The notes under the pieces are model-generated. The model did no database searches, had not been told where the DNA came from, and saw nothing but the letters and a program-made list of their open reading frames with translations. From Antedon mediterranea (taxonomy: Eukaryota; Echinodermata; Crinoidea; Comatulida; Antedonidae): a stretch of 64,000 nucleotides of DNA. Positions 1 to 64,000 of this stretch are shown piece by piece. Position 1 is the first letter of the stretch. Every line of letters starts with the position of its first letter. The position numbers and the translations under genes were made by a program. The stretch spans positions 32,753,304 through 32,817,303 of the forward strand of contig NC_092671.1 of assembly GCF_964355755.1 (NCBI RefSeq), written 5' to 3'.

Positions 1-65
1 TTAGTAACATGACTCAAACACACAGTAGGCTTAAATTAATAAGTTTATGATACGTTGTGTATCTA

Positions 66-229
66 AAGCTCTGCCTACACTATCAAACTAGATTGAAAAA
101 AAAAGTGTGATGTGCATAAATATGGCAGTGATATGTCCAAATATGGTAGTGATATGACATCATCATGTCCCTATAATGAGCACATCACATTAATTTGTTT
201 CACAAAGTTTGATAGTGTAGACAAGGCTT
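66..229. mobile_element. MITE family A, copy 1
   Basis: A 164-bp element whose ends are inverted repeats of the form AAGCTCTGYCTACACTATC / GATAGTGTAGACAAGGCTT. The interior carries the family hallmark, repeated 'AAATATGGYAGTGATATG' motifs and ATGACATCATCATGTCC. It has no coding capacity. Five more copies are present at 35.2, 37.8, 42.0, 46.0 and 50.75 kb, which establishes it as a dispersed family. Confidence 0.85.
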
Positions 230-685
230 AACGCGTCGAGGAGGCCTAAATTGTAGAGTTTGTCATACAATTTTTTAAGTTGATTGGTATGGACCATAGT
301 TAGACAATTAGTTAACATGCGTCAAAAACACAGTAGGCTTAAATATTAATAAGTTTATGTTACGTTGTGCGCATTCTGACTATCAAAATCAAATCAACTT
401 TATTTGTTACAGTACATGGAAAAAGAAAATAAATAGACAACTTGTTTTTCTCGACAGAAACAGTATCATTTAAAACGATATAACAATATCAGGGAAAATT
501 TTCATTTAAAAATTTTGTTTAGCAATATTGCTAATCAAACTGATTTTTAAGTCGAGAAACATAGTTTTGTATTGTATTTTTTGCTACACAATTTTCAAAA
601 TGTGTAGCAATAAGGTTGTTTTGTATAGCTTTTTGCTACGCTACACTGGCGAAAATGTTCCCTGAATATAAAGTATACGGTATCA
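230..685. other. AT-rich spacer, no feature recognised
   Basis: About 450 bp with no gene. It repeats part of the sequence around 1-60 (AAACACAGTAGGCTTAAAT at about 11-31 and 327-346), suggesting a small local duplication. I see nothing else. Confidence 0.4.
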
Positions 686-930
686 TCTATATATAAATTT
701 ACGTAAGGGCAAAATTCGATAAATCTCGGTTTATTTCTAGAATTTTTACTCGAAGGTATATAAAGTTGGTTCATACTTTCGGTACTGATTTTAACCATCT
801 GATGTAACCCTGTTTACTAATTAAATTGAGGTAGGTAATTAGTTATTGACGATTAAAACGAATTTAGGTTCAACGATTTGCCCCAAATAGGGGTGTTTTC
901 CAATCGTGGTATACACTGTCTAATGAATGT
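686..930 (+). mobile_element. Helitron-like 5' end fragment (family with 16.4 and 35.6 kb)
   Basis: Begins TCTATATATAAATTTACG directly after an A and runs about 245 bp nearly identical to 16443-16690 and 35553-35760. It stops after TACACTGTCTAATG, where the sequence changes to the inverted kinase-flank module. The TC start and the A before it fit a Helitron 5' terminus. The 3' hairpin end is missing here, so this is a truncated copy. Confidence 0.5.
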
Positions 931-940
931 TCATGGGCAC

Positions 941-1012
941 GCAATGAACCACTTGGCTGTCGTCCAAACCGAAAAACGTAAATCACCACTTCGTGGCGTT
1001 ATACCATAGTAT
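941..1012 (-). repeat. Inverted copy of the kinase-gene 5' flank module
   Basis: The reverse complement matches 18872-18950, immediately upstream of kinase copy 1: shared blocks include GGTTCATTGCGTGC, CAGCCAAGTGG, a ...GGTTTGGAC... stretch and CGAAGTGG. The first part also matches the segment at about 57763 upstream of kinase copy 2. No kinase coding sequence follows it here. Confidence 0.65.
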
Positions 1013-3145
1013 CTTTGGTACCAAACTGCATGTGCATCATACGACAGCAATATACTTTGGTGGTGAACATGTGCGTGGAACTTTAAAATGTTCGAGAAAA
1101 AAAATCGGAAAGCAATGAAACGTACGCAAACGTCTATTTAAATCCCATGATAATAATATAATATATGCGCGCTGGTAAACTACTGCGGATTAATATTGAG
1201 AACACTAGAAAAACTAAATTTACTTGTTTTCATAGTGCTTCAAGAACTTTGTTTTTGCGCTTTACAAATTTAAAACTATTAATATTAAATACTCTCTCTT
1301 TTTACCCGCCCCACACCACCAATCCCCTCCAAACATGTTGGCGTAACGGGCCCAAAAATATTAGGGTACCGGTAAGTAGGTAGGCATTTGTTTTTAATTG
1401 CCTTTTTTAAATAATTAAGAAAAAGAATAAACTCAACTCATTTTCCTTTATTCAATTATGTTTACGTTAAATTGTCTTGATTTGGAAAACCACAATTTTT
1501 ATTTCTTTAGAATAAATGTCTAGCTAGGGTAGGGCATATTCTTAAGGTCGGTCGAGTTACGCCAATATACACTTGACTAAACCAATAACTCGGCATACGA
1601 ATTCGTAGAACGTTCGTTTTTTGCAACAACCACAAAGGCATATCCATTTGCTAAAATTCATTGTCAATAATGTTCATAAATAATTCAGTCTGAAATATTA
1701 ATACATTTTTAATTAATATTTTAATATATTAAAATTGTCTTTATTTATTATTATTATTACCAGAGGAAATATAAGAAAATAATAGGCCTACATTTTAACT
1801 TTTGTTAAGGTCGCAGGAAAATATGTCGATATTTTCTTTTAAAATAATCCTTTTATTTGTAATGCTATTCATACTCGCAGAAATAATAACAATAAAATCC
1901 ATTAAAATATTGAAGCATTGATGAGTACAGTATTGCTTTATAGTCAGATTTTATTGAACGATATTATATAGGTCTGGGTTGATTAATGTAAAGACAAAGT
2001 GATTTTGTTTAATAGTTTTAAAGGACAAAATTATATTAATTCACTTTAAAAAAATTGTACTCGTAGTTTATGTAGCATAACTCTCGGTACATTATACATT
2101 GTCCATTGTATTACAAAATTATCAAATTCCACCGGCTGCAACTCGATAAGTATACAATGTCAGTTAAATGCCTATCGGTGGTTATTAAACGAACATTTTT
2201 CAAATTATAATAATACAACAGATAAGACTAAGACAAGAGACACTATTTTCAGTTGGCACATTTCAATTTGCCATTTATAATAGGCCCTCCTCCCTTAAAT
2301 TAAATTTCTATCGGCGGTTATTAAACGAAAAAAAATAATATTAATTCACTTTTTTTTAAATAGTACCGGTTATATCTCGTTAAGCTATGGCAATGTCGAT
2401 TTTGAATAATCTTCTTAGGATTCTATCGATTTCTAAAAAGAGAAAAAAAATTCACAATATAGGTCTGGTTTTGACGGACAAATGTTATTAATTCACTTTT
2501 AAAAACCAAAATTATGATCTCGATAAATACATAAAAAAACAGAGTCTATTTAAATAATAATAATAAATACATAACAGTGCCGGTTTTAACTCAAACACTC
2601 AAACATGTAAACAAAAATGTACGGGGCGCCGTTTGCAACTAGAAAAACATAGAAATAAGACAAATATATCCCACAAACATTTAATCCATTAAAATCATTT
2701 TACCAGTTATTTTATGTCCTCGATATTCAAAGTTCAACTAAATAGTAGCATTGCTGTGGTGTATTTGAAAATTATAAGACCAAGATTACAGGTTAAAGAG
2801 TAACTGCAGTAAAACAATCTTGACATGGTCCCATACTTATAATTCGATTAATAAAAACAAAATATCTGTAATTCTCAAATGTTAAACACAAATTTGAACA
2901 GATTCCTATATTGAAGAAAATGTGTTTTAAAATATAAAGTTGCTAATTATGTATAATAATATATAGAAATAATAATTGTCAACAATAAATCATGAAATAA
3001 AATGTGGCCAATTTCAGTAATGAAATTCAACTATCTCTCCAGAGCTCAAGAATAAATAATTCTTCTATTTTAGATATACATATTCATAATTATATATCTG
3101 AATTATAAAATATGTTTTATGTAACATGGACAATTGAACAAACTA
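1012..3145. repeat. Left arm of a long inverted repeat around frataxin
   Basis: Blocks of this arm recur in inverted orientation at 11603-15775. Anchor pairs: 1020-1130 with 15640-15770; 1140-1260 with 15500-15610; 2120-2170 with 15255-15305; 2470-2680 with 14890-15090; 2690-3000 with 14515-14860; 3005-3145 with 11605-11712. About 800 bp at 1290-2100 is not matched and looks inserted. Internal units around 'ATCGACATTGTATAACTTATCGAGA'-type sequence recur with variation in both arms. No gene was found in it. Confidence 0.7.
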
Positions 3146-3153
3146 AACCTTCA

Positions 3154-3423
3154 AGCTTGGTTCCCACGCAATGCAAGGACATAAACGCAACTCAAGTAAT
3201 TTGACCAATCACAATTAATAGATTATTCGGATTATCCAAACTGTCGCCTTGTCATTGGTCAATTTGTTTACGTGCTTGTGTTGCATCCTAGAGATGCAAT
3301 GCAAGGATGTAGGACGCAGCGCAAGTGATTTGACCAATCACAAGCGATGGATTATTATTATTTATTATTATTACTTTTTATTGGTGAATTCGCTTACGTT
3401 TACATCCTAGTGGGAACTAAGCT
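3154..3423. mobile_element. MITE family B (TIR TTGGTTCCCAC), compound copy
   Basis: Starts CTTGGTTCCCACGCAATGC and ends CATCCTAGTGGGAACTAAG, giving inverted ends. The interior twice shows GATTTGACCAATCACAA-like sequence and GCAATGCAAGGA, so it looks like two units joined. A simpler copy is at 33544-33682 and a fragment at 7126-7182. Confidence 0.7.
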
Positions 3424-3981
3424 ACTTTTCCTGAAGTTCTCTATTCATACAGAATGGGAGTGAATATTTATGACAACTTTGGTTCAAATTCAATTGGATT
3501 ATTTATTTTAATACCCTCAACGTTCGTGGAACTGCATTTGTGCACATATGCAACAAATATTCTATATATATACTTTTGTAATGAAATGTTTACCTTCTTA
3601 TTACCTAGGAGGTTATATTTTTGTCTGAGATAGTTGTGTTTGTGTGTTTGTCTGTAATAGCAGGATAACGTCAAAAACTAAACTACGAATCTTTACTAAA
3701 TTTAAACATAGACATGTGGTCACCGAAGACTTCATTCAATCGTGGAGGCAATCCAGACCAGGTTCCAAATTCTGGACCACTTTTTATTATTTTATTACAT
3801 TTAGGTTGCACGCAAAAACTACAAGACGGATCTTTATCACGGTTCTTTTTATCTTTTTACTCCTGGTGGAGGTTGCAACTCTCTGACTGCTCTTGTTCTA
3901 AACATGCGAGATGAAAAATCGCCGATCTCTATGTACAACTCTAACTCCTTTAATAACCATATATATAATATTCATTTTATG

Positions 3982-6554
3982 TTATAAATCTTGCCCTGTA
4001 ATGTTGAATTTTACTTCTAAACAAAGAGCTTTGGAAATCTCTACAGTTAGTAACTCATCAAGTGAAACTCCATCATGAAGGTAGATCCAGCGATTGTCTA
4101 TGTAGTCATAACGTTTTGGGCCACTGAAAACAAAAATTAGTAATGTATCATAATAATACTTTTATAATAAAAATACTATATACATCCCAACTCTCAATGA
4201 AATATTAATCTGGAGGTCTTTTAAAGCATTTCGGAACTCTAGAGGGCACTATAACATTTTGAACAAATATTAAAAACATAGAGGGCGCTATTTAAAAATC
4301 AATCTATAATTTGTAAACGTGGGTGTGCCAAAGACCGAAAAAGCTGTATCTAGAGCATAGAGTATCACGGTGTGACGTCACAACGATAGAGAGTGCTGCA
4401 TGGTTGCTAGCAACCATGCAGCGCCACCTACCGTCGTGACATCAGCACCGTGATACTCTATAGTATTAGAAGCAGTAGAGTTATACATATTTATTGGGAT
4501 ACTCAATTTTCTGTTTGTCCAAAAAAATCGGGAGAAATAGCGGGAAGAGTGGTAGATGGCATTAAAATATGGGATGTCTGCTTTACTGTAAGAATTAATT
4601 ATGTTAATATTTACATGGTTAAAAGATCAAATCTTAAAAAAAAGTTGCATGGAAATGTATAGCATACGCAATGTCTACACAAGATGAATAGTACAACAGA
4701 TGATGATGAATTTCATGAAAACTGACACTTACCTGAAAGGAGATGACAACCAAATTTGTCGGTTTGGCGTTTGTTTGTTTATAACATATGTTCCACAGTC
4801 TTTACCAAGTCTCACAGTTAAAACTCCATCCTTCATAAGAAAAACGTGAACAACTCTTTCACATGCTGTTTTTTGTTTAGAGTGACAGTACTGTATATGT
4901 AATGTAATCGCTGTGTAAAAACTTGTTAGTAGGAAATGTGTGTATGCACTGTGTTACATTTTACACTTATTTTTTCCATGATTTTTTCTGGCGACTAAAC
5001 CGTCACCTACATCAACTTTAGGAGCATGGTGTGGAGAGTGGTTGGACACCCAATTGGTACTAAAAACAAAAACCAACTATAAGGGCGTCTGTTCAGGAGA
5101 ATCAACGACGGCCATACAGAAAAAACCCTGCCAGCACGGAGAGGAGGTGTCGTATCATGATGAGTACTACTACTGTATCTCATCTGCTACGCCCCTACAA
5201 TCATCTAGGTCGTGGGACAACTACAAGTAGATATCAATGTAACACATAAACACATTCACACATTCTTACCAAGGCAAAAGTTACATTTTATGTATGTATT
5301 AAACGGTACTAGTGTGATGGTGAATACGACCACTGACCTTGCATTTTTTTATTGTTATTTAGCTAGACTAGACTTGCGTTATAATTAATAATCTGTAATT
5401 AAAGGTATGAGAGGTCCTACCAAAAACCAGACTTTTCGCGAGTTCCAAATTTTACCACTAACTGAATACCAAAATTTCAGGAATACCGGACATATTAGGC
5501 CAGCTAAAGGTGTCCAGTATTCTTTTCATCTTACCGCTGATGAAATGTCAAAATCTGAAGGACAACTTTCATGCTCTCCGACTCTCTCAAAATTTTCCTC
5601 AATTTCATTTAAAGTGTTTTCTGCAAGTTTCTCATAGAAATTAAGATCCATCTCACTGAAAAATATATAAAGAAACGTTGGGTTGATAGTTATGGTAGGT
5701 TTAAGATGAAAGACTGTGTATTGGAGGGTGTATAATGCACACATTACAAAGAATATTTCGCCATTTAGCCAATAGATATGATTACATCCAGTTTGATTGA
5801 GATAAATATCTTGGAATTTTGTGAAATCAATTTTTTATCTTGACAAACCAGAGATCACAGTAGTTAACATTCAATGCCCATTCACAACTGATAAACAATC
5901 AAATGTTTTCCTGGTTGGGCATCAAGTGCTTGAATTTGAATTTTGGGGGTTTTGGGTTGTTTTTTTTTTTTGGTGGGGGTGGGGGTGCGGGGGATTGTTA
6001 TAAGCAAACTTACCTATCTGTAGTGTTTGTTCGATGTGTACATTTCAGAATTGAATGACTTTTAAAATAATCTGCAGCCTGAAAAAAACAAAAAAACAAA
6101 GTGTACTGTAGCAAAAAGGTCATGTAACACATTGCTAAAGCAACATCTAGAATAGCTCATTTGCATATCCAGATGTGTATTAAGAAGACATAGCCTATTA
6201 GATGCTCGAATAAATAAATGTCTGGCAAAATGGGAGGTGGCTTTTCTATCTTATTACTGAATCTCAGACGCATCACACTTAACGCACTCTGCCAAAAATA
6301 CGCCTTCTCTCCCACACCTCACTGACTACTGTCATTATTGATTGTTGATTACTTACCAACGTTGGCCTAGGAATTAGATCAATAGTAGAAGTAGTAACGA
6401 CATTATTTCTAATGACGGACAGGACGGACATATATCTCGCCCATTTAAAACTACATTTTGATTCTAAAATTGTACTTATAATGTTTAGTTTTATCAATTG
6501 AAAGTGTTTTGTACGACACAGAAAAGCTTGAACTGTTCTCATGGGCGCAGCCAT
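3982..6554 (-). CDS. FXN: Frataxin, mitochondrial (complete, five exons)
   Basis: Exons (minus strand): 6357-6554, 6014-6078, 5535-5655, 4733-4830, 3982-4123; total 624 nt, 207 aa plus stop, all junctions GT..AG and in phase. Frataxin is a small mitochondrial matrix protein that binds the NFS1-ISD11-ISCU complex and speeds sulfur transfer in Fe-S cluster assembly. Residues 1-66 ([18 protein letters not shown]...) are basic and hydroxylated with few acids, fitting a cleavable mitochondrial presequence. Residues about 89-117 form the acidic helix ([17 protein letters not shown]). The beta-sheet core reads [19 protein letters not shown], with N146, Q148 and W155 at the same positions as in the human protein, followed by SGPKRYDY and the C-terminal [11 protein letters not shown]. 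The start at 6554 (AAGATGG context) gives the usual MAAP-type N-terminus; an in-frame ATG-like start at 6593 would add 13 residues. No GAA repeat is seen in intron 1. Confidence 0.95.
4357..4461. repeat. 105-bp palindrome with X-box and CRE in FXN intron 4
   Basis: Left end ATAGAGTATCACGGTG pairs with right end CACCGTGATACTCTAT. The centre is GTTGCTAGCAAC (4403-4414), a perfect palindromic match to the RFX-factor X-box form, flanked by ATG/CAT. TGACGTCA, a consensus CRE, lies at 4373-4380, with an imperfect partner (TGACATCA) in the right arm. It may be a short MITE. Confidence 0.7.
5938..5997 (+). repeat. G/T-rich tract in FXN intron 2
   Basis: On the plus strand: GGGGG, TTTT, GGG, a long T run, then GGTGGGGGTGGGGGTGCGGGGG. 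Four or more G runs at short spacing could form a G-quadruplex on the strand opposite to the FXN transcript; the transcript itself is C-rich here. Confidence 0.7.
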
Positions 6555-6831
6555 CTTGAAAATGTAAGTAAAATAGAGGGCGGTATTACGCATTTAGGCA
6601 AAATTTCTCTGGGAAAAATAGAATACTAAAGCGGAGTATGTCGAATCATAAAACACATAATAATACAGTACCTACATATATCTTGCGTTTTCATTATTTA
6701 TACGTAGAGGCAAGGTCTAACGAAAACTTTAAAGTAAAAACTTCATTATATTATTATGAATAATGTTGCTACTTTCTTATTTAAAAATAATTAAAACCCT
6801 AAACCTATTTTGTTTTATCTAGTATGATCTC

Positions 6832-7126
6832 CACACCATGCTTCTAAAGAAGTTGATGTGGGTACCGGGTTTAGTCGCCAGAAAAAAAAACCAGTGTAAA
6901 TCCATGTAACACAGTGCATACACACATTTCTTACTCAACAAGTTTTTACACAGCGATTACATTACATTACCTACTGTCACTGTAAACAAACAGCGTGTGA
7001 ACGCGTTTTTCACGTTTTTCTTATGAAGGATGGAGTTTTAACTGAGACTTGGTAAAGATTTTGGAACATATGTTATAAACAAACAAACGCGCCAACCCGA
7101 CAAATTTGGTTGTCATCTCCTTTGGT
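6832..7126 (+). pseudogene. Inverted partial duplicate of FXN intron 3 and exon 4
   Basis: The reverse complement of 4735-5036 recurs here, upstream of FXN exon 1 and in opposite orientation. It carries roughly 200 bp of intron 3 (including GTGCATACACACATTTC and the polyA-flanked 'TTTAGTCGCCAGAAAA' part) followed by exon 4 sequence from GATGGAGTTTTAACTG to TTGTCATCTCCTTT. Compared with exon 4 it has lost a GT after AACTG (frameshift) and gained two bases in the AACGCGCCAAC stretch. It stops just before the last exon bases, so the splice donor is missing. Because intron is included it is a DNA duplication, not a retrocopy. Confidence 0.85.
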
Positions 7127-7182
7127 CAAATGACTTGTGTTGCTTTACGTCCTTGCATTGCCGAATGCGTGAGAACCAATAG
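7126..7182. mobile_element. MITE family B fragment
   Basis: TTGGTCAAATGACTTGTGTTGC, ACGTCCTTGCATTGC and GAGAACCAAT resemble one half of the element at 3154-3423 (GCAATGCAAGGA, GACCAATCACAA, TGGGAAC). It joins the truncated FXN exon copy directly to the next transposon. Confidence 0.5.
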
Positions 7183-7185
7183 TCT

Positions 7186-8130
7186 AGTAGGAAATGGGGG
7201 TTCCCATGCACCCCTGAGGTATATTTTTTTAATGTGATTTTTTATAATCTCAAGTATGTCTAGTAACCAGATCAGGTTGTTAACATTTTCAAATCGTGTC
7301 CCATGGGGTTGTTTTTGACCCATTTAGTCGGCCATGTTGGTTTTAACAAATTAACATTTTTTCGCATTTCTCAGGAACCAGAGGTCGTAGAAATATAATT
7401 TTGGTACCAAAGTACTCAGTATATGTATGTTTGTATATGCTGTAATGAAAGTTTTTTGTATACAATTACAGGAAGTATGATTTTTGACCTATGACCTTGT
7501 TTTTAAATGGTGTCCATATCTCAAAAACCGGTTGTCATAGAAACTTTATTTTAGTCTCAAATTATGCAGAATACCAACATTTATATTCATGGTAATGCAA
7601 AAGTTTGTCCGAAAATGATCGGAAATGATATTTTTGACCTTTGACATAATTTCATTTACATTTTTACACAATTTTGTCCATATTTGAGGGCATTAGCAGT
7701 TCTCGATAACTAACAGACATAGAAATATAATTTTTGTGTCAAAGTACTCGCGATATGCATTTTTATATTCACACTAATGAAAGTTTTTTGTGAAAAACGA
7801 CCGGAAGTAGGACTTTTGACCTATGACCTCAACTTTAAATATTTTTATTATCTCAAAAACCAGTTGTCATAGAAACTTGGTTTTAGTCTCAAATTGTTCA
7901 GAATACCAATATTTATATTTATGATAATAAAAAAGTTTAACCAAAAACGACCGGAAATGATATTTTTTTATCTTTGACATACTCTTTTCTTTTTTGTCAG
8001 TACAAATTCTGTCCGTATTTTGTTAGCATTATCAGTTCTCGATAACTAACAGACATAGAAAAAACATTTTTGTACCGATCTTTGTTAGTAACAATACACT
8101 AGGATAAATTCGTTGTTTAGTTATCAACAT
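7186..8130 (+). repeat. Left long TIR of the 4.4-kb transposon
   Basis: Pairs with 10800-11591. Shared landmarks include CATGCACCCCTGAGGTATA, the GGTCGTAGAAATATAATTTTG-like block and two TTTTGACCTATGACCT blocks. The last part (after about 8015) partly repeats its own earlier sequence. Confidence 0.75.
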
Positions 8131-8218
8131 TCCGACCTTTAACCCTATTGAATGATTTTGTAATGATATAACTTATCATTTTTAATTTTGAGATTAATAC
8201 ATACATACATGTATTAAT

Positions 8219-10466
8219 TAATCTTCATTCGAGAGGAGTTCTTCTAGGATGTGACCATCCTCATCTAACTCTTCCTCGTCCAGCTCCTCAGATGTTTTCT
8301 CAATCAGATCAATGAGAGAAGGAGGAAGGACAGCACTTTGTGACCAAATTGGCTCTAATATGTTGTCAGTTTTCTGCCAGCCTTGTTGATGGGTGTGAAA
8401 TAATCAATTGTTGATTTTGTTGAGGGTTTGACTACTGTAGTTGCTGAAATGAAGCCACCAAACCCTGGAACAAGTTGATTTCCTTCTTGTTGACATCCAA
8501 TAAACCGTGCATGAAACCAGATAAGATACTCTTGTATATACTTGCAGTACACTGTATCGTTAGTTGCAGGTGGTGTAAAAACAGTTCCATCTTGAAATCT
8601 GGGTCCAACTCGACCATACAACTGCACAGGAACAAGGGTTTCTGGTGTTTCAATCATCCGGGACCTTATATTGCTTCGCTCATAAAGAGGTAACAAGCGG
8701 TCGTGGTCAACGGTATTAAATCCAGGCTTTACCTCTTGTATCATGATCCCGCCTGTGGTATTTACCATATTTGAGCCATGGATGTTTGTGGTAACTTTGT
8801 TTAGATTATCCCACTCAAGATGGAACACATCATTACCATCACCAGTAATGATTTGTGGAGTAAGGAATGTAGAAATTTCATCTACAGCTTTCACCAGTGC
8901 TGTTTCAAGTTCTAAGCTGAAGTCGTATGTCTCACAATGACCCAACCTATTCAGAATAGTTGTCAATTGCTTACTGCGATAGAGATGTCTAATTGTGGTA
9001 CTAAGGAGTATGTGCTTCGGCAACTTCCACTCGCTTTTGTCACAGCACGGCATATATTCTAAAATAAATCAATATATATATATATATATGACAATATATG
9101 CATCAATGTATTGTGTAATTTTAAATATGCGTCGTGTACAAATAACATACCAATAAACTGTTGCAGAAGGCTTTCAAAGAACATTCAGTTATGATAACTG
9201 TTACGTACTGTTACGTACTGTAAATTTGTAAGAATAAATTTAAATGTGTCATACCTGGCCAATAGAAAGCACAATACGTCTTGTCTTTTCATTCATGTTC
9301 TGCATGTTTTCATCATTAGATATAAGTATACTCAAAAAGCTCAAAAGATTTGGTGGAAGAAGTTTATCGGCTGCGTTGATTTCTAAATCACTTGCTGTAG
9401 GTGGCCACGGAAATGGCTTCATTTCTTTAAAACCTTGTTGTACAGAATTTCGAAGTTGCATTGCCATATTTTCATACTGGTTTTTCAATCCCAGTATATA
9501 TGCATAACTCACTGCATCAGCGACAGACAGATTTTTGCTAAAAACAACATTATAAGTAATACACCCCTTATCACCTGGGTTAACATTTGTAATAGTAATG
9601 CATTTGCTTATATGGTGGTTCTCTAACTGTGCCTTGAGTTTCTCACTTCTATACTCTGGATTAGGGAATTCCATTTTCTCTAACTCTTTGACATAGATAT
9701 CACGAAGTGATGACAATAGCATGACTTCTTGCTGCCCAATTACAATTACATGTTCTTGAATAAAATAAATTACACACGTCAATGCATTTAAGCGGGCCTC
9801 ACCTTTAAGACCATTATCATTATCCACATTCAACGACTGGATGTACTTTACATACTTTAGGTTGAATTTTTTTCTGCATGATTGGTGGAAATTGGCGTCG
9901 CGGGAAAACAGGTCTTCACCTTGCACTAAGCAATGTAGGTCATGCATTCCTAGTGCAAGTGACCGAGGCTCAATTTGTTTCCATGTGGGATCTTTAAATA
10001 CACAATTTTCAGTTTTATAAACAGGAAACTTGATGCACCTTTCAGTCTTTCTAGACACTTTCAATTCAAGTTTATTACAAAAAATACACTCTGGTGGAAA
10101 CAAACTGTTCGTAGTTGATGGTTGTTTACGATTTGAGCGGGAATTTTGAGCTGCACTAGATGTTGAACTACATTTTAAACGATGTTGGTTAATAATAAAG
10201 CGTTGGTAGCAAGCACGATGATAACCAATTACATTCAAATCAGTATTTTCGAGATTCTCTGGAATACCTTTACAGACATCCTCCATACGATAAGGAGAAT
10301 CATAAGGTTCGGTAAGTCGTTTGTCACTAATACTATGTAGCTGATTCAACTTCTCTGAGGCTGATCCCTTGATATCAGTGAGCGGAATAAATTGAAGATG
10401 CTCAATACCTTTGACATGTAAAATGCAACTTACCGATGAACATTTTCTATTTCATCAATATCAATC
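8219..10466 (-). pseudogene. Transposon-encoded protein, frameshifted (zinc-binding, unnamed invertebrate repeat family)
   Basis: Two exons can be read. Exon A (about 10466-9249) starts within KCSSVSCILHVKG and contains YHRACYQRF, a CIFC zinc knuckle, LFSRDANFHQSCRKKF and a long helical middle; it ends SIGQ at a GT donor (9248). Exon B starts at 9062 (acceptor TTTTAG) with NICRAVTK. One base later the frame must shift to give EWKLPKHILLSTTIRHLYRS, HCETYDFSLELETAL and a DNLNKVTTNIHG stretch, and it shifts again near 8385, after which GWQKTDNILEPIW and an acidic tail (EELDEEELDEDG) end at 8219. I know this layout (CxxC, YHxxC, PKHI, GHCxxY, WDN) from uncharacterised multicopy proteins in many invertebrates, but give no enzymatic function. 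Its place between long TIRs argues it is element-encoded. The usual C-terminal half seems deleted. Confidence 0.6.
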
Positions 10467-10578
10467 TTGCACTTTTTTGAGTTTGACATGATTAATAAAC
10501 AATAATCTCACAAGAATACATGTAATTATGTCAATATAATAAAACAACAACAGCTTTTAAACATACCTTTTATCCCAG

Positions 10579-10803
10579 TTAAATTGAGTAATTATTTCCT
10601 GAGTTAGGTGAGATTAGTTGTAAGTTTGTTTTAGAACATTGTGGAATATGAAAAGCATTTTCATTGGTTGAAAGTGATGCAGTTTTAAAACAACCTGATT
10701 GGTTGGAAGTTAGAAGATGATGATTGGTTGAAAATATTTTCTTTGGAGCCTTTTTTTTTGGCGCATTATAATTAAACTGACAAAAAAGAAAAGAGTATGT
10801 CAA
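10579..10803 (-). other. Short open frame upstream of the transposon gene
   Basis: A 74-codon lysine- and asparagine-rich frame (NAPKKKAPKKIF...) between the transposon gene and its right TIR. It could be a 5' exon (a GT follows AAAAG near 10566) or chance. No domain was recognised. Confidence 0.2.
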
Positions 10804-11591
10804 AGATAAAAAAATATCATTTCCGGTCGTTTTTGGTTAAACTTTTTTATTATCATAAATATAAATATTGGTATTCTGAACAATTTGAGACTAAAACCAA
10901 GTTTCTATGACAACTGGTTTTTGAGATAATGAAAATATTTAAAGTTGAGGTCATAGGTCAAAAGTCCTACTTCCGGTCATTTTTCACAAAAAACTTTCAT
11001 TAGTGTGAATATAAAAATGCATATCGCGAGTACTTTGACACAAAAATTATATTTCTATGTCTGTTAGTTATCGAGAACTGCTAATGCCCTCAAATATGGA
11101 CAAAATTGTGTAAAAATGTAAATGAAATTATGTCAAAGGTCAAAAATATCATTTCCGATCATTTTCGGACAAACTTTTGCATTACCATGAATATAAATGT
11201 TGGTATTCTGCATAATTTGAGACTAAAATAAAGTTTCTATGACAACCGGTTATTGAGATATGGACACCATTTAAAAACAAGGTCATAGGTCAAAAATCAT
11301 ACTTCCCGTAATTGTATACAAAAAACTTTCATTACAGCATATACAAACATACATATACTGAGTACTTTGGTACCAAAATTATATTTCTACGACCTCTGGT
11401 TCCTGAGAAATGCGAAAAAATGTTAATTTGTTAAAACCAACATGGCTGACTAAATGGGTCAAAAACAACCCCATGGGACACGATTTGAAAATGTTAACAA
11501 CCTGATCTGGTTACTAGACATACTTGAGATTATAAAAAATCACATTAAAAAAATATACCTCAGGGGTGCATGGGAACCCCCATTTCCTACT
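10800..11591 (-). repeat. Right long TIR of the 4.4-kb transposon
   Basis: Reverse complement of 7186-7980 with scattered substitutions, for example GGTTTTTGAGAT versus GGTTATTGAGAT. It ends GGGGGTTCCC... / CCATTTCCTACT at 11591. Confidence 0.75.
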
Positions 11592-11602
11592 CTACTACAA
11601 GT

Positions 11603-11712
11603 TTTAGTTTGTTCAATTGTCCAAGTTACATAGGACATATTTTATAATTCAGAATAATTTCAAATAGACGAATTATTTATTATTGAGCTCTGGAGATATA
11701 GTTGAATTTTAT
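11603..11712. repeat. Right inverted-repeat arm, inner segment
   Basis: Inverted match to 3005-3145: AGTTTGTTCAATTGTCCA, AAGTTACATAGGACATATTTT and GAGCTCTGGAGATATAGTTG correspond to the reverse of the left arm. The match is then interrupted by about 2.8 kb of other sequence. Confidence 0.65.
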
Positions 11713-14212
11713 ATAATAAGGCCGACTTGTCGTAAACGACAATGTCAATAAGTCTTACATTCATCTGAAGTCAGGGTTGTTTAAAGCACCTTTGGCTGGT
11801 CCCAACATTGACCAATAGATGAGTGGAAATAGACTTTTCAGTCAAACAAATTGCAACAGTTTGTTTTTTTGCTGAAACATGCTCAATTATATGTAGATAT
11901 TATCATATCCAAAATCTACCCTGATCTGCCCATTATAAATTACCTAATTTGCATAAAATCAAAATGGCTGCCATTTTACAACTTTGATCCCAATTATCTC
12001 TTAAACCATAACGAATTTGGTATAAGAATGTATTGAACACAAATATAAACATGACCCCAAAGATTCAGAATAATATATTTGATTTGTCTTTGGGGTCAAG
12101 GTCAAAGGTCATTCCAGTTTGACATCTAAAATATGCTAATTATCTCTTAATCCATTAGGTATTTTGAATAAGAATGTATAAGTACAAATATAAATGTTAC
12201 CCTAAAGATTTAAAATAATGTATTTGATTTGTCTTTGGGGTCAAGGTCAAAGGTCATTCCAGTATGGCCTCTAAAATATGCTAATTATCTCTTAATCCAT
12301 TAGGTATTTTGAATAAGAATGTTTAGCCTAACTATAGTACAAATATAGGCCTAAACATGACCCTAACGGTTTAGAATAATGTACAGTAATTGAGTTGTAT
12401 TAGGGTTCAAGGTTCAAAAGGTTATCTAATTACACTATATAAAATTTGAAAATAACTCTCAAAACATCAGGTATTTTTAACAAGAATGTATTTAATATAA
12501 ATATGACCCTAAATATTCAGAATGATGCAATTGAGTTGTATATGGGGTCAAAGTCAAATGTCATCTAATTATGCCATATAAAATATGCTAATTATCTCTC
12601 AAAACATCAGGTATTTTTAACAAGAATGTATTTAATATAAATATGACCCTAAATATTTAGAAAGATGCTATTGAGTTGTATGGGGTCAAAGTCAAATGTC
12701 ATCTAATTATGCCATATAAAATATGCTAATTATCTCTCAAAACATCAGGTATTTTGAACAAGAATGTATTTAATAGAAATATACATAATATGTTCTTATG
12801 ATTTGCATTTGATTTGTATTGGGTCAAGATAAAATGTCATTATCTTACAATATAAAATACTCTAATTATGAAGTGAATTCATTTCAATTTGGATGATGTA
12901 CTTATGAACAACTCATATCTATTTTGAAAAGCTCATTTGAGTTAACTTCAGGGATCAGACTATTAGGAAAGGTGTTTTAATTGTAAGGAATTACATTTAT
13001 TATATTTGGTTTTTTTTCTAGATTATAGTACACTATGCTAAAATATGTCACACAAAAACTGTCAATCCTGGCTGGTTGTGTGAAGTGTTTAAACTGAAAT
13101 TATGGGAAAGTGTGGAAACACCTTTACCCTTACAAAATTTGTAACTGTGAAAATGGAGGTCATGTGGTTCAAACAGTAACCGACCACTTGAAACAGTAAA
13201 ACCTGACCCTAACATTGGGAAAAGTTAAGTTGTACTAACCAAAGTGGGTGCAGAAGTGAAAGATGACATATTCTGTGTATTAAGAATACAGAGACTATGT
13301 GAACTAAAAATCTTTAGAACAAGTGTCTATAGTTTACTTTAGTATAAGAACGAGTCCTCTGCTCTCAAATGACACAAATATAAAGATACATTAAAAAAAA
13401 ATTAGAATCTTTCGTAACACCTTAAATTTTTAAGTTTGAGATGGATGAAAATTAAAAAAAATCCAGCCATTAAAAACAAGTGTAGTTTGTATTCATATTT
13501 AAATACCATTAGTGTACTGTATGTTAAAATTTATCTAAACACAAACATTTTAAAGTATCAGTATATATTAGGATTAAGTAACAGTATTTATTAATACTTT
13601 TATTAGCAAAATGATGCTTCAATCGAGAATGTAATGAATACAGTAAGACAGTAAGTCATTGTGATACTTACTAAAGTATACATTAACAAAACTAGTTCTT
13701 TGCAACTGTTGTTGCTTAGTTTAATTGTAGATAATTTGATTTAAAAAAAAAAATGATAGATGATAATTTAAATTACTAATTATCAGAAAGCTAAGTTTAT
13801 TGGTCTACTCTGACGTAATTTTACTGAATTCTCAGTACAGCGAGAATTGTCCAGAGTATGGCAAAAACATCTTAAAAAGTAACTCCATTGACGATCGAGT
13901 CCGACCCAAGAATTATTTAGACATTTTTGTGACCAATGTTTCAGAAATGTAAGCTTATAAGCTTTGTAGGTCTACTAAAGTAGGTATGCCTAAATGTAAA
14001 AGTAAATGTCAAAATAAGCTATACTGTATGGTATAAAGTAAATGACCTACTGATACTATGTAAATTTAGTAGTTATAATATTTATAAATAAACTATTTTT
14101 TTTGTAATTGACCTGGATAATTATTTTTTTATATTGTGACCTTTGACCCAGTGACCCCAGGGTAAGATGAAAAATCAAATACATTATTTTAAATCTTTAG
14201 GGTCATGTTTAT
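11713..14212. repeat. 2.5-kb insertion with ~140-bp tandem repeats
   Basis: This block splits the right arm. From about 11930 to 12870 roughly five to six diverged units of about 140-147 bp repeat the pattern GGTCAAAGGTCATTCC, TATGCTAATTATCTCT, CCATTAGGTATTTTGAA(T)AAGAATGTAT. A related piece (TGACCTTTGACCCAGTGACC, ATCAAATACATTATTTTAAA) lies inverted at 14140-14210, so the block may itself be an element with inverted ends. No protein is recognised between 12870 and 14100. Confidence 0.55.
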
Positions 14213-14213
14213 A

Positions 14214-14468
14214 TTGACCAAGGGCTTCTCTCGTCCAGTGCCCACCTTAACCAGAGGAGAGGCATAAGCCAATACGTCTGAGGCAGATACTAGATGCAGG
14301 GGCTGCCACAATAAGAGTCAGCAGTGCTGATTTCAAATGCCTAATGGGACCTCAGCTGCTCCATATACAGCACCCGGTGATTCTCAGATGGTCTCCCATC
14401 CAAGCTCTAGCCGGGCCCAACGTTGGTTAACCTCGGTGATCTGACGATAATCGGTGTCTTCAACGTCA
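14214..14468 (-). mobile_element. SINE with 5S rRNA-derived head (SINE3 type)
   Basis: Read on the minus strand, the first about 110 nt resemble 5S rRNA: CACCGAGGTTAACCAACGTTG, GGGCCCGGCTAGAGCTTGG and ATGGGAGACCATCTGAGAAT, then GGGTGCTGTA. This covers the internal control region used by TFIIIA and RNA polymerase III. It is followed by a family-specific body (GGCAGCCCCTGCATCTAGTA...AGGTGGGCACTGGACGAGAGA) shared with 22866-23062. Mutations and the body rule out a functional 5S gene. Confidence 0.85.
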
Positions 14469-14511
14469 ATTTTATTACTAAAATATTAAGGTAGAATCGT
14501 ACATAGTTTGA

Positions 14512-15775
14512 AAGTATTATTACATAAAATGGCCACATTTTATTTCATGGTTTATTGATAACAATTACTATTTCTATTATACATACAATACATAGCAATT
14601 TCAAATTTGTTTAATACACATTTTCTTCAATATAGGAGAATTACTGATATTTTGTTTTCATTAATCGAATTATAAGTATGGGACCATGTCAAGATTATTT
14701 TACTGCATTTACTGCAGAAGTTACTATTTAACCTGTAGAGGCTTGTTCTTATTTTGCTCTAGTATTTTAAATAAATACACCACAGCAATGCTACTATTTA
14801 GTTTAACTTTGAATATCGAGGACATAAAATAACTGGTAAAATTAAAATAGCATTTTCATGAAGATTACCCATTGGATGAAATGTTTGTTGGATAGAGAGA
14901 CAGCATAATTGTCTTATTTCTATGTTTTTCTAGTAGTATAGCAAACGGCGCATGTTTGAGTGTTTGAGTTAAAATAGACTCTGTTATGTATTTATTATTA
15001 TTATTTAAATAGACTCTGTTTTTTTATGTATTTATCGAGATCATAATTTTGTTTTTAAAAGTGAATTATTAACATTTGTTCGTCAAAACCAGACATTTTT
15101 TTGTGAATTTTTTTCTAATTTTAGAAATCGATAGAATTCTAATTCAAAATCGACATTACCATAGCTTACGTGACCGCTACCATTTAAAAAAAAGTGATTA
15201 ATATTAATTTTTTTCGTTTAATAACCGATAGAATCTTAGGAAAATTATCGACATTGTATTACTTATCGAGATGCAGCCGGTGGAAATTGATAACTTTGTA
15301 AAACAAAAAAACCACATTGCATAAAATTGTTTTAAAGTAAATATTAATCTTTATATCTGTGCTTTAGAACCAGACCTATGTCGTTATCGTTTTTTTCTCC
15401 TAATGTAAATCGATAGAAAAAAAGAAGAAAATTATTCACAAATCGACATTGTATAACTTATCGAGAAAGAGAGAGTATATAGGCCTAATAATAGTTTTAA
15501 ATTTGTACAGCGCAATAAACAAAAGTTTAGCACTATGAAAACAAACAAATTTAGTTTTTCTAGTATTCTCAATATTAATCCTTAGTTTACCTGCCCGCAT
15601 ATTATTATTATATTACATGGGATTGAAAGAGACTTTTCGGTGCGTTTCATTATTGGTTTCTGATTTTTTTCGAGCATTTTAAAGTTCCACGCACATGTTC
15701 ACCACCAAAGTATATTGTTGTCGTATGATACACATGTAGTTTGGGACACCACCAAAGATACTCTATATAACCAAA
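14512..15775. repeat. Right inverted-repeat arm, main segment
   Basis: Inverted counterpart of about 1012-3000. Landmarks: GGCCACATTTTATTTCATGG, GGGACCATGTCAAGATTATT, AAATAGACTCTGTT (twice), AGATGCAGCCGGTGGAA, GAGCATTTTAAAGTTCCACG and ATGTTCACCACCAAAGTATA. It shows small tandem duplications relative to the left arm. No gene found. Confidence 0.7.
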
Positions 15776-16442
15776 GATCTTATATACTAAAGATGGGACA
15801 CTCGGAATTTTACGTGCAATTCATGTAACACACATGGAGCTCATTTTATAGGGCGCCCTCTCGCTCAAACAAGTAGATTTATGGATCAGATATGTCTACT
15901 GTATTGTAACTGAATACTCAATTTTTTTCATCACAATAATTGCGGTAATGTGCGATTAAATTATAATGATAGACTTATTTCCTGTACTTTGTATATCCCT
16001 ATTTGTTTTAATTACTGAATATTGTTGTTATTATTGAATGTTTATCATCATCCTCAAAATCATCATCTAGGAGTAATCATCACTCACATCCGCACTACTA
16101 TTTATTTAGCGAGTCGGCTCTGGTATTAACACTAAGCGCATCGTATTCCGTTTTTGTTCTTGATGTGTTCTTCTTTTTCATCCAGCAGCAAAACAGTGCA
16201 GATTAGGAAAATATGTTAGTCAAATAGTGTGTTATAAACAATTAAAAAAGAACAAGAAGTCACTTTTTAAAATCACTACTTCGACAATTTTATTGCAGTA
16301 ATTTTTTCGGAATATATTTATAAACAATCATAGACTTAAGCCTACAGGCATGATATGAAACAGATTATGATAGTCAATTCTGAGACAATTCATACTAGGC
16401 CTACTGTATTATGTACCCATCATTCGCCATGACATTCATTTA
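15776..16442. other. Spacer, little recognised
   Basis: 15776-15815 (GATCTTATATACTAAAGATG, GGGACACT) is an inverted match to 18842-18880, upstream of kinase copy 1. The rest to 16442 has no gene and no repeat I can pair within the window. Confidence 0.4.
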
Positions 16443-16768
16443 TCTATATATAAATTTACGTAAGGGCAAAATTCGGTAAATCGCGCCTTACTTTTAGAAT
16501 TTTTACTCGATGGTATGTAAAGTTGGTTCGTACTTTCGGAACTGATTTTAACCACCTGATGTAACCCTGTTTACTAATTAAATTAAGTTAGATAATTAGT
16601 TATTGACGATTAAAACGAATTTAGGTTCAACGATTTGCCCCAGATAGGGGTGTTTTCCGATCGTGGTATACACTGTCTAATGGATGTCCATCTTGAAAAA
16701 TACCCGCCACAAAAATGCGAGGAGGCTTCGCATTTTCCTATCTCCTCCTACGATAATTGTTTTTAATA
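16443..16768 (+). mobile_element. Helitron-like 5' fragment, copy 2
   Basis: Starts TCTATATATAAATTTACG after an A, matches 35553-35840 through the ATACCCGCCACAAAAATGCG and CTATCTCCTCCTACGATAAT blocks, and stops at TTTTTAATA. The 3' hairpin terminus is absent. Confidence 0.5.
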
Positions 16769-17302
16769 GCTGAAAACCGGTTGAACAGCTCGAGTACAGT
16801 ATCATAATGTTAAACACAGGCCGATTTTCTTAAAAAGATACTATTTTGATAGATTTAATATACGTTTATACAAATGTATTGATTTGCGATGAATGGAACA
16901 TTCCAATCTCTGTGTCGTTCCACAAGTGTCTATTCCCTCAGGCGTCGTAAAGGAAAGTACTGTATACTCATAACAGAAATTCGATCCATTTTTTTTTTCA
17001 ATCTGTGCTGCAGAGGTTGGATATAATTTTTTTTAAACGGATAATGAGCTAGCGTTTTCAGTCGCCGTAATTTAATATTTATTACCGATTAAATCAAAGT
17101 ATAAGTAGAGTCATCTCAAAGTCTTCTAAGCAGCAGTCGTCGTCAGTGGTGGCATCGTTGTCTTCTTGATCGGCAACATGATGCGATTGTGGCGTTGATG
17201 ATGATGATGATGATGATGATGATTGGGCCATCATTATTGCATCAATTCCATTTAGCTGTAGGCCTACTGTCGATCAGTTCCTTCTAGGCAATTCGAATTC
17301 CC
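16769..17302. other. Spacer with a (GAT)n microsatellite
   Basis: No gene recognised. A run of eight GAT units lies at about 17198-17223. The region just precedes a transposase fragment and may be degraded element sequence. Confidence 0.4.
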
Positions 17303-17488
17303 CTAACGGAACAACATCCTGTTGAACACAACTTCCTTCAGGGAGGCTCTAAATTCATCTACCATCGGGTTATAGCGATGACCCCCTCTCCCTCTGACAA
17401 TAGAAAATAAGTTCTCAATGCAATCTTGATTTAGTCTACCTGTGACCATCAGTATTTGAGATTCTTCGAAATGAATATTAAGTGGCAA
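17303..17488 (-). pseudogene. P-element/THAP9-like transposase fragment
   Basis: A 61-codon frame reads VTGRLNQDCIENLFSIVRGR, GGHRYNP, then VDEFRASLKEVVFNRMLF. The 'GRLNQDxxENLFSxxRxxGGxxxNPxxxxFR' signature is typical of the C-terminal catalytic region of P-element and THAP9-type transposases. No other part of the transposase is readable nearby, so it is a relic. DNA upstream and downstream has no matching frame. Confidence 0.7.
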
Positions 17489-17929
17489 TTACGGTGTAAA
17501 TAGGAACTTGGTTTCCTTCTCAAATCCGTGCGTCGTGTGTTCTGGGCCTATTTTGCACACATGTAAATTAATAATTGTCTAGTGAGTTTTTGCTTTATCA
17601 TAATTAACGTTTACGTAATTATAGGACGTCTGCGTGCATGCTAATTGATTTTCAAATTGGTTAGGGCCTAAAGTCAAATACTTAAGCCTAACCTAAAACC
17701 ACTAACTAACTAACGGTTGAATTTCATAAATATTAAGTATAAGATTCAATTAAAAATTGTTTGTTAGGGCTACTCAACGGATAAGTAATATAACCAGGGA
17801 ACAATAAAAATAGTGTAATTTCACTGTTATTATAACTAATGTCCTAGCCTAATAATGATAATAATAATCATTTCATGCGTTAATATACTGTAATGTATGT
17901 AATGACTAGTTAAATTAAACGAAATAAAT
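17489..17929. other. Spacer, nothing recognised
   Basis: AT-rich, no gene or paired repeat identified, apart from a block (GTAATATAACCAGGGAACA...) that recurs at 18537-18560, on the other side of the minisatellite. Confidence 0.4.
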
Positions 17930-18284
17930 AACCATGAGACAGAAAGCAAATATTAACCATGAGACGGAAAGCAAATATTAACCATGAGACGGAAAGCAAA
18001 TATTAACCATGAGACGGAAAGCAAATATTAACCATGAGACGGAAAGCAAATATTAACCATGAGACGGAAAGCAAATATTAACCATGAGACGGAAAGCAAA
18101 TATTAAGCAAATATTAACCATGAGACGGAAAGCAAATATTAACCATGAGACGGAAAGCAAATATTAACCATGAGACGGAAAGCAAATATTAACCATGAGA
18201 CGGAAAGCAAATATTAACCATGAGACGGAAAGCAAATATTAACCATGAGACGGAAAGCAAATATTAACCATGAGACGGAAAGCA
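17930..18284 (+). repeat. 25-bp minisatellite, ~14 copies
   Basis: Unit AACCATGAGACGGAAAGCAAA plus TATT. The first unit differs (GACAGAAAG); nearly all others are identical. One junction near 18105 has an extra partial GCAAATATTA. The high uniformity indicates recent expansion. Confidence 0.95.
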
Positions 18285-18328
18285 TGAAATAATTAAGATC
18301 ACAATTTGTTTATATTAAGTATTATTGG

Positions 18329-18359
<31 letters not shown>

Positions 18360-18841
18360 TTGTATAATGTAAAAAGAGGGACTACAGCGACATGCCAATT
18401 GGGCTTCTTGTAGTCTTTCGACCAAATTTTTACTTATAATATGCCAACAATTGTAATGATATAATATTTGGTCAATAAATGTTTCTTGAATTGAAAGTTT
18501 TAAAAGTTGTTTAAGGTACTAAATTTTTAAGGATAAAGTAATATAACCAGGGAACAGTGAAGAAATTAGTGTAAGTTCACTGTTATATAATTAATGTACT
18601 AGTAGTAGCCTAATACTAATAATAATCATTTCATACCTACGTTTAAATAATAATTATTAATAATAGGCCTACCTAGCCTAGTTTATTAATATATGTATAA
18701 ATTGAATACAGTAAAGTAAGGTTAGTCCCTACATAGCATATGTTAAAATGTAAGCTACTTATTTAATTACATAAATTTACCTGTTCTTGTCTTTGGGAAA
18801 ATTGTAAGACTTAAGTTCGCTTCTAAAGTGTTACGCGTAAA
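18285..18841. other. Spacer with (ATT)n and LINE-3'-end-like sequence
   Basis: (TTA)n at about 18333-18359, then about 130 bp ending GGTCAATAAATGTTTCTTG that resembles the 3' end of a non-LTR element. No gene. Confidence 0.35.
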
Positions 18842-19144
18842 CGCGGGTAGTGTCACATCTTTAGTATATAAGATCTTTGATATAACGCACGAAGTGGCGA
18901 TACGTTTTTTGGTTTGGACACGACACAGCCAAGTGGTTCATTGCGTGCGCGCGCTAATTGCGTGTTCTATCTGCGCCTAGTAACTTTGTTGTAGCGACGG
19001 CCGGCCATGGTGGAGAGATCGACTCATACAATTCATGAATGAACTTCAAAAGGTAAGCATTGTTAGTAAAATTCTCCGTAATTTTACGTGTTTTTTATTT
19101 GTTATTTGGCAAAATTTCTTGCAAAATATGTGGTGTTAGTGTTT
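18842..19144 (+). promoter_or_regulatory. Kinase copy 1: 5' flank and probable noncoding first exon
   Basis: Matches 57760-57975 upstream of kinase copy 2: GGTTCATTGCGTGCGCGCGC, GCGTGTTCTATCT, GTAGCGACGGCC, a GAACTTCAAAAGGTAAGCAT splice-donor-like site, then ATTTTACGTGTTTTTTATT. The extended upstream part (AAGTGGCGATACG...) also occurs inverted at 941-1012. By inference it holds the promoter and a noncoding first exon ending before GTAAGC at about 19052. Confidence 0.55.
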
Positions 19145-20776
19145 CTGGGGCGGATCCAGAGGGGGGGTCCACGGGGTCCGGACCCCCCCTAAATTTTAAG
19201 GGTGCCCTTTTTTTAGAGGTTCAATATTTTATTCGTGTGACATATTTGTGTGTATATTAGTATGCACAGAGTAAGCTACACTAACCCCAAAAATAAAAAC
19301 AGAAATTTATCACAATGAGCGCGATGTTAAGTTACGGCGGCCGATCAAAGAGCATTGTGAGAGGTGGTGATGCGTGATGATCTCTACTTAAACTTCTAAA
19401 AATAGATCGTTTCGCATACTACAGAGGGCGCATGTAAACTTTTTACGATTCAACTCCGCGTACGTTACCATGCGCGCTCTGTCATTGACGCGATTATTTG
19501 TCCATTGGTAAACACATTTTTATGTATTATTATTCTGAAAATAATTGAACTGTAAACATAATTCTTTTGAGTATTTGTTTATTTACATATCATTCCATCA
19601 GATCAACTATTTTTTATTTCCATTACATCCAACCAAACATGTAAAAAATAGTAGTTAAAATATCGTACTATCTACCGCGTACGACCATACGCGGTAGATT
19701 GTTTACTCAAAAATCATCGAACACTACACTACACTACACTATACTATTCAACCTTGTTTTTGTAGTTGAGCCTCTCATGACCTGGGATTTGTTTGTCTTC
19801 CTACGCCAAGATAATATAGTTCTACAAGCCATGTGCTTTTTTCTCTGAGAAATATTTATTATAAGTGCCAAAAAAATGTTTTTTTCTCGATATGAAGCCT
19901 TTATTATTCAAATCTTTTAAAGAAAAATCACACATACCATAAAGAAGGTTCATTTATTTCATTTTTGAAACAATATTTGTGAAAATTACGTGAGGCTCAA
20001 CTACAAAACCACCATTTTGTGATATGATGTCATCGTAAGCCAATCAAAGCTGAGCTTTCCCGCGATCGGCGGCAGAGCTCACGGTTGAATGATTTTGGAA
20101 TCTGGCTATTTTGGATTGGTGGACACGAATCACCCACAGCGGAATGTTTTCTCTCGCGCGCGTGTACCAAGAAGTCACGTGATCTCTCTGTACTGAACAA
20201 CGGTACTCTACACAAATTTAGAGCAATGAATTTGTACGAATTCCGTTAAATAAACAACTCTATATATTTTATAAACATTTAATAACATATTTTATTGATA
20301 TTTCCAATGTTGATATATAAAAGAAATTACTATAAAACGTAATTATATGTAATTATTTTAGCGAAAAATGGCGCAATTTGTTTACAACGTTCGTGACTAA
20401 AAACGATCATTTTCGGCAATGTTTTAGACCCTATATTTCGAAAACTACAAGTCAGATTTTCGTAATTCTTTCTTTATTGGAATATTGAAACAAAATACCA
20501 ACAGATAATGTTTAAATTGGTTGAAAAATAACAACTTTTAATTTTGCATCGTTATCCCTGCTAATAAAGTGTCATTTCCGGCGAACTAGAAAGGTGCCAT
20601 TTATCATGGATTTTGCGTGCGAGAGTGCCATTTCCGGCCATCTAAGTGTGTCCTGTAACAAAATTCGCTTCGCCACAACCCCCACCATGGGGGGGCTGTG
20701 GCTCAAATACTCAATATCTGATGTGCCCTTTTTATCGCCGGACCCCCCCTCTCAAAAATGTCTGGATCCGCCCCAG
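19145..20776. mobile_element. 1.63-kb non-autonomous DNA transposon in the intron of kinase copy 1
   Basis: Ends are inverted repeats CTGGGGCGGATCCAGA and its complement. Both are bordered by TGTTT (19140-19144 and 20777-20781), a probable 5-bp target duplication. Subterminal GGGGGGGTCC blocks are also inverted. The matching intron of kinase copy 2 (about 57975) lacks the element and reads GTGATTAATAAAGG where copy 1 reads GTGTTT...TAATAAAGG, so the insertion is precise and later than the duplication. It contains no transposase frame. Superfamily not assigned. Confidence 0.85.
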
Positions 20777-21710
20777 TGTTTAATAAAGGTTCAATATTAT
20801 ATACACCTACTCAAATATTTTACACATCTACGAAAGATTACCGAAATTTTATAATTTATGTTCAATAAAATCCCAGCCTTGTTGTTGTATGTAACGATTC
20901 TTCTAGCCTAATCAAACCTTGGGGGTGGGGGATGGCTGGACAACTACAGTATGCCTATCCACCAATTAACCCCAAGAAGCCTAGGCCTATGCAAACAATC
21001 CCCGATCCATAAGGACAGCAATTATTTTATATAAAATGTAACCACTCCTTATTATAGGAAGATTACAGTACCCGCTACACTTACCTCCAGTCTAGGGTAG
21101 CGAGCAACCACTCAATCAAACTGAAAGTAGGGCCTAGGCTAGGCCTAGGTGTTGTCCTTGACCTTGATATATAGGCCCTAGGAGTAATAATTGCCCGGGG
21201 CTAGTTTTGTCTGTGTGGGAAGCAGTGGCGGATCCAGGATTTTGAAATAGAGGGAGAAGGGCCTATAAATGGCAAATTAAAAAGTGCCAACTGGAAATAA
21301 TGTCTCTTGTCTTTATATTATAGGCTAGGCCTAGTCTTATCTTTTGTATTATAATTTGCAAAATTTAGGGAGGGCCCGGGCCGACTTGAATGGATAAGGA
21401 GGGGATGGGCGGGTTCGAAGGTGCGAATACCCTGTATCCAGCCACAGTTGATGGCAAATACGCCTAGTCTAGCCCATGAAAATTGTTCCCATTTTGTGTA
21501 AAAACAGCCCTGTCTTATTTCATATTATTTGTATTGATTATAGAAATTTCAAGTACAATAAGTTACCAGAAAATTGATTTTGGTAAGAATGTCATTTAAT
21601 TAAATGTTGTTATTATTTATTTGAACTTTCATATTTATTATCAACCAATATTATTTTATGTATCCTTTGATTTAATTATAGATCAATTATATACATTGTT
21701 CTTATAGATT
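20777..21710 (+). other. Rest of kinase copy 1 first intron
   Basis: 20782-20865 matches 57980-58070 (GGTTCAATATTATATACACC, TACTCAAATATTTTACACATC). The remainder is not shared with copy 2 except at its end (TTGTTCTTATAGATT). At 21225-21440 CAGTGGCGGATCCAG and an imperfect partner TGTATCCAGCCACAG may bound a small MITE (low confidence). Confidence 0.45.
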
Positions 21711-22604
21711 ATGCCCGGACGAATAAGAAATATATTTAAAAGGAGTGGTAAAAAATGGTAAATATACTTTTTTACACATATAAAGGTATGAGAAAAACAT
21801 CTAAAATGAAATTAAAATAAAAAAAACAATCATTAATCTCGTATAGGAATTTCTAAATATTGGATGTTATTTACCAACAGGCACTCTCGTTTTAATACTT
21901 TCTTTAACAAGTATTTTCGATGTTGCTTCTGTTCCATAAAAAATGATGACGATACAACTACAGGCTACCAGGTTTGGGTCAAGATACCATCGCATATCCG
22001 TGTTATCATTTTAAAACTGATATACGGCATTGCTTTTGACCCAATCCAACGTGACTTCATTGGTTACAACCCAGACCCAACATTGGACATCTCAATCCGG
22101 CAATACGCCAGAGCTCTGGTCATCTTGGACAACAGCTGTCTGAACATCTCCAATGCAAATTCAGAAGCCAATCACATTGCCTCACTAAACATCATTAGAA
22201 AGTGTTTCAACATGGACGCAATCAACTCGGTTCCATCACTCATTCAACCACTTGTTGTTGAAGGTCAGTTTGCCAACTCTGTGGTAAAGAATGTTGGTTC
22301 AGTCCATGCAAGAGCTGTCATGAAAACACATTGTGCGATTGAAACCCATCTGTAGATATAGCAGAGGGAGTTAGAATAATGCAAGCGCATGGAATCATCC
22401 ATAATGATCTAGCTACTAGGAACGTTCTTGTCCACCATAATGGACATTCATAGTCTTGGAATAATGTTCGTCGTCATGGGTGCTATTTTAGATATGAAAC
22501 CTCTTCTTGAAATAGGCAAGCAGTGCACTTATCGTGATCCAGACCGCCGCCCTGCCATCAATGGTATAGTTGACATGTTGACAAACAAGATCAACACTTT
22601 GTAA
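21711..22604 (+). pseudogene. Kinase gene copy 1, internally deleted
   Basis: Exon 1 21711-21757 (MPGRIRNIFKRSGKKW) and exon 2 from 21881 read through WVKIPSHIRVIILKLIYGIA, DISIRQYARALVILDNS and VPSLIQPLVVEGQFANSVV to ETHL and a stop at 22353-22355. At that point the sequence jumps: CCCATCTG is followed by TAGATATAGCAGAGGGAGTT, which in copy 2 lies about 1.64 kb further on in the kinase domain. A second gap removes the activation-loop region (after CACCATAATGG, continuing at ACATTCATAGTCTTGG). The final part (KQCTYRDPDRRP...) is still readable in another frame to TAA at 22604. The glycine loop, VAVK lysine and DFG are gone, so no kinase can be made. A truncated protein of about 170 residues remains possible. 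Confidence 0.85.
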
Positions 22605-22865
22605 TTCACTCAGCTGCCCCATAAAGAAATTTCAGTATTTTAATAAAATGCAAAAATCTAATAATAATTTTCAATTCTTCAACAATAATTTTTACGAAAT
22701 ATCACTTTTAAATTAATTATTTTTCTACAAATCATTCAAATGTATAATATTTTTAGAAATTGGTTAAGCAAATATATATATTATTTTTATAACTACTAAT
22801 TATATGAATTAATATGGTGATTTTTTGTTGATCTCTGATCAATGATATAATCTTTATCATGATCA
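22605..22865. other. Kinase copy 1 3' flank
   Basis: Similar to 61099-61330 after kinase copy 2 (AATTCACTCAGCTG, CAATAATTTTTACGAAATATC, AGAAATTGGTTAAGCAAAT), so the duplicated block extends past the stop codon. Confidence 0.7.
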
Positions 22866-23062
22866 TACGGCTTTACCACACGTTGAAACACCGGTTCTCG
22901 TCATATCAGCTTGGATGGGAGACCATCTGGGAATCGGCTGCTGTATTTGGAACTGGGGTCCCCTTATGGCAGCCCCTGCATCTAGTACAGTGCCTCAGAC
23001 ATATTGACCCATGCCTTTCCTCTGGTCAAGGTGGGCAATGAACGAGAGAAGCACTTGATATC
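22866..23062 (+). mobile_element. 5S-derived SINE, second copy
   Basis: CGGCTTTACCACACGTTGAA and ACACCGGTTCTCGTC match the 5' half of 5S rRNA. About 30 nt are deleted, then AGCTTGGATGGGAGACCATC and TGGGAATCGGCTGCTGTA match the 3' half. The body (GGCAGCCCCTGCATCTAGTA, CTCTGGTCAAGGTGGGCA, AACGAGAGAAGCAC) is shared with the copy at 14214-14468. Confidence 0.85.
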
Positions 23063-23302
23063 AATGTTAGGACCAATCAAACAGTCCTGGCTTTGTTTGT
23101 ATCAAACCTGATAGTGGCGGTAATTATCGCTGTTGGTTTCGATTGAATACAAATAAAAATCTTACTTTTACATTGAAAAAAGAAAATGGTTAAACAAAAT
23201 AAATAAAAATGTATATTATTCTAAATATGTACTGATGGAAAACCAAACGTGAGCGTTATTATCTAATAATCTTAAACCCTTTTTCAGAATGACGAATTTT
23301 AT

Positions 23303-23817
23303 TTAAGATGAAAACAATTCTATCCTAATGTTATCAACATCAATATCAAGAAAATAGTTTGTGAGGTAATTTCCCGCATGTTGATGATTTAAGTTTTTTT
23401 TAATATATTGACATAACAAACCGTGTTCATTTAACAGATCATTAATATAAACAATAACACAGTCTATCCAATGTTTAAGGTAGAGTGTAGCATTGTTATT
23501 ATTTCGATTTAAAAATCTATTTCCCCAAATAATTTCTTTTTTAATATCAAATGAAGATTTTGGAGACTGGGCATTTTTAGCACATAAACATAAGGCAAGA
23601 ACAATTTGTTGGTAAAATAATGGAATAGACCTAAGTTAGGAATATTCTTAATATTATCAATGTTCATTTTTAAGATTAATTTATTAGGTCCAAACTTATC
23701 AAGAAAGGATGTTGCAAGCTGTATCCATGTTGCAGACCCTGACAAAATTCTTGTAAAGTTACTACGCTTCAGATGTATGCATGAATGGGGATGAAATTGA
23801 TGTGTACCACATGACAT
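23303..23817 (-). pseudogene. L1/Tx1-like LINE, C-terminal ORF2 remnant
   Basis: One frame gives SGSATWIQLATSFLDKFGPN, KLILKMNIDNIKNIPNLGLF; a shifted frame gives EIIWGNRFLNRNN, LYLKHWIDCVIVYINDLLNE and HGLLCQY, to a stop at 23303. The 'IIWxNRFxxxxxxxxxxxWxxxxxxxxxDLLNExG' pattern is the region downstream of the reverse transcriptase in L1/Tx1-clade proteins. There is at least one frameshift and no RT core, so it is a dead fragment. Confidence 0.6.
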
Positions 23818-23939
23818 TGTTCGAGGTTCATATTAAATTAAATAAATAACTAACATTTTGAAAGCAACTTCTATCTTCAAGATACCTTAAAAAAAAAGAA
23901 AACAAGGATGTTTGAATTTTGTTCTGCTTAATGTATTCA

Positions 23940-24262
23940 ATTAATTAGCGGTGGTATTTATATACAGTGGAAGAAAGTATCATATTAACTAAAAAAATAT
24001 TTAAAACATTTTTTTTCCAATCACTTTTAAACATTCATGTTTAATATATTGTGTTGCGGTGGTATAATATTAAGTTTGTATAGTTGAAGAAAGTATTATT
24101 ATTATATATCAAAAATATACTAGCAACTTTACAGGCAAAGCATTTTTTTCAATAACTTCAATAAGTTCATTAACATACTTATCATAATCAATAAAATATA
24201 TTGTGTTGCCGTGGTATATTAAGTTTTTGTTAAATAAGTTCATTTGGATCTGATAATATAAT
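23940..24262. repeat. AT-rich tandem array, left part
   Basis: Units of about 125-160 bp carry TATTGTGTTGCGGTGGTA, AAGTTTxTATAGTTGAAGAA, AAATATACTAGCAACTTTAC and AGGCAAAGCATTTTTTTC. The same array resumes at 25544 beyond the Penelope-like insertion. Confidence 0.75.
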
Positions 24263-25543
24263 GTGATAAAAAGTTACTTCTATAATTATGATCCAATGTA
24301 ATGTCAAGTTTGTAAGATGATAGCGAGAATGAAGTTAAAATCATAAGAACTGCTCTATCTGCATGCGAATATCCCAAGTGATGTGTTAACAAAATTTAAA
24401 AAAACAAAAAACAGAACGACAAAGCAGAAAAGAATGAAAACATAGAAAGACAAAAAGGAAGTATTGGAATTCCATATATCCCAAATATGTCGGAAAGAAT
24501 AGGAAGATGCCTAAAAGAACATAACATTAACACATACTTTATTCCTGAAAACAAGTTAAGAAACCAGTTAGTACACCCAAAAGACAAAATTAAAAAAGAA
24601 GACACTTGTGGTGTTGTATAGCAAGTGAACTGTCATAACTGCGATAGTATGTATGTTGGAGAAACAGGACGAGCGCTGAAGATCAGGATCAAAGAACATA
24701 AAACCGAAGTTGTAGAACGCAAAGGTGTTCAACCAGATCAAGCAGAAAGTCGGCGTCAGAAAAGGCTATCACGGATCATATGGCGACTCTTGGTCACACA
24801 CACAATTGGAACAACATCAAAGTCTTAGCAAAAGAAACTGAATGGAACACAAGAAAAATAAAAGAAGCGATACATATAAGATTAAACCCTAATAATATGA
24901 ATAGAGATGAAGGAGCATAGGAACTATCGCACATTTACGATAACATTCTAAAACGTAAAGAGACCGACACCCGCACATCCCGCTGTCATTCAATTGTTTT
25001 TTAGTTTTATTTACTATATATAAGTTTTTTTTTTTTTCTGTCAGACATTTTGTAAGTAGGCCCTAATGTGTATTTACTACTGACCTATTGCTTCGATATA
25101 TTGATTTGCTCATTATACTATTGTTTTAAGTATCTATTCAAGTGTGCAATTACTACTGTACATTTGTTTTTTGTTTTGTTATGTTTTTTTTTTTTTTTTT
25201 GGGGGGGGGGGGGGGTTTCAATGTAAGTTAATTATGTAAGTTTTATCATCATTTACCTTTTATATGTTGTTGTTTATATTTGTATGGACGCACCACCGAA
25301 AGGTGTGTGCCACTGATTCTAAAGTGAGTACCAATAAATACTGAAATACTGAAACACCAAGCGGTAAACTTCACAATGGCTCCTTTCAACCGTGTCACCG
25401 TAACGTCACCAGAACGTATTCACTTATGATAATATGCCTTGCTGTTAGTAGGCGAAACGTCAAGTTCTCTGGAAATGTAAGTACCGATATCATCTTACAA
25501 ACTTGACATTATATTGGATCATATAGAAGTAACTTTTTATCAT
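24263..25543 (+). mobile_element. Penelope-like element remnant (GIY-YIG part)
   Basis: A frame from 24418 reads NMSERIGRCLKEHNINTYF, LRNQLVHPKD and NCHNCDSMYVGETGRALKIR, then IKEHK: the CxxC and YVGETGRxLxxRxxEH signature of the GIY-YIG endonuclease of Penelope-like elements. A TAG at 24619-24621 replaces the usual Tyr before QVNC, and a later frameshift leads to ITDHMATLGHTHNWNNIKVL and a stop at 24918-24920. The reverse transcriptase is missing. About 58-bp inverted repeats bound the element (24263-24321 and 25487-25543), and ATATTAAGTTTTT of the host array occurs on both sides. A T16 run followed by a G run lies at about 25185-25216. Confidence 0.8.
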
Positions 25544-26000
25544 ATTAAGTTTTTATAGTTAAAGAAAATAATAATTATATTATATCAAAAATATACAAGC
25601 AACTTTACAGGCAAAGCATTTTTTTCAATAACTTAATAAGTTATAAACAGCCATAATCAAATATATTTTGTTGCGATGGTACATTAAGATTTTATAGTTG
25701 AGGAAAGTATACTATCTAGTATCAAAAGTATGCCAACAACTTTACAAGAAAAATATTTTTTTCTAATCACTTATAAACAGTCATATTTAATAAAAATATA
25801 TTGTGTTTCAGTGGTAAATTAAGTTTTTATAGTTGAAGAAAGTATTATATTATCCGTATAAAACATATACTAGCAACTTTATAAACAGCCATAATCAATA
25901 AAATACTGTATATTGTGTTGCGATGGTAAATTAAGATTTCATACTTGAATAGAAAGTATTATTTTATATTAACTATAAACAATATACTTGCAACTTTTCA
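25544..26000. repeat. AT-rich tandem array, right part
   Basis: Three to four further units (AAATATACAAGCAACTTTAC, TTGCGATGGTAxATTAAGAT, AAGAAAGTATTATATTAT) continue the array seen at 23940-24262. Units are diverged. Confidence 0.75.
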
Positions 26001-26345
26001 ATCACTTCAGCGAAAATGTATTGCGTATCATCAACATTAACAAAACATTGGTGGGTGAATCATATAAAGGTAGAACTTCATTTGCATATTCAAATTGAGC
26101 ATATTTTTAAAATGTTACAAAATAGCATATTATTATAGTAGTTTGTTTTACATGTAGTACTGTACATAATTATTTATTTTTTTAAATTTTTCTTAACAAT
26201 CAACTTTGTTGAGGTTAACAAAAGTTCTATGAAAGTACTGTACAAGGTGGATTGATTGTTCTACTTGCTATGTCATCGAATAGACCACTCAATTTTTCAA
26301 TCCATAAATTGCTCTTGAATTTGAAAGTGAGCTTTGATTTGAATG

Positions 26346-29300
26346 TTAGAATGTTGCTGATCTAGTAGGCTCTTCCTCAGCCACACTAAGAACTGTTTCC
26401 AACATAGCTGGTGACTGGACGGAGGCTGGTTGAGATGGAGCAATGTCTGGAGCTGGTTTGATGAAGCTAGACCACGTTGGGCCATGCTCTTCAAAGTTAC
26501 GGCGAATATCAAATAGATTTATAACAGACATGCGCTGATGCTGACGTTAAGGTTGATATTTTATTGACACTTGAAGAATATCCAGCATGTACAGAAGTAC
26601 TAGGCCAGCATTGTATTTGTGCACCATACTAAAAATGATATGAACATGTATACTACCCTGTTTGTAGAGTATGTACACTTAGCCTAATAGTAACAATTTA
26701 ATGTAGTAAAACTAGATGAATGCTCAAGAATAAAACAATTATACTGATTGCAATACTCATAAAAGGATACATTATTAGGAGGAAGTGGCGGCAGCTGAAA
26801 CATTGACGGTGGTTGTGTAAGTCGTAAACGTCCAGACGAACCTGCCAAATGAAAATAGTAAAAAAAACAGAAAAAATCTGATTAATAACAAAATATTATT
26901 GCATGTATAAACAGTTTCTTGAAACCTATGTTAACAAGCCTATAGCTAGGATTTTTACAGAGGGGTTTATTTGACTACGCTGCAGGTGGCTAGGCTGCTT
27001 AAGCACAAATTTAAAGCAACTTTACTGTATTGATTCAAAGGTGATAAACTGGATAAAAAATGTATGAATACGGCTACTGATTTCAATAAAAACACAAAAA
27101 AAACGTTTCAAAATAAATAAATATGGAAGGGGATCGGCTCAAAAGTTTAGAAGCTGCGTAAAGTCTGTTTTTCTCAATGAATTTTAAATTCTAGGAAATA
27201 ATTTATCAACTTGAACTACTAGATGTTTACCTGAGGGATGAAAGTATGAGTGTGCTCTAGGATTATATAAATGTGCCGTTTTTGTTGGCATGAAGACAGC
27301 GGGTAAACACACATCTGAAACAAATTGGGACAACACATAAAATTGTTACGATATAATATGAGAAATATTTATTGCAATCTAAAATAAAGAATTCAGGTGA
27401 AGTTTAATATAAGGCACATATATAATATTATACAGATATTGCCTGCTTAGAGGTAAAATATAAGATTTGACATCCCAGAGGGAATGATATTTTGCTGTCG
27501 GGAATATATTTCCCGAAGCGCTCCTGATTCCTTTCCAATAAAATATTCACTTACAGTAGGCCTAGGTGTTTAACATGAGGCAAAACTCTCCCTTAGCAGA
27601 AATGGTCCACAGGTCTGTCAAGAGTATCAGCCCATAAAACACACAATTGTAATTTGATTATATTAACTGCCCATCAAATACAACCCAAGGGTACTATTAG
27701 GTCACCTGGACAGCTCATGAAAATTCCTACATGGTTTTCAGCATGGAGCTTTACTCCATGTTTTCAGCAATTTCTGTAGTGAAGTGTCTGTCACACTCCA
27801 GCTGGCCTTTCATGTGTGTCAAGATAAACAATCAGAACTCATAAATTGTTTAAAACAGACCAAGATTTATTACCCGGATTTTTTCAAAAACCCAGGTGAA
27901 ATGGACTGATTCTGCTAAGGGAGAGAAATGCCTAATGTTAACAGAAGAATATTGATCAATAAGCCTACATTAATAATAATAATAATATTATTATCAGGTA
28001 GGCCGAATAAATAATAATTCATTTTCTTCGAGCCGAATTACTGGATGTTCAGCGCGCCGCGCATAGCAGGTTACTACTGTGAGTATTGACCAATCACAAA
28101 CAGCCATGTCGCAAGACGTTCAGTGTTTGTGATGATATTATGAGGCAACATGGTCGAGTTACAGAAAGAACACTATGGATGGCATGGTAGTAAGACTCAA
28201 AGATGGTTGGTTCCCAATAGGACGAATTTGATCCAACTCGGCCCTAAACCATCTCGTCCAAAGTCAAGTCGGTCCCTAGTCAAGTCGGCCCCAAGTTAAG
28301 TCGGCCCCCATCAACTCGGCCCCATGTCAATTTGGCCTGTCAACTCGGCCTCAAGTCCATACTTTAATGGGGCCGATTTGACCGATTAGTATTTGGCCGA
28401 GTTGACGTGAGACTGAGTTGACGTGAGGCCGAGATGACGTGAGGCCGAGTTGACTTGAGGCCAACTTGATGTGGGGCCGACTTGACTTTGGCCGAGACGG
28501 TTTAGAACCGAGTTGACCTGCACCCAATAAAACATAAGGTAAGATCATACGCCTATGCAAGTAATTCAACCATTTACAATTAAGGGATGGCCTCCATGTG
28601 TGCATTCCATTGTGAAACCAATGTAACTTGATGCAATAAAGGCTTTGATAGTACTGCGTACATTCTATCTGAAACCACCTTTGTGGAAATGCTTCATTAC
28701 CTTTGCCAAGGTCAGCTGCCCGGGTCACAGGTGCACTTAATCTATACTGACCAGCTAACTGTCGCTCTATCACCTGGCTAACTTCTTCCTTGACACGCTC
28801 CACTAATTCGTGTTGCCGTCGAATGCTCTCCTCATTAAAGAGTTTAAGTCTCTCGAAAAACTAACAAACAAAACACAGAAAATTATGATAAAAAGTTTTT
28901 GCTACTCTAAAACAATTACAGTTTATGGCACTCTACTTTCAGATAGCAGTCATATATTTTATATTTCTAACAATAGATGACCTAAAAAGTTTTGTTGCCT
29001 TAAGCCACACAGATTAAAATGAAAAAATTTAGGGTAATTCCTTACTACATACCAGTAAATATTAGAAATAGAAATATTAAAAAAATAAAGCTATATCATA
29101 ATTAAACATATTATATTGTGCTCATAAACTTTTTGTATTTTTTTGTTAGTGGTCTAACACCATGATTCTTTCCCTCGAGAGGTTGCTGGTTCAAATCTAA
29201 TCGTTTTCTTGGATACAAATTTGAATATACAATTTTGCGCAACTTGGAACGCGACACAAGGCCACTGTAAGCAATGGATTATTTTTTTAATAATAATAAT

Positions 29301-32300
29301 AATAATGCGCTGCTCTCACAGCATTTATTAGGTCCAATAAAACATATCGGAAATTCGTTTTTTGTACACTATTTAAAAAGAAAGAATAAATATATCTGAA
29401 CTTCATTTGTCGTTGTGTTACGTCCAAGTTAAAACCAAGCTTTAGTTAACTTACGTCTTTTGGAAGATCACTACCCCATTTTGGAAGGTTTGCTAATTTC
29501 TTGTTCTTGGGTTGTGTAGGCTTTCGTGTTGCATTAGCCACCGACAATTTTCGGTCATCTGTCCATCCATGCAGAGGTGACCCAAACCGGCCTACAAAAG
29601 AAGAAACAAACCAATGTATGGAAGATCTACTATAGGAGATACAAGGTTTTCAAATAACACTGGACACAAGTTTATTCAAGAATTCTAGGCATATTGGAAG
29701 TTGGACTTGAGATTGTGGGATCAAATCAAACGCTTGTTGCATAGCTTGTATCCTTGGGCAAGAAACTTTACTTGCGTTTGCCTCTCTCCAGGTGTACAAA
29801 CGGGTACCTGGTTGGGTCAAGACACAACTTTGCGCTGATTACTAGCTGCATTATGGGATTATGTTCCCATACGTGTTTGATTAAAAAATGACCGGGGTAA
29901 TAATATTTACAGTGCTTAGAGGTTTCACAACATTAGGCGCTTTGTAAATCTAGGATATTATAATTATTATTAAAAAAAACAACAAATCAAATCCAATATA
30001 ATCTATAAACTATTATTGATATTACAAAGGATTTTCCTTGATCATCTAATATTTAAATTTGAATGTATTTGTTATCATACTATCACCAGGATTCAAAAGT
30101 GCATTCAGCTGATCATTTTGTAACTTCTCAACACTTCTAGCAAGGCCCTTTATACGTGTCCTAAAATGTAAAAAAAAAACCTACAATGTTATTATCAGAA
30201 TATTTAGAAACTCGCGATTATTGAAAGTTTGGAATCAGTTTTGTTACTTACTCAAAGTCTTCTTGCATAACTATAATCTCTTGGTTGTGTTGTTCTATTA
30301 GCATATCAAATTCTGCTCTGGTTACCATTTCCTGATAAATAGTAAATCAATCAAATGTTATTAAAAATTCAAAAAGCCATGGAGTAAAAAGTGATAACAT
30401 TTCAGTTCGTTGTGAAGGGGTTAATATGTGAGTGGAAATACGAAGAAAAGATTCAAGTAAACATACCGGTTTATCAGACTCTGAAGATCGCAAAGACAGT
30501 GCGGATAGACACCTATCACGGTAGTCCTTGTTCCACGGCAAGCTTTCCTTCTTCGTCACTCGCAAATCAATGTCGGTGAGATCCAGTACAATATCATTAA
30601 TTGACTCAGATGCTGTGTAAAATAAATAGTTACATTCATATTTATTCTACTAACAAACAATGAATAAATAAAAAGAAATAAAAGAAAACAAAATAAAAGA
30701 ATTGAAATATAAACAAAATTGGTTTAAAAAAAATGGCATAAAAAGATAAAAAGATTAATAAAGACAAAATTAAATTTTAAAGGAAAAAATGATCAGTGTA
30801 ATTTTGTATTTATGTAAGGTTAATGAAGATTGCTTGTTTTGACTCTATGAACTACCATTGTGAAGAAAAATAGACTGAATAGTATAACATTAAAAACATC
30901 TGCTTTGAAGAGAGGTGAAGATATTTATTATCTATAATACATTTATATACCTGTTTGCTTATCAAACGTGAAAGGTTTGTGGACACACGTATAAAAGAAT
31001 GTTAATCGCACGGTACCACACGGCGTCTGCACCCTGCGCCGCTCCTTTGCACTGGCTTTGACAGGATACACTGGGAAGTTGGCTGGAAGTTGATCCGCAG
31101 TCTCCTCAATTGAGCCTTTTAATTGTACCTCCTATCAAAATAATTATGTAAACTAGAGATTAGTCAAACACCCACCCTTTTGGTTTGTGTTAATTATTGT
31201 AGAACGCAACACAAAAGAAAATATTATATTTATACCCAATTCACATATGCAGCACAAACGTAACAAAAATCAAAGATAAATCAACAGGCAAGCTATCGAC
31301 ATTAACCCTTCCTCAGTTACGATAAGATAGTTTGAATTACAGTAATTTGTTCAAAGGTTGGCGAATAAACACTAGTAAAGTTAGGTTTGCGGTACACCAT
31401 GTGTTTTCTTCAGGAAATGAAATACAATTGAGAATGTCTCAACATTTCAGTTATACTACAGTACAACCTCATTCTCCAGAAGATGGTCAACCACAAACCT
31501 TAGCTGCCTGGTCAACCACAAACCTTAGCTGCCTGGTCACTATATTATCTTAATGGCAATATAAACCTTTTTTTTTCCTGATATTTTACTTTCTTTACAT
31601 TCTTACCAGTGTTTGTAAATCTGCTGAATCTATCGTTGCCATGCCAAGCATTTCTTCCAAACTACCATGAAGAATCGCTAATTTGATTTGATCTTCAACA
31701 CGGGACTTTTTCCTTTTTCTCGGAGCATCACCACTTCCACTTTGTTCGTCTTGTTTCTTCAACATGCTTGTCAGTTTAATTTCCTCTTCATTTCTCTCCG
31801 AAGCTGCATCAAGAGATGGGTTTTCAACACTTGGTTTTTCATTAAGTTTAAAAACAAGATGCTGAAAACTGCCAATATGAAATAGAAATGAAAAAATTAG
31901 AAATAAGTTTTAAGCAATGCTTATGTTTGTGTGTGTATGTATATGGTGTACACCGAGGACCTCCATGTAAATACATACCTTCTAACCGAGGACGTGCCTT
32001 CAACCGGGGACGTCCTCAATTGTTTGTGTGGGTGTGTGTGGGGGTGTGTGTGTGCGCGTGTCTGTGAACAGCCTGGAGGCCACAGTTTTTATCCGATTCT
32101 CACCAAATTTGGCCACAATGATCTATACCCCAAAAGCTCGAACGAGTTCGAATTTGAGGGGAAAAGGTCAAGGTCACAACTAACAAAATACTATTTTACA
32201 GCCTAGAGACCACAGTTTTTATCCGATTCTCATCAAACTTAGCCACAATGATCAATGACTCATCATATAATTTTGGTTAAATTTTGAAGGGCCAGGGTCA

Positions 32301-35300
32301 AAGATCAAGGTCCACAAAAAAAAAAAAAATAAAAAAATAATTAAAAAAAATCTCGATTTCAACTGTGAAAGGCTGGATATAACCATTACACCAAACTCTC
32401 ATCCACAACTTTGTAGTGTGCAGTTAGCCTTTTTACACTTAGAACTAATAAAAAAAATTAAAAAATATATATATATATATATTTTCCGGAGACATTTTAT
32501 GTAGGGGAATTTTACAGTAGGCGGAGGTTTGTACTCTCGGAGTACCCTCTAGTTAGTGTTGTTATTAGTTGTTAGTGTTAGTGATTTTTTTGTTTGACAG
32601 CAGGAAATTACAGTGTTTTCGATGAAAACATCAATATACTTATCTTGTACAGACCTGATCAAATATGGACTATTTACCATCATTGAGAACGCCAAACAAT
32701 TAGGATTGGGGTATTGTGATGTTATTATTATTATTATTATAAATATCAGAAAACTAATATTTCTAATGTGAATGGTTCCCGCATTGAGAAATTCAGTTTT
32801 AGATCACTCAACATTACCTCTCATCCTTCATTGCTTCATCCTGAGAATTTTCTCTCTTTTTTCTTCCCATTGGATTTCTGCCCTTTGACCCAATCATACT
32901 CTTAGATCGTGATGCTTTCTCTGGTTCAACAGTCTTCTCTGTGAACATAAATGAATTTTTAATAAACAAACCAACATATACTGTAATATATTATAGAACA
33001 TTAACTCTCTTCAGGAAAATATCAGTAGAAATTTCAGAATAAGAGGCCACACACACACACACATCATTTTTGTTGTTTTAAAGCAGACTATCATTGACCC
33101 TTGACATCACAGACTTATTCATTTGCAGCTTTCAAACCCTTACCTTTAGCTGGTGTGCTTGTTGGTGCTTCATAAACATCGGTTTTTTGGAATTGCTTTT
33201 GATAATTAATACTACAACGCAGTTTTTCATGTTGTTGAAATCCGATTGGGCGATATACCTTAACGTTTAAGAACCAATCGTATTCAGGTTCATGTGTCCA
33301 CACATCGCTATCAACTAACTGAGGAACGAAAGTTTGCGAATCCGTCTCAGTTGTATGCAACACTGGTTTGATCTCTCCTATAATTTCTGTTTGCATCCAT
33401 GATTCTTTGGTCTGTACCTTGCGTTCTGTGTGGGGTGCATTGCTGTATGGCATTCCTCTGGATGGCCGAGGAAGAGATCTTGTACGCTGCAGAGAAAAAA
33501 AAATAGTTTGACAAGTAATATTGTTTACAAAAAATAAAATTAATGCTTGGTTCCCACTAGGATGTAACGCACGTAATTTGACCAATCACAAGCAAAGAAT
33601 TATCAGAACTGTCGTTTGTAATTGATCAAATAGCTTGCGTTGCACTTACATCCTTATGTTGCCTCCCTAGTGGGAACCAACCTTAAGAATTACCCATAAT
33701 ATTATATTTCTGTGGGAAACCGGAAGTACCGATAGGGGGATCTATAGTGTAATCATTCAGGGGCGACGGACATGCGCGGTAGAATAATTTAGACCGGAGT
33801 ATATATAGCGGCCCGCATGTGGGTACAGGTTGTGCATATCCCTCGTGGCTGAGTAGAGGCAGTTACTATACCATTTAAATTGTCAGTTATTTGTTTTCAG
33901 GTATGTTGTAATACTATATCATAGATTAAGATATGAATCATTGAATCAATTGTTGTATTTAGTCACGGTAATGAATAGTAGTATTGGATTAAACGTGTTA
34001 TTTATGCTCATATATGTAATTGTAATTGATGGTAGAATGAATCGCCGATACACAGTGTGCGAGTTCGGATTCCAATATGGCGACCAATATAGTGGTCGTA
34101 TGTAGTTGTGAATAGTATTATGTTAAGAATCTGGTTTACATGTTTATTAATAGATTGGGCTGAATGGAGATGAAGGTTTAGTAGATGTGTATGCACCATT
34201 CCAAAATTAACATCGTTTAATTTTTTTTATTAATTTTTTTATTTCAACTTTATTTATAGAGGGTAACCCTTCCAGCTGAACCCGCAGGCCAGCTGATATT
34301 CAGGGGCCCTCTTAAAAATGACAAAATATATAAAACTATACTTAACTAATACGAATCTATATACATTTAAATTTACAACAATTATATAAAAAAATAATTA
34401 TCCAAAAAAAAAAAAAAAATTCAATTAGACAATTACGATAAAATGTGTTTTTTAAAATTAAATTTAAACGAGTTAATATTGGTACATTCTTTTAAATTAG
34501 AAGGTAATACATTATATAAAATATTAGCAGAATAAATAAAAGAGCGCCGGAAACATTCCAATTTAACTTTGGGTATAGATGTGGTTATCACTTGTTATAT
34601 ATAATTGATAATAATGTAACACTTATGCGATGTGTATGTATTGTACTAAAGATAACGTAATGCGTATAACAATGGTTAGCAATTGTTCAAATGTGGATTA
34701 TTATGTATGTTTGTTTGTTGTATTTATAGGGGTTTTTTCCAAGAGATGGCTGATTGTAGTTTATGTGATAAATGCCAGTGAATATGAATGTGAATTCGAT
34801 TGTGGCGGATTGTAGTTTATGTGATAAATGCCTGTGAATATGAATGTGAATAAATGAAATACTGATGGAAATCAATGCTGCCTTCATATGATTGTGTCCG
34901 ACTGATCTCGAGCTACCACATTTCAATGGAAACAAATATTTGAAAAAATACCCTAAAATGATCCATATTGGTCACATTGTCCAACTACTTTTTAGGCTTT
35001 GAAAAGAAACAATAGTGGTACCTTGCTTAACTGCGATGGGGCATCATAGTCATCCATGTCAAAGTCTTGCGTCTGAGCGGTTGCTCGTGCTGTGCTCACT
35101 CCATCATTCTCATACTCATCTTGTTCTGATTCACCATCACTGAAGTCTAGTTCAGTCTGAAAATGACAACAATAACTTTATTATAAATGTAAATAGTATA
35201 AAGCTCTGTCTACACTATCAAACTTTATGTGACAAAAAAAGTGTGATGTGCCCAAATATGGTGGTGATATGCCCGAATATGATAGTGATATGACATCATG

Positions 35301-38300
35301 TCCATATGGGAACATCACATTTTTTGTCACATAAAGTGTAGACAGAGCTTAAGAGATTAGCAATGGCTATCTGTATAGTCTTTGGTTTAAGGTACATACC
35401 GAACTGATTCTTAATTCTTCAGGGACAATTGATTCACTCTGTGACTTTGGTCGATCAAGTTCTGGTTCATCCTCTTCATCTTGCCTCTTCTCAATTGAAT
35501 CTATGTATGCATGTACATGCTCCATTCTAATATAAACACAACATTACATAATTCTATATATAAATTTACGTAAGGGCAAAATTCGGTAAATCTCGGTTTA
35601 TTTCTAGAATTTCTACTCGATGGTATATAAAGTTGTAACCCTGTTTACTAATTAAATTGAGTTAGGTAATTAGTTATTGACGATTAAAATGAATTTAGGT
35701 TCAACGATTTGCCCCAAATAGGGGTGTTTTCCGATCGTGGTATACACTGTCTAATGGATGTCCATCTTGAAAAATACCCGCCACAAAAATACGAGGAGGC
35801 TTCGCATTTTCCTATCTCCTCCTACGATAATTGTTTTTAATATTCAATCGACTAGGACGGTGATAATTTCAACAAAGTATTATATCGCAATGTTTTACTG
35901 TGTTTAGTGGTATATTATTTGTAAAACATATAAACAATAATAATAATAATAACTGGTACTTGATATAGCGCATTATGCTGAAAGCCTCAATGCGCTTTAC
36001 AAAGACAGAACAATTTAGAAAATTACAAATTAAAAAGGTGGGTTTTGAGGAGAGATTTGAAGACACTGGTGGAAGTGGCCTGACGGATTTCAATAGGCAA
36101 CGCATTCCATAGAGAAACGGATGCCGAAGAAAATGAACGATTTCCATAAAACTTAGTGGAAGGATGAGTTAATATATGGGCAAGAAGAGATCTAAATCTC
36201 AGAGACCGCTTAGGAACATAAGGTTGAATAAGTTCAATTAATATTTTGTTACTAAATTGATAAAGAATATATTTAAAAATTGTTCCTCATTGCGCCCATC
36301 CTCTTCCCCATCCCTCAACCCTAATGTTACATACAAAACACAAATTAAGTTTGTTTAAATTTGACTTAAACAATTGGTCTCATTTTGTGACAAGTTTCTC
36401 TTTCGGAAGTAATTCCCGGGGTGCTAATTTTAGTTGAGTACATAAATCACAGTGTCTATTTATTCGTTCCTGTAAACGACATGTATTATTGTCCTGCGGT
36501 ACGTACATTTGAAATCGCCAGTTTTTTAACGCTGAAATTATTATGTATTCGAGAATTATCTGTTGGCACGACCTAGATGGTACGCGAGCGAAGCGAGCGT
36601 ACCATCTAGTTTATTTAAATTAATATACTGTATACATTATATAATACATTTTTCATTTTCATATCTTGGATACTGTATATTTAAAGTCCCATTATCTACG
36701 TTTTAGATATAATTTAAGGTCACAAATTAATTTAATGTTGGGTTTGGTTGGACTTGGTGTTTAGGAGGATTCCAGAAGATCACTAACCCAAGCTTTGCTT
36801 TCTGTTTAAAGGTGTCAATCAGGAATTTCCATCTCCTACCATGACCTTTGCAACTTGTCAGCTTCGAAAACAACTTCTCCCAGTTCATGATGCGTTTCTC
36901 GCGCTCAATCCTGCGGGACTGCATGTCAAGCAATTGCAGACGACGGATCGCGATATTCAACTGTTTGTGTTTGGTCTCGTAATCAGTATGTAGTTTCTTT
37001 AATGCAAGACTTTTCTCTTCCCATGGTACCGAGTAAACACGCACCATTCGAACTAGCTCTGTGATTGGTGTATACATATCAGAGGTACTGAGTAAATACA
37101 AATGAAAGATTCTTTAGGAAAAACTCAAAATTGTGAAAGATTATTGTGAAAAACATGTTTTTTTAATGTCAAGATTATATAATCGCCATGATTTATTTAT
37201 TTGTCTATCAGCAAAATTATGTGAAAACTACTGATTTTGTCAACATTTTTACATTAGATGAACCATAAACTACTACAAATATACAATAGTTATGTGAAGA
37301 ACTATGCAACAGGTATTCTTTTATGAAAAAAATCAGACTAGGAAAAAATCTGACCGATGCTTTTAAGCTTGTAAAATGATATTGGAAAACAAAAATACCT
37401 TCTGTACAGTTTACCAGCAGTGATTGCTAATTGTGCCATTAGTGTTGGAGGGATGGAGTGAAGAAGTAATTCATCTTTTACTGCAAGAAACTATAAAACA
37501 AGCAAAAATGCATCTTGTATCATGAGTAAACATTTAAAAGGGTGATAATAAATGCTTACGGGAGGTACTAGATGCACCAATTAGATAGGAAGAACAAACA
37601 GGCTTTTGAGAGTGCAGTTGTTAAGGGAGGTGGCCGCATACGGAGGTTCAACTATATGTAAAAATATGTATCATGAGGTAAACATTTAAAAGGGTGATAA
37701 TAAATGTATCTGTAGTGATAACAAGGTTTTCCATGAGGCAATTTCCAGAACTTTTGTAAAAAAGGTTGAAAGGTGCAACCACTAAAGCACTATCAAACTT
37801 TATGTGACAAAAAAATGTGATGTGCCCTTATACAGTATGATATCACTACCATATTTGGGCATATCAGTACCATATTTAGGCACATCACACTTTTTTTGTC
37901 AAACTAGTTGGATAGCGTAGACAGAGCTTTAGATTATTTTTTTCTGACACAAAGATCAACTATACACCTGAACTTTTCCCTACATACTGGAGCTGGAACT
38001 TATAATTCAAACCCACAGAAAGAGAATAGAGTACAAGGACAAACAATGGAAAGTTTATGGCAATCTATAATTGCCGATGAAAATAAATTGTGATTGAAAT
38101 ATTAAACAAATACTGCAGTATTTACATCAGCTAATGCAGACTGAACAAGTGTTATGGAACTAAGAACACCATCACAAAGCATATCAAACTTATTTGTTGT
38201 ATCAGGTTTTGATGATGCAGGAGTTTTGATAGATGTTCGAGCTTCCGTTTCAGTCTGAAGAATAGAAATTATAAACAAAATATCAATCAAGGTGTATTTG

Positions 38301-40532
38301 TACATAAATTAGATAAAGGGAAAAATTATATAATTAAGTAAGCGGCCACTCTCGGGACCGAGAAAAGTGGACGCTTACGGGCGGTGGCCGTTTTTCCAAG
38401 TTTTAACCAATTTTGTTGGCAACAATGTCAATTTATATAAATAACTTTTAGCTAGGGCCTAGACTTACTTGGCTTGTTTCCCTCGTTGGTGGTGGGGGTA
38501 GTGGTGTGATTGCAGGTGTGTCACTTGTTGGCTCAGCCACATTTTCAGTTTCTTTTTCAATAACTGGTTCTAAAAGCTTAACTCTCTTTGCAGAACCTTA
38601 AAAAAAATATATTGGCGATTATTAATTATTGTTATGAATAAGTGTGTGTGGTGTATTATGTTTCATGTAGAGAAGGGTTTCTATTGATTGAGAATATAAT
38701 TGTCTATGTAACCTACAGTGCAAGGAACAAAACATAATATATGATATTCATAGAAACAAAAAAAGTGGTAATTAACTCATTTCTTTATCGTGCCACGGCT
38801 TTAACCAGCTATATCCCCAGAGGACTCATTCAGAAGCTATATCAAGCAGAAGCTATAGTTCTAGAGGATGACAGTTTTGTCATTTTGTGAACTAGGACAG
38901 GTCATGCACATCTGGGAGAAGAGAGTCTATGAAATTTGCTGATAAATACAGTATTATTGAGATGCATGTAGATGATAATCTGTAAAATCTTGTTTAATAA
39001 ATAATGACTTCGTTCTTGCTGTCAAGGTAGGCCGGTATTATAATTCACTGTCAAATAATCAAAACTTTTTTTTGGCTGTCAACCTCTAGGCCTAGGGCCT
39101 ACCTAAATGCTGCTACCTACACGCCAAGACCAGTTTCACTAACTCTGCGGAAAAAAAAATGTTGGCTCCGCATGATTTCTGGCCTGTCGGTCGAAATTAC
39201 ATGTAGGCTACTTGGTGGCGTTTCATGAATTTTGGTATTCCATAGCCTGCGGCCGAAATGCACTGTCTGTCTGTGACCACCTACTAGGCCTAGGCTAGTA
39301 CTACTACTAGCCTACTACTCTAGGCTAGTAGGCCTACTACTAGGCTAGGGCCTAGCTAGAGTACTAGCTAGAGGCCATATGCCTATACTAGCATTTGCCT
39401 AGCCTGGCTTAGCTAGCTACTATATTACTAAAAATAGGGCATGCATGTGGATTGTCCTTAACAACTACTATATAGGCCTAGCTAGGCCCTAGACTTCTAG
39501 GGCCTAGCCTACCCTACTACTTACTAGCTAGGCCTAGCCTAGGCCTAGGTAGGCTAGGCCTAGCCTAGCTAGCCTATAGTAGCGACTAGCAAAACCGCTA
39601 GAGGGCAGCAGACATCTTTAGGGAATAGACAAGTGTGACCCTTAACCTGTTAAAAAGGGGTCAACTTGCGCATGAATTTACGAACTCTGATTGGCTATTC
39701 AGAAAAAACGAATGACTGTACGATCTTTTCCGGAAAATTCCGATGAAAAATTTGAAATTCCTTTGCCCACATGTCATCGCGATGACATTTTATTTTGGGC
39801 TCGAAATGTTAGTAAAATCAGAAAAAATCGAAAACATGCCTAATATTTTGGGATTTTGCTTATATATTTTAGATATATTTATATTTTAACAGTGTACGCC
39901 TTTGGTTTTACATAAATATCACCTATATTGGATCACAAAAGGTTTTTAATCACCTGATGCTAGGTGAGTAAGCAATTCTAGGCCGCGAAGTGCCTGATGA
40001 CGTCATCACACAGCCTGGCCGAGGTGGGGGTATTCCTCCGGGACATTCGCGCAGTCCGGGGAGAGGGTAAACATAAAATAAGTACTTTCTATCTTATTTT
40101 TGTGATTTTGACACAATTTCCAAACAAAATGTGGTACTATGCAAATATATATTTGTCACCATCAACTTTCTAATTAAAAATATGTTCATAAAATGTATTT
40201 ATATGTGTTTTAGTAGTATTTTCACCCAGTGACTATTTGTGTACAAGGTCACAAACGCGGGGTGGGGATTCCTATGTAAACAAAGGATAGTGATGGTGCC
40301 AAATTTTTACACCTTATTTTATTCATAACTTTCGAAATACTCAATCAATTTTGTTGATTTAAAGTTTAAAATGCTTACGATTATATACTCTTTCAAACTG
40401 AACACTATTCAAATGCAGAAAGATAAATTGAAAAATATATGCCAGTCCCTACCTATAGGCCTAGGAATGTTTAGTTTAGGCCTTACCTGATTCTGGAACT
40501 TTCGTTGAAGGCACAGATGGTGAATCTGTCAT
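26346..40532 (-). CDS. Uncharacterised 938-aa protein, 19 exons (complete)
   Basis: Exons in transcript order: 40487-40532, 38469-38596, 38114-38254, 37399-37490, 36788-37087, 35400-35526, 35022-35156, 33144-33486, 32818-32938, 31607-31868, 30951-31131, 30467-30612, 30252-30331, 30087-30160, 29455-29591, 28701-28860, 27231-27314, 26771-26841, 26346-26534. They sum to 2817 nt and all 18 junctions keep phase, which is strong evidence for a real gene. I do not recognise the family. The N-terminus (MTDSPSVPSTKVPESG, a PLPPPP run) looks disordered. Residues about 105-235 are helical and rich in basic residues (VYSVPWEEKSLALKKLHTDY, SRRIEREKRIMNWEKLFSKL, GHGRRWKFLIDTF). Then come acidic and low-complexity stretches, a WMQTE segment, KERRRVQTPCGTVRLTFFY, coiled-coil-like stretches (about 620-680 and 740-780) and a proline-rich end (RLTQPPSMFQLPPLPPNN). 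A cytoplasmic or cilium/centrosome scaffold is possible but unsupported. No membrane segment or signal peptide is seen. Two donors (GTATTT, GTTAGT) are weak. Confidence 0.8.
27586..27927. mobile_element. ~340-bp MITE (TIR CTCTCCCTTAGCAGAA)
   Basis: CTCTCCCTTAGCAGAAATGG at the left pairs with TCTGCTAAGGGAGAG at the right, with further inverted similarity (TGGTCCAC / GTGAAATGGAC). It lies in an intron of the 19-exon gene and has no coding sequence. Confidence 0.7.
28206..28532. repeat. Foldback element built of GGCCGAGTTGACGTGA units
   Basis: The left half has AACTCGGCCC / CAAGTCGGTCC / AAGTCGGCCCC at about 17-19-bp spacing. The right half has the complement (GGCCGAGTTGACGTGAG, four to five times). 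The ends match as well (GATCCAACTCGGCCCTAAAC versus GTTTAGAACCGAGTTGACC). The whole could fold into one long hairpin with a short loop at about 28355-28365. Confidence 0.8.
29148..29300 (+). mobile_element. Possible tRNA-derived SINE head
   Basis: GTTAGTGGTCTAACACC resembles a tRNA A box and GCTGGTTCAAATCTAATC a B box at about the right spacing. A poly-AATAAT tract follows. The stems do not pair well enough for a tRNA gene. Confidence 0.35.
29690..29965 (+). mobile_element. SINE body
   Basis: TGTATCCTTGGGCAAGAAAC, TTGCCTCTCTCCAGGTGTAC, AACGGGTACCTGG, TACAGTGCTTAGAGGT and GGCGCTTTGTAAATCTAGGA, then an (ATT)n end, match the general layout of widespread marine-invertebrate SINEs with a conserved 'CTTGGGCAAGA.ACTTTACTT' motif. 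It sits in an intron. A weaker piece (TTGTGTTATTGGGCAAGAAT) lies at 44873-44895. Confidence 0.55.
31930..32552 (+). mobile_element. Helitron-like 3' end with TG-rich and repeated interior
   Basis: The right end is a hairpin GTACTCTCGGAGTAC, then CCTCTAG, then T: a Helitron-like 3' terminus (hairpin, CTRR, insertion before T). The interior has (TG)n, two copies of a block with CCACAGTTTTTATCCGATTC and GCCACAATGATC, and a tract of A. The 5' end was not located, so the start given is approximate. Confidence 0.5.
33544..33682. mobile_element. MITE family B, simple copy
   Basis: GCTTGGTTCCCACTAGGATG and CCTAGTGGGAACCAACC are inverted ends about 139 bp apart. The interior has GTAATTTGACCAATCACAAG, as at 3190-3215 and 3325-3345. 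Confidence 0.8.
33711..34920 (+). mobile_element. Solo LTR (~1.2 kb)
   Basis: Begins TGTGGGAAACC and ends CTACCACA, with TTTC on both sides (33707-33710 and 34921-34924) as a 4-bp target duplication. It contains a TATA-like TATATATAG at about 33799 and an AATAAA at about 34849. About 34225-34590 looks like a nested repeat (GGGTAACCCTTCCAGCTGAA...). A 56-bp duplication around GATTGTAGTTTATGTGATAA is present near the end. No internal retroviral-type coding region follows, hence solo. Confidence 0.65.
35201..35350. mobile_element. MITE family A, copy 2
   Basis: AAGCTCTGTCTACACTATCA and GTGTAGACAGAGCTT ends. Inner inverted pair TTTATGTGACAAAAAA / TTTTTTGTCACATAAA. In an intron of the 19-exon gene. 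Confidence 0.9.
35553..36609 (+). mobile_element. Helitron-like element with both ends
   Basis: Starts TCTATATATAAATTTACG and ends with a near-perfect palindrome CTAGATGGTACGC-gagcgaagcga-GCGTACCATCTAG, then T: TC start, hairpin, CTAG and a following T match Helitron termini. The base before TC is T rather than A, unlike copies at 686 and 16443. It has no helicase. A separate repeat (35935-36150) is nested inside. Confidence 0.6.
35935..36150. mobile_element. Nested SINE/LINE 3'-end-like repeat
   Basis: (AATAAT)n, then TTGATATAGCGCATTATGC, CCTCAATGCGCTTTACAAAG, AGGTGGGTTTTGAGGAGAG and GGCAACGCATTCCATAGAG. This 'gcgcttt...gtgggtttt' layout is common in marine-invertebrate short retroelements. 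A related piece is at 41645-41800 (TATATGGCGCCCTACAAAG, AGGTAGCGAGTTCCAAATC). Confidence 0.45.
37785..37931. mobile_element. MITE family A, copy 3 (inverted)
   Basis: GCACTATCAAACTTTATGTG to GGATAGCGTAGACAGAGCTT. The interior is in the reverse orientation (CATATTTGGGCATATCAGTA). In an intron of the 19-exon gene. Confidence 0.85.
39090..39590. repeat. GGCCTA/CTAG-rich low-complexity DNA
   Basis: Dense short repeats of GCCTAG, CTAGGC and TACTAG on both strands, without a fixed period. Similar short runs occur at 21130-21180, 58085-58120 and 58315-58340, so it is a genome-wide feature of this organism. Confidence 0.7.
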
Positions 40533-41346
40533 TGTTTATTCAGCTTCTTATTGTTATTTGATCATATTTTACAAAAAAACGATCTTCGAAAAGGTACCGT
40601 TAGTATAACCGGTTGCTAATGGCTACACAAGTATTACTAGGCCTATCCCCGAAAAAGAGGGCGATGTTTCCGTTAATTGATTTATAATTTAATGGGCCTT
40701 CGATTAAAATCTTTGTGATAACTAAAATTTATTAGTCGCCCTCTTTTGTTTGAAATTAGGACGGGAAAATGAGTGTGACGTAATGATTCTATTTATAGTT
40801 ACAAACAACTTACTTGTACGTCGTGACTGTGTATCATTGTTTGGAAATCACCATTTATGTCACGATAACCTTTTTTATCGTCTGAATATTTATTGTTATA
40901 AGCTATAAGAAATATTCATTACTGGTATGTAAGTACGAAAAATCTAATATTATTATTTAAAGTTTCTTAAATTACAGTATAATACTAGGTCTTTCGGCCT
41001 AGCTAGGAGGAGTTTTGTTGAATGTTTTTGAACCGGCGGACAATGTTGATTTGGCTCGCCTACAAATTTAATTGGGATCATCCGGTTTTGAGCCTAGTAG
41101 GGGCCTAGACAACCTCCAGTAGCTTAAATCTTTGACATTGCCTTTGTAAAGTACTAATAAACATTGGGTGCTTCTGTACTTTCGCACCTCAATAATTGAT
41201 TCAATCTCTCGAGCTTAACCCAACTTAATAAAAACATTTGTCTGATGTGCGGCGGGGCAAAGTAGATCCATCATCTGCCCCTTTTACTCGATTCGACCAT
41301 CTTTTTTGTTTTGTAAATTTTTCAGCCATATTAAGCAACAGAAGTC
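40533..41346. promoter_or_regulatory. Shared intergenic region of two divergent genes
   Basis: The 814 bp between the start codons of the 19-exon gene (minus) and CHMP2A (plus). It must hold both promoters and 5' UTRs. No clear TATA box is seen. Head-to-head placement at this distance is typical of bidirectional promoters of housekeeping genes; that is inference. Confidence 0.55.
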
Positions 41347-44300
41347 ATGGATTTTCTATTTGGTAAACGCAAAACGCCAGAGCAGATGTTGCGTCAAAAT
41401 CAACGGGCGTTAAACAAGGCTATGAGAGATCTAGATAAAGAGAGATCAAAGATGGAACAACAAGAAAAGAAAGTTATTGCAGATATAAAGAAGATGGCAA
41501 AACAAGGAGAAATGGTTTGTGACTGTCGTGCCTTATTATACCATACTTGATGTAGGCCTACCGTACAGTATTACGGTATTATACTGTAGTATTAGTGAAC
41601 AGTATACAGTATATGCATATGAATAAATAATAATATTATTCTATTCTATACAAGTTTTATATGGCGCCCTACAAAGAACAGAGCGCCTAACAATACTTTG
41701 TAACTAATTAAAAGTTGACGTTTAAATAGAGGTGCCGAATTCGCTCCTCTCAACTCGACAGGTAGCGAGTTCCAAATCCGCAGAGTGGTGACAGAAAAGG
41801 CATTGTCAGTGTCACCAGCTTTCCGATTAGATTAGATCCAAAGGGAGCTTTTGATTTACAATTAAGACGACCTATCTACAGCCGATTGTCTGACAGAAAT
41901 TCATTTATGGTTACATTTTTGTGAATAACTTTCATGTACTAAATGTTTTTTTCATGGAAAAATACATCTTTTAAGCTCTGTCTACTCTTCTATCAAACTA
42001 GTTGGACAACAAAATTGTGTGATGTTCCCAAATATGGTAGTGATATGGATATGCCCAAATATGGTAGTGATATGACATCATTATGTCTATATATGGGCAC
42101 ATCATATTTTTTTGTCACATAAGTGTAGACAGAGCTGCTTAAGATTGAAAAAATATGAAATTTGATTATATCTAAACTATTTGTACAGGATGCAGTGAAA
42201 ATAATGGCAAAGGATTTGGTGCGGACGCGAAGGTATGTTAAAAAATTCATTATGATGAGAGCAAATATCCAAGCAGTGGCACTTAAAGTACAAACACTTC
42301 GGTCAACTAATGCCATGGCTCAAGCCATGAAAGGTGTCACCAAGGCAATGGGAAGCATGAATAAACAAGTAAGCTCATATTTAGTTGTATTTTATAATGT
42401 TATGAGTTTTTATGCAATTAAAACCTGCAAATCGGTGTTGTAAAGAGTTCCCTAACTGTGTTAACTGGAATCTACCATACTCTTGCAAATGAGCAACATC
42501 ATTGCTGCCTCATCTCCCACCCTCCTGTTAAAATAAGTTCTACCTGCTAGAGTTCTAATGAACAACTTTTAATTTAGATTGCTGCATATCAACACTTTCT
42601 TGCACAACAGAACGTGTAATTATATTATAAAAATTAAAAAATCATGTAAACTGTAAAATCAGTATAATATTAATTCATAATCATTTTGTATTGTATTCCT
42701 TTGGGAAGTATCTGATGATTCCATCGTCAGAACATCAGAAGTAAAAACCTTATTATTTTCTTAGATGAAGTTACCACAAGTACAAAAAATAATGATGGAA
42801 TTTGAAAAGCAGTCAGAAATAATGGATATGAAGGAAGAAATGATGAGTGATGCAGTTGATGATGCCATGGGAGAGGATGAGGATGAGGAAGAAAGGTTAG
42901 TATCAAGCCAAATGAAAACATGGAATACCTTTCTTATTTTATCTGAAATGACCATGTCTACTAGTACTGTAATTAACTATGCCATGTTTTGTAGCTATTT
43001 CATATCAATGTATCAATCCATGTTTAAAAATCCTTCTGTATGTATTCCATATTTTAGGCTCTTCCCTATGTATTCCATATCTTAAGCTTTTCCCTATGTA
43101 TTCCATATTTTAAGCTCTTCCCATGTATTCCATATTTTAAGCACTTTCCTATGTATTCCATATTTTAAGCTCTTCTCTATGTATTCCATATTTTAAGCTT
43201 CTCTATTCCATATTTTAAGCTCTTTCCTATGTATTTCCATATTTTAAGCTCTTCTCTATGTATTCCATATTTTAAGCTCTTCCCTGTGTATTTCCATATT
43301 TTAAGCTCTTCCCATGTATTCCATATTTTAAGCTCTTCCCTGTGTATTTCCATATTTTAAGCTCTTCCCATGTATTCCATATTTTAAGCTATTCCCTATG
43401 TATTCCATGTTTTAAGCTATTCCCTATGTATTCCATATTTTAAGATCTTCCCTATGTATTCCATATTTTAAGCTCTTCCCTATGTATTCCATATTTTAAG
43501 CTCTTCCCTGTGTATTCCATATTTTAAGCTCTTCCCTATGTATTCCATATTTTAAGCTCTTCCCTGTGTATTCCATATTTTATGCTCTTTCCTATGTATT
43601 CCATATTTTAAGCTCTTCCCTGTGTATTCCATATTTTAAGCTCTTTCCTATGTATTTCCATATGTTAAGCTCTTCCCTATGTATTTCCATATTTTAAGCT
43701 CTTTCCTATGTATTTCCATATTTTAAGCTCTTCCCAATGTCTTCCATATTTTAAGCTCTTCTCTATGTATTCCATATTTTAAGCTCTTCCCTGTGTATTC
43801 CATATTTTAAGCTCTTTCCTATGTATTTCCATATGTTAAGCTCTTCCCTATGTATTTCCATATTTTAAGCTCTTCCCTATGTATTCCATATTTTAAGCTT
43901 CTCTATTCCATATTTTAAGCTCTTCCCTATGTATTCCATATTTTAAGCTCTTCCCATGTATTCCATATTTTAAGCTCTTCCCTATGTATTTCCATATGTT
44001 AAGCTCTTCCCTATGTATTCCATATGTCAAGCTCTTCTCTATGTATTCCATATTTTAAGCTTCTCTATTCCATATTTTAAGCTTCTCTATTCCATATCTT
44101 AAGGTCTTCCCTATGTATTCTATATTTTAAGCTCTTCCCAATGTATTCCATATTTTAAGCTCTTCCCTGTGTATTCCATATTTTAAGCTCTTCCCAATGT
44201 ATTCCATATTTTAAGCTCTTCTCTATGTATTCCATATTTTAAGCTCTTCCCAATGTATTCCATATTTTAAGCTCTTCTCTATGTATTCCATATTTTAAGA

Positions 44301-46459
44301 TCTTCCCAATGTATTCCATATTTTAAGCTCTTCCCAATGTATTCCATATTTTAAGCTCTTCCCTATGTATTCCATATTTTAAGCTCTTCCCTATGTATTC
44401 CATATTTTAAGCTCTTCTCTATGTATTCCATATTTTAAGCTCTTCTCTATGTATTCCATATTTTATGCTCATTCCTATGTATTCCATATTTTAAGCTCTT
44501 CCCTATGTATTTCCATATTTTAAACTCTTTCCTATGTATTTCCATATTTTAAGCTCTTCCCTATGTATTCCATATTTTAAGCTCTTTCCTAAGTTTTCTA
44601 TTTTTTAAACTCTTCCATGTGTTTTCTCCATTTTTAAACTTCTTTTTTTATTATTTTCAGTGAGGCAATAGTATCTCAGGTTCTGGATGAGCTTGGTTTA
44701 TCACTAGGAGATGAATTAGCAGGTAAGGAAATTGCATCAATTGATTACTAAAATAAGATCTTTTACAACAGTTTGGAATAAAAAGTGTGCGTCATATAGT
44801 TGGTTGGTTCACTAACTGGTGGGTAGGTCTCACTTGGGTAAAAGCTGTTGAGTTCTTCACACTTCATCATCTTGTGTTATTGGGCAAGAATCTTCACTCT
44901 CATCTTTTAGTGGGAAGTGAAGCCATGTGTGTTTTAATGACAGCATTCTTGCTGGTGTCAGTTATTTCCTTATTGATTGCATTATAGCATCAATGAAGGT
45001 AATGTCACATACTAAATCAACTGATTTATCTTCAGATGGAATGATGGTAAACAGAATATGTGGTTTCACACTCTCTTAGGGTATGTTCAGACTCACGGAG
45101 TTACGGTGGAGTTATCTACGCAAGGCGTACGGTAATCCGTGGCGTTAAAAGTCAAGGTGTTCAGACACAACGATTAGCATTCCAAACGTCTTGCGTTTAA
45201 AGCGGAAGTTCCGTCATACCGAAACGGCCGATGGGATACATACACACAATAACAACAACAGAGCTGAGAGTGACACGCGCGAAAGTTTACAACACTAGCT
45301 AGGCCTAGCAATATAATACAATGTTACCTTCAAATGTAATGGTTTTTTTGCCGATTTTTTTTGCAAATCCTTACAGAAGATAGTCATTTCGAACATAATT
45401 ATTACACGGACAATGACTTTGCCATTATTTGTATGATTTTAATTAATTTTGTGAAATCATGTCGCCGACGCCAACTTCGTCAGGAAGAATTTTGCAGTTT
45501 AGATGCAATTTCTTTAAAAACAGCCATCTTGTTGCCGGCGCTAGCTTTCCAATTTCTAATTTTTATCTTGTCTATAAATTCAGGGCTGCCCCATAATGAA
45601 ATCAAATCAGCCACTTCTGTACTTTTCCATGTAACACGTTTCATTTTAATTCGAATGTTGCTGTTGATCTACTAGCTCGAGGAACAGGCTATATTGTTTT
45701 GCTATTAAAAAAAACCTCGCGAATAGACTGCTGCTAATTGCGGTCGTGTCTTTTCATTGGCTGACGTTGACCGGAGGTTGAAATCACTGATGCATCAATG
45801 GATTAGCCTTATGAAATCTACCCTCTCCCGCTGGAGTTATTAACGCCACTGGCGCGGAGTAACAGCTCCCTAACGCTAATCCGCGGCATGGTTCAGACAC
45901 AAAAATATGTACGCCGCGTACATAACTCCACCGTAACTCCGTGAGTCTGAACATACCCTTAAGCTCTGTCTACACTATCAAAATGTGATGTGCCCAAATA
46001 TGGTAGGGATATGCCCAAATATGGTAGTGATATGACATCATCATGTCCATATATGGGCACATCACATTTTTTTGTCACATAAAGTTTATAGTGTAGACAG
46101 AACATAAGCTTAGAATTCTGTATATTGAAAACCATCACATGACCAAATAAAAAAATATACTGTACATTTATGCCACCTTTTAAACAGAAACTACAAAAGT
46201 GGTCAGTTGTTTCTAGACTCTAAGGCTGGTCCTTCTAAAGAGACTTTTAATATAAAAAAAAATAAAAGAAAACTCAACGAAAGGGACCACCGAAAGAAAA
46301 AAATCACCTATATAAAATGTTATTTCATTTGTATCAGGTTTACCCGGCACAGGATCAGCATTGAATGCATCAACTAAAGATAAGGTACCAGTAGCTGAGG
46401 GTGACATGGATGCTGATGCTGACTTACAAGCTAGGTTGGATAATTTAAGAAGAGATTAA
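41347..46459 (+). CDS. CHMP2A: ESCRT-III subunit CHMP2A/Vps2 (complete, five exons)
   Basis: Exons 41347-41514, 42189-42368, 42765-42895, 44661-44722, 46338-46459; 663 nt, 220 aa plus stop, phases consistent. CHMP2A polymerises with CHMP3/CHMP4 on membrane necks in endosomal sorting, cytokinesis, virus budding and membrane repair, and recruits VPS4. The N-terminus MDFLFGKRKTPEQMLRQNQR is the basic, amphipathic CHMP2 start. Helices follow (KKMAKQGEM, DAVKIMAKDLVRTRRYVKKF, MAQAMKGVTKAMGSMNKQ, MMEFEKQSEIMDMKEEMM). An acidic linker (AMGEDEDEEE) leads to SQVLDELGLSLGDELA, and the end LQARLDNLRRD is the MIM1 motif bound by the VPS4 MIT domain. Length equals the usual 220-222. Introns hold MITEs, a minisatellite and a Harbinger-like element. 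CHMP2B is excluded by the FGKRKTPEQMLR start and LDNLRRD end. Confidence 0.96.
41971..42142. mobile_element. MITE family A, copy 4
   Basis: TTAAGCTCTGTCTACTCTTC to GTAGACAGAGCTGCTTAAG in CHMP2A intron 1, ending 46 bp before exon 2. Carries the AAATATGGTAGTGATATG motif twice. Confidence 0.9.
43047..44610 (+). repeat. 28-bp minisatellite in CHMP2A intron 3 (~55 copies)
   Basis: The unit is CCATATTTTAAGCTCTTCCC plus TATGTATT, with frequent variants (TTCCTATGTATTT, TTCTCTATG, TTCCCAATG, and short TTCTCTATT units). It fills nearly the whole intron up to the polypyrimidine tract before exon 4. Variant units recur in runs, suggesting repeated local duplications. Confidence 0.95.
45079..45958 (-). 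mobile_element. PIF/Harbinger-like element, decayed
   Basis: TIRs of about 45 bp begin GGGTATGTTCAGACTCACGG and are bordered by TTA on both sides (45076-45078 and 45959-45961), the TWA target type of PIF/Harbinger. The interior, read on the minus strand, gives KRVTWKSTEVADFI, then after a frameshift LWGSPEFIDKIKIRNW, NKMAVFKEIASKLQN: a remnant of the Myb/SANT-like (MADF-type) DNA-binding ORF of such elements. No transposase is present. It lies in CHMP2A intron 4. Confidence 0.75.
45961..46112. mobile_element. MITE family A, copy 5
   Basis: AAGCTCTGTCTACACTATCA starts inside the TTA target duplication of the Harbinger-like element. Ends near TATAGTGTAGACAGAACATAAG. In CHMP2A intron 4. Confidence 0.9.
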
Positions 46460-49400
46460 CACAGCAAATCCATAGACTTTTTTTACTAAATTAATTATTT
46501 GCTGTTCTGCACCTCTTGATGGAGTTAACAAGGAAATTGAATGAAGGTGATAGTTCAATTTGGGGCCAAGATCCAGATATGAGCGCTCACTGGTTAAACC
46601 CAGAGGCCCTGGAAACAAGATGCATTCAAATAATGTAAACAAATACTGAAAACACACAAGGCCTCCAGTGTTGTGTTATTATTTGGTCACACTTTTCTTC
46701 TAAAATGTCACTTCTCCAATTTGTGACTTTTGATGATACAGAACAAACAGGGCTGACAATAATCACCAAATCCACAATTTGTTTCTACATTCTACCCGAT
46801 ACATCAGCTGTATCATGGCTAGCGGCAATAAACATCCTGCATTATCTTGTCTTCTGACAGCTATCCTCATCCCATATGTGATGGTGTAGTGTAGTGAGAG
46901 ATTATGTAGAAAGCTAGGCCAAGTTAATATACATTTGGTGCTATGGTATGGCCCAGTTGCCGTGAACAGACACAATACTGTAGGATATTTATTGCCTCTA
47001 GACATGATACCAGAATGGTTTTGTCATTTAATTTGTTGATTTTGTATCACATGCATTGAAGGTCAATTTGTACACAAATTGAGTTTTTTGTGCCTAGACC
47101 TAAATATTGATTCAGGATAGATAGAAGCGGCTGATTAGTTGAACACAAATTTACTTGAGAACAGTAAATATCTATACAACAAACAATTAGTGTTTTGTAT
47201 GCTTTGAATGTAAAGAACATTTTTCCTTTCGACTCACAAATTATTTGTACATTATGTATATAATGTTGCCGATAAGAGAGTATAAAATATAATAATTCTC
47301 CAAAATTAAATTGATTCTAACTTTTTCTAATGAATTAGAATTAATATTTTAACATTGGTTATAACATTAGAAATGTTTTTTTTTAGTTTATTTCCTCTTT
47401 AGACCAATCTTTCTCTCCAATGCTATTAAAATAACTGTTCGACCAATGACAGAGAATATTTATTCGAATAAACGCCCCTCATGAGGTGTTTTAGGGGGAG
47501 TTTTTTCGTGAGAAGATCATTGATTCCAAATGATGTTCTACACAGGGGACGTTTATTCGAATGAAAATATGGTATAAATTTTTATCATTCTGTCAAACTT
47601 AAGATTATCTTATAAATAGCCAAATGATGCCATACAGAAATGATGTTTTATACTCTAGATATAACATTTTAATTAAAATATAATTGTTAAATTAAGAAAT
47701 GAAAAGTAAATTATAAATTTAGTTCTTTGAATGAAAAATGAATCGATTTTTTCAAACTGTTTGATGAATACGCATATACAGTTTACATAAGCATATTTTG
47801 TACAGCATCTATGAAATCTATTATAAATAACGTGAAAGACAATTATGAGGTTTGATATTTTATGTTGTAGGCCTATATCAGTCAAAAGCTATTTGAGGGA
47901 ATTGAAAAATTCGTGAAAAAAATAATGTGTACTGATAATAATATTCCATCCGGTCGAATTTTAATGTTCTTAATTGTACATACGTAATTTTAGTATTGGT
48001 CGATGCCGAACTGACGTAGCTTACTCCATCAAACAAAATTCACACAATGTCTAGGCGATCATGCAGCTTGCCTAAACATAGGAAGTAGCTCCAGACCCAC
48101 CCTTCATTCAATCAAGGCAATCTAACATACAGTTAGCTGAGCTCCGGAGATCGGAGGGTTTATCTGTGGCTGTGACACGATCAGTTCCACACCCCTAAAC
48201 AGGCACCGCGCGCCACGGTATGTATACAGTACTGGTGGTACTGTGTTTGTCGCAGCCAGACATAAGATAAAGGAACTCCTATCTTGCCTTGCTTCAATTG
48301 TGTACGTGTCGAATGTCACCGGCAAACCATGCAGTTAACAAACTTCGGCAGAAAACCAGTTTGCAGAAGTATAGGCCTACGCTAGTAAAACAGTTTGAAA
48401 ACTCGAGCAAAGAAATAAATTGCCTTGCTCCGAGTTTACAAACAAAAAATCGATACATTTTCTAGTGTAGACACACTTTTGCCATTTATTTCAAAAACGT
48501 TTTAGTCATCGCAATGCAATACGATATCATTGGCCATCGAGTTAATTGTTGGTTCCGATTCTGATACAACCATGAAACGCCGACCGATACAACCATGAAA
48601 CGCCGACCCAACATACATTTACTTATTATACTAATGGTTCTCTAAAACAATATGTCTTTTTTATTTGCTATGGAAATTACAGTTACAATTGTAGACGATT
48701 TTCAGGGTGGGAATATTCTTTTCAGTTTTTATTAATAACTTCATAAATTTAAATTGTGTTTTTTTATACATTAATTGTGCCCATCATACCTATTGCTCAT
48801 ATTTTGGAATTTCCAAAAGTGTAATGTAGAAATTAATATGTATCACTTGAAGAAAGCCTTCCAATTTTTTTGTGTTACCAATTGTGCATATAGAATACCG
48901 GTACGGTTAGGAAGATCCTATACAGACGGACCACAACACTTCTTGTCAAGACGAAAAGGTTGGTTGAAAATACGTCCAAATAGAACAAACCTTTTTTTTT
49001 AAAGTTATTCCTCCTTCATTCCCTTGAAAGAATATAGTAGTAATGTCTCTCTTCCCCCACTCCCCACAACCCCTAAAATGGTATACAATGTTTCAGTCGT
49101 GACTTAAAATGTCGTCACCTGACTCGACACTGTTTGTAGATGTTTTTCGGTTAATACTATATGACTATTCTTACAAATTTAATTGATAGGTAAAACTCAT
49201 ACCAACCACTCAAACTCATACCAAGCATAAAGCGTTAAATTCATTTGTTTAAATCAGTTTATGCTATTACGTAACATTTCAAGACATAAATGACAGCCCA
49301 ATTTGTTTGAGAGTAAATTGGTAGCTTTTATTAATCTATTGTAAAGTCATCGTTTACTGCTTTTCATATAGAAATGTTTGTTGGTTTTTTTATTTTGTAC

Positions 49401-49955
49401 TTGTATTCTGAAATATGAAAAAAAGAAACTTAGAATGTCATTTTACTTACCTTTGCAATGTTTAAACGTACATCATTTGACTTCGTTTATTTATTTCTTT
49501 CTTTTTATTCAATTACTTAAAGATATATTGTCCCGCAGAATTTTGTTTTCTTTCAATTGTTTGTGGAATATGCCATTTTAATGTCATATAGTAGTTATTC
49601 ACTTTGACCAAAAACTGGATTTAAAAAAAATATTTACCTGCAAACAATTTAATTAGCAAAAAAAATACGCAACTTGTCTGTCAGAGACAATGGGTTAGGT
49701 TAAAATTAACTGTTTATTTTGTCTTTTTATAAGTAAAATAATTATTTTGTTTCTACGGAAAGTCTAATTATTAATCTTCATTTTTCATGTTTTGAGGACA
49801 ATACATTTTTTTAATGATACTGCCTCTTTATTCACTGAAAGCTTATTAATTAAGAATTTAGGCCTGGAATGTATTCTTTTAAACTGTATAAATATGCTCA
49901 GAAAGTCTTAATTTTGTAATAAATACTGCATTTTTTGCTACCACTATCAAGCAAA
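46460..49955. other. Intergenic region between CHMP2A and the DXO-family gene
   Basis: The CHMP2A 3' UTR must begin here; several AATAAA-like sites are present but none can be chosen. 47940-48420 is less AT-rich. No further gene, RNA or classified repeat was recognised in these 3.5 kb. A short duplication (ACAACCATGAAACGCCGACC) occurs at 48567-48610. Confidence 0.5.
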
Positions 49956-52900
49956 ATGGCCGCTGCTGGAGTTCCGACGACGGAATTAAATATCTATCCA
50001 GTTAAGGAGGATAAGTTTCCTTTTAAAGACTATGTTCCAGAAGAATTGGGATGTTTTTCAATCGATAAGAATTGCAAACCGCATATGGATAACCGAATGT
50101 TGAAGTACCTGTATACACCTCCTGGAAGTCAGGGTCACGTATATAATTTGAGAGATGGCTACGATACATTTCATAACCATGACGATCGTTTGACCAAAAA
50201 AATCAATAATATCATAAAATGGATTGCGGAAAATAAGAATCTTTTTGAGTTAGAGATGAAGAAAGGTGACGATGATAGCAGACTAATAAAAAGGTAAGAA
50301 GAATTACGACGAGTTGGTTATATGCGCTCTGAAAACGACACAAGTATAAGGACGCTTTCCACTTATATAGTTTTGGAACAAGAGAACCAGTGCCAGATGT
50401 ATCTGGTTATTGAATTAACCGGAGCACTGAATTCTTTCCACGACAGAAAAAAGAATCTAAACAATATAGGCTAGGTCCACTTTTTATCATATTTTTATTC
50501 TGGCATCAAATTTTACGTTAAATATATCGGAAATTGACAAGATTATGGGCCCGTAATCTGATTTTACTGTATAAAACAATTGTGTTAAAGTATAAATATA
50601 TAAATCAATCAATTTCAAGTTTATTTCGGAAATATTTCATCCATATCAAAAACGAACAAACAGAAAAAGAAGAAATAAAATTTTAATTTTTTTTTGTTAT
50701 TACTAAAACTGTAAAACAAAGACCTCATTGTTAATTCATTCTAAAGCAGCTCTGTCTGCACTATCACACTACTGTGACAAAAAGTGTGATGTGCACAAAT
50801 ATCATTTTTTGTAACATAAAGTTCGATAGTGTAGACAGAGCTTTAGCTGAGCAAGCTTTATTATTTAGTTTAGTTTAGTTATAATGGGAAAGTTTAGGCG
50901 ATGTGCCTTTTTAAACCCCATATCAACTACATTGTGTCGATGCGATTCTTGAAGGTATTAGCGGTCTCAGAATTGACAACGTCGGCTGGTAAACTGTTCC
51001 AATGGTTTATTACTCGTTGCGAGAAGGTATGTCTTCTACAGTTCAATCCTTTATGGAAAGTAGGCTTGAAAAATCTCAGGTGATGCCCTCGAGTAATTCT
51101 GCTAATGTTACTTCTCATTTGGAAAAAGTCATCCTTGGCTACACCCTCGAAACCTTTAACAATTTTATATGCTTCAATCAGGTCACCTCGAATTCTTCTG
51201 TCATACAAGGTTGTTAGGCCAAGAAACTTTAAACGATCTTCATATGAATATGAACGGATACATGGAACTAATTTAGTCGCACGACGTTGTACTCTTTCAA
51301 TTACATTTATGTCCTTTTGAAGATACGGATTCCATACTTGAACACAAAATTCGAGATGTGGGCGTACATAATGCTTGTAGATGACGTTAAAACAATCCTT
51401 ATCCATATATACGAAAGTCCTTCTGATGCTTCTTAAACAGTTCATGGCCCGCTGAGATACTTTGGCGCAGTGTTGGCTTGGTTTACAGTCATTAGTAATT
51501 AGTACTCCTAGGTCCTTTATTTTCTCAACTGTTTCCAGTTCAACTTCATCTATTTGGTATTTAAAATGAACATTTGAATGCCCAAAGTGCATCACCATGC
51601 ATTTGCTTTTATTAAAAGCCAACATCCATTCTTTACTCCACTGCAGTGCATTGTTTAAAGATTCTTGTAATAATTGCCCATCATTTCTGTTGTTAACTAC
51701 TGAGTAGATCTTTGTATCATCAGCAAATAGCTTTATATGACTAGACACATACTTTGGTAGGTCATTTATATATAATGCAAACAATGTAGGGCCCAACACC
51801 GAGCCTTGTGGAACTCCACTAATTACATCAGCCCAACTGGAAGAAGCATGACGCACTTTGACTCTTTGTTGTCTGTTATCAAGAAAATCTTTAATCCATA
51901 ATAACAATTGACCTTTGATTCCATAGCTCTCCAATTTCATGAGTAATCTCCTATGAGGAACGCTGTCGAAAGCTTTACTATAGTCCAAAAATATGACATC
52001 AACATTATTGTTGTCATCCAAAGCCTTAGTAACATCTTCCATAAATTCTAAAAGATTTGTCAGACATGATTTCTTCTCAACAAAACCATGTTGCTCTGTT
52101 GTTAGTATTGCATTGTTCTTAACATGTCGTAGTATGTTGTTACGAATAATATGTTCAAAGATCTTGCAAATAATACATGTCAGGCTTATCGGTCGATAAT
52201 TGGACGCTTGTGATTTGCTGCCTTTCTTAAAGATCGGAGAGACATCAGCTCGTTTCCATATTTTTGGTAGCTTACCTTCCTCTGTAGACTTCTTGAATAA
52301 AAAATACAAGGGTTCTGATAACTCCTCAGCACACTTGTTAAGTAGACATGGATTGATGTTGTCTGGACCAGGACTTTTATCGATTTTCAAACCTCGGAGT
52401 TGCTTAAAAACATCTTCTTGGGAGAACTCAATATTTTCAACTGATTTGTCACAAGTATCATAATTAAAATTGGTTATGTCTTCGTCAGGATCTTCTTTGG
52501 TGAAAAATGTTTGGAAGCATTTGTTGAGTTCCTCACTAATTTCGTAGTCAGTTTCCAAGGTTAGCCCATCATTATTTACTAATTTTGTTATTCCAGTCTT
52601 TACTTTCTGTTTCGATCTAACATACTTATGAAAGTTCTTTGGTTTGTTTTTGAATTCCATCAAGATTTTTTTTTCGAAGGTAGCTTGAGCGTTCCTTACA
52701 GCTTGCCTAGTACGATTGTTCTGTTTCTTGTAAGCCATATGATCTCTCTCGTTTTGTGTTTCTCTGAAGCTTTTGTACAGTTGATATTTCTTTTTTACTG
52801 ATTTTTTAACAGCTGATGTCATCCAGGGTTTATTCTGACCTTTACTACGAGTACTCCCAAATGTAGGAATATATAACTCAGTCATATTACACAATACTTC

Positions 52901-55900
52901 ATTAATACTGTTGTACATTTCATCGGTAGTTTGATTATCAAATTCATCGGACCAATTGATATTACTCAGTTCACGCTTTATGCTTATATAATCGCCTTTG
53001 TTGTAGTTGTGAAATGACTTGGTTTCCTTACTGGGAATATCAAGTTTATAGACGTACTGCCAAAACAAACAATCGTGGTCACTTTTCCCTAAAGGGGGTA
53101 AATGTAGTAGGTTAGATACCTTAAAATCATCATCAGTAATAATAAGGTCCAATTGGGATGATCTTTGTCCCTCTCTGTGTCGCGTATTACTCTTGACATG
53201 TTGCACCAAGTATAAATCGTTGATTATTTCAAAAAAAGTGTTTGATGGATGTGTAACGCTAGCATTAACCAACATATCCTTCCAATTAATTTCTTTAAGG
53301 TTAAAATCTCCAATTATCAACACGTGGTCAGATTGTACTGATTCAATAAAGCGTAGTTGGTAAAACAATTGCTCATTTTCATCAGGTGTGTTGTACATAC
53401 TCCTATAGCAAAGACCTATCAGAACTTTATTATGTTTATCAACTTCCACAGTACACCATAGCGATTCAGGATTTAATTGACACAATTCATTACAAATGGT
53501 AACATGTAGTTTCTCATTAACATATAATAACAATCCACCATGCGCTTTATTCGCTCTTTCCTTGCGAAACAAATTGTAACCTTTCATTGCTATTTCAGCG
53601 TCTAGCACATTATCGCTCAACCATGTTTCAGTAATACCAATTATGTGCGGTTTCCTTTCTTCTATCAAAACAAAAAATTCGCTTCGTTTGTTCAAAAACC
53701 CTTCTGCGTTGGTATAAAAACAACTTAAATATTCTTCTTGGGGTGCAAGTTCAAAATCGTGTTCAACAAAAGTATTGTCTCTGAACGAAATATCTTCTTC
53801 TAAGTCAAAATCTTCTTGTAAAAATAAAGGTGCTGTGCGATTAGGTTCATTTATATTCTTAGTGGTCACGAAAGGATTGCACTGATACAATCTTCCTCTT
53901 CCTTATAATAACGTTCTCACCTTTATCTCTACGTAGCCTTAACTGAGCTCTCAATTTACTACTTTCTTCTCTTTGAGATGGTGTGAGATCCGGTGTGAGG
54001 AATATTCTATCGTAGCCTTTATTTACCGCTTGCTTTAAGCCCTTAGCTTTTTTCAGAATTTCTCTCTTGACTTCAACTCCATCTACAGTTATTCGAAGCA
54101 ATCGTGGTTTCTCATCATTTCGCTTAGTTCCAAGTCTAATCGGTTTTGATATTGTCGTATTTACATTCAGAAAATTAAGTACTTCAGTAGCCTTTACTCT
54201 ATCTTGTTCCTTCCTCGCATCTACGTCATCAGTTCCCACTTCCGGCACATTATGCAATATGATATTATTTTCTCTTCTTTGTCTATCAAATCTCTCATCT
54301 ATGTAGACTTTCACTTTTTCTTCCACTATCTTCTCAATATTCTCATCTTTTTTTTCTATAGATTCAACAAGTTTCTGAATTGTCATAGTGATATTATCTA
54401 ACCGTTCAGTTAGTTTCACAAAGTTCTCTTCACCACTTGGCCTATTTTCGCCATCTTTAACCAACTTAGAAACTTGGCCTGAGCAGCTATCACAAAACCA
54501 CATTAGATTCTGTCTACCCTTTTCAAGGGCCTTATATTCAGAATTATTCATACCTGAACAGGTTTGATGTGTCCATTCTAAACATTTCTGGCATTCAATT
54601 GACTTTTCTCCACCAATAATGTCGTCCTTACAACAATTACACTTCACAGTTTCATTGTCGCTGTTCCCGGTAGCTAGGCCTACGTTATCACTCACATGTC
54701 TGCTGTCGCGACGACTCTTGTCGCGAGTCCCACCACTCGGCGCTGATTTTACGCTACCGCGACTTGGGCCTGAATTTTTATTACTCATAATCTTAAAACA
54801 GGTTTCGAGTTCGTATATCTAATACGTGTAGTAGTATATAGGGTTTATTTAACACACACACCGCACAAAACAAACTCAAATTTAATAGCAGTCTGTCCGC
54901 CTAGCCAGAACGGAAGGTGCCTGTCACGATAAATATGGTCCGGGGCCAAAATCGGTCCGGCCGGACCAGTTTTGGCTCTAAAATTGTGGCCAAAAGCAGT
55001 CCGCCACTGCCAAAATCGGTCCGGGCTTTTCTTCTGTCGATTTTAATTGAATTACTAGGCCTATGATGCTGTTTTAAATTGTTTATGGCTATAAAAATAT
55101 CCCATGATATATATTAGTAAGTTATCTTGTCGGATAAATACTATAAATAAATGTATTTTATCTAAAAACATGACTTAGGTGTTCACTCATATTTTACGGC
55201 CTGCCACACACTCACATGAACGGGTATGAGACGCTGATATTGCCAGCTAGATTTGATTTATGATTGAGGCCTTTTTCCTTCCTCAGCCTAATCAATATTG
55301 GATAATTTTTTTCTAATAATTGTATTGAATTGATATATTGATTGATTAACCATGAATAATTAATAAATTAAATTGTTTTTAACATCATGGGGAAACGAAG
55401 ATGTTAAAAAAGAACAAAATGGATTAAAAACAGGCAGAGATACATATTGTATACAAAAAGCCTAACAATTAGTACTTATTATTGATGAGTTACTACTAAT
55501 AATGATAATAAAAAAAACAGGCTTAATTTATAATATTAAAATAACAAATAAAACCCCATAGTTTTCAATATAATGACTAATCATGGCCTTTTTTTTTAAT
55601 GATATATACATTATGACTCATATTGCGCACCATATATTTGTAAGACCGGACCATATTTGGCGGCCAAAAACAGTCCTACTGCCCGGACCGATTTTATCCA
55701 GGCCGGACCAGTTTTGGCGGCCAAAATTGGTCCGGCCGGACAGGTTTTGGCAGCCATAAATGGTCCCCCGGACTGATTTTGGCAGCCAAAACTGGTCCGC
55801 CGGACCGATTTTGGCCCGGACTAATTTTGGCGTGACATGCCTATTATGACAAATAAGACGTCATAGCAACATTCCATTTCAGATGAACCACAATCATGTG

Positions 55901-56562
55901 ACATGAATTACATTTTCAACTAAAGTGCTTGAATTGTAGTAAAAATGGGCGTGTTTTACGTGTGACGGATGCATCATATACCATAACCTAAGTCGTAATC
56001 TAACCTTCCACGATGCAGGCGCCACACAATGATCTGTATTATTATAGAATTATGCCTATGATACTGAACACATTATAGATACAGAATCGAGTGACATTGT
56101 GTGTGTGCGTGCAATTAATGCAAACATTTTTAGCACGCGACTCTACAGCTTACTATGTCGGTCGGTCGGTTGGTCGGTCGGTTGGTAAACACAATCTCAA
56201 ATTTGACCACGCGACAGCAGCCATGTACATGGCCTTGTTTTAAGATCGCAAACGTCGAAATACTCTCATTTCAGAATTTTAATTAAAAGTAGGCCTAGGC
56301 CTATATAGATTAACTTTATTCGTATACTTTTTTACTAGTTTAAATACAGACTTTGTATGTCGCCGAGGACATTTGGGGACAATAATGTACACACCATACA
56401 AACGAGAAGGATGGAAAATGGCTGTGATGTTGTTCGGTGGCACGTATTACATAAGTGAAGTGATAACAGAAGAGAAAAAAGCTTATGAGGAAAACAGGAC
56501 GGACATTGAAAGAAGAATGGAGTATGTGGGATATAAGTTTGAGCAATGTATTACTAGTCGGG
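49956..56562 (+). CDS. DXO: DXO/Rai1-family decapping enzyme, first two exons (partial)
   Basis: Exon 1 49956-50293 (112 codons plus 2 nt) and exon 2 56339-56562 join in phase through an AG|T serine codon. DXO/Dom3Z removes incompletely capped and NAD-capped 5' ends and degrades the RNA. Exon 1 matches the family N-terminal lobe: PEELGCFSIDKN, YLYTPPGSQ, VYNLRDGYDTFHNHDD. Exon 2 gives CRRGHLGTIMYTPYKREGWK, FGGTYYISEV and ERRMEYVGYKFEQ, equivalent to the 'WRGHLTKLLTTPYE...LYLSEVET...MGYKFEQY' block. Exon 2 ends at a GTATGT donor. The catalytic GEVDC, E..LK and following motifs are not found in the remaining 7.4 kb, so the rest lies beyond the window or is lost. Intron 1 (6 kb) holds an antisense LINE. 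Confidence 0.88.
50294..50744. other. DXO intron 1, proximal part
   Basis: No element clearly defined; a segment at 50608-50660 (CAAGTTTATTTCGGAAATAT) resembles retroelement tail sequence. Confidence 0.3.
50745..50845. mobile_element. MITE family A, copy 6 (short)
   Basis: AGCAGCTCTGTCTGCACTATC to CGATAGTGTAGACAGAGCTT in 101 bp; most of the interior is deleted (only AAAAAGTGTGATGTGC and ATTTTTTGTAACATAAAG remain). It abuts the LINE 3' tail. Confidence 0.85.
50927..53890 (-). CDS. LINE ORF2: endonuclease-reverse transcriptase (987 aa)
   Basis: Cleaves target DNA and reverse-transcribes the element RNA. The N-terminal exonuclease-endonuclease-phosphatase domain (residues about 55-285) shows YTNAEGF, the catalytic Glu in GITETW (E88), GDFN (194-197), LDLIIT and SDHD (270-273). 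The reverse transcriptase (about 480-800) has KIDKSPGPDNI, NYRPISLTCIICKIFE, VIFLDYSKAFDSVPH, GVPQGSVLGPTLFALYINDL and the LFADDTKIY active site near residue 720. The C-terminus has the RRTFVYMDKDCFNVIYK and RPHLEFCVQVWNPYLQKDI region typical of CR1/L2-clade proteins. No stop or frameshift interrupts it, so the copy is young or recently active. Translation may use reinitiation after the overlapping ORF1 stop. Confidence 0.93.
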   Translation of the reverse strand: MYQCNPFVTTKNINEPNRTAPLFLQEDFDLEEDISFRDNTFVEHDFELAPQEEYLSCFYTNAEGFLNKRSEFFVLIEERKPHIIGITETWLSDNVLDAEIAMKGYNLFRKERANKAHGGLLLYVNEKLHVTICNELCQLNPESLWCTVEVDKHNKVLIGLCYRSMYNTPDENEQLFYQLRFIESVQSDHVLIIGDFNLKEINWKDMLVNASVTHPSNTFFEIINDLYLVQHVKSNTRHREGQRSSQLDLIITDDDFKVSNLLHLPPLGKSDHDCLFWQYVYKLDIPSKETKSFHNYNKGDYISIKRELSNINWSDEFDNQTTDEMYNSINEVLCNMTELYIPTFGSTRSKGQNKPWMTSAVKKSVKKKYQLYKSFRETQNERDHMAYKKQNNRTRQAVRNAQATFEKKILMEFKNKPKNFHKYVRSKQKVKTGITKLVNNDGLTLETDYEISEELNKCFQTFFTKEDPDEDITNFNYDTCDKSVENIEFSQEDVFKQLRGLKIDKSPGPDNINPCLLNKCAEELSEPLYFLFKKSTEEGKLPKIWKRADVSPIFKKGSKSQASNYRPISLTCIICKIFEHIIRNNILRHVKNNAILTTEQHGFVEKKSCLTNLLEFMEDVTKALDDNNNVDVIFLDYSKAFDSVPHRRLLMKLESYGIKGQLLLWIKDFLDNRQQRVKVRHASSSWADVISGVPQGSVLGPTLFALYINDLPKYVSSHIKLFADDTKIYSVVNNRNDGQLLQESLNNALQWSKEWMLAFNKSKCMVMHFGHSNVHFKYQIDEVELETVEKIKDLGVLITNDCKPSQHCAKVSQRAMNCLRSIRRTFVYMDKDCFNVIYKHYVRPHLEFCVQVWNPYLQKDINVIERVQRRATKLVPCIRSYSYEDRLKFLGLTTLYDRRIRGDLIEAYKIVKGFEGVAKDDFFQMRSNISRITRGHHLRFFKPTFHKGLNCRRHTFSQRVINHWNSLPADVVNSETANTFKNRIDTM
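53859..54788 (-). CDS. LINE ORF1: PHD-finger RNA-binding-type protein (309 aa)
   Basis: Starts MSNKNSGPSRGSVKS with a basic, disordered tail. Residues about 48-102 form a C4HC3 PHD-type zinc finger (CNCCKDDI, ECQKCLEWTHQTC, MWFCDSC). A coiled coil follows (KLTERLDNITMTIQKLVESI..., about 125-170), then RRENNIILHNVPE and KPIRLGTKRNDEKPRLLRIT, the L1-ORF1-like RRM/CTD pattern. PHD-coiled coil-RRM is a known ORF1 type in CR1-related LINEs. It probably packages element RNA. It ends 32 nt inside ORF2. Confidence 0.88.
   Translation of the reverse strand: MSNKNSGPSRGSVKSAPSGGTRDKSRRDSRHVSDNVGLATGNSDNETVKCNCCKDDIIGGEKSIECQKCLEWTHQTCSGMNNSEYKALEKGRQNLMWFCDSCSGQVSKLVKDGENRPSGEENFVKLTERLDNITMTIQKLVESIEKKDENIEKIVEEKVKVYIDERFDRQRRENNIILHNVPEVGTDDVDARKEQDRVKATEVLNFLNVNTTISKPIRLGTKRNDEKPRLLRITVDGVEVKREILKKAKGLKQAVNKGYDRIFLTPDLTPSQREESSKLRAQLRLRRDKGENVIIRKRKIVSVQSFRDH
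54919..55841. mobile_element. Foldback element with GGTCCGGCCGGACCAGTTTTGGC units
   Basis: Outer ends GCCTGTCACG and CGTGACATGC are inverted. The left 110 bp and right 190 bp are filled with variants of GGTCCGGCCGGACCAGTTTT and GGCxGCCAAAA in both orientations, separated by about 620 bp of plain AT-rich DNA. No ORF. It sits between the LINE and DXO exon 2. Confidence 0.75.
56150..56255 (+). repeat. (GGTC)n-headed repeat, copy 1
   Basis: TATGTCGGTCGGTCGGTTGG, ACCACGCGACAGCAGCCATG and TACATGGCCTTGTTTT recur at 61528-61850, where the copy is split by a later insertion. Confidence 0.7.
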
Positions 56563-56587
56563 GTATGTAAAACCGGTTTTCCACTTG

Positions 56588-56722
56588 ACAAATGAGTCAG
56601 CCGATTCTGCTACTGTCCATATATGTATGTTAAAAGTACAGTATTTATGCAGACAGCATACACTTTATATAGTTATACAGATACATACCTATTGACAGTA
56701 GCAGAATCGGGTCAATGAGTAT
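56588..56722. repeat. Small MITE-like inverted repeat
   Basis: TGAGTCAGCCGATTCTGCTACTG pairs with GACAGTAGCAGAATCGGGTC about 130 bp apart, just after DXO exon 2. Confidence 0.55.
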
Positions 56723-57380
56723 TAATATTTTCATCTAATTTTTGTGAAAATTGAATTGAAAAGAAGGCTTTATGTCCACAGATTATTTATTCTATTTCTT
56801 CTTTTGTATTTTCTAACAAGTAAAAAGCTGATTTTCATAAAATACACCCGTTAAATTTGAAGAATGTTGGTTGGTGTTTTGCTATGTTAAATCCAAAAAA
56901 CGATAAGTGTTTCCCTTTGTTAAGAGAATTCTTAATGTATAAGGGTAAGTACTGTTTAGCCTAAGTGTGATTGGTGAATACGGTCACAGGGTCCACCACC
57001 TCGGTCTCAACTTGAACTTATAACCATGAGTCTGATTTGAGGAAGTGGAGTATATCATTCTCTATCGCTAGAGGTACTGTATTATATAGAAATCTTCTCG
57101 CCGCGCCTGAAAACGCATATTTTCAATATTCAATCAAAGCGTGTCATGGGAATTATGGGAGTGAATAGGCTTACGCGCCGCGTACGACGTGTGTTTCACT
57201 GTTTTTATTTCGCATTTAAAAGTTTTACTATAAGTTCAACACAGAGCCAGAGAGAAATCGAACATTTCTTTATAAAATAGTTATTTGATTACCTAAAAAA
57301 AACTAGAAATGGACAGCGATTGATATACTGCAGTCGTGGATATACGGTTTAGGGTGGTGTTTTCCATGCCAAAATGAATT
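56723..57380. other. No gene recognised
   Basis: Searched for the missing DXO motifs and for kinase-related sequence; none seen. Confidence 0.45.
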
Positions 57381-57722
57381 TTTATGCTCGTACAAACTCT
57401 CTCGCCTATCCATCGTTTCCCTATTCTTTGGTCTTCACTTCCTTCCTCACTTAAAGACTCGTCTTTCCTCTCTGCTCTTTCTGTTTTCAGTTAAAACAAC
57501 ATTTTACTGATTATATACCATAATACGAATCCTGTATACATTTTATTTTACTAGTTCTATAATATGTTTTTAAATTTGTAAAAATGTATATTTTATATTG
57601 ATAAATAATTCTATGTAGTTAAGTGTTTCTGTGGCCCCAAACATATCATGTTATGGTGACTCTGTGTTGCTTTTGGGGTCACAGAACATTTTTATAACGT
57701 CGAATAAATAAATGAAATGAAA
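57380..57722 (+). mobile_element. Probable retroelement 3' end
   Basis: CTTCACTTCCTTCCTCACTT, ACTCTGTGTTGCTTTTGGGG and a terminal AATAAATAAATGAAATGAAA repeat resemble a non-LTR 3' UTR with a simple-repeat tail. No coding remnant. Confidence 0.35.
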
Positions 57723-57759
57723 ACAAGATTTCCTTGCGGAATTCAAAGAGGGCGGTGGT

Positions 57760-58080
57760 TCATTGCGTGCGCGCGCCAAGTGCGTGTTCTATCTACGCTA
57801 GCCTTAGCAACTTTTTGTAGCGACGGCCATGGAGATCGATTCATAGGCGCGGCGCGGCGCGCCTAGGCTACATGAACTTCAAAGGTAAGCATCGTTATAA
57901 CAAAATTATCCGTAATTTTACGTGTTTTTTATTGGTTATTTGGCAAATTTCTTACAAAATATGTGGTGATAGTGATTAATAAAGGTTCAATATTATATAC
58001 ACCTACTCAAATATTTTACACATCTAAGCCTACTAAAGATTACCGAAATTTTATAATTTATTTTATATTTAATAAAAATA
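57760..58080 (+). promoter_or_regulatory. Kinase copy 2: 5' flank and probable noncoding first exon
   Basis: GGTTCATTGCGTGCGCGCGCC, GCGTGTTCTATCT, TAGCGACGGCCATGG and CTTCAAAGGTAAGCATCG match copy 1 (18925-19070). A GCGCGGCGCGGCGCGCC insertion is specific to copy 2. The intron start is at GTAAGC about 57883. Confidence 0.55.
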
Positions 58081-58204
58081 AAATCCTAACCTACTAGCTA
58101 GGGCCTAGGCCTAGGCTTAGCCCTCTCTGTACTCTCTCATCTGTATTGTATGTAAACGATTCTTCTTGTGGCCCTGGGCGGGCCTAGGCATAGCTAGAGT
58201 AATC

Positions 58205-58253
58205 GAGTCTTTTTTTTTTGGTGGGGGGGGGGGGGGGGGGGGTGGGGGGCGGA
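58205..58253 (+). repeat. Poly-T/poly-G tract
   Basis: T9, GG, T, then more than 20 consecutive G with one T, then GGGGGGCGG. The length may be unreliable. Comparable T-to-G junctions occur at 25185-25216 and 5957-5997. Confidence 0.75.
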
Positions 58254-58356
58254 GATTTGTACCGAAGTTTTTGCATTGTGCTCGCCTATGTCAGAATTAA
58301 CCATAATTTATATGTAGGCCTAGGGTAGGCCTAGGCCTAGATTGTTCTTATAGATT

Positions 58357-61098
58357 ATGCCCGGACGAATAAGGAATTTATTTAAAAGGAGTGGTAAAAA
58401 ATGGTAATTTTACTAGTTATTTCACACATAAAAGTATGAAAGAAGTATCTAAAATGAAAATAAAAGAAACAATCATTAATCTGGTATAGGCCTAGACATT
58501 TTTAAATACTGGACGTTATTTACCAACAGGCACTCTCGTTTCAATACTTTCTTTAACAAGTATTTCCGATGTTGCTTCTGTTCCATAAAACCTGATAATG
58601 ATAACAATACAACTACAGGCTACCAGGTTTGGGTCAAGATACCATCGCATATCCGTGTTATCATTTTAAAACTGATATACGGCATTGCTTTTGACCCAAT
58701 CCAACGTGACTTCATTGGTTACAATCCAGACCCAACGTTGGACATCTCAATCAGGCAATACGCCAGAGCTCTGGTCATCTTGGACAACAGCTGTCTGAAC
58801 GATAACATCTCCAATGCCATGGGTATCACCAATTCAGAACCCGATCACATTGCCGCACTAAACATCATCAGAAAGTGTTTCAACATGGACGCAATCAACT
58901 CGGTTCCATCACTCATTCAACCACTTGTTGTTGTTAAAGGTCAGTTTGCCAACTCTGTGGTAAAGAATGTTGGTTCAGTCCATGCAAGAGTCATGTCATG
59001 AAAACACATTGTGCGATTGAAACCCACCAGATGTCCAGCGTGTCTATCAACAGCATCATTGCAAAATGGCTTCGAAGAAGACCTGAACGTGTCATCAGTA
59101 CCGAACCATTCCACTTGTGTTTAAATACCATGTCATACAAGGTACCCACCTGCATGGCATTATAATATTAACACATTATAAAACATGTATTTGATACGTT
59201 TACCGATGCATACTAATAAATATTTCTTTTGAAAAATAAAAGCTTCGTTTTATTTGAATCTCTTTATTACAGCACATGAATACGACACCGTTGGGAAATA
59301 CGGATAGTTCCCTAAAAACTAGACCAAAGCATGAACAAGTTAACAAGGTAATGTTCAAAACCACGTCTAATGAAACTGCTCTTTAGAATATCTGCACTGA
59401 TAACAGCAATGGATTTCTCTTTCAAACAATCAATCGATTAATGAACTAAATAGCTTACTAATTGTCTTGCTATAAACATTTGTGTTCTTTCTTTTTATAG
59501 GCACTTCAATTATGTTATCGATCGTTGTTCCTGCCATCCAGACCCGATACCACCCCTCCTTTATACACATCGGCCATCTACTACAACAACAAACTGGTTA
59601 TAAGCTTCTTGTTCAATCACTTGCAGTCTTCAGTGCATATCATCTTTGAAAGTGAACAAGCCCGATCAATCTTTGTAATGCTTGCCAGAATGTGGATGCT
59701 ATTTGCTGACAGCAATGGTGTTGGGAACCAAAGTGTGACAACATTAAATGAAACACCAGCATCTGATGCATACTGGTTGCTGTACCATATTTACCAAGCT
59801 CTGTGTGGTTGGATGCATCTCGTTATTCCCAACCTGAGCCGGCAAACTGCTGTAATGTCTCTCCTAGGTGAAGATAGTGACACTTCACGAGCTTTGTGCC
59901 TATCATATTCCGTCAGAAGTCATCATTACACCACCAGCTTTCAAAATGATGTATATGCCCCAGTTGTTGATACGGATGATTATGACACCACTTCGTCGAC
60001 TGCTTCATTCAACGGAGAATGGAAAAGTAATTTGTGCATTTATTACCACGACAAAGAAACATCCAAGTCTTCGTTATGCGTAGAGTGGCAGAATATATCG
60101 GTATCGTACCAAGGCCAGGGAATATTAACATCAGCATATAACTTCAGTCTGCCTGACCATCTTTCGATGTTAGATTCAATACTACCAACCGATCTTCCAA
60201 TATTATCAGTTGAAGATGTATACCCATTACCGGTAAACATTTTACATTTTCTTTCTTTTTTTGATATTTATTTATAAATCTAAATCTAAACCAAAAGTAA
60301 CCTCATTGTTTTTATTTCTCAGGTGACGCTTGGAAAAGGTTCGTACGGCGAAGTATCTTTATATCGAATGAATTCTTTAGATGGCCCTCTTGTTGCTGTG
60401 AAATCTTGCATGGCCCCAACGGACAAATCGAAGCAACCGATGTATGAGTTTTTAGTGACACTCGAAGCCGTGGACAAATGATGCTATCAAGGGACAGCAG
60501 ATTATTCCCATTCATTTATGGCATTTGCAAGAGAGGTTTATTTGAAAGAAGAAAGAAGATCGTCATCGAGTATGTGGGAGATCCAGCACGTCTCCAGTCT
60601 GTGACTCTATCTAAAGCCATCAAATTGCAAGACCCACAACTGAGTCTCATAGAAGGTCTCCACATAGCGGTAGATATAGCAGAGGGAGTTGGAATAATGC
60701 AAGCACACGGAATCATCCACAATGATCTAGCTACTAGGAACGTTCTTGTCCACCATAATGGTGACAGATGGGGTGCCAAAATTATTGACTTTGGCGCTGT
60801 CTGTAATGTGAACGCTTCATTCGACATGTTTCAGCTGAACAAAACCCCAGCTGCAAATAGAGAAAGTGCAACGTCTTCCCACAGAGAGCATGCACCGGAG
60901 CTTCATTTCCTGAATTCACCCCCGTCATTTAAATCAGACATTTATAGTCTTGGAATAATGTTCGTCGTCATGGGTACTATTTTATATATGAAACCTCTTC
61001 TTGAAATAGGCAAGCAGTGCACTGATCGTGATCCAGACCGCCGCCCTGCCATTAATGATATTGTTAGCATGTTGAAAAACAATATCAACACTTTGTAA
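58357..61098 (+). pseudogene. Kinase gene copy 2: unknown N-terminal region plus protein kinase domain, two frameshifts
   Basis: Exons 58357-58403, 58530-59141, 59273-59347, 59501-60232, 60323-61098; splice sites and phases are sound. The first about 430 residues (WVKIPSHIRVIILKLIYGIA, YQVW, WLLYHIYQALCGWMHLVI, SLCVEWQNISVSYQ) match nothing I know. The kinase domain has the glycine loop GKGSYGEV, VAVK, HGIIHNDLATRN (HND in place of HRD; Asp and Asn kept), IDFG, HAPEL (APE), SDIYSLG and DPDRRP, closest in style to tyrosine-kinase-like enzymes; the segment after SDIYSLG is unusually short. Two indels break it: two extra bases at about 58991-58994 relative to copy 1 (frame ends MS, stop 58999-59001), and one missing base at about 60476-60480, where VDK meets TGA and the next frame resumes MMLSRDSRLFPFIYG. 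These could be true lesions or assembly errors. Confidence 0.85.
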
Positions 61099-61520
61099 TT
61101 CACTCAGCTGTTCCATAAAGCAATTACATTATTTTAATAAAATGCAATCAATCTAATAATAATTTCAATTCAATAATAATTTTTACGAAATATCACAATG
61201 TACTTTTAAATTATTTACTTTCTACACATCATTAAAATGTATAATATTATCAGAAATTGGTTAAGCAAATAAATATATTATTTTTATAACTACTAATTAC
61301 ATGAATTAAATGGTTTTTATTTTGATTTTTTTTGTTGATCTCTACAAGCAATGCTGACATTTTATCAACCTATTTTTTAATTGTGTATTGTACTTCTTTA
61401 AAGCTGAACGACACTCTTGGTGGTTCAAAAATAGAACACCTCATAGGATCCTAAAGAGAAGCCTTATTTCACCATCTACATTTAAATCGAATGTTCATAG
61501 CCTAGTCATCATTTTTATAC
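61099..61520. other. Kinase copy 2 3' flank
   Basis: Homologous to 22605-22830 as far as about 61330, including AATAAAATGCAA, a possible polyadenylation signal. After that nothing is recognised. Confidence 0.6.
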
Positions 61521-61527
61521 AGCTCAC

Positions 61528-61850
61528 TATGTCGGTCGGTTGGTCGGTCGGTCGGAAACACTAACTTGAGCACGCATCTTTATATCTTTTTAGCTCTGTA
61601 ATATAAATTTTCACTGTATACATATTTGTTTTATTATATTTAGATTTCAACACAATATCAAAATATTTTCTATAATCTTTTTACTTCAGACTGTGCAATA
61701 TCCCTTATATATAGTTATTGATAGATAGATAATATAACCTGTATCATATTGTTGATCATTGCAATAAAAGTGGGTTGCCCCCACAAAAGAAAAAAAAAAT
61801 TGAGCACGCGACTGCAGCCATGTATATGGCCTTGTTGTTCTAAACATACG
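61528..61850 (+). repeat. (GGTC)n-headed repeat, copy 2, split by an insertion
   Basis: TATGTCGGTCGGTTGGTCGG matches 56155 onward. The repeat continues at 61800 with TTGAGCACGCGACTGCAGCC and ATGTATATGGCCTTGTTGTT after the 224-bp insertion at 61576-61799. Confidence 0.75.
61576..61799 (+). mobile_element. PolyA-tailed retroinsertion with 10-bp target duplication
   Basis: Flanked by TTGAGCACGC at 61566-61575 and 61800-61809. It ends with AATAAA (61763-61768), TGGGTTGCCCCCACAAAAG and an A run. Target duplication, signal and tail are the marks of LINE-mediated insertion of a polyadenylated RNA. The source transcript was not identified; no ORF. Confidence 0.75.
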
Positions 61851-62539
61851 TGCTTTGTTGGATACTTGCTTACTTGCTGATTACGTTCCGCGAATTCGTA
61901 TGCCGGGTTATTCTTGGTTTTAAGACGACATTTGGCTATTATATGTGCCCTGCCCCTCCCGGTATTGGCTAAATTAATACAATGAATAATCAAATTGGTT
62001 TATGAGAGAAGTGTATTAAATTTTGAAAGCTAAAAAAACACAAAAAAAAGGAAATGTCTCGAAGCACTGAGAAAACAAAAAAGGCTAGGGTTACTGTGTT
62101 TTTTTAAAATATTAAAATGGTTTTTGTGTCAAGTATTAATTCAAACATGATGTTCATCATGGAATTTGTGATTGTGTTATTATTTGGGAGCTATTTTAGA
62201 GACAGGTAAATTACTATTTCTCTTTTGTTCTGCATAGAGTGAGGAAGTAAATCATTTTTCCGTTCAGTTTTGTATGGCATACACATTTAAGTTCAAACTG
62301 AAAACAATTCTAAATAAATGTTGAAAGCTTTAAAGAACAACTATAATGATATGTAAAAGTAAAAACAGTTATTTTAAAATTAATTTTAACGTGCGTTAAT
62401 AAAATGTCATCCTGACCGTAAGATTATTAACCAAGAAAGTTCATGTTCTTGTGGATCCAAAATGGTTTCTTCTATTTCAAAATCCAGTTACCGATTCACC
62501 AATGAGATATTTCCCTTAAATCCTAAGGATTTCCCTTAA
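61850..62539. other. No gene recognised
   Basis: AT-rich, no protein or paired repeat found. CTTGTTGTTCTAAACATACG at the start belongs to the preceding repeat. Confidence 0.4.
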
Positions 62540-62800
62540 ATCAACGCTGGTCTAATAGTCAGCTCAACCATCTATTGGCTAATAAATGCCCAACCATGTT
62601 TAGGAAATGTGTTTATAAAATAGTTGGTTATTTTGAATGTTCCAACATTGGTTAATTTTTAATGCTCAACTATTGGATACAGTTTTACTATTCCAACATT
62701 GGGTAATTTCAAAGCTCAACTATTGGGTAATTTTCACAGTTATGTCTGTTAGCATTGTATACCAACGTTGGTAGTTTTATTTGCTCAACTTCTGGGTATT
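62540..62800. repeat. Diverged tandem repeat with CCAACATTGG / CTCAACTATTGGG
   Basis: Three to four rounds of TTCCAACATTGGxTAATTT and GCTCAACTATTGGGTA about 65-70 bp apart, progressively diverged (CCAACGTTGGTAG, GCTCAACTTCTGGGTA). Confidence 0.6.
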
Positions 62801-63149
62801 GTTAATTTACCATTTTATTGGTAAATGCTTCATATTGATTGTGAAATTGTTGCCTCTGGTTAAATTATTGAATAAAATGAAAACAACAAAAAACATTAAA
62901 CATTAAAATCTCTTAACACTTTTATTTAAAACAATATAGGCATAGACCTAACTGCCACCAGGCATGACACTGTTTTCACAAAAAGCAGTATGTTTTGATA
63001 CATGATTCACTATATTTAGAGGTTCATGATATAAAAAAAGCCACAATCTTGTATTTTTAATCAAAAAAATGTTTTGTACAGTATACATATTAAACCTTTT
63101 CAATAAAACCGCTGCAATGTAATGTTTTAAAATTAGATTTATTAAGACC

Positions 63150-64000
63150 ATTAATTAACTATTGTGTCTAATACTGTCAATGGTAACTGGGTTATATGCC
63201 TAAATATGGAAATTTGGGTTATATCAAAATACACCATGTTTTTTTCCTTTTTCTGAATAGTGTAAATTCTGAAGCATAAACGAGTAAATTTCTAGTATTC
63301 TTTAACATGATAGGCCTTAAAAAGAAATAATGTTACATTAAATCGTTTTCCTGAAAGAGGTATTCACTTACAAGCATACAATTATTATGTTTTTTTTTTG
63401 TTAAACCACCAATAAAGTTCTTAAAACATATTTCTAATTCTAAACATATACACTTGTTTGAATTTCCTAGTCCTAAAGCCCTCAATGAGAAACTTTTAAC
63501 ATTATCTTTTGACTAGTTCAAATACAACTTTCAAAACTATTTGCACTTTTCTTGATATTTGCAATCAAGTTAAAATGAATTTTCAGATTTAATAAACAGA
63601 ACCAAAAAAAGTTAAAGCTTAAAAAAAAAATAGATTAATTAAGACCTTTAATGGTGGTTGTACAAAAAGTGTGATCATGATATATTCAATTAACTATTGT
63701 GTCTAATACTGTCAATGGTAACTAGGTTATATGCCTAAATATGGAAATTTGGGTTATATCAAAATACATGTTTTTTTCCCTTTTTATGGATAGTGTAAAT
63801 TTTGAAGTAAAAGAGAGCCAATTTAAGCAGACTTTTTTAATATTAAAAGTAAATATTTGTATAAAACATTTAACATGATAGGCCTAAAAAATTGTAAAAA
63901 ATATAATTACTATATTACATTAAATCAGTTTCCTGTTAAGGTATTGTGTTTTTTTTTATTAAACCACCATTAAAGTTCTTAAAACATATTTCTAATTCTT
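63150..64000. repeat. Direct repeat, period ~540 bp, running off the window
   Basis: 63155-63440 recurs at 63690-64000: ATTGTGTCTAATACTGTCAA, GGTTATATGCCTAAATATGG, ATTTGGGTTATATCAAAATA, AACATGATAGGCCT and AGTTCTTAAAACATATTTCT. At least two units, with small indels; the second is cut by the window end. Confidence 0.85.

Follow-up and report, generated by a model that had tools for sequence, protein, structure and literature searches.

A decayed gene copy in Antedon mediterranea belongs to an expanded, uncharacterised family of kinases whose core is unusual

The window analysed here is a 64,000-nucleotide stretch of the 354 Mb genome of Antedon mediterranea (G000:C2:32753304-32817303). At positions 58357-61098 of its forward strand, five coding exons with GT-AG borders encode an N-terminal region of unrecognised type followed by a TK/TKL-like kinase domain. 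Comparison with other loci of the same genome indicates that this is a broken member of a real family of kinases that is uncharacterised, expanded and unusual in its core. Our preferred reading, to which we assign a probability of roughly 0.7, is that the window holds a decayed duplicate from this family, whose intact members would be catalytically competent non-RD kinases that lack the alpha-G segment and recruit partners through their N-terminus.

The window copy can be followed exon by exon along the forward strand. Coding exon 1 (58357-58403) begins MPGRIRNLFKRSGKK, a start common to the members of two subfamilies, A and B; exon 2 (58530-59141) encodes a KYFRCCF segment and then a conserved N-terminal region without a Pfam or PDB match; exon 3 (59273-59347) is placed by the window sequence and its alignment to paralogues; and exon 4 (59501-60232) encodes a second undescribed region, a linker and a pre-kinase LDSILPTDLPILSVEDVYPLP motif. 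Exon 5 (60323-61098) encodes a kinase domain without an alpha-G segment, assigned by its spacing and by its match to PF07714 (1.5e-18 in a Pfam search), in which GKGSYGEV, VAVK, HNDLATRN, DFG, APE, SDIYSLG and DPDRRP follow in that order; the HND codons lie at 60718-60726 (pattern match at G000:C2:32814021). A probable 5' noncoding exon (57768-57884) precedes these on the same strand, based on 67% identity with a paralogue on contig C4 across 57768-58026, on a donor AAAG/GTAAGC, and on an acceptor before the ATG read from the sequence. Both the five-exon structure and the GKGSYGEV, VAVK, HND, DFG and APE motifs had been proposed in an earlier note on this DNA, and both were recovered, the exons with further support from paralogue alignment and from the splice borders of the C4 gene.

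Aligning the window copy with the copies on C8, C4 and C10 located two frameshifts: two extra bases (+2) in exon 2 near 58991-58994, called against three paralogues, and one missing base (-1) in the kinase exon at 60467-60468. The earlier note had read about 430 residues followed by a kinase; the exons and the kinase are there but the continuous frame is not, and because two frameshifts break it, that description is a read-through. Set against its paralogues, the window copy is a recently broken pseudogene, a decayed duplicate of a gene from an expanded family; sequencing or assembly error may lie behind its frameshifts.

Other copies are damaged as well. The second copy previously reported in the window is present on the forward strand at about 21711-22604, in truncated form: it retains exon 1, most of exon 2 and fragments of the kinase exon, but exons 3-4 are gone, as are the kinase N-lobe and a portion of the activation region. 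A third, on contig C8, is about 92% identical to the window copy, arose by a duplication that includes the flanks, and carries frameshifts and deletions of its own. In the C10 copy 70 kinase bases are deleted, and the C9 copy has two in-frame stops, one within SDIYSLG and the other close to where exon 2 ends. Within the duplication shared with C8, the window also contains an exon-like fragment (56283-56570) that matches a RAI1/DXO-type nuclease (PF08652, 9e-22). A LINE on the reverse strand (50927-54818), carrying a PHD-finger ORF1 and an endonuclease/reverse transcriptase frame that is open for 991 codons, lies some 3.5 kb upstream of the kinase gene. Elsewhere in the window are two long open frames of 237 and 400 codons without a Pfam match (8355-10451, reverse strand) and a tandem array of about 57 copies of a 28-bp unit (43039-44616).

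The possibility that an intact member exists elsewhere in the genome was borne out by a genome-wide search, which found genes on C4, C7 and C8 together with a set of Ser-rich open frames. On C4, gene L068 comprises five coding exons whose joined frame stays open over 789 residues; the end of its exon 2 may fall one codon later than modelled. The intact subfamily B genes, L071, L072 and L073 (on C8 and C7), are each built from three coding exons and encode 506, 493 and 495 residues. In subfamily C, a single open frame of about 430-510 codons runs from a short basic Cys-containing segment through a Ser-rich linker to the kinase, with at least nine such frames (L051, L052, L054, L055, L056, L057, L059, L061 and L062); L058 and L067 are also open but have diverged further. 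A retrocopy origin was considered for a C3/C6 pair of Ser-rich loci and rejected because homology of about 3.5 kb extends through both flanks. At the DNA level, the pattern HND(L/I/V)AxRN has 33 matches genome-wide and none in the reversed control; a broader HND pattern gave more control matches than real ones and serves for reading the matched letters, not for counting.

The N-terminal region had previously been argued to have probably been under constraint on the grounds that it is conserved between copies. Near copies are no evidence of this, because their introns are about as alike as their exons (91% versus 92-94% between the window and C8 copies). The conclusion itself is upheld by comparison with the C4 gene, in which exons are 60-83% identical and introns 55%, with dN/dS values of 0.25 for exon 2, 0.52 for exon 4 and 0.24 for the kinase. 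Pairwise values span 0.19-0.52 for exon 2, exon 4 and the kinase across subfamilies A and B, and 0.21-0.50 within the Ser-rich set. Because dN/dS is about 0.2-0.5, we conclude from these alignments that the N-terminal regions are under constraint.

That the family belongs to the protein kinase superfamily follows from profile scores above cut-off and from the presence of the catalytic K, E, D, N and D residues. In four long members the Pfam kinase profiles (PF07714/PF00069) score 76-83 bits against a curated cut-off of 23.1, with a match that stops at about position 193-197 of 258. Across nine diverse kinase domains, which share just 28-47% identity with the C4 domain, the G-loop glycines, VAVK, alpha-C Glu, HND, A, RN, DxG and APE are invariant; nearly all members keep the VAVK Lys, alpha-C Glu, HND Asp, RN Asn and DFG Asp, and the distance from DFG to APE is 35 residues in every member but one (37). 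All 23 collected domains read HND or YND, with no arginine before the catalytic Asp, and are thus non-RD. The 23 HND domains occupy one side of a branch with support of 100/100 against reference kinases of the same genome, in a tree with long branches and only five such references. Just before the kinase, a LxxLLP...DLxP pattern occurs in 10 of 13 members and in 1.2% of shuffles; it was written after inspecting the sequences, and the subfamily B members fit it only in part.

In the kinase fold, alpha-G lies between alpha-F and the last helices. Both landmarks, alpha-F and the RP motif, could be located in 20 family domains, and in all 20 they lie exactly 27 residues apart, as compared with 54-55 residues in four reference kinases from this genome, which confirms the shortened segment between SDIYSLG and DPDRRP described earlier. 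Alignments to KIT and to a JAK place the gap at the same position, between alpha-F and the last helices. Because 27 residues stand where other kinases have 54-55, the alpha-G segment is, as judged from sequence, missing family-wide. AlphaFold single-sequence models of the window sequence were uninformative (mean pLDDT 52 and 35), which leaves spacing and alignment as the evidence that alpha-G is absent.

More distant relatives extend this pattern. L060 and L080 also have the 27-residue spacing and L079 has 23, together with an even shorter C-lobe and no APE. The catalytic loops of L060 and L079 are of Ser/Thr type (HNDLKGDN and HNDIKAEN, respectively). In L080 (G000:C7:16513300-16514500), HNN replaces HND and the catalytic Asp is absent, which may mark a likely pseudokinase branch. 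Relatives of the HNDIKAEN type comprise L079 and loci at C4:15600974, 15622244, 15641205 and 24827989, C2:19526434 and C10:12961011, with three clustered on C4.

Neither profiles nor sequences of the exon 2 region and the exons 3-4 region matched any Pfam family above threshold or any PDB chain, in keeping with the earlier statement that the N-terminal region has no recognisable motif. It is best regarded as undescribed relative to Pfam and PDB; a new fold is an unproven reading. Because the middle regions differ among subfamilies (subfamily A has two undescribed regions and B a single one, whereas C has a Ser-rich linker), the comparison suggests that targeting or sensing diversified around an unchanging kinase core. 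The basic, Cys-rich start (MPGR...KYxxCCF) could speculatively act as a membrane tether, a role without statistical support: an amphipathic-helix test at the N-terminus was not significant (shuffle fractions 0.02-0.61).

How the family relates to described kinases depends on the feature considered. Its closest matches in the PDB are scattered across KIT, JAK, EGFR, FGFR3 and RIPK1, which places the kinase outside any standard named family with the same architecture, and the proposal of a new kinase family is supported in the sense of an uncharacterised one, new relative to Pfam and PDB. Metazoan tyrosine kinases (JAK, KIT, EGFR, FGFR) give the best sequence and profile matches and share the G-loop, VAVK, DFG and APE and, in subfamilies A-C, the DxAxRN loop; unlike them, the family has HND rather than HRD and lacks the activation-loop Trp, the alpha-G segment and any recognised accessory domain. 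Features expected of TK-group kinases include an AAR-type catalytic-loop motif and an activation-loop tryptophan (PMC8662651). The former reads A(T/A/S/L)R in nearly all members of subfamilies A-D, and KGD or KAE in sister members; the latter, expected just before APE, is absent in every aligned member. Because this Trp is absent and some relatives lack the AAR-type motif, the family would fall outside the TK group. TK as a label is unproven because the catalytic loops of sister members are of Ser/Thr type (HNDLKGDN, HNDIKAEN). The family profile also matches RIPK1, at about 6e-22, whereas the family lacks the alpha-G segment and, in four long members, any Pfam match to a death domain or RHIM (the RHIM is short and could be missed), and its sequences do not have the RIPK/IRAK architecture.

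Two further systems offer partial parallels. The PEAK pseudokinases SgK223 and SgK269 likewise combine a kinase fold with a functional segment directly before the kinase domain (PMC5660093), but SgK223 has HRD, SNF in place of DFG, and alpha-G oligomerisation, whereas the family has an intact DFG and no alpha-G segment. The WNG kinases of Toxoplasma (PMC6442604) provide a precedent for kinases without a canonical element; they lack the Gly loop, whereas the family has a Gly loop and lacks alpha-G. Searches of viral and prokaryote collections returned pattern matches, none of them a relative, and a literature search found no published description of such an HND-motif or crinoid kinase family.

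We weighed three other explanations. The family could be an ordinary diverged tyrosine/TKL subfamily whose orthologues in other animals already carry a generic annotation, as might be expected from its profile matches to JAK, EGFR, FGFR3 and RIPK1 and its tyrosine-kinase-like DxAxRN loop; we find this rather doubtful, given the absence of the activation-loop Trp, the sister members with Ser/Thr-type loops, the shortened segment fixed at 27 residues across the family and N-terminal regions without any match. Alternatively, its members could be pseudokinase scaffolds that keep the fold for binding and allostery and not for phosphotransfer. The replacement of HRD by HND and the loss of the alpha-G segment are unusual, and one relative, L080, has HNN and no catalytic Asp; yet Lys, alpha-C Glu, catalytic Asp, Asn and the DFG Asp are invariant in nine domains despite 28-47% identity to C4, and we judge a scaffold role unlikely.

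It is very improbable that the entire set is a decaying, non-functional duplicated repeat. Damage affects the window copy, its truncated counterpart and the copies on C8, C9 and C10, and copies are scattered over many contigs, but there are at least 13 long open members, dN/dS is 0.2-0.5 and splice borders are conserved.

Should intact members be catalytically competent non-RD kinases, they would be expected to act independently of activation-loop phosphorylation sensed through the HRD arginine. In the literature, non-RD kinases are associated with innate immunity and are considered able to dispense with activation-loop phosphorylation; the plant non-RD kinase studied in the same work nevertheless needs it for signalling (PMC8463890). 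By analogy with that association, the family could possibly have an immune role. Because alpha-G is a common docking surface, serving substrates and regulators and mediating kinase interactions (PMC5660093), the pre-kinase motif and the N-terminal regions have probably taken over partner recruitment. A more ambitious reading, in which these are undescribed, lineage-expanded active kinases that lost alpha-G once in an ancestor, replaced its docking function with N-termini of new fold, and act as non-RD kinases possibly in immune signalling, is tentative: it is possible, with the odds against it.

Activity in the intact members would show that a eukaryotic protein-kinase fold remains functional without the alpha-G docking surface, and the family would then offer dozens of natural variants for asking how substrates get chosen. 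A fixed kinase core joined to several front regions, some without a recognised domain, would likewise be a testable case of signalling diversification.
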